From positions 360,947-424,946 of the forward strand of contig NZ_CP059190.1 in NCBI RefSeq assembly GCF_014251555.1: a stretch of 64,000 nt of DNA. Reading direction: 5' to 3'. Below, one piece after another: positions 1 to 64,000 of this stretch. The position numbers and the translations under genes were made by a program. Position 1 is the first letter of the stretch. Every line of letters starts with the position of its first letter. This DNA is from Blattabacterium cuenoti (GTDB lineage: Bacteria > Bacteroidota > Bacteroidia > Flavobacteriales > Blattabacteriaceae). Below the pieces are notes generated by a model, which made no database searches, was not told the origin of the DNA, and saw only the letters and a program-made list of their open reading frames with translations.

Positions 1-101
1 AAAAAAAAAAATATATATATTTTTGGGAAAAAAATAATCTATTTTTATACAAAAAAGCATAATAAATCCTAAACTTTATAACCTATAACCTTATAGTTAG
101 T

Positions 102-1145
102 ATGAGAACTTCAGACTTTGATTTTGAATCCCCTTTGAATCTTCTTGCCAAATTTCCTTCTCAAGAAAGAGATGAATCCAAATTAATGGTAATCCATAGA
201 AAAAACAAAAAAATAGAACATAAATCATTTAAAGATTTATATCAATATTTTGACGAAGGAGACACTTTTATTCTTAATAATACCAAAGTTTTTCCTGCAA
301 GATTATTTGGAAATAAAGAAAAAACAGAAGCAAAAATAGAAGTTTTCTTACTTAGAGAATTAGATTCAAAAGATAGAACTTGGGATGTTTTAGTTGATCC
401 TGCAAGAAAAGTAAGAGTAGGAAATAAATTAAATTTTGGGTATGGATTAACAGGAGAAGTTATAGATAATACAACTTCCAGAGGAAGAATTTTACAACTT
501 CATTTTAACGGAACTCATAAAGAACTTATAAAAAAAATAAAAGAATTAGGAAAAACGCCTCTTCCAAAATATATTAATAGACAACCAGAAAAAAATGATG
601 AAGAGCGTTATCAAACTGTATATGCAAAAAAAGAAGGATCTGTTGCAGCACCAACAGCAGGATTACATTTTTCTAAACATTTATTAAAAAAATTAGAAAT
701 AAAAGGAATAAATTTGGTAGAAATAACTTTACATTTAGGATTGGGAAGTTTTTTACCTGTAGAAGTAGAAGACATATCAAAACACAAAATGGATTCTGAG
801 AAATGTTTTATAAACGAAGATACATGTAATGTTATAAATCATACAATACAAAAAAAAAAACGAGTTTGTGCTATAGGGACCTCTTCTATGCGAGCTATAG
901 AAAGCTCTGTATCTTCTAATAAAAATTTAAATCCTTTTTCTGGATGGACTAATAAATTCATTTTTCCTCCTTATAATTTTAGCATAGCTAATTCTATGAT
1001 TACAAATTTTCACATGCCAAAATCAACATTACTCATGATGGCAGCCGCTTTTGCAGGTTTTGATTTAATTATGAAAGCATATCAAATAGCAATTCAAGAA
1101 AAATACAGATTTTATTCTTATGGAGATGCTATGTTAATTTTATAA
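102..1145 (+). CDS. queA: S-adenosylmethionine:tRNA ribosyltransferase-isomerase
   Basis: This enzyme transfers the ribosyl part of SAM to 7-aminomethyl-7-deazaguanine in tRNA, giving epoxyqueuosine at wobble position 34. The 347 residues are the usual family length. The start MRTSDFDF and the C-terminal block [15 protein letters not shown] (about residue 299 on) are family signatures, and an internal PTAGLHFS motif is present. It is the first gene of a tight plus-strand run with ispB and topA (28 and 15 base gaps). An 11-base A run at 850-860 stays in frame. A tandem TATAACC pair (77-90) sits just before the start. Function is assigned from family motifs; no other queuosine gene is visible here. 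Confidence 0.95.
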
Positions 1146-1173
1146 ATTAAATCATAAGATTCATTATGAAATT

Positions 1174-2151
1174 ATGAAAATAATTCTAGAAAAAGTAAAA
1201 ATTCCTATAAAAAAAGAAATAAAAGAATTTGAAAAACAATTTGTCAATGTAATCAAAAGCAATATTACTCTCATAGATAAAATAACTCATTATCTCATTC
1301 ATAGAAAAGGAAAACTAATTCGTCCTATATTTGTTTTCCTGATAGCTAAAATGTTGGGGAAAATACAAAAAAAAACATATCATACTGCTTGCTTAATAGA
1401 GTTAATACATACAGCCACTCTTGTTCACGATGATGTTATAGATAATAGTTCTCTTCGTCGTGGCTCTTTTTCTATTAATGCCATATGGAAAAACAAAACA
1501 GCTGTTTTAATAGGAGATTACTTACTTTCTAAAAGTCTTTTGTTAGCAACAGATAACAATTATTACGATCTTCTTAAGATAATTTGCAAAACTGTTAAAG
1601 ATATGAGTGAAGGAGAATTATTGCAAATGGAAAAATCTAAAAAACTAGATATTACCGAAAAAATTTATAATCAAATTATTTATCATAAGACTGCAAGTTT
1701 GATAGCTGCTTCTTGTGAATGTGGAGCACGTTCAGTGAATGCAGATGAAAAAACAGCATTAAAAATGAGAAAATTTGGAATTTTTGCTGGAATTGCTTTT
1801 CAAATAAAAGATGATTTATTTGATTATGAAGAAAAAAGTAATAATTTTACAGGAAAACCTATAGGAATTGATTTAAGAGAAAAAAAAATAACACTTCCAC
1901 TTATTTACACTATTCGAAAAGCTTCTAAAGAAGATCAAAAATGGATATTAAATTCCATTAAAAATTATGATGAAAAAAAAAAACATCAAATAATTAATTG
2001 CATAAAAAAATACGGAGGATTAGAATATGCTACTCAAAAAATGATAAAATTCCGTAATGATGCACTAAAAATTTTGGAAAATTATCCAGAAGGAGCTATT
2101 AAAGAAGCATTAAAAATAATGATTAATTTTATTATTGAAAGAAATCAGTAA
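1174..2151 (+). CDS. ispB: Polyprenyl diphosphate synthase (long-chain trans-prenyltransferase)
   Basis: This all-alpha trans-prenyltransferase condenses isopentenyl diphosphate units into a long polyprenyl diphosphate. Both aspartate-rich motifs are visible: DDVID at residues 86-90 (first, FARM) and DDLFD near 215 (second, SARM). GKLIRP near residue 46 matches the conserved GKRxRP region. Length (325 aa) fits octaprenyl or related synthases. It probably makes the menaquinone side chain used by MenA, encoded in this same window at 35767-36672. The chain length cannot be read from sequence alone. It lies between queA and topA, probably co-transcribed. Confidence 0.9.
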   Translation: MKIILEKVKIPIKKEIKEFEKQFVNVIKSNITLIDKITHYLIHRKGKLIRPIFVFLIAKMLGKIQKKTYHTACLIELIHTATLVHDDVIDNSSLRRGSFSINAIWKNKTAVLIGDYLLSKSLLLATDNNYYDLLKIICKTVKDMSEGELLQMEKSKKLDITEKIYNQIIYHKTASLIAASCECGARSVNADEKTALKMRKFGIFAGIAFQIKDDLFDYEEKSNNFTGKPIGIDLREKKITLPLIYTIRKASKEDQKWILNSIKNYDEKKKHQIINCIKKYGGLEYATQKMIKFRNDALKILENYPEGAIKEALKIMINFIIERNQ

Positions 2152-2166
2152 AAATTCCTTAAATAA

Positions 2167-4283
2167 ATGAAAGAAAATTTAGTTATTGTAGAATCTCCAA
2201 CCAAAGCTCATACTATACAAACATTTTTGGGAAAAAATTATCATGTAGTGTCTAGTTATGGACATATCATAGATCTTCCAGAAAAAGAAATAGGAGTTCA
2301 GATAAAAGAAAATTTCAAACCTAATTACGTAATTTTATCTAAAAAAAAAAAATAGTTCAAAATCTTAAAGTATTAATAAAAAACTACAAAATCATTTGGT
2401 TAGCTTCGGATGAAGATCGTGAAGGAGAAGCTATTGCTTATCAAATTTATAAAACATTTAATATTCCCGATAGAAGATATAGAAGAATAGTTTTTCATGA
2501 AATTACAAAGAAAGCAATTTTTCATGCTATAAAAAAACCAAGATCGATTAATTACAATTTAGTTTATGCTCAACAAGCAAGACGAATTTTAGACAGGCTG
2601 GTAGGATTTCAACTATCTCCTATTTTATGGGAAAAAGTTAAAAAAGGTCTTTCTGCAGGTAGAGTTCAATCTGCGGCCGTCAAACTTGTAGTCGAACGAG
2701 AACAAAAGATTCAGAATTTTATTTCCGTACCTACTTATCAAATATATGGAGTTTTTACAAACGAACAAAAAATGGTTTTCAATGCAAAATTAGAAAAGAA
2801 AATTGAAGATAAAAATGAAATGATAAGCATTATGTCATCATGTATCAATAGTACTTTTCTAGTAAATAAAATTGTTATCGAATGTGAAAAAAAAAATCCT
2901 CCTCCACCATTTACAACTTCTTCTTTGCAACAAGAAGCTTGTAAAAGATTAAACTATTCTATATCAAAGACTATGTTTTTAGCGCAAAAATTATACGAAA
3001 AAGGATTTATTACATATATCCGTACGGATAGCACAAGTTTGTCAAAAGATATTTTATTGGAAATAAAAAATTATATACTTTCTTTATATGGTGAAAAGTA
3101 TCTATCCATAAAAGAATTTTTCAAAAGAAAAAAATTTTCTCAAGAAGCTCACGAATCTATCCATCCTACTATTATCAATCATGTTGATGAAAATTATTTG
3201 GAATCTCTAGATATTTTTCAAAAACGTCTTTATCAACTTATATGGGAACGTACTATAATGGGACAAATGACAGATTCTGTTATTGAAAAGAAAAATTTTT
3301 ATATTCAATCTCCTCATTTGGAATATTTTTTTATTTGGACAAAAAAAACAGTTTTGATTGATGGATTTATGAAAATTACAAATCAAGATAAAAAAGAAAA
3401 ATCTAATATTTTAGAAATGAGAGAAGGCTCTTTTCTACAAAAAAGAGAAATTATAGCAAAACAAATTATTCCAACTTCTCTATACAGATACAATGAAGCC
3501 TCTTTAGTAAAGAAATTGGAAAAACTAGGGATAGGAAGACCTTCTACTTATGTTCCTATCATATCTACTATTCAGAAAAGAAATTATGTAAACATACAAA
3601 AAATTATAAAAAAAATAGAAACACGTAAAAGTTTTATTCTGAAAGAAAATTCTATAACTGAAAAAAATGAAAAAATTACTGAAATAGAAAAAAATAAATT
3701 TGTCCCTACAGAAATAGGTGTTTTGACCACTAATTTTTTGAAAAAAAATTTTGGAGAAATAGTAAATTATGATTTTACAGCAAATTTAGAAAAAAGTTTT
3801 GATGATATAGCTCAAGGGAAACAGTCTTGGATTGAGATTCTTAAAAATTTTTATGATGAATTTTATAAAAAAATACAACATGTTAAAGAATATGTAGATA
3901 AAATTATTCATAAAGAACGTTTTCTAGGAATAGATCCTAAATCAAATAAAAAAGTATTTGCTAAAATTGCCAGATATGGACCAGTTGTTCAAATGGGTGA
4001 ATTTAAAAATAAAGATAAACCTAAATTTTCTCCTTTATTAAACAGTCAAAAGATAAATACGATTTCACTTTCAGAAGCTTTAAAAATTCTTGAATTGCCT
4101 AAATCTTTAGGTTTTTTTGAAGAAGAAGAAATTTTATTGAAAATAAATAAATACAATATTTTTATTAAACATAAAAAAAAATCTATTCCAATTGAAGAAA
4201 AAATATTTTTTAACTCATCTAATTTAGAATTAGAACAAGCTATTAAAATTATAATTGAAAACAGAAAAGTTGATCTAACTTAA
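2167..4283 (+). CDS. topA: DNA topoisomerase I, frameshifted at a 12-base A run
   Basis: This type IA topoisomerase relaxes negative supercoils. The gene is split between two frames. Frame one (2167-2355) encodes the Toprim start [18 protein letters not shown] and ends at a TAG straight after A12 (2341-2352). The next frame continues without a gap through the Toprim motif [10 protein letters not shown] (from about 2404), the [11 protein letters not shown] block and the active-site region [10 protein letters not shown] (about 3006-3035), to a stop at 4283. One extra A (A13), or loss of two, would give a single protein of about 705 residues. All core motifs are intact across the join, so decay is recent, apparent (a sequencing error), or bypassed by slippage. 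The C-terminal zinc-ribbon repeats of longer TopA proteins are not obvious. Confidence 0.9.
2341..2352 (+). repeat. A12 homopolymer at the topA frameshift
   Basis: Twelve consecutive A residues come directly before the TAG that ends the first topA frame. The downstream frame is entered by adding one A or removing two. Such tracts are known slippage sites for RNA polymerase in AT-rich endosymbionts, and also common sites of length error in some sequencing chemistries. Confidence 0.9.
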
Positions 4284-4293
4284 TCTTGAAATT

Positions 4294-4716
4294 TTAACTA
4301 TCAAAGTATCTTTGATTTAAATAAGTTGTTGGATAAGCTTGATCATGTCCTGTACGTCTAACATGGTCTAAATACTTAGGAATATAAGATAAAGCTTTGA
4401 CTCTATCAGATAAAGACATTCTATTCCATATATTTTCGGCCATTTTTTTCTTTCCTACTTTATATTTATAATCTGTCCAAAAACGATCAAAAGATAAGTC
4501 TGCAGGAATTTCCTCTATAGAAAAAGCAGCTCTTGAATTTCTCATTTTATTGATTATAGATTCATTATAAGGTAAATATTTTCCAATCCATACATAATGT
4601 GATAAAGAAAGTCTTTCAGGAAAAATAACTTCTCTTAAAAATCCATTAAAATCATATTTAAATATGATATCTCCAGATGCTAAACGACTTCTAAATATGT
4701 ATTGTTTACCTCTCAT
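4294..4716 (-). CDS. Uncharacterised 140-residue protein with a YLNQRYFDS C-terminus
   Basis: I do not recognise a characterised family. The protein is rich in aromatic and basic residues, with no signal peptide or membrane segment. The second half (FDRFWTDYKYKVGKK, then SYIPKYLDHVRR and YPTTYLNQRYFDS at the end) recalls the C-terminal tail of phage and plasmid replication proteins, which often finish with a TYLNxRxWxD-like motif. That resemblance is from memory and is only a hypothesis. It converges on topA (10-base gap) and diverges from rsmI across the longest intergenic region of the window. Being kept intact in a reduced genome suggests it matters. Confidence 0.75.
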   Translation of the reverse strand: MRGKQYIFRSRLASGDIIFKYDFNGFLREVIFPERLSLSHYVWIGKYLPYNESIINKMRNSRAAFSIEEIPADLSFDRFWTDYKYKVGKKKMAENIWNRMSLSDRVKALSYIPKYLDHVRRTGHDQAYPTTYLNQRYFDS

Positions 4717-4987
4717 TATTATTTATTTCATCAGCATTAATTAATCTTTTAATGCATAAACTCTTATTACGAATACAAATTATTAACTATTTTATTTGAT
4801 GATGAAATTTTAAAAAAAAAGCGTTTTATATAATTTATTGCAATAAATTACTCAATTCAAAATCTTTATCAATTTGATGCAAATGTTATAATTTTGAAAA
4901 ATTTTACAAGTGCATAACAAAAGTTATGGATTTTTATTTTTGTAATATCTTTTTTTCGCATATTTTTTTCAAATTTAAAATTTGAAT
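4717..4987. other. Longest intergenic region, AT-rich, with two dyads
   Basis: These 271 bases separate the divergent uncharacterised gene and rsmI. They hold a perfect 20-base palindrome (4831-4850) and a CATAAC-AAAA-GTTATG hairpin (4913-4928). A TAATTTG box on the minus strand (4776-4782) could serve the uncharacterised gene. I see no tRNA, no open frame worth calling, and no cluster of DnaA boxes. Confidence 0.6.
4831..4850. repeat. Perfect 20-base palindrome
   Basis: The half-site TAATTTATTG is followed directly by its exact complement CAATAAATTA. It lies about 115 bases before the uncharacterised gene and about 138 before rsmI. It could be a protein binding site or an RNA hairpin. No T run follows on either strand, so it does not look like an intrinsic terminator. 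Confidence 0.7.
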
Positions 4988-5653
4988 ATGTTGTATATTG
5001 TTCCTACTCCTATAGGAAATCTAGAAGATTTTACTTTCAGAGGATTACGAATCTTGAAAGAAGTAGACGTTATTTTAGTAGAAAACTATAAATTTTCCAA
5101 AAAATTATTGGACTTTTATAATATAAAAACTCAAACAAATAGATATCATATTCATAATGAACATAAAATAATTCCTTATTTTATAAAAGAAATCAAAAAA
5201 GGTAAAAAATTGGCACTAATATCCAATGCTGGGACACCAGGTATATCTGATCCAGGATTTTTATTGATTAAATCTTGCATAAGATCTTCTATTCCTGTAG
5301 AATGTTTACCTGGTTCCACTGCTTTAATTCCAGCATTAGTTAGTTCAGGTCTCTCTATTAATGAGTTTACTTTTATTGGTTTTTTACCCAAAAAAAAAAG
5401 AAAAATTAAATTAGAAAATCTATCTAAAGAAAATAGAACTATTGTATTATATGAATCCCCTTATAGACTATTACGAACATTGAACGATATAAAATATTTT
5501 TTCGGTTTGAAAAGAAATATTGTGATATGCAAAGAAATATCCAAATTCTTTCAAGAAACATTAAGAGGAAATATAGAAAAAATCATTTTATATTATGAGA
5601 ATATCGAAAAAATATTAGGTGAATACACTATTATCATTGAAAAAAGTTTCTAA
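4988..5653 (+). CDS. rsmI: 16S rRNA (cytidine-1402-2'-O)-methyltransferase
   Basis: This SAM-dependent tetrapyrrole-methylase-fold enzyme methylates the ribose of C1402 in 16S rRNA. The start LYIVPTPIGNLEDFTFR is the family signature. Further motifs are SNAGTPGISDPG (about residue 82) and PGSTALIPALVSSG. The ATG at 4988 is preferred over an in-frame TTG two codons upstream because the family begins right at this point. Its 221 residues are close to the usual length. The stop overlaps the stop of the convergent asd gene by 4 bases, leaving no room for a terminator. Confidence 0.95.
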   Translation: MLYIVPTPIGNLEDFTFRGLRILKEVDVILVENYKFSKKLLDFYNIKTQTNRYHIHNEHKIIPYFIKEIKKGKKLALISNAGTPGISDPGFLLIKSCIRSSIPVECLPGSTALIPALVSSGLSINEFTFIGFLPKKKRKIKLENLSKENRTIVLYESPYRLLRTLNDIKYFFGLKRNIVICKEISKFFQETLRGNIEKIILYYENIEKILGEYTIIIEKSF

Positions 5654-6648
5654 ACATATTTTTTATTTATTAAATATTCTGCAATTTGAATGGCATTTGT
5701 TGCGGCTCCTTTACGAAGATTATCAGATACTATCCAAATATTTATAGAATTTTGAAATGAAAAATCTTCTCGTATTCTACCAACGAATACTTCATCTTTT
5801 CCGTAAGCATATAATGGCATAGGATAAATATTCTTTTGTGGATTATCTTGAACAACTACTCCTTTTGTTTTAGATAAAATTTCATAAATACGATCTATAT
5901 TGGGTTTTTTTTGAAATGTAATATTTACACTTTCTGAGTGCCCACCTATAACAGGAACACGTGCAGCCGTAGCTGTAATAGCTATATTTTGATCGTTTAT
6001 TATTTTTTTTGTTTCTTTGATGAGTTTCATTTCCTCTATTGTATAACCATTTTCTGTAAAAGTATCACAATAAGGTAATACATTTTGATAAATAGAATAC
6101 GGATATACTTTTTTATGAATAGTATTTCCTTCTTTTTCTTGATTCAATTGATCCAAAGCTTTTTTTCCTGTTCCTGTTACTGACTGGTAAGTAGAAACTA
6201 CTACTCTATGAATTTTGTATTCTATGTGCAATGGAAATAAAACCATTACCAATTGTATTGTAGAACAGTTAGGATTGGCAATAATATTATCTTTTTTTTC
6301 TAAAAAAGAAGCATTGATTTCAGGAACAATTAATTTTTTTTCAGGATCCATTCTCCACGCAGAAGAATTATCTATGACAGTTGATCCTACTTTTGCAAAT
6401 TTTGGAGCCCATTCTTTTGATATATTTGAACCGGCTGAAAATAAAACAATATTCGGTTTTTCTAACAATAAATCATGTAAACTAATAACCTTATACGTTC
6501 TTTTCTTGAAAGAAAATTCTCTTCCTACAGATTTTTCAGAAGCAGAAAGATATAATTCTTTCACTGGAAAATTTCTTTTTTCTAAAACATTTACCATTAC
6601 ACGTCCAACTAACCCTGTGACACCTACTATTCCTAGTTTTATTCTCAT
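5650..6648 (-). CDS. asd: Aspartate-semialdehyde dehydrogenase
   Basis: It reduces aspartyl phosphate to aspartate semialdehyde, feeding lysine/diaminopimelate, threonine and methionine synthesis. The N-terminal Rossmann motif is GIVGVTGLVG (residues 6-15). The catalytic cysteine lies in NPNCSTIQ (about residue 128) and the catalytic histidine in PVIGGHSES (about 236). The 332-residue length is normal. A perfect TAACTTTG box (6690-6697 on the minus strand) sits about 42 bases upstream of the start. The 3' end overlaps rsmI by 4 bases. Confidence 0.96.
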   Translation of the reverse strand: MRIKLGIVGVTGLVGRVMVNVLEKRNFPVKELYLSASEKSVGREFSFKKRTYKVISLHDLLLEKPNIVLFSAGSNISKEWAPKFAKVGSTVIDNSSAWRMDPEKKLIVPEINASFLEKKDNIIANPNCSTIQLVMVLFPLHIEYKIHRVVVSTYQSVTGTGKKALDQLNQEKEGNTIHKKVYPYSIYQNVLPYCDTFTENGYTIEEMKLIKETKKIINDQNIAITATAARVPVIGGHSESVNITFQKKPNIDRIYEILSKTKGVVVQDNPQKNIYPMPLYAYGKDEVFVGRIREDFSFQNSINIWIVSDNLRKGAATNAIQIAEYLINKKYV

Positions 6649-6689
6649 ACTGAATTTCTATAAAAATTTAATTTTCCATTTTATAAAAA

Positions 6690-6697
6690 CAAAGTTA
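6690..6697 (-). promoter_or_regulatory. Predicted Bacteroidota -7 box for asd
   Basis: The minus strand reads TAACTTTG, an exact match to the TAnnTTTG -7 consensus of the Bacteroidota housekeeping sigma factor. Its distance to the asd start leaves a leader of about 35 bases. I did not find a clear -33 TTTG. Confidence 0.45.
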
Positions 6698-6713
6698 GTA
6701 AATTAATTAGATA

Positions 6714-7304
6714 ATGAAAAAAGGTAAAATGATCATTTTGTCAGGTCCTTCTGGATCTGGAAAAACTACTATTTCACATTATTTACTTTCAAAATTTCAA
6801 GATTTGAAATTTTCTGTATCATGTACCACACGATCAATTCGAAATAATGAAAAACATGGAAAAGATTATTATTTTATATCCATGAATACTTTTATTTCTA
6901 AAATAAAAAAATGTCAATTTGCAGAATGGGAAGAAGTTTATCCTAAATTGTTTTATGGAACCTTAAAGGACGAAATTTTAAAAATTTGGAAATCTAATAA
7001 ACATGTTCTATTCGATGTGGATATCAAAGGAGGATTAAGTTTAAAAAAACAATATCCAAATAATTCTTTATCTATATTTATTATGGTTAATTCAATAAAA
7101 ATCCTAAAAGAAAGACTTTTAATGAGAAATTCTGAACAATCAGAAAATCAAATAAATACACGTTTAAATAAAGCAAAAAAAGAAAATAGTTATGCAAAAT
7201 TATTTGACATTGTTCTATTTAACATAGATTTATTTCAAACAAAAAAAAAAGCAATTCAATTAGTCTCTAATTTTATCAATGAAAATCGGGGTGACTGGAC
7301 TTGA
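6714..7304 (+). CDS. gmk: Guanylate kinase, C-terminus running into tRNA-Pro
   Basis: It phosphorylates GMP to GDP. The P-loop GPSGSGKTT is at about residues 10-18, followed by the GMP-binding segment (SVSCTTRSIR, FAEWEEVY, then LFDVDIKGG). It has 196 residues, near the usual 190-210. The last codons (RGDWT and the stop) lie inside the 3' end of the opposite-strand tRNA-Pro gene, overlapping by 19 bases. This suggests the original stop was lost and the frame now ends by chance inside the tRNA. The core enzyme is intact. Confidence 0.95.
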   Translation: MKKGKMIILSGPSGSGKTTISHYLLSKFQDLKFSVSCTTRSIRNNEKHGKDYYFISMNTFISKIKKCQFAEWEEVYPKLFYGTLKDEILKIWKSNKHVLFDVDIKGGLSLKKQYPNNSLSIFIMVNSIKILKERLLMRNSEQSENQINTRLNKAKKENSYAKLFDIVLFNIDLFQTKKKAIQLVSNFINENRGDWT

Positions 7305-7360
7305 ACCAGCGACCGCACGCCCCCCAGACGTGTACTCTAACCAATCTGAGCTACACCCCG
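7286..7360 (-). tRNA. tRNA-Pro (GGG)
   Basis: The cloverleaf reads on the minus strand with acceptor stem CGGGGTG/CACCCCG (seven full pairs), D arm from GCTCAG, anticodon stem CACGT/GCGTG and a seven-base loop CTGGGGG giving anticodon GGG. The T loop is TTCAAGT and the discriminator is A. C1-G72 with A73 fits bacterial tRNA-Pro. No CCA is encoded. It lies 10 bases after tRNA-Asn, and its 3' end overlaps gmk on the other strand by 19 bases. Confidence 0.95.
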
Positions 7361-7370
7361 AAAAGAAAAA

Positions 7371-7444
7371 CTCCTCAGGCTGGATTCGAACCAGCGACAC
7401 CCTGATTAACAGTCAGGTGCTCTAACCAACTGAGCTACTGAGGA
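7371..7444 (-). tRNA. tRNA-Asn (GTT)
   Basis: The minus strand folds with acceptor stem TCCTCAG/CTGAGGA, anticodon stem CCTGA/TCAGG and loop CTGTTAA giving anticodon GTT. The T loop is TTCGAAT and the discriminator is G, as expected for Asn. No CCA is encoded. Its first 10 bases are also the last codons and stop of rpiB (stop TAG at 7437-7435), so the tRNA appears to be processed from the rpiB transcript. Confidence 0.95.
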
Positions 7445-7872
7445 TATGGTATTTTATTTATTCTGATTTTATGCCTTCCTCCTTCAAAATCAGTTTTCAG
7501 AAATGTTTTTATAATTTCCAAAACTTCATTTTTATCTAAAAAACGTGCTGGTAAACTAATAATATTAGCATTATTATGTTTTTTTGCTAAAACAGCGACT
7601 TCTTTTCTCCATACCAAAGCAGCACGAATTTTTTTATATTTATTGGCGGTCATCGCTGCTCCATTTCCACTTCCACATATAATAATTCCAAAATCGGCCT
7701 TCCCATTTTCTACAAATTCAGCTGTAGGATGAATAAAATCAGGATAATCAACTTTTTCTCCATATTTTGAAAATCCGAAATCTTTAATTTCGTATCCTAT
7801 TTTTGTTAAAAGATCGTTTATTAAGGATTTATAATACACTCCTGTATGATCAGATCCTATTGCTATTTTCAT
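7435..7872 (-). CDS. rpiB: Ribose-5-phosphate isomerase B
   Basis: It interconverts ribose 5-phosphate and ribulose 5-phosphate. The LacAB/RpiB signature is present: IGSDHTGVYYK at the start and the catalytic ICGSGNGAAMTANKY (about residue 64), where the family has CxxG(S/T)G. The 145 residues match the family. The final PQ codons and TAG stop are formed by nucleotides 2-10 of tRNA-Asn. Cleavage of the tRNA 5' end from this transcript would therefore remove the rpiB stop codon. Confidence 0.96.
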   Translation of the reverse strand: MKIAIGSDHTGVYYKSLINDLLTKIGYEIKDFGFSKYGEKVDYPDFIHPTAEFVENGKADFGIIICGSGNGAAMTANKYKKIRAALVWRKEVAVLAKKHNNANIISLPARFLDKNEVLEIIKTFLKTDFEGGRHKIRINKIPYPQ

Positions 7873-7933
7873 AAAATTTTCTGCAAAAAAACATGCAAAT
7901 AAATATACATTTAAAAATTTTAAATTGAAATAT

Positions 7934-7941
7934 TAACTTTG
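7934..7941 (+). promoter_or_regulatory. Predicted Bacteroidota -7 box for pgk
   Basis: TAACTTTG matches TAnnTTTG exactly and lies 33 bases upstream of the pgk start, in the region where pgk and rpiB diverge. No good -33 TTTG was found at the expected spacing. Confidence 0.45.
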
Positions 7942-7973
7942 TAAACAGAACTTTTTTACCATTTATAAAATAT

Positions 7974-9200
7974 ATGATAGAGGATATAAAAACTATTAAT
8001 GATTTTGATTTCGAAAATCAAATAGTATTAATAAGAGTAGATTTTAATGTTCCTGTAGATAAATATTATCAAATAACAGATGATACACGTATTCAATTTA
8101 GTCTTCCTACTATTCAAAAAATTCTTTCTGAAAAAGGAAGAATAGTTCTCATTTCTCATTTTGGAAGACCTAATGGAAAACCTTCTAAAACTTATTCTTT
8201 AAAATTTTTAATTCCTTTTTTATCTAAAAAATTAAAACTTACTGTAGATTTTTGTGAGGATTGTATAGGAAAAAATGTAGAAAAAAAAATTAATGAATTA
8301 AAAAACGGTGAAATTTTATTATTGGAAAATCTTCGTTTTTATAAAGAAGAAGAAGAAGAAAATGAAAATTTTGCTTTTGAATTATCAAAATTAGGAAATA
8401 TTTATGTAAATGATGCTTTTGGAGTTTCTCATCGTTTACATACTTCTATTACTATTCTTCCTAAATTTTTTGGAAAAAAAAAATGTATAGGACTTCTTAT
8501 GCAAAAAGAAATTCAATTTTTGAACAAATTTTTATCAGGAAAAGGAGAAAAACCGATTACAGTTTTATTAGGAGGAGCAAAAATTTCTTCTAAAATTGAA
8601 ATAATTGAAAATCTTATTGATTTTGCAGATCATATATTAATAGGAGGAGGGATGTCTTATCCTTTTATTAAAATAAAGGGGGGAAAAATAGGAAACTCTC
8701 TTCTTGAAAAAGATAATAAAATAATTGAAAAAATCTTGTTTAAGATTTTTGATAAATGTCAAGAAAAAAACAAAAAAAATATTTTATCTTTTCCAAAAGA
8801 CGTTATTATTGCTGATTCATTTAAAAATACAGCAAATACTAAAGTTTCAGCTATTGATTCTATTCCAGATGGATGGGCTGGTTTGGATATAGGACCTCTT
8901 TCTATAAAATACTTTTGTGATATTATAGAAAAATCAAAAACCATTTTATGGAATGGACCAGTAGGAGTTTTTGAATTAACCAATTTTTCTTTAGGAACCA
9001 GATCTATTGCAAAAGCAATTGCAAAAACAACTGAAAAAGGAGCCTTTTCTTTGGTAGGAGGTGGAGATTCTATAGCCTCATTAAAAATGGAAGGATGTGA
9101 TAATAAAATCAGTTATTTGTCTACTGGAGGGGGGGCTTTGTTAGAAAGTTTGAAAAATAAAATACTTCCTGGAATAAAAGCTGTTATAAATAATACATAA
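7974..9200 (+). CDS. pgk: Phosphoglycerate kinase
   Basis: It catalyses the reversible ATP-forming step from 1,3-bisphosphoglycerate to 3-phosphoglycerate. Substrate-binding blocks RVDFNVPVD (about residue 21) and SHFGRPNGKPS are intact, as are LLGGAKISSK and the nucleotide-binding LVGGGDSIASL near the C-terminus. Length is 408, slightly above the usual 390-400. It starts at an ATG 33 bases after a -7-like box. With gpmI and eno elsewhere in the window it covers much of lower glycolysis or gluconeogenesis. Confidence 0.97.
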   Translation: MIEDIKTINDFDFENQIVLIRVDFNVPVDKYYQITDDTRIQFSLPTIQKILSEKGRIVLISHFGRPNGKPSKTYSLKFLIPFLSKKLKLTVDFCEDCIGKNVEKKINELKNGEILLLENLRFYKEEEEENENFAFELSKLGNIYVNDAFGVSHRLHTSITILPKFFGKKKCIGLLMQKEIQFLNKFLSGKGEKPITVLLGGAKISSKIEIIENLIDFADHILIGGGMSYPFIKIKGGKIGNSLLEKDNKIIEKILFKIFDKCQEKNKKNILSFPKDVIIADSFKNTANTKVSAIDSIPDGWAGLDIGPLSIKYFCDIIEKSKTILWNGPVGVFELTNFSLGTRSIAKAIAKTTEKGAFSLVGGGDSIASLKMEGCDNKISYLSTGGGALLESLKNKILPGIKAVINNT

Positions 9201-9225
9201 CATAATAAAAAATCAAGTTTTTAAT

Positions 9226-9233
9226 TATATTTG
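9226..9233 (+). promoter_or_regulatory. Predicted Bacteroidota -7 box for sodA-folB
   Basis: TATATTTG matches TAnnTTTG exactly and lies 32 bases upstream of the sodA start, within the 64-base gap after pgk. Confidence 0.45.
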
Positions 9234-9264
9234 TGTTTCTCATATTAATAAAAGAAAAAAAATT

Positions 9265-9891
9265 ATGTCATTTAAACTTCCAAAATTATCTTATTCATAT
9301 AAGGATTTCGAACCTTACATAGATAGAAAAACGATGGAAATCCATTACAATAAACATCATGCCTCTTATACAGATAATTTGAATAAAGCTATTTCTGGAA
9401 CAGATATGATGAATCTTCCTATAGAAAAAATTCTGAGAAGAGCTTGTATGGAAACTCCGGCAGTGCGCAATAATAGTGGAGGTTTTTATAATCATAATCT
9501 TTTTTGGAAAATATTAATTCCTCATTCAGAGTATACAGATCCAAGTATATTTTTGAATGAAGTTATTAGAAAAAATTTCAATTCTTTTGATCTTTTCAAA
9601 AACCAATTTTCTACTGCAGCATCTAATCGTTTTGGTTCAGGATGGGCTTGGTTATGTTGCATAAAAGAAAATCAATTGACAATTTGTTCTACAGCCAATC
9701 AAGATAATCCTATAATGTCTGGGATCGGTTGTGAAGGAATCCCAATATTAGGATTAGATGTTTGGGAACATGCTTACTATCTGCAATATCAAAACCGTCG
9801 TTTAGACTACATCTCTTCTTTTTGGAATATTATTAATTGGAAAAAAGTAGAAGAAAATTATAATAAAGTAGTAAATAATTTTCATGGGTAA
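9265..9891 (+). CDS. sodA: Superoxide dismutase (Fe/Mn family)
   Basis: It converts superoxide to hydrogen peroxide and oxygen. The metal ligands are visible: His in EIHYNKHH (about residue 27), His in FYNHNLFW (about 75), then Asp and His in the signature DVWEHAYY (about 164-171). Length (208 aa) is normal for cytosolic enzymes and no signal peptide is present. GGFYNHNLFW and GLDVWEHAYY fit the Fe/Mn family, but the metal cannot be settled by eye. It overlaps folB by 8 bases, so the two are probably co-translated. Confidence 0.95.
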   Translation: MSFKLPKLSYSYKDFEPYIDRKTMEIHYNKHHASYTDNLNKAISGTDMMNLPIEKILRRACMETPAVRNNSGGFYNHNLFWKILIPHSEYTDPSIFLNEVIRKNFNSFDLFKNQFSTAASNRFGSGWAWLCCIKENQLTICSTANQDNPIMSGIGCEGIPILGLDVWEHAYYLQYQNRRLDYISSFWNIINWKKVEENYNKVVNNFHG

Positions 9892-10240
9892 AATAATCCT
9901 AGAAAATATTAGATTGTTTGGATATCATGGATGTATGTCAGAAGAGGAGCATGTCGGTTCTCATTATACGACTAACATAGAAATTGAATTAAATCTTAAT
10001 CAAGCTTCCATTCATGATGATTTATCAAAAACTATTGATTATGTCCATTTGTATTGTATTGTGAAAGAAGAAATGAAGATTAACTCTAAATTGATAGAAC
10101 ATTTAGCACAAAGAATAATTCAAAGAATTAGAAAAGAATATAAAGAATTTTTGATCAAACATATAAAAGTAAAAGTTTGTAAAGAAAATCCTCCATTACA
10201 AGGAGACGTAGATAGAGTTTGTGTTATTTTAGATGATTAA
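9884..10240 (+). CDS. folB: Dihydroneopterin aldolase
   Basis: It cleaves 7,8-dihydroneopterin to 6-hydroxymethyl-dihydropterin in folate synthesis. Family motifs are LFGYHGCMSEEEHVG near the N-terminus, LSKTIDYVHLY, the LIEHLAQRI segment with the pterin-anchoring Glu, and KVKVCKENPPLQGDVD with the catalytic Lys region. It has 118 residues, the normal length. The start overlaps the end of sodA. No other folate gene is in the window. Confidence 0.93.
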   Translation: MGKIILENIRLFGYHGCMSEEEHVGSHYTTNIEIELNLNQASIHDDLSKTIDYVHLYCIVKEEMKINSKLIEHLAQRIIQRIRKEYKEFLIKHIKVKVCKENPPLQGDVDRVCVILDD

Positions 10241-10250
10241 AATTTTTTTT

Positions 10251-10321
10251 GGCACTGTGGCCGAGTGGGAAGGCAGAGGTCTGCAAAACCTTTTATAGCG
10301 GTTCGATTCCGCTCTGTGCCT
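10251..10321 (+). tRNA. tRNA-Cys (GCA) with an acceptor-stem U-U mismatch
   Basis: The cloverleaf has acceptor arms GGCACTG and CTGTGCC, anticodon stem GAGGT/ACCTT (one G-U pair) with loop CTGCAAA giving anticodon GCA, a T stem AGCGG/CCGCT with loop TTCGATT, and discriminator U73, the cysteine identity base. Acceptor pair 6-67 is T opposite T. The other six acceptor pairs are Watson-Crick. No CCA is encoded. It lies 10 bases after folB. Confidence 0.95.
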
Positions 10322-10373
10322 TTTCTTTTTTTTTGAAATTATATCACAATTTTTTTTGTATTAATTTTCTGCA

Positions 10374-10381
10374 TACATTTG
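10374..10381 (+). promoter_or_regulatory. Predicted Bacteroidota promoter for hemD
   Basis: TACATTTG matches the TAnnTTTG -7 box exactly, 43 bases before the hemD start. A TTTG at 10355-10358 could be the -33 element, with a rather short spacer of 15 bases. Confidence 0.45.
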
Positions 10382-10424
10382 CGAATTTAAATCAATAAAA
10401 CTTATTGAAGAGATAAAGATAGAG

Positions 10425-11177
10425 ATGAAGATAAATAATATTCTTATTTCACAACCTCTCACAGGCGGCTCAAACACTCCATACTTAGAGCTCAGTAAAA
10501 ATAAAAATATCAAGATCGATTTTAGATCCTTTATAGAAGTTAAAGGAGCATCATCTGATGATGTAAGAAAACAAAAAATCAATTTTTCTGATTTTACCGT
10601 GATACTTTTTATAAGTAAAAAATCTGTAGATCATTATTTCAGATTAGCGGAATCTATGCGTTTTAAAGTTCCAATTTCTATGAAATATATCTGTCAAACA
10701 GAAACAATTGCTTATTATTTGCAAAAGTATATTGTCTATAGAAAAAGAAAAATTTATATTGGAAATAAATCATTTCAAGACATATTGCCTTATATAAAGA
10801 AACATCCAAAAGAAAAATTTCTTTTGCCTTCTTCAGATATTTTAAAACCAGAAATTCCAAATATGTTGAATAAGATAAATATTTTTTGGAAAAGGGCTAT
10901 ATTATATAAAACCACTTCTAGTGATTTATCTGATTTAAAACACATATGTTATGACATTTTAGTTTTTTTTAGTCCAGCAGAAATCAAATCTTTGTTTGAA
11001 AATTTTCCTAATTTTGATCAGAATGGTATAAAAATTGCTACTTTCGGAAAAAATACTTTAGATGCTGCTGCTAAAGCAGGATTAAAAATAGATATAAAAG
11101 TTCCGACTCCAGAATTACCTTCTATGGCCATGGCTTTAGATAGATATATCAAAAAACTGAACACAATAAAATATTGA
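10425..11177 (+). CDS. hemD: Uroporphyrinogen-III synthase family protein
   Basis: This family closes linear hydroxymethylbilane into uroporphyrinogen III, the last common precursor of heme and siroheme. The 250 residues show the two-lobed HemD pattern: a weakly conserved start ILISQP, an inter-domain region, and the C-terminal blocks LVFFSPAEIKSLFENF, IKIATFGKNTLDAAAKAGL and PTPELPSMAMAL. HemD sequences diverge strongly, so the call rests on overall layout. It would supply the substrate for CobA (26018-26809), which starts siroheme synthesis. It is preceded by a good -7 box. Confidence 0.85.
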   Translation: MKINNILISQPLTGGSNTPYLELSKNKNIKIDFRSFIEVKGASSDDVRKQKINFSDFTVILFISKKSVDHYFRLAESMRFKVPISMKYICQTETIAYYLQKYIVYRKRKIYIGNKSFQDILPYIKKHPKEKFLLPSSDILKPEIPNMLNKINIFWKRAILYKTTSSDLSDLKHICYDILVFFSPAEIKSLFENFPNFDQNGIKIATFGKNTLDAAAKAGLKIDIKVPTPELPSMAMALDRYIKKLNTIKY

Positions 11178-11179
11178 AT

Positions 11180-11197
11180 AGTTATTTTTCGATAACT
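11180..11197 (+). terminator. Weak stem-loop just after hemD
   Basis: Arms AGTTAT and ATAACT enclose a six-base loop TTTTCG, starting 3 bases after the hemD stop. The stem is short and AT-rich and no T run follows, so terminator function is uncertain. Confidence 0.25.
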
Positions 11198-11282
11198 GAT
11201 TAATCTACACTCTCATGTTCCAAATAGCCCATACGTGATAATAATTTGTCTAGAAAATATATCAATATTCAATTTATTTTCA

Positions 11283-11308
11283 AAGGTTATCCTGCAGCAG
11301 AAGTGAAA
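11283..11308 (+). repeat. Inverted copy of a glmS coding segment
   Basis: These 26 bases match the sense sequence of glmS at 11674-11649 (minus strand) at 25 of 26 positions, but lie on the opposite strand, 23 bases beyond the glmS stop. The shared core AAGGTTATCCTGCAGCAGAA is identical. The source encodes the GYPAAEMK part of the GlmS sugar-isomerase domain. A read-through glmS mRNA could therefore pair its 3' end with its own coding sequence. Confidence 0.85.
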
Positions 11309-11330
11309 AAAAAGGAAATAAAAGATAAGT

Positions 11331-13181
11331 TTATTCCACTGTTACTGATTTTGCTAAATTTCTTGGCTGATCAACATTTTCTCCTCGGATATAAGCTATT
11401 TGATAAGCCAGCAATTGAAGAGGGATTACAGTAACTAACGGACTAAGTTCTTCGGAAATTTCTGGAACTTTAATTACGTAATCAGCTAACATATTTACTT
11501 GAATATCTCCTTCATTAACTATAGCTATTATTTTCCCTTTTCTAGCTTTAATCTCTTGAATATTTCCTACTATTTTGTTATAACATCCTTTTCTTGTTGC
11601 AATAATAATCACTGGCATATTTTCATCAATCAAGGCTATAGGTCCATGTTTCATTTCTGCTGCAGGATAACCTTCTGCATGAATATAGGATATTTCTTTT
11701 AGTTTTAAAGCTCCCTCTAAAGCAACTGGGAAGTTAATCCCTCTACCTAAATAAAGAAAATTATTTACATTATGATACACTTTGGAAATTTCTCTTATAG
11801 AATCATCTATTTTTAAAGCATGATTTACTTTTTCTGGAATTGATCCAAGTTCCTGACACAAATATTGATAACGATTATCATTTATAGCCGATCTGTATTT
11901 TCCTATTTTCAAAGCCAATAAAACAAGAACTGTGATTTGTGCAGTAAAAGATTTTGTAGATGCCACTCCAATTTCAGGACCTGCATGAGTATAAGCTCCT
12001 GCATCTACATTTCTCGCTATGGATGATCCTACTACATTACAAATACCAAAAACAAAAGCTCCTTTTGTTTTTGCCAATTTTAAAGCAGCTAAAGTATCGG
12101 CTGTTTCTCCCGATTGAGAGATCACAATAATTACATCTTTTTTTTCTATAATAGGATTTCTATACCTAAATTCGGAAGCATACTCTACTTCTACTGGAAT
12201 ACGAGCAAATTCTTCTAATAAATATTCCCCAATTAAACTAGCATGCCATGAAGTTCCACATGCTACTATAGTTATACATTTAGCATTAATAAAAATATCT
12301 TTATTAGATTCAATTCCATCAATACAAATTATACCTTCTGAAATTAATAATCTTCCACGCAATGTATCCAAAATTGTTTTTGGCTGCTCATATATTTCTT
12401 TCAGCATAAAATACTTATATTCTCCTTTTTCTATTTGTTTCAAATTTATTTGAAGTTTTTTAATAATTGGATTGAGTTTATGATTATCTACAATTTTCCT
12501 CAAATCTAATTCTTCACCTTTTCTAAGAATAGCCATTTCTCCATCTTTTAAATAAATAGCATTTTTAGTGTAATCTATGAAAGGAATAGGATCAGATGCA
12601 ATAAAAAATTCCTTATCATTAATACCCAACGCAAGAGGACTTCCTAATTTCGCAATAATAATTGTTTCTGGATGAGATTTATCCACAACAGCAATAGAAT
12701 AAGCACCTACTATCTCATTTAAAGAAATTCTTACAGCTTCTTCTAAAGATAATTTGTTTTCTTTCTTAATATATTCAATCAAATTAACAAGAACCTCTGT
12801 ATCTGTTTCACTTTGAAAATTAAAACCATTTTTTGACAAAATGATTTTAATTGCATGATAATTTTCTATGATTCCGTTATGAATCATAATCAGATCATTA
12901 GAATTAGAAACATGAGGATGAGCATTCAAATCATCTGGAATTCCATGTGTAGCCCATCTCGTATGACCTATTCCAGTTGTTCCACTTATTTTTATCTTGT
13001 AAGAAGATATTTTTTTTTCCAGTTCACTAACTCTTCCTTTAGTTTTACACAAACTATATCCATCATCATAAAATATGGCAATCCCAGAACTGTCATATCC
13101 TCGGTATTCCAATTTTTTTAATCCGTTAATGAGAATAGGATAAGCTTCTCTATAACCCAAATAACCAATTATACCACACAT
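11331..13181 (-). CDS. glmS: Glutamine--fructose-6-phosphate aminotransferase (isomerising)
   Basis: It makes glucosamine 6-phosphate, the entry point to peptidoglycan and lipid A amino sugars. The N-terminal amidohydrolase begins MCGIIGYLG, with the catalytic Cys at residue 2 once Met is removed, and has GHTRWATHG near residue 73. Two sugar-isomerase (SIS) domains follow, with VACGTSWHA and SQSGETADT in the first and AEGYPAAEMKHGP in the second. It ends in the typical LAKSVTVE. The 616-residue length is complete. It lies 43 bases after the glycogen-synthase-like gene and is probably co-transcribed with it. No glmS ribozyme is visible in that gap. Confidence 0.97.
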   Translation of the reverse strand: MCGIIGYLGYREAYPILINGLKKLEYRGYDSSGIAIFYDDGYSLCKTKGRVSELEKKISSYKIKISGTTGIGHTRWATHGIPDDLNAHPHVSNSNDLIMIHNGIIENYHAIKIILSKNGFNFQSETDTEVLVNLIEYIKKENKLSLEEAVRISLNEIVGAYSIAVVDKSHPETIIIAKLGSPLALGINDKEFFIASDPIPFIDYTKNAIYLKDGEMAILRKGEELDLRKIVDNHKLNPIIKKLQINLKQIEKGEYKYFMLKEIYEQPKTILDTLRGRLLISEGIICIDGIESNKDIFINAKCITIVACGTSWHASLIGEYLLEEFARIPVEVEYASEFRYRNPIIEKKDVIIVISQSGETADTLAALKLAKTKGAFVFGICNVVGSSIARNVDAGAYTHAGPEIGVASTKSFTAQITVLVLLALKIGKYRSAINDNRYQYLCQELGSIPEKVNHALKIDDSIREISKVYHNVNNFLYLGRGINFPVALEGALKLKEISYIHAEGYPAAEMKHGPIALIDENMPVIIIATRKGCYNKIVGNIQEIKARKGKIIAIVNEGDIQVNMLADYVIKVPEISEELSPLVTVIPLQLLAYQIAYIRGENVDQPRNLAKSVTVE

Positions 13182-13224
13182 TCTAACTGATAAAATTAGA
13201 AGTTTTATCTATGAAAAATATTAA

Positions 13225-14043
13225 TTAATTTATTTGTTCTAAAACAGTTTCTTTATAAAATTGTTGATAAACCGTTTCTATCTTTTCTACAGGATAATAT
13301 TTTAATACTAACAATTTATTTATTTTTATATAATCTTCTATTTCTTGAGGAAAAGAAAGATCTCCTTTTATTATAGCATCCGAAAAATATATGCATAATT
13401 TGATCAAATTAAAATAATTCGGATTTTCCAACAATTTTAATTTCTTAGATTTGATACCATCAAATCTTATTTTTTTAATAATGTCTTGATTTAGGATCCC
13501 TTTAAAAGGTTTGTTATAAATAGATACAACTATTTTTGCGTTTTGATACACAGGATCATTTTTATAAAAATTTTTAATATACAAAGGTATAAAAGAACTA
13601 ATCCATCCATATATATGGATAAGATCAGGTTTCCAATTTAATTTTTTTACAGTTTCTAAAACACCTTTTGTGAAAAACAAAGCTCTTTCGTCATTATCTT
13701 GAAAAAAGTTTCCTTTTTCATCTTCATATATAGCTTTCCTTTTAAAATATTCTTCATTATCTATGAAATAAACTTGCAGCCTTGCATCAGGAATAGATGC
13801 AACTTTTATCAATAATGGTTGATCTATATCATTAATAACTAAATTCATGCCTGACAAACGAATGACTTCATGTAATTGATGTCTCCTTTCATTTATCACT
13901 CCAAAACGAGGCATAAATATACGTACATCGTTTCCTATTGATTGCATAAACTTAGTGGCTTTTAAAGCCGATAAAGAGATTGGGTTCTCTGAAGAAAAAG
14001 GAAATAAGTCTGAAGAAACATATAATATACGTTTACCTGTCAT
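13225..14043 (-). CDS. Glycogen/starch synthase N-domain protein
   Basis: This 272-residue protein matches only the N-terminal GT5 catalytic domain of glycogen synthases. It begins RILYVSSDLFPF and has ALKATKFMQSIGNDVRIFMPRFG and PDLIHIYGWISSFIPLYIK. The C-terminal GT1-like half, which carries most of the ADP-glucose site in classical GlgA, is missing with no trace downstream. Short stand-alone proteins of this kind occur in Bacteroidota, so this is probably the lineage's normal form rather than a truncation. Its reaction is uncertain. It is followed by glmS and preceded by a TATATTTG box. Confidence 0.8.
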   Translation of the reverse strand: MTGKRILYVSSDLFPFSSENPISLSALKATKFMQSIGNDVRIFMPRFGVINERRHQLHEVIRLSGMNLVINDIDQPLLIKVASIPDARLQVYFIDNEEYFKRKAIYEDEKGNFFQDNDERALFFTKGVLETVKKLNWKPDLIHIYGWISSFIPLYIKNFYKNDPVYQNAKIVVSIYNKPFKGILNQDIIKKIRFDGIKSKKLKLLENPNYFNLIKLCIYFSDAIIKGDLSFPQEIEDYIKINKLLVLKYYPVEKIETVYQQFYKETVLEQIN

Positions 14044-14095
14044 CTTAGAGTTATTTTTTATTTTGATATATATATAGTAAAAAAACGGATCATTG

Positions 14096-14103
14096 CAAAT
14101 ATA
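14096..14103 (-). promoter_or_regulatory. Predicted Bacteroidota -7 box for the glycogen-synthase-like gene and glmS
   Basis: The minus strand reads TATATTTG, an exact TAnnTTTG match, about 53 bases upstream of the start at 14043, in the 187-base divergent gap shared with rnr. Confidence 0.45.
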
Positions 14104-14230
14104 ATAAATAATATCTAATACCTAAATTACCTAAATTTCATAATAAAAATGAAAAACGATTTCTTTTAGATAAAATCTTGTAGATTGTAGATTTTTTAGC
14201 TTTATTTATAGATAGACATGTTTTATTATC

Positions 14231-16225
14231 ATGAAATCAGAAAAAAAAATAAAAAAAAAACATTGTAATAATTTTGCTACTGGATTCATTAATATTACTA
14301 GCCGCGGATATGCTTTTGTTAATATAGAAGAATTTCAGAAAGATATTTTTATTCCAAAAAATAAGATAAACCGGGCTTTAGAAGGAGATTTAGTGAAAAT
14401 CAGATTGAATAAAAAAAAAGGAATAAAAATAGAAGGAGAGGTATTAAAAATTATAAAAAGAAAAACTAAAAAATTTATTGGAATATTAAAAATGAATCTT
14501 CAATCTAACTCTAAATATGGGTCAGTTATAGTCTACAACAATAGTATTCATGTAGATATCTTTATTCCAATAGATGATGAAAAATTGAAAAAATATCATC
14601 ACAATGATAAGGTATTAGTTCAAATCATATCATGGCCCAAAGAACTCAAAAATCCTTTGGGAAAAATTATCAAGATATTCGGACCATCTGGAGAATACAA
14701 AACTGAAATTTTTTCATTATTGGAAGAATATGGAATTCACTATGAATTTTCCAAAGAACTAGAAAATGAAGCTAAAAAAATTTCTTCAAGAAAAATTTCA
14801 GATACAGAAATTAGAAGAGATCTACGAAATATTAATACTTTTACTATAGATCCTTTAAATGCAAAAGATTTTGACGATGCTCTATCAGTTAGAAAGTTAA
14901 ATGATGAGACTTGGGAAATAGGTGTTCATATCTCCGATGTCTCTCATTATATAAAAGAAGGAAGCTTATTAGATAAAGAGGCATATTCACGTGCTACATC
15001 TATTTATTTTATAGAATATGTCATTCCTATGCTTCCAAAAATATTATCGAATGATCTTTGTTCCTTGCAGCCTAAGGAAGAAAAATTGTGTTTTTCCTAT
15101 ATTTTTAATATGAATAGTCAAGGAAAAATATTAAAAAGTTGGCTTGGTAAAACAATTATACGATCTGATAGAAGATTTACATATGAAGAAGTTCAACAAA
15201 TTATAGATAAAAAAAAAGGAGATTTTCACGAAGAAATTCATACCTTATTCTTGTTTTCTAAAATATTAACAAAAAAAAGATTAAAAAATGGATCTATCTA
15301 TCTCGAAAAAGTTGATATAAAATTTCATTTAGATGAAAAAAATAACCCAATTTCTTTACATTTAGAAAAAAATAATGATGCTCATCGGTTAATAGAAGAA
15401 TTTATGTTATTGACCAATCAAAAAATTTCAGAGTTTGTTAGTTTAAATTTAAATGGGAATTCTTCTAATCGACTTTTTATTTACAGAGTTCACGATAAAC
15501 CAGATTTTCAAAAAATTTTTTTTCTAAAAGAAATTATAGAGCCTTTAGGTTACTTTTTAGATTTTAAAAATTTAAAAAATTCCATTAATTATTTATTAAA
15601 AAAAATTAAAGGGAAGCAAGAACAAAATATGATTGAAAATTTAATTCTTCGTGCTATGAGTAAAGCCAAATATTCCACCAAAAATATAGGACATTATGGA
15701 TTATCTTTTTTTTATTATACTCATTTTACTTCTCCTATAAGAAGATATTCAGATATCATAGCTCATCGTTTACTGCACTATTATTTAAATCATAATAGTG
15801 AAAATACAGAGAAACTAAAAACAATGGAATTTTATGAAAAACAATCCCAACATTGCAGTTATAAAGAACGTTTAGCTATAGATGCAGAAAGGGATTTTTT
15901 AAAATATATACAAGTAAAATATATCAAAAAATTTTTAGGAAAAGAGTTTTATGGCATTATTACTGGATTTACTGATTGGAGTGTTTACATTGAACTACTA
16001 TTATTTCAAACAGAAGGAATGGTACGATTATGTGATATTAAAGAAGATTATTATATTCTAAATTCGAATAATTATAGTATAGTTGGAAAAAAAAAAAGAA
16101 AAGTTTATCATTTAGGGGACAAAGTAAAAGTGAAACTAATAGATGTTAATATGGAAAAAAAACAAATTATCCTTGATTGGATTGACAATCAAAATATCAT
16201 TGAAAAAAACACTAGAGTGAAATGA
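14231..16225 (+). CDS. rnr: Ribonuclease R (RNB-family 3'-5' exoribonuclease)
   Basis: This processive 3'-5' exoribonuclease can degrade structured RNA. N-terminal cold-shock/OB domains (about residues 15-160) precede the RNB domain, whose acidic metal site is seen in TIDPLNAKDFDDALS (about 211). The later HYGLSFFYYTHFTSPIRRYSD block is typical of the family. A C-terminal S1 domain begins near GKEFYGIITGFTDWSVYIE, followed by lysine-rich sequence. Its 664 residues are shorter than E. coli RNase R (about 810), mainly at the ends. It converges on coaD with a 7-base gap. In the AT-rich 187 bases upstream I see only a weak AAAATCT/AGATTTT dyad (14172-14195). Confidence 0.94.
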   Translation: MKSEKKIKKKHCNNFATGFINITSRGYAFVNIEEFQKDIFIPKNKINRALEGDLVKIRLNKKKGIKIEGEVLKIIKRKTKKFIGILKMNLQSNSKYGSVIVYNNSIHVDIFIPIDDEKLKKYHHNDKVLVQIISWPKELKNPLGKIIKIFGPSGEYKTEIFSLLEEYGIHYEFSKELENEAKKISSRKISDTEIRRDLRNINTFTIDPLNAKDFDDALSVRKLNDETWEIGVHISDVSHYIKEGSLLDKEAYSRATSIYFIEYVIPMLPKILSNDLCSLQPKEEKLCFSYIFNMNSQGKILKSWLGKTIIRSDRRFTYEEVQQIIDKKKGDFHEEIHTLFLFSKILTKKRLKNGSIYLEKVDIKFHLDEKNNPISLHLEKNNDAHRLIEEFMLLTNQKISEFVSLNLNGNSSNRLFIYRVHDKPDFQKIFFLKEIIEPLGYFLDFKNLKNSINYLLKKIKGKQEQNMIENLILRAMSKAKYSTKNIGHYGLSFFYYTHFTSPIRRYSDIIAHRLLHYYLNHNSENTEKLKTMEFYEKQSQHCSYKERLAIDAERDFLKYIQVKYIKKFLGKEFYGIITGFTDWSVYIELLLFQTEGMVRLCDIKEDYYILNSNNYSIVGKKKRKVYHLGDKVKVKLIDVNMEKKQIILDWIDNQNIIEKNTRVK

Positions 16226-16232
16226 AATGAGT

Positions 16233-16718
16233 TCATTCTATTCTCACGGAAGAAGGAACAAATATGGTATAATCCCCTCCATTTTTCATAATATCTCTCA
16301 CAATATAAGAACAAATATGAGAATTTTCATAAGAAGAAAGAAGATAAACAGTTTCAATAAGATCCGTTTTGTCTAATTTTTTATTAGCAAACAATATATC
16401 TTTTTCAAATTCAAAATCAAATTGATTTCTAATTCCTCTTAATAAAAATTTAGCTTTTTTTTTTGTACAAAAAGAAATGGTTAATCCGTTAAATGAATCG
16501 ATTTCTATTTTATGTTTCTGGGAAAAATCCAAAAAAGTTTTTCTAATCCATTTTTTTCTCTTCAAAAGAGAAAACATATTTTTTTTTTCCAAATTTTTTC
16601 CAACAGCTATAATAATTTTATCAAATAAATTTAAAGCTCTAATAATAATATCATAATGACCCAAAGTTATAGGATCAAAAGAACCAGGAAATACAGCTAC
16701 TTTTTCATTGTTATTCAT
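16233..16718 (-). CDS. coaD: Phosphopantetheine adenylyltransferase
   Basis: It adenylates 4'-phosphopantetheine to dephospho-CoA, the penultimate step of coenzyme A synthesis. The nucleotidyltransferase motif PGSFDPITLGHYDII (about residue 10) holds the (T/H)xGH signature. LLRGIRNQFDFEFEKD and the C-terminal SYIVRDIMKNGGD complete the family pattern. It has 161 residues, the normal length. It diverges from ricT over a 69-base AT-rich gap in which I recognise no TAnnTTTG box. Confidence 0.95.
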   Translation of the reverse strand: MNNNEKVAVFPGSFDPITLGHYDIIIRALNLFDKIIIAVGKNLEKKNMFSLLKRKKWIRKTFLDFSQKHKIEIDSFNGLTISFCTKKKAKFLLRGIRNQFDFEFEKDILFANKKLDKTDLIETVYLLSSYENSHICSYIVRDIMKNGGDYTIFVPSSVRIE

Positions 16719-16787
16719 AATAATTTTTTTAGATCACATATATTTATATATAATTTAATTTTTTATTAAAAAAAAGTTATTAGGATA

Positions 16788-17846
16788 ATGAATAAATCAT
16801 GTTCTAATTGTTTAAAAAATAAATGTGAAAATTCTTTTAAAAAAAAGATTTTTATAAAAAAACAATGCCAAAAACTGAATGTATTAGATTGGTTATCTAA
16901 CATTCAATCTCCTTTTGGATATCATAAACATGATGTTGTAGAAATACAATTTAAAAACGACAGAAAAGAATTTTTTCTGAATCAAGAAAAAATATCTCTT
17001 TGCAAAGGAGACATTGTTACTGTAGAATCTAAATCCGGAATAGGATATGATATAGGGACAGTAATTTTAACTGGAGAATTGGTCAAATTACAAATAAGAA
17101 ATAAAAATATAGATATTTTAAAAAAAATATACAGAAAATCAACATATCAAGAAATCAACATTTGGAGATCTTTCAGAAAAAAAGAATTTTCAACTCTTTC
17201 AAAGGCTAAAAAAATTGCAAAAACTTTAAATCTTCCTATGAAAATCAGTGATATTGAATATCAAGGAGATGGAGAAAAAGCTACTTTTTATTATACAGCT
17301 GAAAATAGAGTAGATTTTAGAAAATTAATTAAAGAATTAGCATTACATTTTAACACACGTATAGAAATGCGTCAAATAGGATATAGACAAGAAGCAGCAA
17401 AAATTGGAGGGATCGGTTCTTGTGGTCGCGAACTTTGTTGTTCTACTTGGTTAAAAAACTTTAAAAGTGTTACTACTAATTCTGCAAGATATCAACAACT
17501 TTCCATAAATATTCAAAAACTAACTGGGCAATGTAGTAAGTTAAAATGTTGTCTTAACTATGAATTAGATGCCTATTTAACTTCTTTAAAAGATTTTCCG
17601 GATTTTAACAATAAAATACACACAGAAAAAGGAATTGCTCAATGTATGAAAATTGATGTTTTCAAAAAAAGAATGTGGTTTTCTTACATTAAAAATCCAA
17701 ATACTTGGTTTAGAATAGAAGTAAGAAAAATTAAAGAAATTTTAGAAAAAAATAAGAAAAATCAAATAGCTCCTCCTCTAGAGGAGTTATCAACAATTAA
17801 TACCATTCATAAAACCGAATTAACATTTAAAGATTTGTCTATATAA
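16788..17846 (+). CDS. ricT: PSP1-domain protein, RicT/YaaT-like
   Basis: This family includes B. subtilis RicT (YaaT), part of an iron-sulfur-containing complex linked to RNase Y-dependent mRNA maturation. The PSP1 core is visible in KISDIEYQGDGEKATFYYTA, IEMRQIGYRQEAAKIGGIG and the cysteine motifs SCGRELCCSTW and GQCSKLKCCLNYE (about 213-265). An extra cysteine cluster, CSNCLKNKC, sits at residues 5-13. The 352 residues exceed the roughly 275 of RicT. RNase Y and RicA/RicF are not in this window. PBP1A follows directly, where I recall flavobacteria carrying gldH in between. Confidence 0.88.
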   Translation: MNKSCSNCLKNKCENSFKKKIFIKKQCQKLNVLDWLSNIQSPFGYHKHDVVEIQFKNDRKEFFLNQEKISLCKGDIVTVESKSGIGYDIGTVILTGELVKLQIRNKNIDILKKIYRKSTYQEINIWRSFRKKEFSTLSKAKKIAKTLNLPMKISDIEYQGDGEKATFYYTAENRVDFRKLIKELALHFNTRIEMRQIGYRQEAAKIGGIGSCGRELCCSTWLKNFKSVTTNSARYQQLSINIQKLTGQCSKLKCCLNYELDAYLTSLKDFPDFNNKIHTEKGIAQCMKIDVFKKRMWFSYIKNPNTWFRIEVRKIKEILEKNKKNQIAPPLEELSTINTIHKTELTFKDLSI

Positions 17847-17883
17847 TTATTTATTATATGCTAATGAAAAATAATTTTTTTTC

Positions 17884-20178
17884 GTGTATAAAAAAAGTAT
17901 AAAATCTTATTTTAGTATACTTATTTTTTATTTTTGGTTTTTATTTTTTATAGGGATAAGTATTATATTCGTAATTTTTTATGCAGCTTGTAAAGGTTAT
18001 TTGGGGGCTTTACCTAGTACTAAAGATATAGAAAACCCTGCTATGGAAGTAGGATCAGAGGTATATGACTCTAATGGAATCCTTTTGGGAAGATTTTTTT
18101 CCGAAAATAGAACTTTAATTACTTATAAACAACTTCCGAAAGATCTTGTTTATGCTTTAATAGCAAAAGAAGATATTCGTTTTAAATATCATTCTGGAAT
18201 TGATGCTAAATCTCTTCTTAGAGCGATTCTTTCACTCGGAAAAAGAGGAGGTGGAAGTACTATATCTCAGCAACTAGCAAAACTTCTTTTTACAGGACCA
18301 TCTGCAAAAAACAAACTACAAAGGATTCATCAAAAACTTTTAGAATGGGTCATGGCTATTGAATTGGAAAAACGTTATACTAAAGAAGAAATTATTACGA
18401 TGTATTATAATAAATTTGATTTTTTATATAATGCAAAAGGAATAGAAACAGCCGCTCACACTTATTTCAATAAAAAAGTTTCTGAACTTAATTTAGGAGA
18501 ATGTGCTACACTGGTTGGAATGTTAGAAAATCCTTCTTTATATAATCCTAAAAATTATCCTAAAAGGGCAAAAAAACAAAGAAATTTGGTTTTATTTCAA
18601 ATGAGAAAATATAATTTTTTGCATGCACATAGATATAAAAAGGAATTGGAAAAACCTGTAAAAATTAATTTTAAAATACAAAAAAAAGATTTTGAATTGC
18701 TTACTTATTATGGTGAATTTTTAAAAAAAGAAATTCAAGAAGCTTTAGATGAACATGAAAATAAAACTGGACAAAAACTTAATCTTTATTCCAGTGGATT
18801 AAAAATATATACATCTATTGATGCCAGAATGCAAGATTATGCAGAAAAAGCTGTCAAAAAACATCTCAGTGGATTGCAAATTTTATTCAATCATTTTCAA
18901 AAAAAAAACAAAAATGCTCCATTTTTGAATATATCTCAAGAAAAAACAAAAAGAATATTAATATCTGCTATGCATAGAACCTCTCTTTACCAAGATTTAA
19001 AACAAAAAGGATTAGCAGAAGAGGAAATTTTAGATAAATTTCAAAAACCACAATCAATAAAATTGTTTACTTGGAATGGAACAAAAAAAGTATCAATGTC
19101 TCCATGGGATTTTATTCGTTATCAAAAAAGTATTATTCAAGCAGGTTTGTTATCTATAGAACCATCTACTGGATTTATAAAAGCATGGGTAGGCGGAATA
19201 GATTTTAATTATTTTCAATATGATCATGTAGCACAAACACAACGTCAAGTTGGTTCTGTTTTCAAACCCATTTTATATGCTACTGCTATTAATGAATTGC
19301 ATTATAATCCTTGTACAAAAATTTCAAATGAAAAATTTCATTTAGGAAAATGGAGTCCTAGAAATTCTAATGGAAAATATGGAGGGACACTCACATTAAA
19401 AGATGGTTTAGCTTTGTCTGTGAATACGATTTCAGCCCGTTTGATATCACAAATAACTCCAGGGCCAGTAATTCGTTTAGCAAAAAAAATGGGAATAAAA
19501 TCTATGATTCCTGAACACCCATCTATAGCTCTTGGTTCTGCAGATCTAACATTATATGAAATGACAGCCGCATTCAATACATTTACTAATTCTGGCTTTT
19601 ACGTTAAACCCAGTCTTTTAGTTAAAATAGAGGATGAAAACGGCAATTTAATCAAAGAAAATATAGATCTTAGCAGAAGACAAGTTTTTAGTGAAGATGT
19701 AGCATATATTATGTTAAAACTAATGCAAGGAGTTGTAAAATATGGAACAGCCAAAAGATTATATAAATACAATATTACAGGAGACATAGCTGGAAAAACT
19801 GGTACAACTAATGAAAACTCAGATGGATGGTTTATCGGCATGGTCCCAAATTTAACTACTGGAGTTTGGGTTGGGTGGGAAGATAGATTTTCTCATTTCG
19901 AGAATATTAAATTGGGGCAGGGAGCCAATATGGCTTTGCCCATATGGGCCTATTATATGAAAAGTTTATATGAAGATATTAATCTGATTTATAATGATCA
20001 ATTATTTTTTCATAAACCTAAAAATTATCAATATAATTGGGATCGATGTGAGGAAAATCATGTGTTCAAAGAAGAAAAAAATTTTATTGAAGAAAAAGAA
20101 AACAAAAACTCTTTGAAAGAAATTATAGATATTGATGAAAATTTAAATAATGAAAATAATAAAGATTACGATAAATGA
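17884..20178 (+). CDS. mrcA: Penicillin-binding protein 1A (transglycosylase/transpeptidase)
   Basis: This class A PBP polymerises and cross-links peptidoglycan. An N-terminal membrane anchor (about residues 9-37) is followed by the GT51 domain with KEDIRFKYHSGID (catalytic Glu) and GGGSTISQQLAK. The transpeptidase domain has the SxxK motif in GSVFKPILY, SVN in ALSVNTISA and KTGT in IAGKTGTTNE. A low-complexity acidic C-terminal tail closes the 764 residues. The start is a GTG at 17884; no nearby ATG keeps the anchor. It lies 37 bases after ricT and 3 bases before the dehydrogenase gene. Confidence 0.95.
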   Translation: MYKKSIKSYFSILIFYFWFLFFIGISIIFVIFYAACKGYLGALPSTKDIENPAMEVGSEVYDSNGILLGRFFSENRTLITYKQLPKDLVYALIAKEDIRFKYHSGIDAKSLLRAILSLGKRGGGSTISQQLAKLLFTGPSAKNKLQRIHQKLLEWVMAIELEKRYTKEEIITMYYNKFDFLYNAKGIETAAHTYFNKKVSELNLGECATLVGMLENPSLYNPKNYPKRAKKQRNLVLFQMRKYNFLHAHRYKKELEKPVKINFKIQKKDFELLTYYGEFLKKEIQEALDEHENKTGQKLNLYSSGLKIYTSIDARMQDYAEKAVKKHLSGLQILFNHFQKKNKNAPFLNISQEKTKRILISAMHRTSLYQDLKQKGLAEEEILDKFQKPQSIKLFTWNGTKKVSMSPWDFIRYQKSIIQAGLLSIEPSTGFIKAWVGGIDFNYFQYDHVAQTQRQVGSVFKPILYATAINELHYNPCTKISNEKFHLGKWSPRNSNGKYGGTLTLKDGLALSVNTISARLISQITPGPVIRLAKKMGIKSMIPEHPSIALGSADLTLYEMTAAFNTFTNSGFYVKPSLLVKIEDENGNLIKENIDLSRRQVFSEDVAYIMLKLMQGVVKYGTAKRLYKYNITGDIAGKTGTTNENSDGWFIGMVPNLTTGVWVGWEDRFSHFENIKLGQGANMALPIWAYYMKSLYEDINLIYNDQLFFHKPKNYQYNWDRCEENHVFKEEKNFIEEKENKNSLKEIIDIDENLNNENNKDYDK

Positions 20179-20181
20179 TAT

Positions 20182-21135
20182 ATGATCAAAAGAATATTAG
20201 TTTTAGATAAAAATCATCCTTTTATTATACACAAACTAAAAAAAGAAGGATTTCTTTGTGATGAAAATTATTATGATTCAACCGATAAAATTGATATATC
20301 TGTATATGACGGAATCATTTTAAGAAGCAGATTAATAATAGATAAAAAATTTATTAAAAAAGCTAAAAACTTAAAATTTATAGCTAGAATTGGATCTGGA
20401 ATAGAAAACATAGACAAAGATTATTCTTTGAAAAGAGGGATTACTCTGATTTCTTCTCCAGAAGGAAATAAAGATGCTGTAGCAGAACATGCTATAGGAA
20501 TGCTTTTATGTCTCATGAACCACATCATTCCCTCCCATCAACAAATCAAAAAAGGAAAATGGGATAGAGAAAATAATAGGGGAATGGAAATCATGGGAAA
20601 AACAATAGGCATTATTGGATATGGGAATACTGGAAAAGCTTTTGCAAAAAAACTTTCAGGATTTGATGCTGCTAGAATATTATGTTATGATATTTTACCT
20701 CAAATCGGTGATCTTTATGCAAAGCAAGTCGACATGAGTACAATTTTTCAAAAATCAGACATAATTAGTTTGCATGTACCTTATACAAAAGAAACAAAAG
20801 GAATGATTAATTATGATTTTATCAAAAAGTTTTACAAGCCTTTTTATTTAATAAATACTTCTCGTGGAAGATGTATTCTAACAAGCCATTTGGTTAAAGC
20901 ATTAAAAAACGGAAAAATATCTGGAGCCTGTTTAGATGTATTAGAATATGAAAATTTTTCTTTTGAAAATATTTTTCATCATCATAAACTTCCTAAAAGT
21001 TTCTTTGATCTAATTCATTCTAATAAAGTAGTATTCACTCCACATGTTGCTGGATGGACTCAAGAATCTAAATCCAAGATGGATAAAAAAATTGTTGAAA
21101 AAATTATTTTATTAAACAAAAAACTTAACTCTTAA
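20182..21135 (+). CDS. serA: D-3-phosphoglycerate dehydrogenase-like 2-hydroxyacid dehydrogenase
   Basis: It probably oxidises 3-phosphoglycerate to 3-phosphohydroxypyruvate, the first step of serine synthesis. The NAD-binding motif is GIIGYGNTGKAF (about residue 148). Catalytic Arg, Glu and His appear in NTSRGRCI, LDVLEYE and FTPHVAGWT. It has 317 residues and lacks the C-terminal ACT domain that gives serine feedback in longer SerA proteins. Substrate specificity is inferred, and another 2-hydroxyacid is possible. Serine made here could feed CysE (27739-28563). The stop overlaps the convergent cysG-TauE gene by 4 bases. Confidence 0.82.
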   Translation: MIKRILVLDKNHPFIIHKLKKEGFLCDENYYDSTDKIDISVYDGIILRSRLIIDKKFIKKAKNLKFIARIGSGIENIDKDYSLKRGITLISSPEGNKDAVAEHAIGMLLCLMNHIIPSHQQIKKGKWDRENNRGMEIMGKTIGIIGYGNTGKAFAKKLSGFDAARILCYDILPQIGDLYAKQVDMSTIFQKSDIISLHVPYTKETKGMINYDFIKKFYKPFYLINTSRGRCILTSHLVKALKNGKISGACLDVLEYENFSFENIFHHHKLPKSFFDLIHSNKVVFTPHVAGWTQESKSKMDKKIVEKIILLNKKLNS

Positions 21136-22595
21136 TTGAAAAAACAATTATACAAAATCCTCACACTCCAAATAATTACCAAAATTCCTATAGAGAAACA
21201 CATTATTTTTATAGGTAGTTTACCGGATATTTTTGCTGCTAAAGGAGCAGCAAATAATCCTCCAAAAACTAATCCAAAAACTATTCTCCAGTAGTTAATT
21301 CCTAATAAAGAAAAAAAAGTTAAAGTACTCGAAAGAGTTACAAAAAATTCAGATAAACTTACCGATCCTATAACATATTTTGGAGTTCTTCCCTTTGATA
21401 TTAAAGTGCTAGTAACAAAAGGACCCCATCCTCCACCAACAAAAGAATCTAAAAAACCTCCACATCCTGCAAGACATCCTATTTTCTTAGTTTTTTTGTG
21501 ATCCTTTTTCCATGTTTTTAACAAAATTTTCACTCCCAAAAAAAAAGTATAAGAAGCTAACATGGGTTTAATATAAAAAGCGTAAGATTCTCCGAATTTA
21601 GCAAGCAAAAAAGCTCCAGCAATAGAACCTATAATTCCTGGAATAAGTAATATTTTAAATAATTTTTTGTTTACATTACCCATTTTATAATGACTTAATC
21701 CAGATATTCCGCTAGAAAATATCTCTGCAGTATGTATACTAGCACTGATTGAAGGGAGAGGGATCCCCAAAGAAAGTAATATTGTCGTACAAGTTAGTCC
21801 ATAACCCATTCCTATAGCTCCATCGACTAGTTGTGCAAAAAAACCAGTAAACATTAAATATAAAAAACTTTGATTAAAATGATTCAATATTTTTTGAAAA
21901 AAAATACTTCTTGTTAAAACATGTAAAAAGTAACTGAGAGCAATAATAAATCCTATTATAAAAGGCAAATACTTTATTAAATTTTTTTGTAATTTCTTTT
22001 TTGGGGTTTTTTCGATCAACCATTTTTCAGTTATTAAATTGAGCATTTTCACTTTATATTCAAAATTTCCTTTTAATTTTTTTCGTATTTCACACATATT
22101 TATCAACACGTCATCTAGTTCATGGGGGAACACATCTATAAAAATTTCTTTCAAACGTTTAGCTATTGTAGGAGACTTCCCGTTAGTAGAAATAGCTATC
22201 TTTAAATTTCCTTTTTGAACAATAGACCCCATATAAAAATCACAAAGATCAGGAACATCAGGAACATTAACTAACTTATGCATTTTTCTTGCATCTTTTT
22301 TGATTTCTTCACTTAAAATAGGATTATTTACAGCAATAAATACAACATCCACATTTTCTAAATCAGAAAAAAAATAAAATTTCTTAGTTAATTTGATAAA
22401 ACTAAACAATTTAGCTATTTGATAAATTTCTTGATCTATTTGATCAGCTATTAAATTAATTTTTGTATCAGGATTATTTTTTAATACAGTGTTTAATTTT
22501 TCTAAAGCAGTTTTTCCTCCACCAACAATTAAAAGAGAAAGTTTATCTAAATGTAAAAAAACAGGAAATAATTTATTGTTCTCTTTATTGATCAT
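21132..22595 (-). CDS. Fusion of precorrin-2 dehydrogenase/ferrochelatase (CysG N-domain) and TauE/SafE (TSUP) transporter
   Basis: Residues 1 to about 195 match the siroheme synthase N-domain: LLIVGGGKTALEKLN (NAD-binding), then NVPDVPDLCDFYMGS with the conserved Asp, and AISTNGKSPTIAKRLKE. This part oxidises precorrin-2 and inserts iron to make siroheme. From about 210 the protein becomes a multi-span membrane domain of the TauE/SafE type, with two related halves containing LVDGAIGMGYGLT and GGFLDSFVGGGWGPFV. It is the last gene of the cys operon and the only candidate sulfur-anion transporter in the window. Direction and substrate (sulfate uptake or sulfite export) are not settled by sequence. 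Confidence 0.9.
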   Translation of the reverse strand: MINKENNKLFPVFLHLDKLSLLIVGGGKTALEKLNTVLKNNPDTKINLIADQIDQEIYQIAKLFSFIKLTKKFYFFSDLENVDVVFIAVNNPILSEEIKKDARKMHKLVNVPDVPDLCDFYMGSIVQKGNLKIAISTNGKSPTIAKRLKEIFIDVFPHELDDVLINMCEIRKKLKGNFEYKVKMLNLITEKWLIEKTPKKKLQKNLIKYLPFIIGFIIALSYFLHVLTRSIFFQKILNHFNQSFLYLMFTGFFAQLVDGAIGMGYGLTCTTILLSLGIPLPSISASIHTAEIFSSGISGLSHYKMGNVNKKLFKILLIPGIIGSIAGAFLLAKFGESYAFYIKPMLASYTFFLGVKILLKTWKKDHKKTKKIGCLAGCGGFLDSFVGGGWGPFVTSTLISKGRTPKYVIGSVSLSEFFVTLSSTLTFFSLLGINYWRIVFGLVFGGLFAAPLAAKISGKLPIKIMCFSIGILVIIWSVRILYNCFFN

Positions 22596-22604
22596 TATAA
22601 ATTA

Positions 22605-24278
22605 TTAAACAACCCATTTTTTTCTGATAGAAAAATTTCCAAATCTTTCTTCTGAAAACTTTTCTTCTTGAAAACAAGCAAAAATTTGGTCAAGTTCTTT
22701 TAAAATAGAAGATTCATCCATATTCTTTTTATAAAGTTTATTCAGACGTGTCCCCTCATGATTAGCTCCTAAATAAAGATTGTATCTTCCATAAGAAACT
22801 CCTATCAATCCTATTTCAGCTAAATAGGGACGAGAACAACCATTAGGACATCCGGTCATGCGAATAATTATATCTTCTTTTTCTAATTTATATTTTTTTA
22901 AAATAATTTCTATTTTAGATATCAAACTAGGCAAATAACGTTGTCCTTCTGCTAAGGCTAAAGGACATGTGTTTAGCGCTACACAAGCCATAGAATTTTT
23001 TCTTATAGAAGATAAGCCGTTCATGTAATCATGAATTCCATATTCTCGAAGAATAGACTGTATTTTATTTTTATTTTTTTCATCAATATGAGTTAATGTC
23101 AAATTTTGATTACAAGTGAATGAAAAACTACATATTTCATGTTTCGCTATCTTGAGTAAGGCCGATTTTAATTTCAAGTTTTCATCATCAAAAATCAATC
23201 CATTTTCTACAAAAAATGTATAATTCCATGATTCTTTATGATCTTGAATCCACCCAAAATAATCACGTCTTTCTGTAAAAATAAAAGGATTTTCTTTTTG
23301 TAAAGAAAATCCAATTCTATTTTCTAATTCTTTTTTAAACCAATTTATACCATAATTATCTATAGTATATTTTAAACGGGCTAATTTACGATCGCTTCTA
23401 TTTCCATAATCACGTTGAATAGTTAAAATTTCATATATTATTTTTAGTATTTGATCTTCAGAATCAGAAAAACCAATTACAGTTCCTAACCTTGAATAAG
23501 TTCTAGAATTACCATGAGTAGTAGATAATCCACCTCCAACAGAGATGTTAAAACCTTTTAAAATTTTAGAATTTTTGTCAAAAATAGCAATTAATCCAAC
23601 ATCATTAGCAAAAACATCGACATCATTATTAGGAGGAATTGCTATAGCAATTTTGAATTTTCTAGGTAAATAAGTTTCCTTGTAAAGAGGATCTTTTTCC
23701 TCTTTTTTTTCATATATTTTTTTTTCATCTAACCAAATTTCATAGTAAGCCCTCGTTTTAGGAAGTAACATATTGCTAATTTTAGTAGCATAATTCAAAA
23801 TTTCTTCACGAGAGTATTTACTATCTATATAGGTACTGCATACCACATTTCTATTAACATCTCCACATGTAGCAATAGAATCTAATTTATGAATATTAAA
23901 AAATTGAATGGTTGGTTTTATCTTGGATTTTATCAATCCGTGTAATTGAATTGTTTGTCTAGTTGTTATTTTGATGACTCCAGTTGAATTTTCTTCTGAA
24001 ATATTATGAATAGCTATCCATTGTTTATGATTGATAATACCACCTGGTATTCTGAGACGTATCATAAAAGAATATAATCGTTCCAGTTTTTTTTTCGATC
24101 TCTCTTCTCTTATATCTCTATCATCTTGTTGATATAAACCATGAAATTTAATAACTACCTGATCTTCATCATAAATACTTCCAGATAATTCGTCCTGTAA
24201 ACTATCTATAAGAGTTCCCCTAAGTCCTATGCTTTCTTTTTTTATTTTTTCTTCTTTTGTTATACGAGATATTTTCAT
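22605..24278 (-). CDS. cysI: Sulfite reductase hemoprotein (beta) subunit
   Basis: It reduces sulfite to sulfide with six electrons using siroheme coupled to a [4Fe-4S] cluster. The cluster cysteines are in CVALNTCPLALAEGQ and MTGCPNGCSRPYLAE (about residues 433-480), the classical Cx5C...Cx3C pattern. The siroheme/substrate arginine-lysine regions (ITTRQTIQLHG, GGLSTTH) are also present. The 557 residues match CysI. It lies between cysJ and the cysG-TauE fusion (9-base gap to the latter), so enzyme and cofactor genes are adjacent. Confidence 0.95.
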   Translation of the reverse strand: MKISRITKEEKIKKESIGLRGTLIDSLQDELSGSIYDEDQVVIKFHGLYQQDDRDIREERSKKKLERLYSFMIRLRIPGGIINHKQWIAIHNISEENSTGVIKITTRQTIQLHGLIKSKIKPTIQFFNIHKLDSIATCGDVNRNVVCSTYIDSKYSREEILNYATKISNMLLPKTRAYYEIWLDEKKIYEKKEEKDPLYKETYLPRKFKIAIAIPPNNDVDVFANDVGLIAIFDKNSKILKGFNISVGGGLSTTHGNSRTYSRLGTVIGFSDSEDQILKIIYEILTIQRDYGNRSDRKLARLKYTIDNYGINWFKKELENRIGFSLQKENPFIFTERRDYFGWIQDHKESWNYTFFVENGLIFDDENLKLKSALLKIAKHEICSFSFTCNQNLTLTHIDEKNKNKIQSILREYGIHDYMNGLSSIRKNSMACVALNTCPLALAEGQRYLPSLISKIEIILKKYKLEKEDIIIRMTGCPNGCSRPYLAEIGLIGVSYGRYNLYLGANHEGTRLNKLYKKNMDESSILKELDQIFACFQEEKFSEERFGNFSIRKKWVV

Positions 24279-24309
24279 GTCTACAAAATTTAATTTTTCA
24301 TCGATTTTT

Positions 24310-25977
24310 TTAGTATACGTCTTTCAAATATCTTCCATCTTTTTTCATTTTTTTTATAAAAAATTCTGGGTCACATTCTCCTACTTCGTCTATTACACGA
24401 AAAATCATTTTTTCAACATCTATACTCATAGGATTTTTTTTTCCACAAACATAGATGAATGCTCCATTTTTAATCCATGAAAAAAATTCTATTCGATTTT
24501 TCCATATTTTATCTTGGATATATATTTTTTTTTCTTGATCTCTAGAAAAAGAGAGACTGACATGATTAAGAACTCCTTTCTTTTTCCAATTTTGAATTTC
24601 TGTCTGATACAAAAAATCAGTATAAAAATGTTGATCTCCAAAAAATAACCAATTTTTTCCTGTAGCTTCCATTGCTTCTCTTTCATATAAAAAAGAACGA
24701 AAAGGAGCTATTCCAGTCCCAGCTCCAATAAGAATTATGTCTTTTTTAGAATTTTTTGGTAATCTAAACAATTGGTTTCTATAAATAAAAAAATCTAATT
24801 CATCTCCTTCTTTTAATTTAGATAAAAAATCAGAGCAATGACCATATACAGTTTCTCCATTCAATTGAAAACGATGACGAGATACAGTAATATGTATTTC
24901 ATTATAATGAACTTTAGGAGAAGAAGAAATGGAATACAATCTTGGTTTGATAGGTTCCATTATTTTTATTAGGTCTCTTAACGAAAATTCCTTTTTTATA
25001 GGGAATTCTTTTAAAAGATCAATCAGTTTCCATTTTCGATTAAAAGGAATATATTCCCTTTCAGATAAAAGGGAATATTTTCTTAAAAAATTATCTGATA
25101 GATGAAAAATATTTAATTTTTTTTTTAAAAAATTAAATATTTCTTCTTTATATTTATATTCTTCATTTTTTCTATTTTTTAAAATCCATTCTATAATATC
25201 ATGTATTTTATTTGAAGAATTTTCAGGGAACACTCCTATAGAATCTCCCGGAAGATATTTTATCTCATTTTGAACAGAAATTTCAATATGATGAATTTCT
25301 TTATTAGAGCCTCTTTCTTTATCACTTAAAAGTATATTATTCAAAACTTTTCCACATATTTTTTCCCTTCTATTTTCTGTATTTTGTTCATATTTTTTTT
25401 TTTGAAAAAAATTCAAAATTTCTAAAAACCATTTATCTGCTTCTTCTTCATAATCAACATCACATTTATGCAATGGAATGATTCTTACTGCTCCTATATT
25501 ATGTAAACGTTTATCTACATCCACTCCTGCTTTACAAAAATGAGAATAAGATTTATCTCCTAAAGCCAATACACTATATTTTAAATGATTAATCTTAAAA
25601 TCTGAATTTTTATGAATAAAATCAAAAAAAGATTTTGCAGAAGAAGGAGGTTCTCCTTCTCCATGTGTACTAATTATTATGAATAAATAATCTTCTTTTT
25701 CCAAATCTTGCAAACGATATTGATCTAAACTTATCAATTTCATTTGTAATTTTTTATTTTTTGCTTTTTGATAAATGTCAAAAGCTAAATTTTTTGCATT
25801 ACCTGTTTCTGTCCCATAAACTAACGTAATTTTTTTCTCTTTTTTATTATTTAAAGAAGATTTTTTAGTATTAGAAGACACGAATCCAGACATATAGCCA
25901 CACATCCAAATAATCTCTTCTAGAGAGGATTCTTTGATTAACTTAAAAAATGTTTTGTTATTTGATTCAGATAACAT
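24310..25977 (-). CDS. cysJ: Sulfite reductase flavoprotein (alpha) subunit
   Basis: It passes electrons from NADPH through FAD and FMN to CysI. A flavodoxin-like FMN domain (VYGTETGNAKNLA, then STHGEGEPPSSAKSF and LALGDKSYSHFCKAG) is followed by the FAD domain (PRLYSISSSP) and the NADP domain (GAGTGIAPFRSFLYER, ending DGRYLKDVY). The ATG at 25977 is preferred over an in-frame GTG at 26013 because the family usually opens with an MLS-type start and the IWMCGYMSG region. It has 555 residues from that start. It is upstream of cysI in the same operon. Confidence 0.94.
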   Translation of the reverse strand: MLSESNNKTFFKLIKESSLEEIIWMCGYMSGFVSSNTKKSSLNNKKEKKITLVYGTETGNAKNLAFDIYQKAKNKKLQMKLISLDQYRLQDLEKEDYLFIIISTHGEGEPPSSAKSFFDFIHKNSDFKINHLKYSVLALGDKSYSHFCKAGVDVDKRLHNIGAVRIIPLHKCDVDYEEEADKWFLEILNFFQKKKYEQNTENRREKICGKVLNNILLSDKERGSNKEIHHIEISVQNEIKYLPGDSIGVFPENSSNKIHDIIEWILKNRKNEEYKYKEEIFNFLKKKLNIFHLSDNFLRKYSLLSEREYIPFNRKWKLIDLLKEFPIKKEFSLRDLIKIMEPIKPRLYSISSSPKVHYNEIHITVSRHRFQLNGETVYGHCSDFLSKLKEGDELDFFIYRNQLFRLPKNSKKDIILIGAGTGIAPFRSFLYEREAMEATGKNWLFFGDQHFYTDFLYQTEIQNWKKKGVLNHVSLSFSRDQEKKIYIQDKIWKNRIEFFSWIKNGAFIYVCGKKNPMSIDVEKMIFRVIDEVGECDPEFFIKKMKKDGRYLKDVY

Positions 25978-26017
25978 TTGATTCAATTTTAGAAAAGAAA
26001 ATATTAATATCACTCAA

Positions 26018-26809
26018 TCACTCAAAATAATTTTTTTTATCTAAAACATTAGAATTAAAAAACCATTTGAAATAATGATGTAAAACCACAATTTTACCTA
26101 CAATGACTAAAGAGGGAGACATGAAATGATTTTTTTCCTTTATTAAATTTTTACAATTATAAAGGTTACTTGTATAGACTCTTTGCATAGGAGTAGTAGC
26201 TTGTTCTATTATAGCTACTAATTTATTCATATAAAAAAAATTTTTATTTTTTGTCAATCTATCAAATATTTCATATAATTTTTGAATACACATATAAAAA
26301 ACTAAAGTATCTTGAGTTTTTATGAAATCTATCCACTGATTAAAATTGATAGAATCTGGATTATGAAGAGTAATAAAACGTACAGAAGAGGCATAACCTC
26401 TTGCTGTAAGAGGTATTCCAGCATAAGCAGCAGCACCAACAGCAGATGTTACACCCGGAATGATTTCGTAAGGAATATCATATTTTTTTAATTCCATTAA
26501 TTCGTCCATAATATTGGAAAAAATAGAAACATCTCCTCCTTTTAATCTAACCACATATTTTCCTTTCAAAGCATAGTGAATTAATATTTTGTTGATTTTT
26601 TTTTGAGAAAAAGCAGTTTTTTTTATGGAATTTTTCCCTACAAAAATGAATTTTCTTTTATAGTTAGAATATTTTTTAATGATTTCAGGACTTACAAGAC
26701 GATCTACCAATACTATTTCTGATTTTTTTAAATGATTCAGAGCTTTTATAGTAATCAAATCAGGATCTCCTGGTCCTGCTGAAATAAAAATTACTTTTTT
26801 TGTTATCAT
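26018..26809 (-). CDS. cobA: Uroporphyrin-III C-methyltransferase
   Basis: It methylates uroporphyrinogen III twice using SAM to give precorrin-2, the first committed step to siroheme. The SUMT signature starts ISAGPGDPDLITIKAL (about residue 9). YVVRLKGGDVSIF and VIPGVTSAVGAAAYAGIPLT follow. In some bacteria this activity is fused to the CysG N-domain. Here the two halves are separate genes of one operon, and the CysG N-domain is fused to a transporter instead. The start overlaps the cysteine synthase stop by 4 bases. Confidence 0.95.
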   Translation of the reverse strand: MITKKVIFISAGPGDPDLITIKALNHLKKSEIVLVDRLVSPEIIKKYSNYKRKFIFVGKNSIKKTAFSQKKINKILIHYALKGKYVVRLKGGDVSIFSNIMDELMELKKYDIPYEIIPGVTSAVGAAAYAGIPLTARGYASSVRFITLHNPDSINFNQWIDFIKTQDTLVFYMCIQKLYEIFDRLTKNKNFFYMNKLVAIIEQATTPMQRVYTSNLYNCKNLIKEKNHFMSPSLVIVGKIVVLHHYFKWFFNSNVLDKKNYFE

Positions 26810-27717
26810 AAAAAAAGATTATCAACTGACAAGTATCTTTCTCCAGTATCATAATTAAACGTCAATATTATGGATTTTTCAGAAAACTTAGATAATTGTT
26901 GATCTATAGCAGATAAAACTGCGCCTGTAGAAATTCCAACAAGAATCCCTTCTTGTTTTGCTATTTTACGAACAAAAGTAAAAGCTTCTTCCTTAGAAAC
27001 TAAAAAAGTTCCATCTAATATTTTGACATTCAAAATGGAAGGAATAAAACCTGCACCTAATCCTTGTAAAAAATGCGAATTGGCTTCTCCTCCAAATATC
27101 ACTGGAGATTCCAAAGGTTCCACAGAAAAAATTTTTATATTTGGATATTTATTTTTTAATACTTCTCCTATTCCTGTAATATGTCCTCCAGTTCCAACTC
27201 CTGTAATAAAATAATCTATTCCTTCAGGAAAAGCATCTGTGATTTCCTTTGCTGTTGTATTTTTATGAATATTGGGGTTAGATATATTATCAAATTGTTT
27301 AGGCATCCAGGAATTAGGAATTGTATCAATTAGTTCTTCTGCTTTTTGAATGGCTCCCTTCATCCCTTCTTCTCTTGGAGTCAAGACAAATTTAGCCCCA
27401 AAAATAGAAAATAATTTTCTTCTTTCAATACTCATAGATTCTGGCATGACTAAAATAAGACGATAATCTTTCACAGCACAAACCATAGCTAATCCTATAC
27501 CTGTATTTCCAGAAGTAGGTTCTATGATTAGATCTCCTTTATGAAGGATTCCTTTTTTTTCAGCATCTTCTATCATAGATAATGCAATTCTATCTTTTAT
27601 ACTTCCTCCTGGATTATTTTTTTCTAATTTTATCCAGACTTGGTGATTGGGGTATAATTTATTAAGACGAACATGAGGTGTATTTCCAATAGTTTTTAAA
27701 ATGCTATCAACTTTCAT
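26806..27717 (-). CDS. cysM: Cysteine synthase (O-acetylserine sulfhydrylase)
   Basis: This PLP enzyme joins O-acetylserine and sulfide to make cysteine. The PLP lysine lies in NPGGSIKDRIAL (about residue 42). The substrate loop EPTSGNTGIGLA and the phosphate-binding GTGGHITG are intact. At 303 residues it could be CysK or CysM. NPGGSIKDR and neighbouring motifs lean to a CysM-like type, but the symbol is uncertain. It is encoded between cysE and cobA, so the last two steps of cysteine synthesis are adjacent. Confidence 0.9.
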   Translation of the reverse strand: MKVDSILKTIGNTPHVRLNKLYPNHQVWIKLEKNNPGGSIKDRIALSMIEDAEKKGILHKGDLIIEPTSGNTGIGLAMVCAVKDYRLILVMPESMSIERRKLFSIFGAKFVLTPREEGMKGAIQKAEELIDTIPNSWMPKQFDNISNPNIHKNTTAKEITDAFPEGIDYFITGVGTGGHITGIGEVLKNKYPNIKIFSVEPLESPVIFGGEANSHFLQGLGAGFIPSILNVKILDGTFLVSKEEAFTFVRKIAKQEGILVGISTGAVLSAIDQQLSKFSEKSIILTFNYDTGERYLSVDNLFL

Positions 27718-27738
27718 TTTTCATTTCTTTTTTTTTTA

Positions 27739-28563
27739 TTATATCATAAAATTAATAGGATCAGGAAAAGGACTATTATTTCTCATTTTTATTTCGCTTT
27801 TTTGATATACTATAGAAAAAGGAGGAACACTTTGTGTTAACCAAACATTTCCTCCAATTACACTATCATGACCTACTATGGTTTCTCCTCCTAAAATCGT
27901 AGCACCCGCATAAATAGTAACTTGATCTTCTATAGTAGGATGACGCTTTTGATTCGATAATTTTTTATCCACATGGATAGCTCCCAAAGTAACTCCTTGA
28001 TATATTTTAACTTTATTACCTATTTTTGTACTGGAACCTATAACGATTCCTGTTCCATGATCAATTGCAAAGGCATTCCCTATTTCTGCAGATGCATGAA
28101 TATCTACTCCGGTTTTACTGTGTGCATATTCTGTAATCAATCTTGGAATAATTGGAATTTTCTGAATCCAGAATTGATGTGCTATTCTGTATAATGCAGT
28201 GGCAAAAAAACCAGGATAAGAAATAAAAATTTCTTCTATAACTGTTGCAGCTGGATCAGATTCAAAAATAGCATAAGCATCTTTTATTAATGTTTGATAA
28301 ATATTGGGAAGTTCTTCAAAAAATTTTCTAGAAAGATTATCGGAATTTTTCTGATCAATATTCAATTCAATAAAAATTTCGTATAAAAAATTTTTTAATT
28401 TTTTATAATTTTCTTTGAAATAAACTACATTTTGTAAAATATGTCGATCAGAAGTAAACAGAAAATTGAATAAAGCTTCTACAAATTTTTCAGATTTTTT
28501 TTTATTAGGAAAAGGATCTCTTTTTTTGTTATTTTCAAATATAGTATTTAAAAAATCTAACAT
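27739..28563 (-). CDS. cysE: Serine O-acetyltransferase
   Basis: It acetylates serine from acetyl-CoA to O-acetylserine. The N-terminal helical domain is followed by a left-handed beta-helix of hexapeptide repeats: GVDIHASAEIGNAFAIDHG (the catalytic His-Asp region, from about residue 150), then TGIVIGSSTKIGNKVKIYQ, ATILGGETIVGHDSVIGGN and VWLTQSVPP. It has 274 residues. The usual C-terminal tail that contacts cysteine synthase is short. It lies in the middle of the cys operon, next to the cysteine synthase gene. Confidence 0.94.
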   Translation of the reverse strand: MLDFLNTIFENNKKRDPFPNKKKSEKFVEALFNFLFTSDRHILQNVVYFKENYKKLKNFLYEIFIELNIDQKNSDNLSRKFFEELPNIYQTLIKDAYAIFESDPAATVIEEIFISYPGFFATALYRIAHQFWIQKIPIIPRLITEYAHSKTGVDIHASAEIGNAFAIDHGTGIVIGSSTKIGNKVKIYQGVTLGAIHVDKKLSNQKRHPTIEDQVTIYAGATILGGETIVGHDSVIGGNVWLTQSVPPFSIVYQKSEIKMRNNSPFPDPINFMI

Positions 28564-28577
28564 TTATTTAATTAAAT

Positions 28578-29831
28578 TTATTGAATCATGCAAGCAGACA
28601 CTGTAGAATAACTTGTTTCATCTATTAAAATACAAGCTCCATTTTCTTTTATTTTTTTATAAGAATCGTGCGGAACTGGTACAGATGTTTTTACTTTTAC
28701 TTTGACTAAATCATTCAATCCAGCATAATCTGGTGTATTTTCTCTTTTTAAAGTATTCACATCTATACGATAAGAAATATTTTTTATCCGAACTGGAACT
28801 TGAAAACTGTGAATTTGAAATAAGTATTTATCTCCCATTTTTAATGGTTTATTTGACATCCAACAAAGAATCATCTCAAATTCTTGAGAAAAAATAGGAA
28901 GATCATCATCTTTTTTCACTATAAGATATCCACGAGAAACATCTATTTCATCTTTTAAATACATAACTATACTTTGGGGAGAAAAACCTTCCTCTATTCT
29001 TAATCCGTTTTTTTCCATTTTTTTTATAAATGTATGATTCATAGAAGGATAAATAATTACTTCATCTCCAACTTTATATATTCCACTAATAATTTTTCCA
29101 GCATATCCACGAGATGGATTATGCTTATGATTGGAACAAATGACATATTGAACAGGAAATCTAGAAGCTTCTAAATAGGTTTTTCTTTGAATAACAACAT
29201 TTTCCAATAAAGAAAGAAGACTTGGACCAGAATACCATTTCATATGAGATGATTTATCTACTACATTATCTCCATTTTTTGCACTAATTGGAATCATGTA
29301 TACGTCCTTTAAACCGACTCTACGAGCAGTGACTTGATACTGACTAATAATCGCTTTATAAATACGATCATCATAATTAATTAAATCCATTTTGTTAATA
29401 GCAAGTATAATTTTTGGAATATTGAGCATCCCAAGAATTAAAGAATGTCTTTGTGTTTGTTCTACTACTCCATGACATGCATCAATTAAGATAATAGCCA
29501 AATCCACATGAGAGGCTCCTGTGACCATATTTCTGGTGTATTGAATATGTCCTGGAGCATCAGCTATAATAAATTTTCTCTTAGATGTAGAAAAATATTT
29601 ATAAGCAACATCAATAGTTATTCCTTGTTCTCTCTCGGCTCGTAATCCATCAGTAAATAGAGATAAATCGATTTTCTCTTTTTGATTTTTTCCATGTTTT
29701 TTTATACTTTTGTCTGTGACAATAGATAATTGGTCCACAAGTATGGAATGACTGTCGTACAATAAGCGTCCAATCAGAGTGCTTTTCCCATTATCCACGC
29801 TTCCTGATGTCATAAATCTTAAAGTATCCAT
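28578..29831 (-). CDS. cysN: Sulfate adenylyltransferase subunit 1 (GTPase)
   Basis: This GTPase subunit drives formation of adenylyl sulfate (APS) from ATP and sulfate with CysD. The translation-factor GTPase motifs are present: GSVDNGKSTLIGRLLYD (P-loop), EREQGITIDVAY (switch I), ADAPGHIQYTRNM (DxxG) and NKMD. Two beta-barrel domains follow. It has 417 residues with no CysC (APS kinase) domain fused at the C-terminus, consistent with an APS-reducing pathway. It directly follows cysD (10-base gap). Confidence 0.95.
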   Translation of the reverse strand: MDTLRFMTSGSVDNGKSTLIGRLLYDSHSILVDQLSIVTDKSIKKHGKNQKEKIDLSLFTDGLRAEREQGITIDVAYKYFSTSKRKFIIADAPGHIQYTRNMVTGASHVDLAIILIDACHGVVEQTQRHSLILGMLNIPKIILAINKMDLINYDDRIYKAIISQYQVTARRVGLKDVYMIPISAKNGDNVVDKSSHMKWYSGPSLLSLLENVVIQRKTYLEASRFPVQYVICSNHKHNPSRGYAGKIISGIYKVGDEVIIYPSMNHTFIKKMEKNGLRIEEGFSPQSIVMYLKDEIDVSRGYLIVKKDDDLPIFSQEFEMILCWMSNKPLKMGDKYLFQIHSFQVPVRIKNISYRIDVNTLKRENTPDYAGLNDLVKVKVKTSVPVPHDSYKKIKENGACILIDETSYSTVSACMIQ

Positions 29832-29841
29832 TATGAATTTT

Positions 29842-30750
29842 TTAAAAATATCCTTGTTTTTTTCTATCTTCCATAGCTGTCTCAGATAAAGAATCGTCTA
29901 TTCTGGTTTGACCTCTTTCACTTATTTTTGTGTCTAAAAGTTCTTGAATTATTTGTTCGACATTAGTAGACATTGATTCTATAGCGGCAGTACAAGTCAT
30001 ATCTCCTATAGTTCTATAACGTAATTTTTTAATGTGGACAACTTCATCAGGATTAGGTTTAATCAAATCAGATATAGCCATCCATTTTCCTCGAATATTA
30101 ATAGCTTTTCTTTCATGCGAAAAATAAATGGAAGGTAGTGAAATATTTTCTTTTTTTATATAATTCCATACATCGAGTTCTGTCCAATTACTAATTGGAA
30201 AAACTCTCACATTTTCTCCTTCATGTATTTTTCCATTATAAATATTCCATAATTCAGGTCTTTGCAGTTTAGGATCCCAGGATCCAAATTCATTTCTAAT
30301 AGAAAAAATTCTTTCTTTAGATCTTGCTTTTTCTTCATCTCTACGTCCTCCTCCAATACATGCCTCAAATTGAAATTCTTCAATAGTATCTATTAGGGTA
30401 TAAGATTGCAAAATATTCCTATTGGGAAATCGGCCTTTAGGCTCAGATAAATTTCTTTGAACTATAGTATCTTCTACTTTTCGTATAATAATTTCTTCTT
30501 TAATTTCTTTTACTAAACAATCTCTAAATTCTAATGTTTCAGGAAAATTATATCCAGTATCAATATGAACTAAAGGAAATGGTATTTTCCCAGGTCTAAA
30601 AGCTCTTAAGGCTAAATGAACTAACAAAATAGAGTCTTTTCCTCCAGAAAATAATAAACACGGTTTATCAAACTGTCCTGCTACTTCTCTATAAATGTGA
30701 ATGGATTCTGATTCTAATTCTTCTAAGTAATTTAAATAATAAGTTTTCAT
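29842..30750 (-). CDS. cysD: Sulfate adenylyltransferase subunit 2
   Basis: This is the catalytic ATP pyrophosphatase subunit that adenylylates sulfate. The PP-loop is SGGKDSILLVHLA, followed by PFPLVHIDTGYNFPE and GGRRDEEKARSKER. The start at 30750 (MKTYYLNYLEELESESIHI) is chosen because family members begin with LxxLExESI. An upstream in-frame ATG at 30807 would overlap cysH by 23 bases. From 30750 it has 302 residues, the normal length. Confidence 0.94.
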   Translation of the reverse strand: MKTYYLNYLEELESESIHIYREVAGQFDKPCLLFSGGKDSILLVHLALRAFRPGKIPFPLVHIDTGYNFPETLEFRDCLVKEIKEEIIIRKVEDTIVQRNLSEPKGRFPNRNILQSYTLIDTIEEFQFEACIGGGRRDEEKARSKERIFSIRNEFGSWDPKLQRPELWNIYNGKIHEGENVRVFPISNWTELDVWNYIKKENISLPSIYFSHERKAINIRGKWMAISDLIKPNPDEVVHIKKLRYRTIGDMTCTAAIESMSTNVEQIIQELLDTKISERGQTRIDDSLSETAMEDRKKQGYF

Positions 30751-30784
30751 GTTTATCCATTTTATGTCATTTTTTACGAATTTT

Positions 30785-31519
30785 TTACTTTTTAATATGT
30801 AATCCACATTCTTTTTTTATAGAATCATTCTCCCACCACCAACGTCCACTTCGGTAACTCTCACCAAATCTAACGGAACGAGTACATGGAGCACATCCTA
30901 TACTTAAAAAACCTTTGTCGTATAAAGAATTATAAGGAATTTTGTGTTTTTTGACTATTTTTTCTATGGTTTCTAATTTCCAATTATAAAGAGGATGATA
31001 TTTAATCAAATGATATTTTGAATCCCATTCCAAATAATTCAGTTTTTTTCTTTCCATAGAATGTTCTGCACGTAATCCAGTGACCCATACAAAGTTTCCT
31101 TGTAAGGCTTTTTTTAGGGGCTCTACTTTACGTAAAAAACAACATTTTATTCTATTTTTTACATTATCATAAAATGAATTTGGTCCATTTTCTGATAAAA
31201 ATTCCTCTAATTTATCTTGATTAGGATAATAAGCAGAAATAGAATATCCATAAAATTTATTTGTATCTTCCCAAACTTTATAAGTTTCTTCAAACAGCCT
31301 TCCTGTATCTAAAGTGAATATTTTTATGGGAATTTTATTTGATAAAATGAAATGAGAAATCAATTGATCCTCAATATTAAAACTTGTAGAAAAAACTATT
31401 TTTCCTGGAAATAAATTTGAAAAAGTTCTTAATTTATCCTCTACAGAAGTGGATTTGATTTCTTTTGAAAGATCAGATAAACATTCTTGTGATGAAACTT
31501 TCCATTTCATATTTTTCAT
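30785..31519 (-). CDS. cysH: Adenylyl-sulfate (APS) reductase type CysH
   Basis: It reduces activated sulfate to sulfite using thioredoxin-type electrons. The catalytic cysteine is in the C-terminal ECGLH. The protein also has the cysteine pairs IKCCFL (about residue 125) and GCAPC (about 208), the [4Fe-4S] signature of APS reductases. Enzymes that use PAPS lack these cysteines. This fits the absence of an APS kinase gene or CysN fusion in the operon. ATG 31519 or ATG 31510 could start it. It is the first gene of the cys operon, behind a terminator-like hairpin. Confidence 0.92.
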
Positions 31520-31535
31520 TCATTACCATAAAAAC

Positions 31536-31563
31536 AAAAAAACCCTTCGAATCATTCAAAGGG
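31536..31563 (-). terminator. Terminator-like hairpin upstream of cysH (possible attenuator)
   Basis: On the minus strand a 21-base dyad (31563-31543) has 5' arm CCCTTTGA and 3' arm TCGAAGGG around loop ATGAT, followed at once by seven T residues (31542-31536). All eight stem pairs form in minus-strand RNA, one being G-U. In plus-strand RNA that pair would be a C-A mismatch, so the fold suits minus-strand transcription. It lies 17 bases before the cysH start, with no minus-strand gene upstream to terminate. Confidence 0.55.
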
Positions 31564-31584
31564 ATGGAAGATAAATCTAAACAT
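31552..31584 (-). promoter_or_regulatory. Possible cys-operon leader peptide
   Basis: A ten-codon frame, [10 protein letters not shown], ends at a TGA inside the hairpin. A ribosome on its last codons would cover the 5' arm, the geometry of translational attenuation. It contains four Phe codons and no Cys, which is odd for a cysteine operon and may only reflect AT-richness. Confidence 0.25.
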
Positions 31585-31594
31585 TCTTCTTACA

Positions 31595-31602
31595 CAAAGA
31601 TA
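31595..31602 (-). promoter_or_regulatory. Predicted Bacteroidota -7 box for the cys operon
   Basis: The minus strand reads TATCTTTG, an exact TAnnTTTG match, 76 bases upstream of the cysH start at 31519 and upstream of the hairpin. Transcription from it would include the leader frame and hairpin. No clear -33 TTTG was found. Confidence 0.4.
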
Positions 31603-31677
31603 AGAATTTCTTTAGATTTATTTATTATTTTGCTAAAAACATGTAATATTATTTTGTTTAAAAAATTTTATAATTTC

Positions 31678-32907
31678 ATGAAAAAAATTAAAGTTAATAA
31701 TCCTATAGTAGAAATTGATGGAGATGAAATGGCCAGAGTTATATGGGAATACATTAAAAAATATTTTATTTTTCCTTATCTAGATATAGATATTATTTAT
31801 TTTGATCTAGGAATCAAAAATAGAAATCTTACCAATGATCAAATTACCATAGAAGCTGCTTATGCCATCAAAAAATATAATGTTGGAATTAAATGTGCAA
31901 CAATAACACCGGATGAAGATAGGATAAAAGAATTTCATTTAAAAAAAATGTGGAAATCCCCAAATGGAACTATACGGAACATTATTAATGGAACCGTATT
32001 CAGAGAACCTATCATAGCTAATAACATTCCTCGTCCAATTTCAAATTGGAAAAAACCCATATGCATAGCCCGGCATGCTTATGCAGACCAATATGAAGCA
32101 ATAGATTTTATAATTGAGGAAAAAGGAAAATTGTATATTTATTTTCTTCCAGATAACAATAAAAGTAAAATAAAAAAATTTGAAATCCATCATTTTATGG
32201 GCCCTGGAATTGCTATGGGAATGTACAACACAGATCAATCCATATGTAGATTTGCTCGTTCTTGTTTTAATTATTCAATATATAAAAAATGGCCTTTGTT
32301 TCTTTCTACCAAGAATACTATTCTTAAAGAATATGATGGAAAATATAAGAAAATTTTCCAAGATCTATATGACAGTGAATTTAAATCAAAATTTGAAGAA
32401 CTAAAAATTACTTATGAACATCGTTTAATAGACGACATGATAGCAAAAGCTATCAAATCAAATGGAGGATTTATATGGGCTTGTAAAAATTATGATGGAG
32501 ATGTCCAATCTGATTGCATTGCCCAAGGATTTGGTTCATTAGGAATGATGACTTCAGTTTTACTTACTCCAGATGGAAAAACTTTAGAATCTGAAGCTGC
32601 TCATGGAACTATAACTCGACATTATAGATTACATCAAAAAGGACAAAAAACTTCTACCAATCCTATTGCTTCTATTTTTTCTTGGACTAGAGGCCTTAAA
32701 CATCGTGCTTTTTTAGATAAAAATCTGGATTTAAAATATTTTTCTGAAAAAATGGAAAAAACATGTCTAGATTTTATAGAATCCGGAAAAATGACCAAAG
32801 ATTTATTTCAATTAGTTTATGGAAGTGAATATAACAACAAAAAAAATTATTTAGATACCAAAACTTTTTTTAAAGAATTAAAAATTTTTTTCGATAAAAA
32901 AATGTAA
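31678..32907 (+). CDS. icd: NADP-dependent isocitrate dehydrogenase (eukaryote-like type)
   Basis: It oxidatively decarboxylates isocitrate to 2-oxoglutarate. The sequence follows the type of cytosolic/mitochondrial NADP enzymes: [15 protein letters not shown] near the N-terminus, [32 protein letters not shown] (substrate loop), YDGDVQSD (metal-binding Asp) and [12 protein letters not shown]. The frame is open up to 31465, but homology starts at the ATG at 31678, giving 409 residues. The longer start would run into cysH on the other strand. It converges on menE with a 9-base gap. Confidence 0.95.
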
Positions 32908-32916
32908 TACAAATTT

Positions 32917-34002
32917 TTATATTTTTATTTTTTGAATTAATTTTTTCATTATTTCTTTTCGTCTAAATTTTCCAAGTGAATTTTCTATAAAATGAGGAAC
33001 AAAGAAAATATTTTTTGGTTTGAAAAATTTATTTTTTCCATTAAAAAGAAATTCTGGAAGTTTGAATGGGAAAGGAGAACCCTCGATAATTAATACTATT
33101 TTTTCCCAAAAAATTTTATCTGGAATTGAAGATATAAAAAATCGTTTATGAAAAGGGATAAAAGAACTTATGTACTTTTCTATTAATTCAGGAATAATTT
33201 TTATTCCTCCACTATTGATTACATTATCATATCTTCCTTTCCAGTAAAATGTATCACTAGACATCATATGAACTATATCATTTGTTTGTATAAAAGAATC
33301 CATAAAATATGAAGATAAAATTCCTAAACAATTTCTTTCATCTACACTCAAATGTAGATCTTGAAATGATTTATAAAAAGTAGATTTATTTGAACCATTA
33401 ATTTTTCTTAGAGCTATATGACCTAATGTTTCTGTCATCCCATAAGTAGCATAACAAATAGTTGAAATATTTTGCAATTTTTTTTCTAAAAAATTGGAAA
33501 TGGAACATCCTCCTATTAAAATAATTTTAATATATTCTAAATATCTCAAACTAAAAAAAACTTGCATGGGAACCATTGATGTAATATCAAAATATTCTTT
33601 GATATTTATCAGAGGATTAGATGATGGAGGGACACAATAGATTTTCCACTTAAAAATAATAGCACGAACTAAAAACATTTTAGCTGCTATAAAATCTGGA
33701 GACAAACATAACAAGCCTCTAACTCCTTTATTTTTTAGTTTTAAAAATTCTACAGTTTTTATAGCTCTTTCAAACATATGCTTTTTTTTCAAAAATATTG
33801 TTTTAGGATAAGCTGTTGTTCCTGAAGTTGAAACGGATAATACAGATTCATTATCATACCATTTCTTTAAAAAAGAAAAAATAGCATTTTTCCACTGACA
33901 ATTTTCTTTGCAAGAATTATAATAAGAACCAGTCAATGTTTTTTTAGAAGAAAAATCTATCCACATTTTTTTTTCATTTATTAAAAGAATGATGTTTCCC
34001 AT
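32917..34002 (-). CDS. menE: o-Succinylbenzoate--CoA ligase
   Basis: It activates o-succinylbenzoate to its CoA thioester in menaquinone synthesis. The AMP-binding motif is SVSTSGTTAYPKTIFLKK (about residue 57), with CYATYGMTETLGHIAL and the YWKGRYDNVINSGGIKI adenylation motifs later. Its 361 residues are short compared with E. coli MenE (about 450) but in line with compact Bacteroidota forms. The ATG at 34002 overlaps menC by 22 bases; an internal ATG at 33966 would avoid overlap. Confidence 0.9.
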   Translation of the reverse strand: MGNIILLINEKKMWIDFSSKKTLTGSYYNSCKENCQWKNAIFSFLKKWYDNESVLSVSTSGTTAYPKTIFLKKKHMFERAIKTVEFLKLKNKGVRGLLCLSPDFIAAKMFLVRAIIFKWKIYCVPPSSNPLINIKEYFDITSMVPMQVFFSLRYLEYIKIILIGGCSISNFLEKKLQNISTICYATYGMTETLGHIALRKINGSNKSTFYKSFQDLHLSVDERNCLGILSSYFMDSFIQTNDIVHMMSSDTFYWKGRYDNVINSGGIKIIPELIEKYISSFIPFHKRFFISSIPDKIFWEKIVLIIEGSPFPFKLPEFLFNGKNKFFKPKNIFFVPHFIENSLGKFRRKEIMKKLIQKIKI

Positions 34003-35065
34003 TTCATGGATGGGTTATACCAAATAGAACCTTTTTTAATTTCTAAAGGAGAACTCCAGTTATTCACATACAAAACTCCTGTATTTAATCCATGAACATG
34101 AGAATAAATATTTTGATTTTCATATTTTTTTTTCATCATAAAAGTCCATTGAGCTACAGCATTAATTCCAATATTGCTTTCTAAAGAAGAACTAATCCAC
34201 CATTTAATTTTTCTTTTGTTAGCTTCTAATATCCATTCTTTAGATCCATAAAATCCTCCATTTATGCTAGGCTTTAAGACCACATATTTAGGATGAATAA
34301 CATCCAATAATCTTTTTTTATCTTTTAATTCATAAATTCCTTCTAATTCTTCATCTAATGCTACAGGCAATTTTGATTTTTGACAGATTTCTGACATCTT
34401 TTTCCAATTTCCAGATAATATTGGCTGTTCCATTGAATGAACTATATTTAAATCATAAAGTTTATTTAAACAAGACAAAGCTTTTTTGGAATCTTCAAAA
34501 CAACCGTTTGCATCTACACGTATTTTTATAGACGGATATTTTTCTTTTATTTTTTTTAAAATTAAATATTGATAATCGAATAAATCAGCACTAATTTTCA
34601 TTTTTATAAATGAAAACCCTTTAATAATTTTTTTTTCTATTTCTTTTATTAAATCATCTTTTTTTTTGGAATGAAGCCATATCAAAGCATTTATAGATAT
34701 CCCTTTTTTTCCATGAGTAAATTCAGAATCATATAATATAGGGAATTTGTTTTTTAAACTTAAAAAAGCTTGTTCTAATCCAAAAAATATGGATGAATAT
34801 GAAATATACTTACGATAATAATGTACTTCTGTTTTTTTCAAAGAAACTACCTTTTTGGAAAGATTTTCTAATTCATTTTTAAAATAATTGAAATTTTTTG
34901 AAACTGATTTTTCCAATATCGGATTACATTCTCCTATTCCTATTTTATTATTTTGTTTCAAAATAATAAACCAAATAGTATTATAATTAAATATTCTGTT
35001 AGAATTAAATATTCTTCTTCTAAAGAAGAAAGTTTTTTTTTTAAAAAAAAATTTATTTTATCCAT
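33981..35065 (-). CDS. menC: o-Succinylbenzoate synthase, frameshifted near the N-terminus
   Basis: This enolase-superfamily enzyme dehydrates SHCHC to o-succinylbenzoate. The barrel has the full catalytic set: FIKMKIS (KxK), IRVDANG, SMEQPI, ALDEELEG and VLKPSINGG. The conserved N-terminal strand reads TIWFIILKQ then NKIGIGECNP in the same frame, but that frame has no ATG upstream, only a TTG at 34961. An ATG at 35065, directly abutting the stop of the preceding gene, is in another frame and enters this one if one base is added in the T9A10 tract (35051-35033). The corrected protein would have about 361 residues. Confidence 0.85.
35033..35051 (-). repeat. T9A10 homopolymer tract at the menC frameshift
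   Basis: On the minus strand nine T residues are followed by ten A residues, 14 bases after the menC ATG. One added base joins the ATG frame to the conserved menC frame. As it stands the ATG frame gives a 35-residue peptide ending at 34958. Confidence 0.85.
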
Positions 35066-35761
35066 TTAAATAAATATAGTTTCTCCCATTTCTAAAAGAA
35101 TCAGTTCTTTCCCTTTTTTATAAAACTTTTTTTTTGCTTCATCTTTATTAATTTGAATTTCTTCAAAAGTATTATAATGAACTCCTAATATTTTTTTGCA
35201 TTTCAGAAAATCTGAGGCCATAATCGCTTCCTCTATATCCATCGTATATCTACCTCCTATCGGTAAAATAGAAAGTTTTAGTTTTCCAAAATTAGGAATA
35301 ATATGCATTTCACTCGTCAAAGATGTATCTCCCGATATATATAAATTTCCCTCATCTGTATGTAACAGAAAACCACCAGGATTTCCTCCATAAGTTCCAT
35401 CATTAAATACACTAGAATGAGCTGCCCAAACATATTTTAATTTACCAAAAGAAAAAGAAATGAAAGAACCATAATTCATGCCATATGTTTTAATTCCTTT
35501 CTTTTCAAAATAATTAGAAATTTCATAATTAGAAATAACTAAAACATTATTAAATTTTTGTGAAAAAAATTCTACATCACATACGTGATCATAATGAGCA
35601 TGAGTTAACAACATATAATCTACTTTTCTTAAATGATTAATATGTTCCAAAAAATTTATATTTTGAAAAACAGGATTTCCAGAAAAAAATGGATCTATTA
35701 ATAAACATTTATCATGTATTTCTAATATACATGTGCTATGAGAAAAAAAAGTGATTTTCAT
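35066..35761 (-). CDS. Metal-dependent hydrolase, beta-lactamase fold (UPF0173-like)
   Basis: This is a metallo-beta-lactamase fold protein with the zinc motif THAHYDHVCD (HxHxDH, about residue 54), an AAHSS segment and the later ISGDTSLTSEM (second-site Asp). It has 231 residues and no signal peptide. The family is conserved in Bacteroidota but the substrate is not established. Its place between menA and menC suggests a role tied to menaquinone, possibly thioesterase-like, which is inference only. The stop codon is directly followed by the menC ATG. Confidence 0.88.
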   Translation of the reverse strand: MKITFFSHSTCILEIHDKCLLIDPFFSGNPVFQNINFLEHINHLRKVDYMLLTHAHYDHVCDVEFFSQKFNNVLVISNYEISNYFEKKGIKTYGMNYGSFISFSFGKLKYVWAAHSSVFNDGTYGGNPGGFLLHTDEGNLYISGDTSLTSEMHIIPNFGKLKLSILPIGGRYTMDIEEAIMASDFLKCKKILGVHYNTFEEIQINKDEAKKKFYKKGKELILLEMGETIFI

Positions 35762-35766
35762 AATAT

Positions 35767-36672
35767 TTATAAAAAATTGCTAATACCTATACTTAATCCA
35801 TACAAAAAAGTAATTAAAACTAGTCTTTTTAACTCTAAATTGAATAATTTTTTATCCTTTAAAAAAAAGATTCTTTTTACATGAAAAATCAAAAAAATAA
35901 CGACTAATATAAAAATAAGCCACTGGTAAATAGTTTTTTGATTCAAAAAAATAAAAAAACCTCCTAAAAAAACTGAAGTAAATATGGAAATCATATGATA
36001 TAATTTCGCACGTTTTATTCCCAACCATCCTGCCATAGTATATTTACCGTTTTCACAATCATTATCTAGATCTCTCATATTATTAATATTTAAAACAGCT
36101 ACACTTAACAAACCCATAGATGAAGATAATAAAAACATATCCATTTGTAGAGTCTGTGTATATAAAAAATAACTTCCTTCTACCGAAAGAAGACCAAAAA
36201 AAATGAAAACAAATAAATCCCCCATTCCTACTATGTATCCATAAGGAGAAGGTCCAATAGAATACTTTATAGAACTATAAATACAAACAAGAATTCCTAT
36301 AAAATAGAATAAAAAAACAAAAATCTTTTTAAACGGAATACTTTGATAAAGTAATAAAAATCCTGATAAAAAAGACAATACGGAAAGAAGATAAATAGCT
36401 TTTTTCATCTCCAATAAAGAAAGAAAACCAGATTGAATTGTTCTTTTAGGACCTATACGTTTAAAATTATCAATTCCTGTTATGCTATCTCCATAATCAT
36501 TTGAAAAATTAGCCAGTATTTGCAATAATAAAGCTGTAAGAACACATAAAATATATACATTAAAATTAACATTTACTCTAGACTTAGATATAAGAAAACT
36601 TAAAGTTATTCCAGAAAAGGACAAAGGTAAAGTATGAAAACGGGCTGCATAGATCCAGTATTTCAATTTCAT
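35767..36672 (-). CDS. menA: 1,4-Dihydroxy-2-naphthoate polyprenyltransferase
   Basis: This UbiA-family integral membrane enzyme attaches the polyprenyl chain to dihydroxynaphthoate, giving demethylmenaquinone. The first aspartate-rich motif is in [14 protein letters not shown] (about residue 56) and the second in [19 protein letters not shown] (about 196). Eight to nine hydrophobic spans are visible in 301 residues. The chain donor is probably made by IspB (1174-2151). The start overlaps the menB stop by 4 bases. Confidence 0.94.
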
Positions 36673-37499
36673 AAAAACCTTGTAAATTTTTTAAAATTAG
36701 GATCTCTCTTTTCTAAAAAAGCTTTCTTTCCTTCCTGAGATTCTTCCATCAAATAAAACATTAAAGTAGCATCCCCTGCTAACTGCATCAATCCATGTTG
36801 TCCATCTAATTCCGCATTTAAACAACGCTTGATCATCCTTAAACACATGGGGCTTCTCTTTTGTATTATTTTGCACCATTTTATAGTTTCTTCTTCTAAT
36901 TTTTTTTGACTCACAACTTTATTGATCAATCCCATTTCTAAAGCTTCTTTAGCCGTGTATTCTTTACATAAAAACCACATTTCCCGTGTTCTCTTTTGAC
37001 CTATATGACGAGCTAAATAAGAACATCCAAATCCTCCATCAAAAGAACCTACCTTAGGACCAACTTGACTAAAAATAGCATTATCAGATGCAATAGTTAA
37101 ATCACAAACTACATGTAATACATGTCCTCCTCCTACAGCATAACCATTCACCATAGCTATAACAGGTTTAGGAATTTCTCTTATTTTTTTATAAAAATCT
37201 AAAATATTCAATCTCGTAGTTCCATCTTTTCCTAAATAACCACCCAATCCTCTTGTCGTTTGATCCCCTCCAGAACAAAAAGATTTATCTCCAGACCCCG
37301 TTAAGATTAATATATCTATATCTTTTCTATTACTACATATATCTACAGCATCTATCATTTCATTTACTGTTTCTACACGAAATGCATTATGACACCATGG
37401 TCTGTTTATTTCTATTTTAGAAACTCCCTTCCAAAAAAGAAATAAAATATCTTCATATTTTTTGATTGGAATCCAATTTATCTCCAAGGTAGAATTCAT
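36669..37499 (-). CDS. menB: 1,4-Dihydroxy-2-naphthoyl-CoA synthase
   Basis: This crotonase-family enzyme cyclises o-succinylbenzoyl-CoA. Signature segments are [17 protein letters not shown] (about residue 67), [19 protein letters not shown] (oxyanion hole) and [21 protein letters not shown]. The 276 residues match MenB, and the end ([13 protein letters not shown]) is typical. It is the first gene of the minus-strand run menB-menA-hydrolase-menC-menE. menD, menF and the later steps are not in the window. Confidence 0.96.
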
Positions 37500-37520
37500 A
37501 ACAAAATAAATTAAAAATTG

Positions 37521-37985
37521 ATGTTTATTTTTACATTTTTACAAAATAACAAAAAAAAATACTTTAATTATGCTATGTATCGTAATATATTCTCAGTATC
37601 AATAGGAGTAATGATAGGTTTCATAGAAATACTTTCTGCTATTAAATTCATAAAAAAATGGTTTATTAAAATTGAATCCATTCCGTTAAAAAAATTAAAA
37701 CACATTTTTGTTGAAGCTCCTGCTGAATTTTTTTTAGTTCTAATTTTTTTCTATGCTTTTAGTGCCTTATTAGGAGGAACAATAACTGCTTTTTTTGCAC
37801 AAAACGCAAAAAAAGCTTACGCTATATTAACTGGATTTATTTTATTTTTTATAGCATTATTTCATGTATTTTTCTATCCATTCCCCTTATGGTTTAAAAT
37901 AGTAATACTTCCACTTTTTTTTCCTTTTTCGTATTTAGGAGGAAACTTTATAGAATTCTTACAAAGAAAAAAATGGATAAATTAA
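37521..37985 (+). CDS. Small integral membrane protein of unknown function
   Basis: I do not recognise a characterised family. From the ATG at 37521 it has 154 residues; an internal ATG at 37575 ([16 protein letters not shown]) is an equally good start. About four hydrophobic segments are visible, one with a small-residue run [21 protein letters not shown], and the C-terminus is basic (QRKKWIN). Its last 27 bases overlap the end of the convergent nhaD gene. It diverges from menB. The hydrophobic pattern is too regular for a chance antisense frame, so I take it as real. Confidence 0.65.
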
Positions 37986-39227
37986 TAAATAAATAAATCC
38001 GGATATGTAGCCAATCAAAGCTATCCAACTGATTTTTTTCAAATACCAAAAAAAATCTATTTTTTCCATTCCCATAGCAGCCACTCCTGCAGCAGAGCCT
38101 ATAAGAAAAATGCTTCCACCTGTACCAGAAACATAAGCTATAAAATGCCATAAATCATGATCAATTGGATAAGAAAACATGGCTATAGTAGCAGCGACCA
38201 AAGGGACATTATCTATAATAGAAGAAATCAATCCAAATATAAAAGTTGTAATTTTCCATGTAGAAACAGTCTCATTAATCCAATGAGATAAACTATATAA
38301 TTTTCCCAAAGATTCTAAAGAAGAAACTGAAAGTAAAATCCCCAGAAAAAACAAAATACTAGAAAAATCCAACTTTCTAAAAATATCATCTATAGATAAA
38401 ACAGACTCTGATTTATATTTTTTCACTACACAAAGAAGAATACCAAGAGAAAACATCATGCCCATGTATGGAGGTACTCCCGTTATAGTTTTGAAAATAG
38501 GAACAAGTAACATTAAAAATAGACCTACTTTCAACATGAAAAAACCTTTATTGATATTATCTTTTGATAATTCATTTTTTTTAACTTGAAAAGTTCCATT
38601 AAAAACTGGCATACAAGATGCTATTAAAGTGGAAATAAACATGCATAATATAGATGGAATAAATATTTTTTTAACAAGATGTATAGTCGTTACTTTGTTA
38701 GAAATCCATAACATTGTTGTGGTTATATCCCCAATTGGAGACCAAACTCCTCCTGCGTTAGCAGATATTACAACTGATCCCAAATAATATAAACGTTCTT
38801 TATAATTAGAAACTGTTTTTCTAAGAAGAGAAATTAAAACAATAGTTGCTGTTAGATTATCTATTATAGCAGATAACAAAAAAGAAGCTAAACTCATTAT
38901 CCACAAAAATCTACGTTTTGTATTCGTGTAAAATAATTCTCTCAAAGCTTCAAATCCAGAAAATCTTTCAATCACAGCAATAATAGACATAGCCCCAATA
39001 AGAAAAAAAACAATTTCAGAAGCTTTTCCTAAATGAAGCAATAACAAATATTTGGGATCCTTTTTAATTATTAAATGTTGACCAAATTCATAAACAGGAA
39101 GATTGAATAACATAATTAATGACCAACAAGTAGTAGCCATCAGAATAGATGGAATAACTTTATTTAAAGAAAATAAGTTTTCAAGAGTAATGAATAAATA
39201 TCCAAGTATAAAAATTAAAATGACCAT
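37959..39227 (-). CDS. nhaD: Na+/H+ antiporter, NhaD type
   Basis: This 422-residue membrane protein of the ion-transporter superfamily exchanges Na+ for H+. About ten to twelve hydrophobic segments are seen. Paired conserved segments SAIIDNLTATIVLISLLR and SSIIDNVPLVAATIAMF carry the Asp-Asn pairs typical of NhaD. ANAGGVWSPIGDITTTMLW and SGTGGSIFLIGSAAGVAAMG are other signatures. It follows eno by 34 bases at the tail of the ribosomal block. Confidence 0.9.
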   Translation of the reverse strand: MVILIFILGYLFITLENLFSLNKVIPSILMATTCWSLIMLFNLPVYEFGQHLIIKKDPKYLLLLHLGKASEIVFFLIGAMSIIAVIERFSGFEALRELFYTNTKRRFLWIMSLASFLLSAIIDNLTATIVLISLLRKTVSNYKERLYYLGSVVISANAGGVWSPIGDITTTMLWISNKVTTIHLVKKIFIPSILCMFISTLIASCMPVFNGTFQVKKNELSKDNINKGFFMLKVGLFLMLLVPIFKTITGVPPYMGMMFSLGILLCVVKKYKSESVLSIDDIFRKLDFSSILFFLGILLSVSSLESLGKLYSLSHWINETVSTWKITTFIFGLISSIIDNVPLVAATIAMFSYPIDHDLWHFIAYVSGTGGSIFLIGSAAGVAAMGMEKIDFFWYLKKISWIALIGYISGFIYLLIYPFFSL

Positions 39228-39261
39228 TGATTCTTAATTAATCATTGATGGAATATTTTAT

Positions 39262-40548
39262 TTATATCTGATTCCATCCTGAATAAAAAGAATATTGACC
39301 AAGCGTTTCTTCAATGCGTAATAATTGATTATATTTTGAAATTCTTTCAGAACGACAAATAGAACCGGTTTTAATTTGTTCAATATTAAATGCAACAGAA
39401 AAATCTGCTATAAAAGAATCCTCTGTTTCTCCAGAACGATGAGATATTATATTTTTATACTTGTTCTTTTTAGCCAAATTAATCGTTTCAATTGTTTCTG
39501 TTAATGTTCCTGCTTGATTAACTTTTATAAGAATAGAATTTGCTATTCTATTTTTGATTCCTTCATTTAGTTTACGGACTTGAGTAACAAAAAGATCATC
39601 TCCTACTAATTGAATCTTATCTCCCATTTCATCCGTTAATAATTTCCATCCTTCCCAATCATTTTGATCCATCCCATCTTCAATAGATATAATTGGATAT
39701 TTTTTAATTAAATAGGATAAATAATGAACATGTTCTTCCTTAGATTTTTCTGAATTTTCCGTTTTTTTTTCAAATTTAGAATAGTCGTATTGATTATCTT
39801 TATAAAATTCAGAAGCAGCACAATCTATAGCTATTCCTATTTGATCATAAGGTTCATAATTCGCCATATGTATAGCTTCTAATATATGATCTAAAACATC
39901 TTCTACTCCATCAAAATTAGGAGAAAAACCTCCTTCGTCACCAACACTTGTAGACAATCCTTTTTGATGTAAAAGATCTTTTAATTTATAAAAAACCTTA
40001 TGTCCCATTTGAAGTGATTCCATAAAAGTATTAGACTTAACAGGAACTATCATAAATTCTTGAAAAGCTATAGGAGCATTAGAGTGTCTTCCTCCGTTTA
40101 CTATATTAATTAAAGGAGTAGGTAAAACATTTGTATAAACTCCTCCTACATATTTATAAAGAGGAATTTTAAGCTCATTAGAAGCAGCTCTTGCCACTGC
40201 TAATGATATAGCTAAAATTGAATTAGCTCCCAGTCTTTTTTTGTTAACTGTTCCATCTAATTCTAACATTAATTTATCAATATGAACTTGATTAAAAATA
40301 GATTTTCCAATTAATTCAGGAGCAATAATGCTATTAACATTCTGAACAGCTTTCAAAACTCCCTTTCCAAAGAAAATATTTTTTTGATCATCACGTAATT
40401 CAAAAGCTTCATGTTCTCCTTTTGAAGCTCCAGATGGAACAGAAGCACGTCCACACACATTTTTTTCTGTTATTACATCTACTTCCACAGTAGGATTTCC
40501 TCTTGAATCTAATATTTGTCTGGCCTGAATGCTTTTAATTTTACTCAT
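39262..40548 (-). CDS. eno: Enolase
   Basis: It interconverts 2-phosphoglycerate and phosphoenolpyruvate. It starts IKSIQARQILDSRGNPTVEVD. Metal ligands are in IAIDCAASEF, SIEDGMDQNDW and GDDLFVT; the catalytic Lys is in ILIKVNQAGTLTET, and SHRSGETEDSFIAD is intact. The 428-residue length is complete. It lies 11 bases after rplQ, so it is probably transcribed with the ribosomal operon. I recall carA between rplQ and eno in free-living flavobacteria; it is absent here. Confidence 0.98.
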   Translation of the reverse strand: MSKIKSIQARQILDSRGNPTVEVDVITEKNVCGRASVPSGASKGEHEAFELRDDQKNIFFGKGVLKAVQNVNSIIAPELIGKSIFNQVHIDKLMLELDGTVNKKRLGANSILAISLAVARAASNELKIPLYKYVGGVYTNVLPTPLINIVNGGRHSNAPIAFQEFMIVPVKSNTFMESLQMGHKVFYKLKDLLHQKGLSTSVGDEGGFSPNFDGVEDVLDHILEAIHMANYEPYDQIGIAIDCAASEFYKDNQYDYSKFEKKTENSEKSKEEHVHYLSYLIKKYPIISIEDGMDQNDWEGWKLLTDEMGDKIQLVGDDLFVTQVRKLNEGIKNRIANSILIKVNQAGTLTETIETINLAKKNKYKNIISHRSGETEDSFIADFSVAFNIEQIKTGSICRSERISKYNQLLRIEETLGQYSFYSGWNQI

Positions 40549-40559
40549 TGTTCATTTTT

Positions 40560-40982
40560 TTAGTCTGTTTTTTTTCTACTGCGTCTTACAGACTTTTTTA
40601 TTATTTTTTTAGATGTGTAAATCTCATTAAAATCTACTAATTCAATAAAAGAAAGAGATGCTTGATCTCCAATACGAAATCCTGTTTTTATAATTCTAGT
40701 ATATCCACCAGGACGAATACGAACTTTATCAAAAATATTTTTAAATAACTCTGAAACTGCAGTTTTATCTTTTAGATACGAAAAAATATTTCTTTTGGAA
40801 TGTGTAGTGTGAATTTTGGATTTTCTAATAATAGGTTCAACATATTTTTTTAAAGCTTTAGCTTTGGCTAAAGTCGTAAAAATCCTTTTTTCCTTAATCA
40901 AAGAAGAAGCAAGATTAGAAAGAACAGATTTTCGATGTCCATATTTTCTTCCTAAATGATTATTCTTATTTCTATGATTCAT
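40560..40982 (-). CDS. rplQ: 50S ribosomal protein L17
   Basis: L17 sits near the peptide exit tunnel. The start MNHRNKNNHLGRKYGHRKSVLSNLA is a close match to the family start (RHxxxxxxLGRxxxHRxALxxNL), and GGYTRIIKTGFRIGD fits the usual GGYTRI block. It has 140 residues with a basic C-terminal tail. It starts directly after the rpoA stop (adjacent bases 40982/40983), so the two are translationally linked. Confidence 0.97.
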   Translation of the reverse strand: MNHRNKNNHLGRKYGHRKSVLSNLASSLIKEKRIFTTLAKAKALKKYVEPIIRKSKIHTTHSKRNIFSYLKDKTAVSELFKNIFDKVRIRPGGYTRIIKTGFRIGDQASLSFIELVDFNEIYTSKKIIKKSVRRSRKKTD

Positions 40983-41984
40983 CTATTCTTTATTCTTTAA
41001 TCTATATTCTGATATGTCCATTCCAAAATATAATCCTTTTTCTTTCATTTTACTTTCCAACTCATCTAAGGATTTTTTACCAAAATTCCTCATTTTTAAC
41101 ATGTTATTTCTATTACAACAGACCAAGTCTGCTATAGTTTCTATAGAAGCAGACTTTAAACAATTTTTTGTACGAACAGATAGATCCATATCACTTAACC
41201 TAGATTTTAACAAAGTACGCATTCGTAAAAACTCTTCGTCATATTTTTTATCTTTATTAATTTCTTCTTGTTTCTTTTTTCCTATTTTTTCATAAGAGAA
41301 AATAGAAAAATATTGAATTAATATTTTAGACGCTTCCATTAAAGCTGATTTCGGACAAATAGAACCATCTGTTTTAATTTCTAATGAAAGATTCTCGTAA
41401 TCAGTTTTTTGACCAACACGACAATTTTCTATTGTATATTTTACATTTCTAATAGGAGTATAAATAGAATCTATAGGAATTGTTCCGATCAAATCATTAT
41501 TATTACTCTTATTTTCTTCTGCAGGGACATAGCCTCTTCCTTCTTCAATTGTGAAACTGATTTCCAATGTAACAGATTCGTCTTTATTACAAATAATCAA
41601 ATCATCGTTTAAAATTTGAAATCCAGAAATAAATTTATTTAGAATTACTCCCGTTATCTGTTTACCATGATGAATAGATGCATTAACTATTTCTTTATGA
41701 ACTTCTGGAACTTTTCGTTTTAAACGAATTTTTTTGAAATTTAAAACTATTTCAGTCACATCTTCAACTACCCCTTCTATAGTAGAGAATTCATATTTAA
41801 CTCCTTTAATCCGAATAGAAGTAACCGCAAAACCTTTCAAAGATCCTAATAATACTCTTCTCAATGCATTTCCCAAAGTTATTCCATATCCAGGTTCTAA
41901 GGGTCTTAAATGAAAAACACCTTTATTATCTGAAAACTCAGACATTGCAATTCTATCAGGTTTAACAAAATCTAGAATAGCCAT
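40983..41984 (-). CDS. rpoA: RNA polymerase alpha subunit
   Basis: The alpha subunit nucleates RNA polymerase assembly. The N-terminal domain has [24 protein letters not shown] (about residue 28) for dimerisation and the [10 protein letters not shown] segment. The C-terminal DNA-binding domain includes [21 protein letters not shown] and the helix-hairpin-helix [16 protein letters not shown]. The 333-residue length is normal. It follows rpsD by 40 bases, in the usual alpha-operon order S13-S11-S4-alpha-L17. Confidence 0.98.
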
Positions 41985-42024
41985 ATATAATAATATAATA
42001 TAATGAATGTATGATTAACTTCTA

Positions 42025-42633
42025 TTATTTTGAATATAATTCAACAATAAGTTGTTCTTTAATATTTTCAGGAATTTGTGTTCTTTTCGGTATCACTCTA
42101 AATATACCAAACATATTTTTCTCATCCAAAATTAACCATTCTACCAATGGTCCTGATTTTTTTTGGATAGAATCTAATATAACTGGATGTTTTTTAGATT
42201 TTTCTTTTACTTGTATTTTATCTCCTGGTTTTAATCTAAAAGATGGAATATTAACTATATGATCGTTCACAACAATATGCCTATGCGAAACAATCTGACG
42301 TGCAGAAGATCGAGATGGCGCAAATTTGAGTCTAAAAACTATGTTGTCTAGACGACTTTCACATCCTTGCAATAACAATTCTCCAGTAATTCCTTTTTTT
42401 CTTGCAGCTTCAAAAAATAATCTTTCAAATTGATGTTCTAATATACCATAAGTATATTTTGCTTTTTGTTTTTCTATCAACTGTATGAAATATTCTGAAC
42501 GTTTTACTCTGCGACGACTATTCCCATGTTGCCCAGATGGATACTTTCTTCTTTCAAAATATTTATCTTCTCCATAAATGCATTCACCAAATCTTCTAGA
42601 AATTTTAGTTTTAGGTCCTATATATTTTGCCAT
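42025..42633 (-). CDS. rpsD: 30S ribosomal protein S4
   Basis: S4 is a primary 16S rRNA binder that starts 30S assembly. It begins [17 protein letters not shown], and the S4 RNA-binding domain ([27 protein letters not shown]) covers about residues 93-155. It has 202 residues, the family length, and no zinc-finger cysteines in the N-terminal part. It lies between rpsK and rpoA in the standard order. Confidence 0.98.
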
Positions 42634-42656
42634 AATTTCTTATAAGTATTGAGACA

Positions 42657-43043
42657 TTAAACTCTTCTTCTTTTAGGAGGACGACAACCATTATGTGGCA
42701 ATGGAGTTATATCTTTTATCATTGTTACCACAATTCCAGAATTACTCAAAGCTCGTATAGCTGCATCTCTACCAGCTCCAGGCCCCTTCACTTTTACTTC
42801 TACTTTTTTGATTCCAGCGTTGATAGCTTCTTTTGCTACATTTTCTGCGGCCATTTGAGCTGCATATGGTGTGTTTTTCTTAGATCCCTTAAAATTCATT
42901 TTACCAGCAGAAGACCATGCTATAACCTCCCCTTTTTTATTTGTTAACGTTATAATAATATTATTAAAAGTGGATTGAATATGAGCCTCTCCCAAAGGAT
43001 CAACAACTACTGATCTTTTTTTACCAAATGATGATTTTGCCAT
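42657..43043 (-). CDS. rpsK: 30S ribosomal protein S11
   Basis: S11 forms part of the platform and mRNA exit region of the 30S subunit. Family blocks [34 protein letters not shown] and the C-terminal [18 protein letters not shown] are intact. It has 128 residues. It follows rpsM by 13 bases. Confidence 0.98.
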
Positions 43044-43056
43044 AAAGATTATTTTA

Positions 43057-43437
43057 TCACTTTGTAACTTTCTTTTTATTTGCTACAGTTTTTTTTCTTC
43101 CCTTTCTAGTTCTGCAATTATTTTTTGTTTTTTGACCTCTTAGTGGCAATCCTTTTCTATGTCTTGTCCCTATATAACAACCAATGTCCATCAATCGTTT
43201 AATATTGATCTGAATATCAGACCTTAATTCTCCTTCAATTTTTACATTATTAGATATATATTTTCTAATTTTACTAATGTCATCATCAGACCAATTTTTT
43301 ACTTTTTTACTTTCATCTATGCCAACAGAATGCAAGATTATTTTAGATAAACTCCTTCCTATCCCATATAGACAAGTAAGACCTATCAATCCTCTTTTAG
43401 ATATAGGAATATCCACTCCTGAAATTCGAACAGCCAT
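43057..43437 (-). CDS. rpsM: 30S ribosomal protein S13
   Basis: S13 contacts the P-site tRNA and the 50S bridge. It begins [25 protein letters not shown] and ends with the basic [22 protein letters not shown] tail typical of the family (quoted piece spans about residues 93-114, key residues GLPxRGQxTxxNxRTRKG). It has 126 residues and starts 3 bases after the rpmJ stop. Confidence 0.97.
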
Positions 43438-43440
43438 ATA

Positions 43441-43557
43441 TTAACCCTGTTTCTGTTTAAATCTAGGATTTTTTTTATTAATAATCCGCAAACGTCCTTT
43501 ACGTCTAACTATCTTACAATTCTCAGTTCTTTTTTTTAAAGAAGCTCTGACTTTCAT
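43441..43557 (-). CDS. rpmJ: 50S ribosomal protein L36 (cysteine-poor form)
   Basis: This 38-residue protein is easily missed by length cut-offs. It reads [15 protein letters not shown] at the start and NPRFKQKQG at the end, a clear L36. Only one cysteine remains of the zinc-binding set of the C+ form, so this is a zinc-free type, as in other Bacteroidota. It lies between infA (14-base gap) and rpsM (3-base gap) in the canonical order. Confidence 0.97.
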
Positions 43558-43571
43558 AATATAAATTTTGA

Positions 43572-43787
43572 TTAATATCTATAAGTAATTCTACCTCTTT
43601 CTAAATCATAAGAAGACATTTCTAACCTCACTTTATCTCCTGGTAATATTTTTATATAATGCATTCTCATTTTACCGGATATATGAGCTTTAACAATACA
43701 TCCGTTTTCCAATTCAACACGAAACATTGCATTTGGAGACGATTCTATAATGGTCCCATCAACTTCAATATGCTTCTGTTTAGCCAT
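43572..43787 (-). CDS. infA: Translation initiation factor IF-1
   Basis: IF-1 binds the 30S A site during initiation. The whole protein is one OB-fold: [20 protein letters not shown], then [19 protein letters not shown] and the end [12 protein letters not shown]. It has 71 residues, the usual length. It sits between secY and rpmJ. In many bacteria a map gene lies between secY and infA; here map is found at 56966-57793. Confidence 0.98.
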
Positions 43788-43830
43788 AATAAATAATTAA
43801 TTTTAGTTATAAAATAATATACAAAAAAAA

Positions 43831-45222
43831 TTATAATCTAGTATATCTACCACTACGATTTTTCATCATCATCAATCCATCATAATGATAATTTAATAAA
43901 TGAATATTCACTTGTTGTGAAATATCCAAAATAACTCCTACTACAATTAACAATGAAGTTCCTCCATAAAACAATGCAAAATTTTGAGTTATTCCTATTC
44001 GAAAAACTATAGATGGTAAAATAGCTATTAAAGCTAACAAAATAGCTCCGGGTAACGTTATTTTAGACAAAACACTATCTATGTATTCGGCAGTTTCTTT
44101 TCCGGGTTTAATTCTTGGAATGTGACCTCCATTTCTTTTCAAATCATCAGCCATTTGATTTACTGGAATGGTAATGGCTGTATAAAAAAAAGTAAACACT
44201 ATTACCAATACAGAAATAGTCAAATTGTACCAAAAACCATAAATATCTTGAAAAAGATGAAAAAAATTCTTAATTTTGACATTTTTTACATAATCAGAAA
44301 AAGTTAAGGGAAAAAGCATTATAGCTTGAGAAAATATAATAGGCATAACCCCAGCAGCAGTCATTTTAAGCGGTAGATACTGATGTTTTTTGTGAATTAA
44401 TTGAGATCCTAATCCTAAAGATTTATAATGGGAAACATATTGAACCGGAATTTTTCTAATGGCTTGAATAATTACAATGGAAAATAAAATGACCAATAAC
44501 CATAATAAAAATTCGAGAAATAATACTATTAATCCTCCATTTCCAATTTCCAATTTTCTAAAAATTTCTTTAGCTATAGCATCTGGTAAACGTGCTATTA
44601 TTCCGGACATAATTATTAAGGATATTCCATTTCCTATTCCCTTATCTGTAATTTTATCTCCTAACCACATAGTAAATAAAGTTCCAGATGTCAAAATTGT
44701 TATTCCTATAATCCAAAACATACTTTTTCCATAAAAAGTACTTATGTCAATTAAATAAGTATTAACAGAAGAATTGGATGAAAAAGGAATAAATTGCTGA
44801 GTTAAAGAAACGAGATATACAGGCGCTTGTATTAAACATATTCCTACAGTCAACCATCTTGTGATGAAACTAATTTGTTTTCTTCCACTTTCTCCATCTC
44901 TTTGCAATTTTTGTAAGTAGGGAATAATAATGCACATTAATTGAATAATAATAGAAGCAGATATATAAGGCATAATCCCTAAAGCTAAAACTGAAGCACG
45001 ATTAAAAGCACCTCCAGTAAAAGAGGATAATATTTGCATTAATCCTTTAGATCCTGAATTAAATTTTTCCATAAAATCACTAATTCCCAAAGGATTAATT
45101 CCTGGAAGTGGGACATAAGCACCAAAACGATATACCAATAATAAACTCAGAGTTATTATTATTTTTCTTCGTAATTCTTTAATATTCCAAATGTTATGAA
45201 AAAATGTTAAAAAATTATCCAT
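43831..45222 (-). CDS. secY: Protein translocase channel subunit SecY
   Basis: SecY forms the protein-conducting channel of the inner membrane. About ten hydrophobic spans are seen in 463 residues. Signatures are PLPGINPLG after the first helix, GIMPYISASIIIQLM (SecY signature 1) and GLGSQLIHKKHQYLPLK before the seventh helix. The cytoplasmic loop MADDLKRNGGHIPRIKPG (about 353) is strongly conserved. It lies 12 bases after rplO and 43 before infA. Confidence 0.97.
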   Translation of the reverse strand: MDNFLTFFHNIWNIKELRRKIIITLSLLLVYRFGAYVPLPGINPLGISDFMEKFNSGSKGLMQILSSFTGGAFNRASVLALGIMPYISASIIIQLMCIIIPYLQKLQRDGESGRKQISFITRWLTVGICLIQAPVYLVSLTQQFIPFSSNSSVNTYLIDISTFYGKSMFWIIGITILTSGTLFTMWLGDKITDKGIGNGISLIIMSGIIARLPDAIAKEIFRKLEIGNGGLIVLFLEFLLWLLVILFSIVIIQAIRKIPVQYVSHYKSLGLGSQLIHKKHQYLPLKMTAAGVMPIIFSQAIMLFPLTFSDYVKNVKIKNFFHLFQDIYGFWYNLTISVLVIVFTFFYTAITIPVNQMADDLKRNGGHIPRIKPGKETAEYIDSVLSKITLPGAILLALIAILPSIVFRIGITQNFALFYGGTSLLIVVGVILDISQQVNIHLLNYHYDGLMMMKNRSGRYTRL

Positions 45223-45234
45223 AATAATTTTTTA

Positions 45235-45708
45235 TCATATAGATAAAGCTTCCCCTCCTGTTTTTTTAATAGATAACAAAGCTTTTTTGCTAAATTTAGA
45301 TGCATATATTTTTAATGAAGAACGTAGTTCCCCCCTACCCAATATCTTGATAAGATTATTTTTTCTTGCCAAATTATTTTTTAATAAAACTTCTTGATCA
45401 ACAAAATCTTTAATTTTTCCTCGATTTACACAATTTTGAATTGTATCTAAATTAATCAAAGAAAATTTCTTTCTCAAAAAATGTCTTCTGAATCCAAATT
45501 TAGGGATTCTTCTTTGAAGAGGCATTTGTCCTCCTTCAAACCCTCTTTTTTTGGAAAATCCAGATCGTGATTTTGCACCTTTATGTCCTCGCCCACAAGT
45601 TCCACCTTTCCCAGATCCTTGACCTCTTCCCAATCTTAATTTTTTTTTATTGGATCCATTTTTTGGAGATAATCGATTGATATCTATTGAAATATTTTTT
45701 TCATCCAT
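45235..45708 (-). CDS. rplO: 50S ribosomal protein L15
   Basis: L15 binds 23S rRNA late in 50S assembly. The ATG at 45708 is chosen: it opens [19 protein letters not shown], matching the family start, and overlaps the rpsE stop by 8 bases. A longer frame to 45759 would read deep into rpsE. The glycine-rich [18 protein letters not shown] block and [15 protein letters not shown] are intact. It has 157 residues. rpmD (L30), usually between rpsE and rplO, is absent. Confidence 0.96.
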
Positions 45709-46207
45709 TATATACTTTTTTGATGGTGATTCCTCTCTGTTTTGCAATAATGTGAACATCCCTCATTTTACTCAAAGCTTTAATAGTAGCTTTAATAATA
45801 TTATGATGATTAGAGGATCCTTTGGATTTTGACAAAACATTTCTCAACCCTGAAGCTTCAAGAACAGCTTTTAAAGGTCCTCCTGCTATAATTCCAGTTC
45901 CATCAGAAGCTGGTCGAAGAAGAACACGGGCACCTCCATATTTAGCTTCTTGTTCATGAGGAATTGTTCCATTAGAGATGCAAACTTTACAAAGATTTCT
46001 TTTAGCTTGTTCTCCAGCTTTGTGAATAGCATCAGGTGCCTCCTTGGATTTTCCAAAACCATAACCAACTATTCCATTCTCATTTCCTTTAATAACAATA
46101 GCACTAAAACTAAAATATCTTCTTCCTTTAGTCACTTTACATACTCTTGTGACACCAACTAATTTTTCCTTTAATTCTAATCCTGTATATTTTTTTTTAT
46201 CAGACAT
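45701..46207 (-). CDS. rpsE: 30S ribosomal protein S5
   Basis: S5 lies at the mRNA entry channel and affects decoding accuracy. The double-stranded-RNA-binding fold shows [21 protein letters not shown] and [17 protein letters not shown]. The C-terminal domain has [16 protein letters not shown] and [18 protein letters not shown]. It has 168 residues. Its end overlaps the start of rplO by 8 bases, leaving no room for rpmD. Confidence 0.98.
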
Positions 46208-46225
46208 TCTATCACAATTTTTTAT

Positions 46226-46549
46226 CTAAAATTCCAACCCCACCTCTCTAATTCCTTCAGCTAAAGATTTCACTCTTCCATGATATAAATATCTTCCTTT
46301 ATCAAAAACTAATTTTTTTATTTTCAATTTTTTAGCTCTATTTCCTAATAATTTACCTACTTCACTAGACAATTCTATTTTTGTTTTTTGAAAATGACGA
46401 AATATTTTTTCTTTTGATGATGATGAAACCAAAGTTTTCCCAATTTCATCATCTATGATCTGTGCATAAATTTCTTTGTTACTTCTAAAAACAGAAATTC
46501 TAGGTCTGCCTGATTCTCCAAAAACTCTTCTTGATTTTTTTTTTTTCAT
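46226..46549 (-). CDS. rplR: 50S ribosomal protein L18, short N-terminus
   Basis: L18 binds 5S rRNA. The core is clear: [21 protein letters not shown], then [25 protein letters not shown]. The protein has 107 residues, shorter than the usual 115-120 because the basic N-terminal stretch before the GxxxRPRLSVFRS block is reduced. The ATG is followed at once by a 12-base A run (46546-46535), encoding four lysines. A stop lies 15 bases upstream in the same frame, so no longer start exists in this frame. Confidence 0.95.
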
Positions 46550-46561
46550 TTTTGTTAAAAA

Positions 46562-47113
46562 TTAAGCTGATTTTCCTGCTTTTTTACGAACTTTTTCTTT
46601 TAAATATCTAATTCCTTTACCTTTATAAGGATCTGGTACTCTAAAAGATCTAATTTTAGCAGCTATCATTCCCAAAAGTTGTTTATCATGAGATTTTAAA
46701 ATCAGAATAGAATTTTTTCCTTTTTCCGATTTTATATTTATATGAACTTCTTCAGGGATTTGCATCATAATATTATGAGAAAAACCTAAATTTAAATCCA
46801 AAATATTTTCGTTATAAGTAGCTCTGTATCCAATTCCTACTAATTCTAATTCTTTTATAAATCCTTTTGTCACACCTATAATCATATTGTTAATTAAAAC
46901 ACGATACAATCCATGCAAAGATTTAGAGTCTTTATCCTTATCCTTTTGATTCCTAATAATTATTAATTGATTTTTATGCAGATTCAATTGCAGTTTATTA
47001 GAAATTTCTTGACTCAAAGATCCTAAAATTCCTTTTACTAATATTTTATTATCAAGTATTTTTACATCTACATTTTCCGGAATAAAAATAGGTTTCTTTC
47101 CAATTCTAGACAT
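46562..47113 (-). CDS. rplF: 50S ribosomal protein L6
   Basis: L6 lies near the sarcin-ricin loop and the L7/L12 stalk base. It has two related domains: SRIGKKPIFIPENVDVKI at the start, and the C-terminal signature PDPYKGKGIRYLKEKVRKKAGK. It has 183 residues, the normal length. It lies between rpsH (15-base gap) and rplR (12-base gap). Confidence 0.98.
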   Translation of the reverse strand: MSRIGKKPIFIPENVDVKILDNKILVKGILGSLSQEISNKLQLNLHKNQLIIIRNQKDKDKDSKSLHGLYRVLINNMIIGVTKGFIKELELVGIGYRATYNENILDLNLGFSHNIMMQIPEEVHINIKSEKGKNSILILKSHDKQLLGMIAAKIRSFRVPDPYKGKGIRYLKEKVRKKAGKSA

Positions 47114-47128
47114 TTTGAAAATTATTTA

Positions 47129-47512
47129 TTAATACACATAACACAAAATTTCTCCCCCTATTCTTTTTATTCTTGCTTGTTTATCTGTTATTACTCCATT
47201 AGAAGTGGAAATTATAGCAATTCCTAATCCATTTAATACACGAGGTAAATTTTTATATTTACAATATTTTCTAAGCCCTGGTTTGCTTATTCTGATTATT
47301 TGTTGAATAACAGAAGTTTTTTCTTGATAGTATTTCAAAGCTATTTTAATAGTTTTTTTATTCTTTTCTATCTTGTAACCTAAAATATATCCATTTTCTA
47401 ACAAAACACTAGCAATTTCTTTTTTTATTTTAGAAGAAGTCACTTCTAAAAGTTCATGTTTTGCTAAACTAGCATTTCTAATTCTAGTTAAGAAATCGGC
47501 AATTGGATCCAT
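47129..47512 (-). CDS. rpsH: 30S ribosomal protein S8
   Basis: S8 binds the central domain of 16S rRNA. It begins [20 protein letters not shown], and the C-terminal [22 protein letters not shown] is the S8 signature (STSxGxMTxxxA). It has 127 residues. Normal spc-operon position after rpsN. Confidence 0.98.
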
Positions 47513-47527
47513 ACAAATTATTTTAAT

Positions 47528-47797
47528 CTACCAACTAGCTTTTTTAACACCAGGTATAAGTCCCTGAGAAACTAAATTTCTAAAAACAATACGAGAAACA
47601 CCAAATTGGCGCATATATCCTCTGCATCTTCCAGATATAGAACATCTATTTCTTAAACGTACGGGAGATGCATCTCTAGGTAATTTTTGCAATAATTCAT
47701 AATTTTTGGATTTTTTTAAAATTCTTCTTTTATTTGCATATTTCATTACCATCTTTTCTCTTTTTTTTTGTCTTGCTTTAACTGACTCCTTAGCCAT
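47528..47797 (-). CDS. rpsN: 30S ribosomal protein S14 (zinc-free form)
   Basis: S14 sits in the head of the 30S subunit. This 89-residue form begins [16 protein letters not shown] and has the signature [20 protein letters not shown] before the end GVKKASW. It lacks the CxxC...CxxC zinc motif of the short form. The start overlaps rplE by 8 bases. Confidence 0.97.
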
Positions 47798-48350
47798 TTT
47801 TTTTATTTTTAAAAGGGATCCCGAAAAAAGACAAAAGGCTTTTAGCTTCTACATCATTCTTAGCAGAAGTAACGAATGTAATATTCATTCCCATATTTTT
47901 TTTAATTTTATCAATATTTATTTCAGGAAAAATAACTTGTTCTGTGATTCCCATATTGTAATTTCCACGACCATCAAAACTACTTTCTTTTACTCCATTA
48001 AAATCTCTTACTCTGGGGAGAGAGACAACAATAAGTCTTTCTAAGAATTCAAACATTTTTATTCTACGCAAAGTTACTTTTACTCCTATAGGCATTCCTT
48101 TTCTGAGTTTAAACCCGGACTCATCATGTTTAGAATAACAAAAAACAGCTTTTTGTCCTGTTATGTCTGTTATTTCTTTTATAGAAAAATCTATCATTTT
48201 TTTATCTATAACAGATAATCCAACTCCTTGATGGATCAAAATTTTTTTTAATCTAGGAACTTCCATAATAGATTTATATCCGAATTTTTTTATTAACCCC
48301 GGTACTATTTCTTTCTTATATAATTTTTGCAATCTAGATTGATAAATCAT
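47790..48350 (-). CDS. rplE: 50S ribosomal protein L5
   Basis: L5 binds 5S rRNA and contacts the P-site tRNA. It starts with [21 protein letters not shown] and carries [33 protein letters not shown] and [20 protein letters not shown] (rough positions 34, 81 and 119). It has 186 residues. It overlaps rplX by 17 bases at its start and rpsN by 8 at its end. Confidence 0.97.
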
Positions 48351-48591
48351 TCTTTTCTTTTTCTTTCACCACTTTTTTTAAATTAGATATATGGATGAGA
48401 GCTTCTTTTTCTATGATTCCTCCTTTAGGATTTTTCATACTGGGTTTTGAATGTCTTTTTACTATATTCAAACCACGTACAATAACTTTATTTTTTTTAG
48501 GAACAACTTTTAAAACAATTCCTTCATTTCCTTTATGATTTCCTGATAAAACCAATACCTTATCTTCTTTTTTTATTCTTGTCATAATCAC
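48334..48591 (-). CDS. rplX: 50S ribosomal protein L24
   Basis: L24 is an assembly-initiating 23S rRNA binder with a KOW motif, seen as [21 protein letters not shown] near the N-terminus (key residues VLVLSGxxKGxxGxV). It continues with [20 protein letters not shown] and EALIHISNL. At 85 residues it is shorter than the usual 100-105 at the C-terminus. Its ATG overlaps the rplN stop by 4 bases; a second ATG lies two codons in. Confidence 0.95.
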
Positions 48592-48959
48592 AAAACTTCT
48601 TGTGCTAAAGATATAATTTTCATGTATTCTTTTTCTCTAAGTTCTCTTGCTACAGGACCAAAAACCCTTGTTCCTATCATTTCACCAGAGGCATTAATTA
48701 AAACACAGGCATTATCATCAAAACTTATATAAGATCCATCTTTTCTTTTTGTTCTATTTTTCGTTCTAATAACCACAGCTTTAGATACTTGTCCTTTTTT
48801 AACTGTCCCTCCTCCGGGGACAGCTATTTTTATAGTAACAACTATAGAATCCCCTAGAGAAGCATATCTTTTTTTGGTTCCACCTAATACTCTAATAATC
48901 AACGCTTCTTTAGCTCCTGTATTATCCGATACTTTACAAATAGACTCTTGTTGCAACAT
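48588..48959 (-). CDS. rplN: 50S ribosomal protein L14
   Basis: L14 forms an intersubunit bridge. It begins [20 protein letters not shown] and has [21 protein letters not shown] and the C-terminal [14 protein letters not shown]. It has 123 residues, the standard length. It follows rpsQ by 9 bases. Confidence 0.98.
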
Positions 48960-48968
48960 AAAAAAATA

Positions 48969-49247
48969 TTATTTGGATTTTTCTAATATGGATACTAATC
49001 TCCAACATTTTTTTCTGCTTATAGGACGCATTTCCATAATACTAACTTTGTCTCCATTTTTAGAAATATTTTTTTCATCATGAACCATGTATTTTTTTTT
49101 CTTTATTACACTTTTCCCATAATATCTGTGTTTTATTTTTTTTACTTCAGACACTACAATTGTTTTATCCATTTTATCACTTATGACAGTTCCTTGTTTT
49201 TGTTTTCTCCTATTCCGAATAATGGATTTTTTATCTTCTCCTGCCAT
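48969..49247 (-). CDS. rpsQ: 30S ribosomal protein S17
   Basis: S17 is an OB-fold primary rRNA binder. The signature runs GTVISDKMDKTIVVSEVK, then KKYMVHDEKN, GDKVSIMEMRPISRKKCWRLV. It has 92 residues. The start overlaps the end of rpmC by 17 bases. Confidence 0.97.
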   Translation of the reverse strand: MAGEDKKSIIRNRRKQKQGTVISDKMDKTIVVSEVKKIKHRYYGKSVIKKKKYMVHDEKNISKNGDKVSIMEMRPISRKKCWRLVSILEKSK

Positions 49248-49431
49248 TTATTTTTTTATTTAATTCCGTTTTCAATTTAGCAATTTTTCTTCTCATAATT
49301 CTGATTATCATAGGATTTTTATTTATTCTTACAGAATGGTAAAACTTTACATTTTGATAATTATTTTCAAGAACTTTAATTTCTTGAATCAAATCATCAA
49401 TTGATAAAATTTTGATATCTGAATCTTTCAT
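49231..49431 (-). CDS. rpmC: 50S ribosomal protein L29
   Basis: L29 lies at the tunnel exit. It is an alpha-helical hairpin with [20 protein letters not shown] and the second helix [19 protein letters not shown]. It has 66 residues. Start and end overlap rplP (4 bases) and rpsQ (17 bases). Confidence 0.95.
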
Positions 49432-49847
49432 AATTTAACTTCATTAGAAAAAATAAATTTCATTTTAATAGGAAGCTTTTGGGCAGCTAGTCTTAAAGCT
49501 TCTTTAGCCTCATTCATTTCCACTCCATCGATTTCGAACAAAATTCTTCCGGGTTTAACAACAGAAACCCAAAATTCAACAGGACCTTTTCCTTTTCCCA
49601 TACGTACTTCTTGTGGTTTTTTAGTAGCAGGTTTATCTGGAAATATATTAATCCATAGTTTACCCTCTCTTTTCATATACCTTGTAGCAGCTACTCGTGC
49701 TGCTTCTAATTGCCTTGAAGTAATCCAAGCGCTTTCTAAAGCTTTTATCCCATACAAACCTCTGGAAAGAAAAATTCCTTTTTTTGAATTTCCACGAATT
49801 CTTCCTTTTTGTTTTTTTTTATATTTTGTTTTTTTTGGTTGCAACAT
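49428..49847 (-). CDS. rplP: 50S ribosomal protein L16
   Basis: L16 contacts the A-site tRNA and helps arrange the peptidyl transferase centre. It starts [19 protein letters not shown] and contains [40 protein letters not shown] and [20 protein letters not shown]. It has 139 residues. It lies 18 bases after rpsC. Confidence 0.98.
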
Positions 49848-49865
49848 GGTTAAAATATGTCCTAT

Positions 49866-50558
49866 TTATTTTTTTCTGTGAGAGAGTTTATTTCCTCTTT
49901 GTTTTTTTTGTATTCCTAATAAAGGAGATAATTCTCTTTTTCCATACACTTCTCCTTTCATAATCCATACTTTAATCCCTATACTTCCATAAACAGTATG
50001 AGCTACTGCCATATGATAATCGACATCAGCACGAAAAGTTCCGAGAGAAATTCTACCTTCTTTATAGGTTTCACATCTAGCCATTTCTGAGCCATTGAGT
50101 CTGCCTGAAATCTGAACCCTTATCCCTTGAGCATTCATTCTCATAGCAGAAAGGATAGATAATTTAATTGCTTTTTTATAAGATATTCGATTTTCTAATT
50201 GTCTTACTAAACTTTTAGCTACTAATGGTGCATCTAATTCAGGACGTTTAACTTCTGATATATTAATTTGAACTTCTTTTTTAGTAAGTTTTTTTAATTC
50301 TTTTCTAATCGTATCTACTTCATCTCCTCCTTTTCCTATAACAAGAGCTGGTCGCGATGTACGAATAGTAATAGTAATAAATTTTAAAGTTCTTTCAATG
50401 AAAATACGAGAAACTATACCTTTTGGTAATCTGGCTTCTATATATCTTCTTACTTTAAAATCTTCCTGTATTCTATCTTTATAATTATTGCACCAGCTAG
50501 ATTGCCATCCTGTAATGATTCCAAGACGGTTAACAATTGGATTTGTTTTTTGTCCCAT
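49866..50558 (-). CDS. rpsC: 30S ribosomal protein S3
   Basis: S3 forms the mRNA entry site with S4 and S5. It begins [20 protein letters not shown]. The KH domain contains [20 protein letters not shown], and the C-terminal domain has [19 protein letters not shown] and [19 protein letters not shown]. It has 230 residues. Confidence 0.98.
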
Positions 50559-50565
50559 ATAAAAA

Positions 50566-50934
50566 TCACATTTCTTTTCTTTTTTCTAAAAAAACTACAA
50601 CATTACTTGACCTTTTTCGGATCCTGTGCCCTCTCCCTTGAGGGACAGGACGTAACCTTTTTAAGGTTTTTCCTTGATTAACTCTAATTTCCTTTATATA
50701 TAAATATTCTTTTTTAGAATAAGATTCATCATACTTTTTTTTCCAATTAGACAATAAAGAAAGAAGTAATTTCTTTAAAAAAATAGATATTCTTCTTTTA
50801 TGACTATATGTTAATATATCTAAAGCACTTTGGATTTCTTTATTTCGAATTAAATTTACTACCATTCTCATCTTTCTTGGAGAGGTTCTCACTCTTTTCA
50901 AAGAAGCTGAAGCTACACCAGTTTCTTGTTTCAT
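50566..50934 (-). CDS. rplV: 50S ribosomal protein L22
   Basis: L22 lines the nascent peptide tunnel. [20 protein letters not shown] near the N-terminus and [19 protein letters not shown] at the end are family features. It has 122 residues. It lies 7 bases after rpsS and 7 before rpsC. Confidence 0.96.
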
Positions 50935-50941
50935 TGTGTTT

Positions 50942-51226
50942 TTAATTTTTCACTTTCAATTTATTTTTGGATCCAGAATGTCCTCTAAAAGTGCGAGTTG
51001 GAGCAAATTCTCCCAATTTATGTCCAATCATATTTTCAGTAACATATACACTGACAAATTGTTTTCCATTATGAACAGCAAATGTTTGTCCAACAAAATC
51101 CGGTAAAATAGTAGACGGTCTGGACCAAGTTTTAATAACAGTTTTTTTTTCTGATTTTAGGTTGATCAATACTTTTTTATGCAACTTTAGAGATACATAT
51201 GGGCCTTTCTTTAAAGATCTTGCCAT
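50942..51226 (-). CDS. rpsS: 30S ribosomal protein S19
   Basis: S19 sits in the 30S head near the A site. It starts [19 protein letters not shown], with [20 protein letters not shown] and the signature [17 protein letters not shown]. It has 94 residues. It follows rplB by 11 bases. Confidence 0.98.
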
Positions 51227-51237
51227 AATAAAAAAAT

Positions 51238-52062
51238 TTATTTTTTTCTTCTTTGTAAAATATATTTATTAGAATATCTTTTTTTAGAACGAGTTCTAAA
51301 ACCTTTAGATGGCTTTCCTGTTCTACTTCTAGGTATCCCTCCAGAAGCTTTTCCTTCTCCCCCTCCCATTGGATGATCGACAGGATTCATTGCCACTCCT
51401 CTAGTTCTAGGCCTTCTTCCAAAATGTCTTTTTTTTCCTGCTTTACCATACGTTTCTAATTGATGATCAAGATTAGAAACAACTCCAATTGTTGCCATGC
51501 AAGTCGTCATAATTGTTCTCATTTCTCCAGATGGAAGTTTAATTGTAGCATATTTTTTATCTTTTGCGAACAATTGAGCAAAAGAACCTGCAGTTCTAGC
51601 TATTTTTGCACCCTGACCAGGCCTAAGTTCTATACAAGACACATTAGTACCTAATGGTATTTCACTCAAAAAAGTAGAATTTCCTATATGAAAAGGTACA
51701 TTTTTACCAGAAATAACTTTTTGACCTATTTTAAATCCATCCATAGCTACAATATATCTCTTTTCTCCATCTTTGTAATGAAGCAAGGCGATAAAAGAAG
51801 ATCGATTTGGATCGTATTCTATAGATTTTATAACAGCATGAATTCCAAATTTTCTTCTTTTGAAATCAATTATTCTATACTTTCTTTTATGACCACCTCC
51901 AGAATAGCGTATAGTCATTCGTCCAGTATTATTTCGTCCTCCAGACTTACATTTTCCTTTAACTAAAGTTTTTTCAGGATTATGATTTGTTATTTGATCA
52001 AAACAATTTACTATTCTGAAACGTTGACCAGGTGTAATAGGTTTTAATTTTCTGATTGACAT
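51238..52062 (-). CDS. rplB: 50S ribosomal protein L2
   Basis: L2 is essential for subunit association and peptidyl transfer. The start [13 protein letters not shown], the central [15 protein letters not shown], and the C-terminal [20 protein letters not shown] signature with the conserved His are intact. It has 274 residues. Its first base is shared with the last base of rplW. Confidence 0.98.
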
Positions 52063-52352
52063 TAGACTTCTTTTTTATTGATAAAATCAATTTTCTGATT
52101 TTCTTCAAGTTGAATAACAGCTTTTTTCATTTTACTAGTTTTTCCATAAAGAAATCCTTTTTTAGTGTATTTTGATTTATCTTTTCTGGGATAAATCATA
52201 GTTCTAATATTTTTTACAGAAATTCCAAACTTTTTTTTAATTTCTTTCTTGATTTGAATTTTATTACAATTTACATCTACAGATAAAGCATAACAATTAT
52301 TTTTATCTTTTTTGGTTAATTTTTCTGTAACAAAAGGTTTAATCAAAATCAT
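52062..52352 (-). CDS. rplW: 50S ribosomal protein L23
   Basis: L23 is the docking site for trigger factor and SRP at the tunnel exit. It begins [18 protein letters not shown] and contains [20 protein letters not shown] and the [19 protein letters not shown] region. It has 96 residues, normal length. It lies between rplD (4-base gap) and rplB. Confidence 0.97.
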
Positions 52353-52356
52353 AATT

Positions 52357-52986
52357 TTATATAGACAAAAATTCGTGAATTTTTTTTATTGAATTTTCAG
52401 AAAAAACAATATATGGAAAATTTAATAGAGAAAAACAATCCAGTTCATTCACATTTAATAGTTTAAATTTTTCTAAATTACGAGATGATAAATATAAATT
52501 TTTATTTTTTTCTCCAAGTACCATTAATAATTTTTTATTTTTTAACTGTAGGGATTTTAATAATTCTGAAATAAATTTTGTTTTTGGAATATTCAATTCA
52601 ATATTTTCTACAATTTTGATTCTATTTTGTATTAGTTTTTGTTCAATAATGAATTTTTTTACCCTATTTTTTGTATTTTTATTTAATTTAATTGAATATT
52701 TTCTTGGTTTGGGGCCAAATACTCTTCCTCCTCCTCTAAAAATAGGGTTCTTAATGTCTCCTTTTCTAGAACCTCCTGTTCCCTTTTGTCTATGTAATTT
52801 TCTAGTACTTCCGGATACTTCCCCTCTTTCTTTGGATTTATGCGTTCCTTGACGTTGGGCAAACAAATATCTCTTTACTTCTAAATACATAGAATGATCA
52901 TAAGATTTTTTAGAAAAAAATTTTTCATTAAATTCTACTTTTTTTTCAGTCAAATTTCCATTGATATCTAAAACTCTTAATTCCAT
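52357..52986 (-). CDS. rplD: 50S ribosomal protein L4
   Basis: L4 extends a loop into the peptide tunnel. [19 protein letters not shown], then [20 protein letters not shown] and [14 protein letters not shown] are the conserved loop region. It has 209 residues. In gammaproteobacteria L4 autoregulates this operon; nothing here shows that. It overlaps rplC by 10 bases. Confidence 0.97.
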
Positions 52987-53609
52987 TTTTTTTTATTAAT
53001 CATCAAATATGAATTTTTATTTCCTGGAACTGATCCTTTCAAAATTATCAAATTTTGATGAGCATCTATTTTCAGTATTTTTAAGTTTTTAATGGTTACA
53101 CTTTTTTTTCCCATTTTTCCGGCCATTTTCTTTCCTTTAAAAACACGCGAAGGATCAGACCCAGCACCTATTGATCCCGGAGCTCTTAAGCGATTATGTT
53201 GACCATGAGTCCTTTCTCCTACACCTGAAAAATTATGTCTTTTAACCACTCCTTGAAATCCTTTTCCTTTAGAAATCCCTTTGATATGAACTAACTCCCC
53301 TTCTCGAAAAAAATCTACAGTAACTTTACTTCCCAAAGTAAAATTAGAAATTGAATTACCTTTAAATTCTAATAGTTTTTTTTTCGGAGATAATCCAGCT
53401 TTCTTAAAATGACCTAACAAAGGTTTATTAGTTCTTTTAATTTTTTTTTCATCAACTCCAAATTGAACAGAAAAATAACCATCGTTTTCTATTGTTTTTA
53501 TTTGGATTACATAACAAGGATCTACTTGTACAACAGTACAAGGAACATTTTTTCCATCTTCCATGAAAAGACTTGTCATCCCTATATTTTTTCCTATTAA
53601 TCCAGACAT
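52977..53609 (-). CDS. rplC: 50S ribosomal protein L3
   Basis: L3 starts 50S assembly. It begins [19 protein letters not shown] and carries the signature [20 protein letters not shown] with the methylatable-Gln region [36 protein letters not shown] follows. It has 210 residues. It lies 5 bases after rpsJ. Confidence 0.98.
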
Positions 53610-53614
53610 TTTTT

Positions 53615-53920
53615 TTACACTTTTATTTCCGCTTCAACTCCACTGGGCAACTCTAGTTTCATCAATGCATCTACTGTTTTAGATGAGGCATTATGAATTT
53701 GTAAAAGTCTTTTATGAGTAGGGAGAAAGAATTGTTCTCTTGATTTTTTGTTTACATGTGGAGAACGTAATACTGTAAATATTTTTTTTTCAGTAGGTAA
53801 AGGGACAGGTCCATTCAACACAACTCCAGTAGGAAGCACCGAATTAACAATTCTTTCAGCTGATTTATCTAACAAATTATAATCATAAGATTTTAATTTA
53901 ATTTTTATATCATGACCCAT
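53615..53920 (-). CDS. rpsJ: 30S ribosomal protein S10
   Basis: S10 is part of the 30S head and doubles as a transcription antitermination factor in E. coli. It contains [21 protein letters not shown] and the signature [20 protein letters not shown] and [18 protein letters not shown]. It has 101 residues. It follows fusA by 5 bases with no tuf gene between, the Bacteroidota arrangement. Confidence 0.98.
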
Positions 53921-53925
53921 AGCAC

Positions 53926-56031
53926 TTATTTTTTTGTTTTCTTATTACGGTTTTCTATAATAATACCATCTACTACATTAGCAGGAACCGTATCGTAATG
54001 AGAAAATTCCATAACAGAAGTTCCCCTTCCAGAAGAAAGTGTTCGTAGAACTGTTACATATCCAAACATTTCAGATAATGGAACTAAAGCTTGAATTACC
54101 TTTATATTATTTCGAGTGTTCATATTTTGAACTATTCCTCTTCTGCGATTCAAATCTCCTATTACTTCCCCCATGTTTTCTTCTGGAACAATTACTTCTA
54201 ATTTCATAATTGGTTCTAACAAAACAGGCTTAGCTTTTTTAGCTGCTTCCTTAAAACCTAATTTACCTGCTATTTCGAAAGAAAGTTGATCTGAATCAAC
54301 AGAATGATAAGATCCATCTAAAATAGTTACTTTGGCACTATCTATTTCATATCCAGATAAAGGTCCATTTTTCATCATTTCTTTACATCCCTTTTCTATA
54401 GAAGGAATGTATTCTTTTGGGATATTTCCTCCTTTGACTTTATTAATAAATACCAATCCAGATTTTCCTATATTTCCAGGTTCTAATCTAAACAATATAT
54501 CCGCATATTTTCCTCTACCTCCTGTTTGTTTTTTATAAATTTCTCGATGTTTTACCAAATCTGTTAGAGCTTCTTTATACTCTACTTGAGGTTTTCCTTG
54601 GTTGACTTCAACTTTGAATTCTCTTTTCATCCGATCTACAATGACTTCCAAATGGAGTTCTCCCATTCCTGAAATAATTGTTTGACCTGTATAATGATCT
54701 GTTCTAACTTGAAAAGTAGGATCTTCTTCCATTAATTTAGATAAAGCAAAAGTCATTTTATCAATATCAGACTTGAATTTAGGTTCAATAGCTAAACCAA
54801 TAACTGGATCAGGAAACAATATATTTTCTAATAAAATTGGATATTTTTCATCACATAAAGTATCACCTGTTTTAATATCTTTAAAACCGACTACAGCAGC
54901 TATATCTCCAGCTCCAATTTTTTCTATTGGATTTTGTTTATTTGCATGCATTTGATATATTCTAGAAATGCGTTCTTTATTACCAGATCTTGCATTAAAA
55001 CTATAAGATCCGGATTCTATTTTTCCAGAATAAACCCTGAAAAAAGCTAGACGGCCTACAAAAGGATCACTTGCTATTTTGAATGCTAAAGCAGAAAAAG
55101 GCTCATTTTCATTGGGTTTTCTTATCTCTTGTTTTTGACTAATAGGGTGAGTCCCTACTATGTCTTTAACTTCTAGAGGAGAAGGCAAGTATCTGCATAT
55201 AGAATCTAATATAGCCTGTACTCCTTTATTTTTAAAAGAAGAACCACATAGAATAGGAATTACTTTCATTTTTATTGTATTCTTTTGCAAAGAATGAATA
55301 ATATCATCTTCTGATATAGTATAATTATCGTACAAAAACTTTTCCATTATGACATCATCATGTTCGGATAAAGTTTCAATAAGTTGATTGTGGTAATCAT
55401 TAACTAGACTTTTCATTTCTTCTGGAATAGGATGCTTTTGATACGTCATACCATAATTTTTTTCATCCCATATTATAGCTTTACTCGCTATCAAATCTAC
55501 TACTCCTATAAAGTTATCTCCACTTCCAATAGGAAGTTGCAACGGAACTGAATTAGCTCCTAAAATTTTTTTTATTTGAGAACAAACATGAAAAAAATCA
55601 GCTCCTTGTCTATCCATTTTATTGACAAAAGCTATCCTAGGTATTCCGTATTTATCCGCTTGTCTCCACACAGTTTCAGATTGAGGCTCAACACCATCAA
55701 CCGCACTGAATAAAACGACCATCCCATCCAAAACTCTCATTGATCGTTCTACTTCTACAGTAAAATCTACATGGCCGGGAGTATCTATAATATTAATCTG
55801 ATATTTTTTATTATTATATATCCATTCGCAACATGTAGCTGCTGAAGTTATAGTTATTCCACGTTCTTGCTCTTGTTGCATCCAATCCATAGTGGCAGCT
55901 CCATCGTGAACTTCTCCTATCTTATGATTAATTCCTGTATAAAACAAAATTCTTTCTGTGGTAGTCGTTTTTCCTGCATCAATATGTGCCGCAATTCCTA
56001 TATTTCTTGTATACCTTAAGTCTTTTTCCAT
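53926..56031 (-). CDS. fusA: Elongation factor G
   Basis: This GTPase drives ribosomal translocation and, with RRF, ribosome recycling. G motifs are [19 protein letters not shown] (P-loop), [13 protein letters not shown] (switch I), [16 protein letters not shown] and NKMDR. Domains II-V follow, with [29 protein letters not shown] and the end-domain [13 protein letters not shown]. It has 701 residues. It lies between rpsG (9-base gap) and rpsJ. Confidence 0.98.
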
Positions 56032-56040
56032 AATAAATAA

Positions 56041-56517
56041 CTAAAATCTAAAATGCGAAAAGGCTTTATTGGCTTCTGCCATTTTGTGAATGTTTTCTTT
56101 CCTTTTAATAGCTTCTCCTTGTTCTTGGAAAGCATCCCATATTTCAGAAGCTAATTTATTTGCCATAGTTTTCTCGTTTCTAATAGATGCGCAAGATATC
56201 AACAATTTCATTGCTTTTGTTATTTTACTATTAGAAGAAATAGGAACCGGAACTTGTATATTTGATCCACCCATCCGTCGACTTCTTACTTCTACATGAG
56301 GCGTTACATTTTTTAATCCCTCTTTCCATATTTCTAATGCTGATTTTTCTTCTTTTTCTTTTATTAAATCTATTTTTTGCATAGCATTATAAAATATTTT
56401 ATATGCCACGTTTTTTTTTCCATTTTTCATTAAATGATTAACAAAACGTGCAACAAGTGCATCATTGAATTTTGGGTCTGGCAAATATATTTTCGCTTTT
56501 TTTTTCACTTTTCTCAT
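56041..56517 (-). CDS. rpsG: 30S ribosomal protein S7
   Basis: S7 organises the 30S head. It has PDPKFNDALVARFVNHLMKN, then KKNVAYKIFYNAM and NVTPHVEVRSRRMGGSNIQVPV (about residue 69). It has 158 residues, including the C-terminal EANKAFSHFRF. It lies 4 bases after rpsL. Confidence 0.97.
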   Translation of the reverse strand: MRKVKKKAKIYLPDPKFNDALVARFVNHLMKNGKKNVAYKIFYNAMQKIDLIKEKEEKSALEIWKEGLKNVTPHVEVRSRRMGGSNIQVPVPISSNSKITKAMKLLISCASIRNEKTMANKLASEIWDAFQEQGEAIKRKENIHKMAEANKAFSHFRF

Positions 56518-56521
56518 TAAT

Positions 56522-56899
56522 TCAACCTTTTTTAGTTATTTTAGCTCCATATTTACTTCTGCTTTTTTTTCTCCCACTCACTCCAGCTGTATCACGAGCG
56601 CCTCGCACGATTTTATACTTTACTCCTGGCAAATCTTTCACTCTACCTCCTTTAACTAATACGATTGAATGTTCTTGAAGATTATGTCCTTCTCCTGTTA
56701 TATAACTAATAACTTCTCTTCCATTTGTAAAACGAACACGAGCTACTTTTCGCATAGCTGAATTTGGCTTCTTTGGTGTTGTAGTATAAACTCTAGTACA
56801 AACTCCTCTTTTTTGAGGACAAAATTCCAATGCAATAGATTTCCTTTTTTTGGGAACAGAAGTACGACCTTTTCTAATTAATTGTTGTATAGTAGGCAT
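56522..56899 (-). CDS. rpsL: 30S ribosomal protein S12
   Basis: S12 is in the decoding centre and holds the classic streptomycin-resistance sites. It begins [12 protein letters not shown] and contains [20 protein letters not shown] (residues 39-58) and [21 protein letters not shown], both with the wild-type lysines. It has 125 residues. A TAATTTG sequence (56923-56917 on the minus strand) about 18 bases upstream may be a variant -7 box. Confidence 0.98.
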
Positions 56900-56916
56900 A
56901 TTCTATATTTAGAACG

Positions 56917-56923
56917 CAAATTA
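56917..56923 (-). promoter_or_regulatory. Possible -7-like box ahead of rpsL
   Basis: The minus strand reads TAATTTG, one base shorter than TAnnTTTG, with a TTG about 20 bases upstream. It lies in the 66-base gap between map and rpsL, one of the wider gaps of the block. It may provide an internal promoter for the str-S10-spc genes. Confidence 0.25.
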
Positions 56924-56965
56924 TGCTATTTAATGAAAAAATACAACTAAATCAATAAATTAACA

Positions 56966-57793
56966 TTAAAAATTATCTATATCAATTTTTTTGTTTTGAA
57001 AAGGATCCTCTTCGAATGATTGAATATTAAGTTCTTTGTAAATATAACGAAAAGTAGAAAGTAAACAAGGATATCCATCAATAATAGCTATATTATGTTC
57101 ATAATGAGCAGATATTTTTTCATCTAAAGTGGTGATTGTCCATCCATCTTTATGAAATAATATTTCGGACGTACCCAAATTAATCATAGGTTCTACAGAA
57201 AGAACCAATCCATTTTTTAATTGAAACCCTTTTCCTTTTTTTCCAAAATTAGGAATTTGAGGATCTTCATGCATTTCTTTACCAAGTCCATGACCTACAA
57301 GATCTTTGACCACACTGTACCCATTTTTTTCAATGTAAGATTGTATAGAATAACCTATATCTCCAGTATGATTTCCGGTTCTACATTTGGAAATTCCAAT
57401 ATAAAGAGATTTTTTAGAACAATTAAGAAATTTTTTTATGTCGTTAGAAACAGTTCCAACTTCAAAAGTGTAAGCATGTTCTCCATAAAAGCCATTCATA
57501 TAAACCCCACAATCTATAGACAAAATGTCTCCTTCACACAAAGGAGATTGATTAGGAATACCATGCACTACTTGATGATTTGGAGAAACACATAAAGTAT
57601 TTGGAAAGTCATATAAACCTAAAAAAGCTGGCTCTCCACCGTGATCACGAATAAAATTTTCTGCAAGTTTATCTAGAAAAAGAGTATTCACACCAGGTTT
57701 AACTTCTTTAGCTAACATTCCTAATGTTTTAGAAACTAAAAAAGCACTTTTTTTGATTAAGATTATTTCTTCAATAGTTTTTAACTGTATCAA
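56966..57793 (-). CDS. map: Methionine aminopeptidase type I, with a metal-ligand Asp-to-Glu change
   Basis: It removes the N-terminal Met from nascent proteins. The pita-bread fold shows HQVVHGIPN (substrate His, about residue 73), LSIDCGVYMNGFYGEHAYTF with the first ligand Asp, DLVGHGLGKEMHEDPQIPN (ligand His), VLSVEPMI (ligand Glu) and AHYEHNIAI (ligand Glu). The second ligand Asp, normally the D of a YGD/HGD segment, is Glu (codon GAA) here. It has 275 residues including a C-terminal extension ending KKIDIDNF. It sits between gpmI and rpsL rather than beside secY/infA. Confidence 0.94.
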   Translation of the reverse strand: MIQLKTIEEIILIKKSAFLVSKTLGMLAKEVKPGVNTLFLDKLAENFIRDHGGEPAFLGLYDFPNTLCVSPNHQVVHGIPNQSPLCEGDILSIDCGVYMNGFYGEHAYTFEVGTVSNDIKKFLNCSKKSLYIGISKCRTGNHTGDIGYSIQSYIEKNGYSVVKDLVGHGLGKEMHEDPQIPNFGKKGKGFQLKNGLVLSVEPMINLGTSEILFHKDGWTITTLDEKISAHYEHNIAIIDGYPCLLSTFRYIYKELNIQSFEEDPFQNKKIDIDNF

Positions 57794-57800
57794 AACACAA

Positions 57801-59342
57801 TTATTTTTTTCGACATTTTATAATAGAAGTTCCACTCATTACATGAGGAATAGGTAATTCCATTAATTGAAGTATGGTAGGAGCCACATCTGATAAAGAT
57901 ACTCCCTCTCTTAGCAAAAGATTTTGTTTTTTTATTTCTTGATCTAAAAGAATAAAAGGGACTAAAGATGTAGTATGAGCAGTATTAGGACTTCCATCAG
58001 GATTAATCATATAATCTGCATTTCCATGATCTCCTACTATAATAACTGTGTATGAATTTTTTATTGCTTCTTCAGAACAAAATTTTGTATATTGATCAAC
58101 GTATTCACAAGCTTTTATTGTCTCTTTCATTTTTCCAGTATGACCTACCATATCTGGATTCGCAAAATTTAAGCAAATAAAATCTGAACTCTTTCTTTTT
58201 AATTCAGGAATAATTTTTTTCACAATATTTTCTGCACTCATTTCAGGTTTTAAATCATAAGTAAACACTTTAGGAGATTCACATAAAATTCTAGTTTCTT
58301 TATCAAAAGGGATTTCTCTTCCTCCCGAGAAAAAAAAAGTAACATGTGGATATTTTTCTGTTTCAGCTATACGAATCTGTTTTTTCCCTTCTTTTTCCAA
58401 AATTTCACCTAATGTTTCTGGCAAACACTCTTTTTCAAAAAGAACATGAATATCTTTATATTTAGGATTAAAACAGGTCATAGTTATGTAACTAAATAAA
58501 TTTAACTTTCTTATACCTGAAAAAGAATTATATCCAGTCAATAGTTCTGTGATTTGTCTAGAACGATCTGATCGAAAATTAAAACAAAAAACAACATCTC
58601 CATCTTCTATTTTTGAAATAGGAATTCCTTGACTGTCAGTAATTATTAAAGGAGGTAAAAATTCATCTGTCACTCCATTTTTATATGATTCTTCTATAGA
58701 TGAAAAAACATTTTTAGTATAAAAACCTTTTGAATAAACCATTGCGTAATATGCTTTTTTAGTTCTTTCCCATCTATGATCACGATCCATTGAATAATAT
58801 CTTCCTATAATAGAAGATAGTTTTCCAACGTATTTTCTAGTTTTTTTTAAAAGTTCTTTGATATAAAAAATGCTTTTATTTGGGGATGAATCTCTTCCAT
58901 CTGTGAACACATGTATAAAAACATCTTTTATTTTTTTTTCACAAGCTATTTTAAGTAAAGCAAAAAGATGATTCATGTGTGAATGGACACCTCCATCAGA
59001 TAATAATCCAATAAAGTGTATTCTTTTTTTGGATAGACGGATCTTATCTAAAATAGGGCTGACTTTTTTCCTGAAAAAACCACTTTCAATAGACGCATTT
59101 ATTTTTTCTAAACTTTGAATAACTTTTCGTCCAGATCCTAAACTTATATGACCTACTTCAGAATTTCCCATTTGACCTTTGGGTAATCCGACATAAGATC
59201 CTGAAGCTTCTAATTTGCTAGAAGGATAATTTTTATAACAAAAATCAATGAACGGAGTGTTAGCTTGTTCTATAGCAGAAGAAGATGAATTTGTAGAAGA
59301 AAAACCCCAACCATCCAAAATTATTAACATTAGTTTTTTCAT
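57801..59342 (-). CDS. gpmI: 2,3-Bisphosphoglycerate-independent phosphoglycerate mutase
   Basis: It interconverts 3- and 2-phosphoglycerate using two metal ions and a phosphoserine. The start KLMLIILDGWGFS gives the first metal Asp, and MGNSEVGHISLGSGR (about residue 58) holds the catalytic Ser. VFTDGRDSSPNKS, YYSMDRDHRWERTKKAY, NFANPDMVGHTGKM and IIVGDHGNADYMI complete the active site. It has 513 residues. It lies within the translation block, 4 bases after tsf and 7 before map. It connects pgk and eno in lower glycolysis. Confidence 0.97.
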   Translation of the reverse strand: MKKLMLIILDGWGFSSTNSSSSAIEQANTPFIDFCYKNYPSSKLEASGSYVGLPKGQMGNSEVGHISLGSGRKVIQSLEKINASIESGFFRKKVSPILDKIRLSKKRIHFIGLLSDGGVHSHMNHLFALLKIACEKKIKDVFIHVFTDGRDSSPNKSIFYIKELLKKTRKYVGKLSSIIGRYYSMDRDHRWERTKKAYYAMVYSKGFYTKNVFSSIEESYKNGVTDEFLPPLIITDSQGIPISKIEDGDVVFCFNFRSDRSRQITELLTGYNSFSGIRKLNLFSYITMTCFNPKYKDIHVLFEKECLPETLGEILEKEGKKQIRIAETEKYPHVTFFFSGGREIPFDKETRILCESPKVFTYDLKPEMSAENIVKKIIPELKRKSSDFICLNFANPDMVGHTGKMKETIKACEYVDQYTKFCSEEAIKNSYTVIIVGDHGNADYMINPDGSPNTAHTTSLVPFILLDQEIKKQNLLLREGVSLSDVAPTILQLMELPIPHVMSGTSIIKCRKK

Positions 59343-59346
59343 TCAA

Positions 59347-60162
59347 TTAAATACTTACTCTTTTGAAGAAATTTATTTTTAAATTCTTATTATATTTATT
59401 TAAATATTCTTGAATATTTATTTTGTTATCCTTTATGAATTTCTGATTCAGAAGAGTATTATTTAAAACAAATTTTTTAATTTTTCCTTGAATAATCTTT
59501 TGCATCATATCGTCTGATCTTATTTCTGTTTTTACTTGATTTTTGATGATATCTACTTCTTTTTTCATGAGTTTATTTGGGATTTCATCCTCATTTATAG
59601 CTATAGGATTCATAGCTGTAATATGCATTGCTATATTTCTAGCTACAGATATATTTATTTCAGAAGAAAATCCAACTAATGTTGCAATTTTATGATTGTT
59701 ATGAGTATAATCTATGACAAATGGAGAATCTATTCTTTCAAAAATTTTTAATTCCAATTTTTCTCCTACTACTCCCATGTGACTGACAATCATTTCTTTC
59801 ACACTGTTCATTTCATGATAATAACTGGATAAAAAATCTTCTTTAGTATGACATGATAAAGATTTTTTAGATAGCATAGATAAAAAACTTAAAAATTCGT
59901 AACTCTTAGATAGAAAATCAGTTTCACAACTAAGGCCTATAATTGTTCCAGAAGAATGATCAGAACTTATAGAAGAAATAACAGCTCCATCTTTCATCTG
60001 AAAAGATGATCTATTGATTGCTATTTTTTCTCCCTTTTTTCTTAAAATAAGAATGGCTTCGTCTATATTTCCGTTGGAATCAATCAAAGCTTTTTTGCAA
60101 TCCATTATTCCAACACCTGTCATCTTTCTAAGTTTATTAATTTGATATACAGGAATTTTCAT
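59347..60162 (-). CDS. tsf: Elongation factor Ts
   Basis: It is the nucleotide exchange factor for EF-Tu. The N-terminal domain reads INKLRKMTGVGIMDCKKAL and the core has the conserved GTIIGLSCETDFLSKS (about residue 71) that contacts EF-Tu, then IAMHITAMNP. It has 271 residues. The start overlaps the rpsB stop by 4 bases, the common rpsB-tsf arrangement. Confidence 0.97.
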   Translation of the reverse strand: MKIPVYQINKLRKMTGVGIMDCKKALIDSNGNIDEAILILRKKGEKIAINRSSFQMKDGAVISSISSDHSSGTIIGLSCETDFLSKSYEFLSFLSMLSKKSLSCHTKEDFLSSYYHEMNSVKEMIVSHMGVVGEKLELKIFERIDSPFVIDYTHNNHKIATLVGFSSEINISVARNIAMHITAMNPIAINEDEIPNKLMKKEVDIIKNQVKTEIRSDDMMQKIIQGKIKKFVLNNTLLNQKFIKDNKINIQEYLNKYNKNLKINFFKRVSI

Positions 60163-60884
60163 GATTTTTTATTTGTATGATTTTTTTCTTCACGTTCATT
60201 TTTGTTGATTAAAATTCCATTTTGAATAGCTTCTACCACAAATTTCAAAATAATATCTATTGATTTGGATGAATCATCATTAGAAGGGATAGGATATTGA
60301 ATCCCATTCGGATCAGTGTTAGTATCTACCATAGCAAATATAGGAATTCTCAACTTTTTAGCTTCTGTCAATGCTATTTTCTCTTTGTTTGGATCTACCA
60401 AAAAAATACCACCTGGTATATGATTCATGTTTGAAATACTTCCTAAATTTTTATGTAATTTATCATATAATCGATTAACTAATAATCTTTCTTTTTTGGA
60501 CAAAGTATTAAAAGTTCCATTTTTTTTCATTTTTTCTATACTATTCATTTTTTTAACAGATTTACGAATAGTTGTAAAATTTGTCAACAATCCACCTAAC
60601 CATCTTTCTGTTACACAAGGCATATTTATACTCTTTGCATAAGAATAAACTTTTTCCTTAGCTTGAGCTTTAGTTCCAACTAACAATATTTTTTTTCCAG
60701 TTATTGCTATTTTTTTTAATCCATTGCAAGCTTCTTCAAGTTTATAAATTGTTTTTGATAAATCAATAATATGGATCCCTCCTTTTTTCATAAAAATAAA
60801 AGGACGCATATTTGGATTCCATTTTCGTGCAATATGTCCAAAATGAACTCCAGCTTTCAACAAATCTTTAGTATTAATTTTCAT
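60159..60884 (-). CDS. rpsB: 30S ribosomal protein S2
   Basis: S2 bridges the 30S head and body. It starts KDLLKAGVHFGHIARKWNP and contains MKKGGIHIIDLSKT, VTERWLGGLLTNFTTIRKS and VDTNTDPNGIQYPIPSNDD (about residue 188). It has 241 residues with a charged C-terminal tail. It lies 32 bases after rpsI. Confidence 0.98.
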   Translation of the reverse strand: MKINTKDLLKAGVHFGHIARKWNPNMRPFIFMKKGGIHIIDLSKTIYKLEEACNGLKKIAITGKKILLVGTKAQAKEKVYSYAKSINMPCVTERWLGGLLTNFTTIRKSVKKMNSIEKMKKNGTFNTLSKKERLLVNRLYDKLHKNLGSISNMNHIPGGIFLVDPNKEKIALTEAKKLRIPIFAMVDTNTDPNGIQYPIPSNDDSSKSIDIILKFVVEAIQNGILINKNEREEKNHTNKKS

Positions 60885-60916
60885 TTTTATTTTTCAGTTT
60901 TTCTATTCCTAACGTT

Positions 60917-61297
60917 CTAACGTTTTGAAAATTGGTACTTTTTTCTAGCTTTTTTTCGACCAAACTTTTTTCTTTCAACTTCTCTAGAGTCGCGAGTTAA
61001 TAATCCCTCAAACTTTAATTTGCTTCTATGTTTTAGATCAAATTGACAAAGCGCACGAGATATTGCAAGACGAATCGCTTCTGCCTGTCCATTAAATCCT
61101 CCTCCAAACACTTTGATATTCATATCAAATTGATCTAATTTATCTATAATTTTAATAGGATATAAAATTTTTTGATGAACATATTTTGGAAAATACTGAT
61201 CCAATTTTTTGGAATTGATAGTTATTAATCCATTCCCTAGTTTTAAATAAACACGGGCAAGAGATCTTTTCCTCCTTCCTATAGTATGATGTATCAT
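60917..61297 (-). CDS. rpsI: 30S ribosomal protein S9
   Basis: S9 reaches the P-site tRNA with its C-terminal tail. It has TIGRRKRSLARVYLKLGNG, the signature FGGGFNGQAEAIRLAISRAL and the basic end RKKFGRKKARKKYQFSKR. It has 126 residues. It lies 8 bases after rplM. Confidence 0.98.
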   Translation of the reverse strand: MIHHTIGRRKRSLARVYLKLGNGLITINSKKLDQYFPKYVHQKILYPIKIIDKLDQFDMNIKVFGGGFNGQAEAIRLAISRALCQFDLKHRSKLKFEGLLTRDSREVERKKFGRKKARKKYQFSKR

Positions 61298-61305
61298 GAT
61301 ACTTT

Positions 61306-61752
61306 TTAATTCAACTTAAATAAAATAGGTTTTTGAGCTTCATGTTTGTGATTGGATTTTTGATAAACATGAAGATTTTTCAAAATTGAACGTCCTAAAC
61401 GATTTTTAGGAAGCATTCCTTTTACTGCTTTGTATATCAATATTCTGGAATCTTTATTAAACAAATTTTTAACAGCAGTTTCCTTTTTCCCTCCAGGATA
61501 TCCAGTATAACGGATATATTTTTTATAATTCCATTTTTTTCCAGTGAGTCTAATATTATTAGAATTAATCACAATGACATGATCTCCACAATCTACATGG
61601 GGAGAAAAAAAAGGTTTATGTTTTCCTATTATAATAGAAGCTATTCTAGAAGAAAATCTACCAAGAATTTGATTAGTAGCATCCATTATTATCCATGACT
61701 TCACGATTGAATCTTTTTTGGATGAAGTTGTCTTTAAACTTAACGGATCCAT
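61306..61752 (-). CDS. rplM: 50S ribosomal protein L13
   Basis: L13 is an early 50S assembly protein. The start at 61752 (MDPLSLKTTSSKKD) is chosen because it matches Bacteroidota L13 starts and gives 148 residues. The frame is open up to 61890, but that part is low-complexity with no family similarity. KPFFSPHVDCGDHVIVINSN and the signature GMLPKNRLGRSILKNLHVY are intact. It is the first gene of the long minus-strand translation block. Confidence 0.96.
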   Translation of the reverse strand: MDPLSLKTTSSKKDSIVKSWIIMDATNQILGRFSSRIASIIIGKHKPFFSPHVDCGDHVIVINSNNIRLTGKKWNYKKYIRYTGYPGGKKETAVKNLFNKDSRILIYKAVKGMLPKNRLGRSILKNLHVYQKSNHKHEAQKPILFKLN

Positions 61753-61944
61753 ATTTTTTTTATTTTTTGTAATATAAGAAATTTTAAAAATATTCATAAG
61801 ATGACTTTTTGTCATAAAAAACTTTTTTTTCAAAAGCTTTTTATTGTCATACATTTTGCTACCTTTATTTATAAAGGGTTTTATTTTCATTATGGCATAA
61901 TGATTGAAGAGCTATTGGGAGACTAACTAATATGAAAAAACGTA
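61753..61944. promoter_or_regulatory. Divergent rplM/dnaK control region with three dyads
   Basis: The 192 bases between the two divergent genes hold three inverted repeats: ATGAC-ttttt-GTCAT (61801-61815), CCTTTAT-tt-ATAAAGG (61862-61877) and CATTATG-g-CATAATG (61888-61902). TACATTTTG at 61850-61858 is a near match (one base too long) to the -7 box on the dnaK strand. The first dyad would lie in an rplM leader; the other two lie between that near-box and dnaK. Confidence 0.45.
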
Positions 61945-63846
61945 ATGAGTAAAATTATAGGAATAGATTTAGGAACAACAAATTCTTGTGTGGCCGTCAT
62001 GGAAATTAATGATCCCGTTGTTATACCTAATTCAGAAGGGAAAAGAACTACTCCATCTATAGTTGCTTTTGTAGAAGGAGGAGAAAGAAAAATAGGAGAT
62101 CCGGCAAAAAGACAAGCGGTCACCAACCCACAAAAAACTATTTTTTCAATTAAACGATTTATGGGAAGAATGTATTCGGAAGTAACAGAAGAATTAAAAC
62201 ATATTCCCTACAAAGTCATAAAAGGAGGAAATAATACACCTCGTGTAGATATAGAAAAAAGATTGTATGCTCCTCAGGAAATATCAGCAATGATTTTGCA
62301 AAAAATGAAAAAAACAGCTGAAGATTATTTAGGAGAAGAAGTTAACAGAGCCGTCATCACAGTCCCCGCCTACTTCAACGATGCGCAAAGACAAGCTACT
62401 AAAGAAGCAGGAGAAATAGCAGGATTAAAAGTAGAACGAATTATTAATGAACCAACTGCGGCCGCATTGGCTTATGGTTTAGAAAAAAGCAATCAAAATA
62501 AAAAAATAGTCGTATATGATTTAGGAGGAGGTACTTTTGATGTTTCTATTTTAGAGTTAGGAGATGGAGTTTTTGAAGTTCTTTCTACAAATGGAGACAC
62601 TCATTTAGGCGGAGATGATTTTGATCAAGTAATAATTGATCATCTTGCAAATGAATTTAAATCTAAAGAAGGATTAGATCTTAGAAAAGATCCTATGGCT
62701 TTACAACGTTTAAAAGAAGCTTCTGAAAAAGCAAAAATAGAATTATCTTCTTCTAATCAAACAGAAGTTAATCTTCCATATATTACAGCTACTGAGTCTG
62801 GTCCTAAGCATTTGGTTATTACCTTAACTCGTGCAAAATTTGAGCAACTATCAGAAAAATTAATACAACGTTCTATAAATCCTTGTTCTAAAGCCTTAAA
62901 AGATGCAAATCTAACTACTAAAGATATAGACGAAGTTCTTTTAGTAGGAGGATCTACACGTATACCTCAAGTGCAGGAAGAAGTCGAAAGATTTTTCAAA
63001 AAAAAACCATCTAAAGGAGTAAATCCAGATGAAGTGGTTGCTATTGGAGCTGCTATACAAGGTGGAGTTTTAACTGGAGATGTGCAAAATGTATTATTAT
63101 TAGATGTAACTCCTTTATCTTTAGGAATTGAAACCTTAGGAGGTGTTTTTACGAAACTTATTGAGTCTAATACAACTATTCCTACTAAAAAATCTGAAAT
63201 TTTCTCTACAGCAGCTGATAATCAATCAGCAGTCACTATACGTGTTGGACAAGGAGAAAGACCAATGTTCAATGATAATAAAGAGATAGGTCGATTTGAT
63301 TTAGTAGATATTCCACCAGCTCCTAGAGGAATCCCTCAAATAGAAGTAACTTTTGATATAGATGCTAATGGGATACTTAATGTATCTGCAAAAGATAAAG
63401 GAACGGGAAAAGAACAATCTATACGTATTGAAACTTCTTCAGGTTTGAACCAAGAAGAAATAGAAAAAATGAAAAGAGAAGCGAAAGAAAATGCTCAAAA
63501 AGATGAGAATATAAAAAAAGAAATAGAAAAATTAAATTCTGCTGACAATCAAATTTTTCAATCTGAAAAGCAGTTGAAAGACTATGGAAATAAATTATCA
63601 GAAAATAATAGAAAAAATATAGAAATTTCGTTAGAAGAATTAAAAAAAGCTCATTCTAAAAAAGATTTTTCTTCTATTGATAATAGTATGAAAAAACTGA
63701 ATGAAGCTTGGACTAATGCTTCTCAAGAACTTTATGCGGCGGAAAAAAAGAATGATCAATCAAACAAGAAAGAAAATGATGAAAAAAGGAGTGACAGTAA
63801 AGGAAATGGAAATGTACAAGATGTAGATTATGAAGAAGTAAAATAA
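61945..63846 (+). CDS. dnaK: Chaperone DnaK (Hsp70)
   Basis: This ATP-driven chaperone binds exposed hydrophobic peptides. The nucleotide-binding domain has [35 protein letters not shown], the [16 protein letters not shown] signature and [15 protein letters not shown]. The linker is [18 protein letters not shown] (about residue 383). The substrate domain and a charged lid follow, ending DVDYEEVK. It has 633 residues. dnaJ and grpE do not follow; the next gene is convergent psd. Two dyads lie upstream. Confidence 0.98.
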
Positions 63847-63867
63847 AAAATTGATAAAGGGAGTTAA

Positions 63868-64000
63868 TTATAATGGGATAATGGAAATTTTAGTTTCCCC
63901 TCCATAAACTTTTTCTCCCTCTTTCACTAAAATTACAGAATTCAAAGGTAAAAAAACATCAATTCTAGATCCGAATTTGATAAATCCAAACTCTTCTCCC
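63868..64000 (-). CDS. psd: Phosphatidylserine decarboxylase, C-terminal part (cut by the window)
   Basis: Only the last 44 codons are in the window. They read [19 protein letters not shown], then [15 protein letters not shown] and a stop at 63870-63868. FGxIxFGSRVDxFxP, followed by a VxxGxxVxxGET segment, is the C-terminal end of the small Psd proenzyme family common in Bacteroidota. The enzyme makes phosphatidylethanolamine. The self-cleavage site lies just upstream of the visible part and cannot be checked. It converges on dnaK with a 21-base gap. Confidence 0.8.

Follow-up and report, generated by a model that had tools for sequence, protein, structure and literature searches.

A conserved terminator-type hairpin in the leader of the Blattabacterium sulfate-to-cysteine operon

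The window analysed here, a stretch of 64,000 nucleotides of Blattabacterium cuenoti DNA, carries a sulfate-to-cysteine operon on its minus strand. The first gene of the operon is cysH, encoding (P)APS reductase (30785 to 31519, ATG at 31519; NCBIfam NF002537, 6e-72). It is followed, according to the open reading frames and NCBIfam matches, by cysD, cysN, cysE, cysK, cobA, cysJ, cysI and a cysG-N/TauE fusion gene (21132 to 30807, minus strand). The fusion gene is a single open reading frame (21132-22595) joining a siroheme-synthase N-terminal (CysG-N) domain to a membrane protein, the sequence of which points to the TauE/SafE type. The divergent neighbour is icd, encoding NADP-dependent isocitrate dehydrogenase (31682 to 32907, plus strand; NCBIfam NF006156, 3e-202). 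The family match and the relatives place the probable start of icd at 31682; a longer icd call, which begins at 31465 and spans the cysH leader, is an over-extension. The first-pass annotation had stated that no minus-strand gene lies upstream, which holds locally, where icd is divergent, but the same-strand gene menE ends ~1.35 kb away.

On the minus strand, the leader upstream of cysH begins with the sequence TATCTTTG (31595 to 31602), which conforms to the Bacteroidota-type -7 promoter box (TAnnTTTG). This is followed by a ten-codon open frame (31552 to 31584; ATG at 31584, TGA at 31554-31552) that probably yields no functional leader peptide, by the hairpin CCCTTTGAA-TGA-TTCGAAGGG (31543 to 31563), and by a run of seven T residues (31536 to 31542) forming a U-tract that abuts the stem. 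The order of box, frame, hairpin, T-run and cysH is as the first-pass annotation had described it. The promoter consensus of the Bacteroidota is known, and it is on this basis that TATCTTTG is considered a putative promoter, presumably in use in vivo. A terminator scan recovered the hairpin with 9 pairs, one of them G-U; four of the nine are G-C, three of these at the base of the stem, and the three bases of the loop are exactly the TGA stop of the ten-codon frame. Folding of 31563-31536 gave -10.3 kcal/mol (z = -3.3), a value equalled by 1 of 200 shuffles of this 28-nt stretch. The whole 67-nt stretch folds at -15.6 on the minus strand versus -11.2 on the plus strand, where the stem contains one C.A mismatch, in agreement with the earlier claim that full pairing is confined to minus-strand RNA. 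An Rfam search of the window at gathering thresholds detected three tRNAs only, and no riboswitch, T-box or other leader family.

We read the stretches downstream of menE in 49 Blattabacterium genomes. The hairpin and its T-run are intact at the cys locus in 17 of them, across deep clades, and because it is conserved in these 17 genomes the hairpin is real, beyond chance. A covariance model was built on an alignment in which longer loops had been trimmed by hand to align the arms, and hits were taken from the untrimmed genomes. The cys locus was the best hit, far above the rest, in every hairpin-keeping genome, and the scan found no second copy of comparable score elsewhere in the genus. The larger alignment of hits includes two doubtful ones (L050, L059) and one on the opposite strand (L037), and counts over the whole alignment are slightly contaminated. 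Among the 17 genomes the stem arms are 90% identical, whereas the preceding 24 nt are 61% identical, versus 58% when shuffled. The first-pass annotation had proposed stem covariation in related genomes as a check, and compensatory changes do maintain pairing at pair 1, where C-G is replaced by U-A in G047 and by A-U in G025. Pair 6 switches between U-G and U-A, and every stem pair except the loop-closing one is maintained. The loop ranges from 3 to 13 bases, indicating that spacing is free. Stem energies lie between -9.5 and -12.3 kcal/mol in 16 of the 17 genomes, the remaining one being G047 (-7.3).

The U-tract is equally regular: the eight bases after the stem hold six to eight T residues in 17/17 genomes (mean 7.0), against surroundings of 36-45% T. 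Compared between genomes, the T-tail is no more identical than shuffled sequence, T-runs being common in a T-rich genome. A promoter box precedes the hairpin in all 17 leaders, at a distance of 15-57 nt, and a box matching TATCTTTG, mostly TTCTTATATTTG, occupies this position in almost every genome of the genus. Judging from its distribution, the hairpin at the cys operon is ancient and conserved in Blattabacterium.

The presence of the hairpin was compared with the content of the operon. Eight genomes have an intact cysH and one (G029) a nearly intact one; the hairpin is intact in 8 of these 9 versus 9 of the 39 genomes in the tree lacking an intact cysH, the others having it eroding (G035, G003, G034) or gone (Fisher p = 0.0005, a raw value that ignores kinship). 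A tree-aware test pointed in the same direction, but with only 2-3 independent contrasts (p 0.25-0.5). In G043 the whole operon is present and the hairpin absent, indicating that the hairpin is dispensable there. Five relatives devoid of cysH (G002, G016, G017, G031, G004) have arms that are 92% identical, the preceding stretch being 68% identical. Retention of the hairpin without cysH suggests that it may still be useful before the remaining cysE-cysK-cysJ, or that there has been too little time for decay. The neighbouring menE is present in 49/49 genomes and, where icd is missing at this site (G018, G040, G019, G045, G021), is the nearest gene upstream on the same strand. Two further features of the operon were observed. 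cysJ, encoding the sulfite reductase flavoprotein, is at least partly present in 49/49 genomes, its partner cysI having been lost in most (L021-L069); cysJ may have another electron-transfer role. In G029 (L009), deletion of cysD has fused the first 178 residues of CysH in-frame to the C-terminal part of CysN, yielding an open reading frame of 423 amino acids.

We also searched for leader hairpins elsewhere in this genome. The census covered 259 genes that are first in their transcription unit, with starts called mechanically at ATG, in 620 of 638.7 kb, the last 18.7 kb lying outside it. Eleven leader hairpins of -6 kcal/mol or better were found versus about 2 in shuffled leaders. Of those that have a promoter box ahead of them within the same leader, the four most stable belong to ilvD, cysH, trpE and hisG, and they recur in 26/30, 17/49, 22/30 and 29/30 genomes, respectively. 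A pdhB-like gene is preceded by a more stable hairpin that is located 26 nt past the upstream gene and is probably the 3' terminator of the latter. The hisG hairpin, AAAGCTTAC..GTAAGCTTT with a T-rich tail, is located at G000:C1:223535-223550 (minus strand; loci L182-L211), and the ilvD-ilvB hairpin, ATCCCTACT..AGTAGGG followed by TTTTTG, at G000:C1:97322-97343 (plus strand; loci L152-L181). The terminator-like hairpin of trpE is at G000:C1:234571-234594 (minus strand; loci L122-L151). In the 30 genomes examined, no his or trp leader has a frame with at least three cognate codons. G043 has neither the his nor the cys hairpin. In many genomes a second conserved AT-rich hairpin lies upstream of the ilvD hairpin. 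Conservation of the trpE leader, which measures about 130 nt, is strong outside its hairpin as well: ATGGTATTC, early in the leader, complements AATACCAT, which immediately precedes the trpE start, and pairing is conceivable between GTCAT and the ATGAC of the hairpin. It is possible that this is a structured regulatory leader.

Free-living relatives present a different picture at hisG. Their hisG leaders (L213-L228) carry His-rich frames such as MNNINLIHHHHHLI, followed by a hairpin and T-run, and by this layout are textbook attenuators. The Weeksellaceae-type his leader resembles that of Blattabacterium in having the hairpin and then the T-run shortly before hisG, and differs in its peptides such as MNNINLIHHHHHLI and further conserved segments; no His-rich frame is present in the his leaders of Blattabacterium. 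In the control of his, the sensor thus appears to have been lost and the terminator-like hairpin retained. At cysH, no leader hairpin was found in 21 Weeksellaceae-type loci and 4 further free-living loci, and inheritance of the Blattabacterium element from free-living cys leaders was rejected on this ground. In many free-living relatives an Rrf2-type regulator gene, recognised by eye, adjoins cysH, and the promoter box has an inverted repeat on its upstream side. Where cys genes are under Rrf2/CymR-type control, this control acts at initiation. It concerns the same pathway as the Blattabacterium hairpin, but no Rrf2 protein was detected in any of the 49 Blattabacterium genomes, control genomes being positive.

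The first-pass annotation had proposed an attenuator that includes the ten-codon frame. Classical ribosome-mediated attenuation through this frame or a counterpart of it has precedent. Leader-peptide attenuators are known at the his, trp and ilv operons of enterobacteria and flavobacteria; such systems place a terminator hairpin and U-tract between the promoter and the first gene, as in the Blattabacterium cys leader, and target the same class of operon, those for amino acids. The literature that we found on regulation in Blattabacterium or on Bacteroidota attenuators is sparse; it includes a report of leader-peptide attenuation before amino-acid operons of Flavobacterium psychrophilum (PMC9723704). 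This flavobacterial precedent, together with the plain case before hisG of free-living relatives, favours the classical mechanism, as does the position of the stop codon of the frame within the loop in G000 (this genome), G029 and G042. However, the ending common to these three, HPFE and the stop, is what results from translating the stem sequence in frame. Between box and stem there is no ATG in 7 of the 17 hairpin-bearing leaders (G005, G031, G016, G017, G018, G021, G047) and a start-stop only in an eighth (G002), while the peptides of the remaining leaders are short and mutually unrelated. All 17 leaders together contain one Cys codon (MCLPL, G019), and comparison across genomes revealed neither a conserved antiterminator nor a conserved sensor of any other kind in the 15-57 nt that separate box and hairpin. 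The cys leader therefore differs from leader-peptide attenuators in having no conserved cognate-codon peptide and no visible antiterminator. Since the Phe-rich peptide is unconserved and cognate codons are absent, we rejected this mechanism and consider it extremely improbable, and the leader-peptide part of the earlier proposal falls with it, the frame being missing in about half of the 17 leaders.

Another reading is that the palindrome acts as DNA, serving as the operator of a repressor, and not as RNA. Conservation of the arms in sequence, not in pairing alone, is what an operator would show, and the persistence of the G-U pair in most species fits it as well. Yet the spacing of the half-sites would range between 3 and 13 bases, the two arms do not form a perfect inverted repeat in DNA, and the U-tract is always there; moreover, the Rrf2-type regulator that stands beside cysH in many free-living relatives is the one absent from all 49 genomes. 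The variable spacing and the absent regulator make an operator very improbable. The hairpin could also shield a long operon mRNA from 5'-dependent decay, the U-run being incidental. Its location near the presumed 5' end, at 15-57 nt from the promoter box, is consistent with such a role, which requires no sensor and would predict retention only with a valuable operon. We nevertheless find a stabiliser unlikely: a T-run directly after the stem in all 17 genomes is unneeded for stabilising, and a comparable stem-plus-U layout is found at his, ilv and trp. It is quite unlikely, too, that the hairpin is no leader element and terminates incoming upstream transcription, from menE or antisense through icd, thereby guarding the cys promoter region. 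The universal presence of menE, directly upstream where icd is missing, would suit this function. Against it, in every genome with the hairpin the promoter box lies before it, so that the cys transcript must cross the hairpin; the hairpin is equally retained where divergent icd separates menE from it (G000, G005, G042, G047); and despite the universality of menE, the hairpin is gone in most genomes devoid of cysH.

The interpretation that we favour, and hold to be fairly probable, is that the cys hairpin and U-tract constitute an intrinsic terminator that lies near the promoter, within the operon's 5' leader, and acts without a leader-peptide sensor. The stem is stable, with a G-C base, and is followed directly by the U-tract; this terminator is situated between the first gene and a promoter assigned by consensus, and the leader is devoid of a conserved short frame rich in Cys codons. 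RNA polymerase would initiate just after TATCTTTG and make a leader of roughly 50 nt. At the U-tract a fraction of the polymerases would terminate, the rest reading into cysH and the following genes. Termination in vivo and an effect on expression are predicted here from the sequence, and with a stem of modest stability (about -10 kcal/mol) termination may be weak. The earlier suggestion that the element gates entry to the operon is retained in this form: being strand-specific and of the terminator type, downstream of a conserved box and travelling with the cys operon, the hairpin is well placed for gating, but the leader-peptide sensor is not part of it. Such an attenuator would act either as a constant brake or under the influence of a factor that the sequence does not reveal, and it would be one of a few leader hairpins kept before the cys, his, ilv and trp operons. 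That these four operons are subject to regulated attenuation without leader peptides, answering another cue (e.g. uncharged tRNA, nucleotide levels or polymerase speed), is a possibility that we regard as doubtful.

Reduced symbionts are usually described as stripped of gene regulation. In Buchnera, attenuation is stated to be unused (PMC3091783). In Blattabacterium, candidate leader terminators are retained before four amino-acid operons, the peptide sensor being gone at his, the sole case in which one was seen in free-living relatives; for cys, unlike his, the loci compared point to no known ancestral sensor. Repeated losses of cysH, and the loss of the hairpin alone in one lineage, make the cys case a natural experiment. 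If these hairpins terminate in vivo, they would act as constant brakes on expensive pathways or amount to RNA control in minimal form; if peptide-free regulated attenuation proved true, a nearly regulator-less symbiont would control amino acids by RNA alone.
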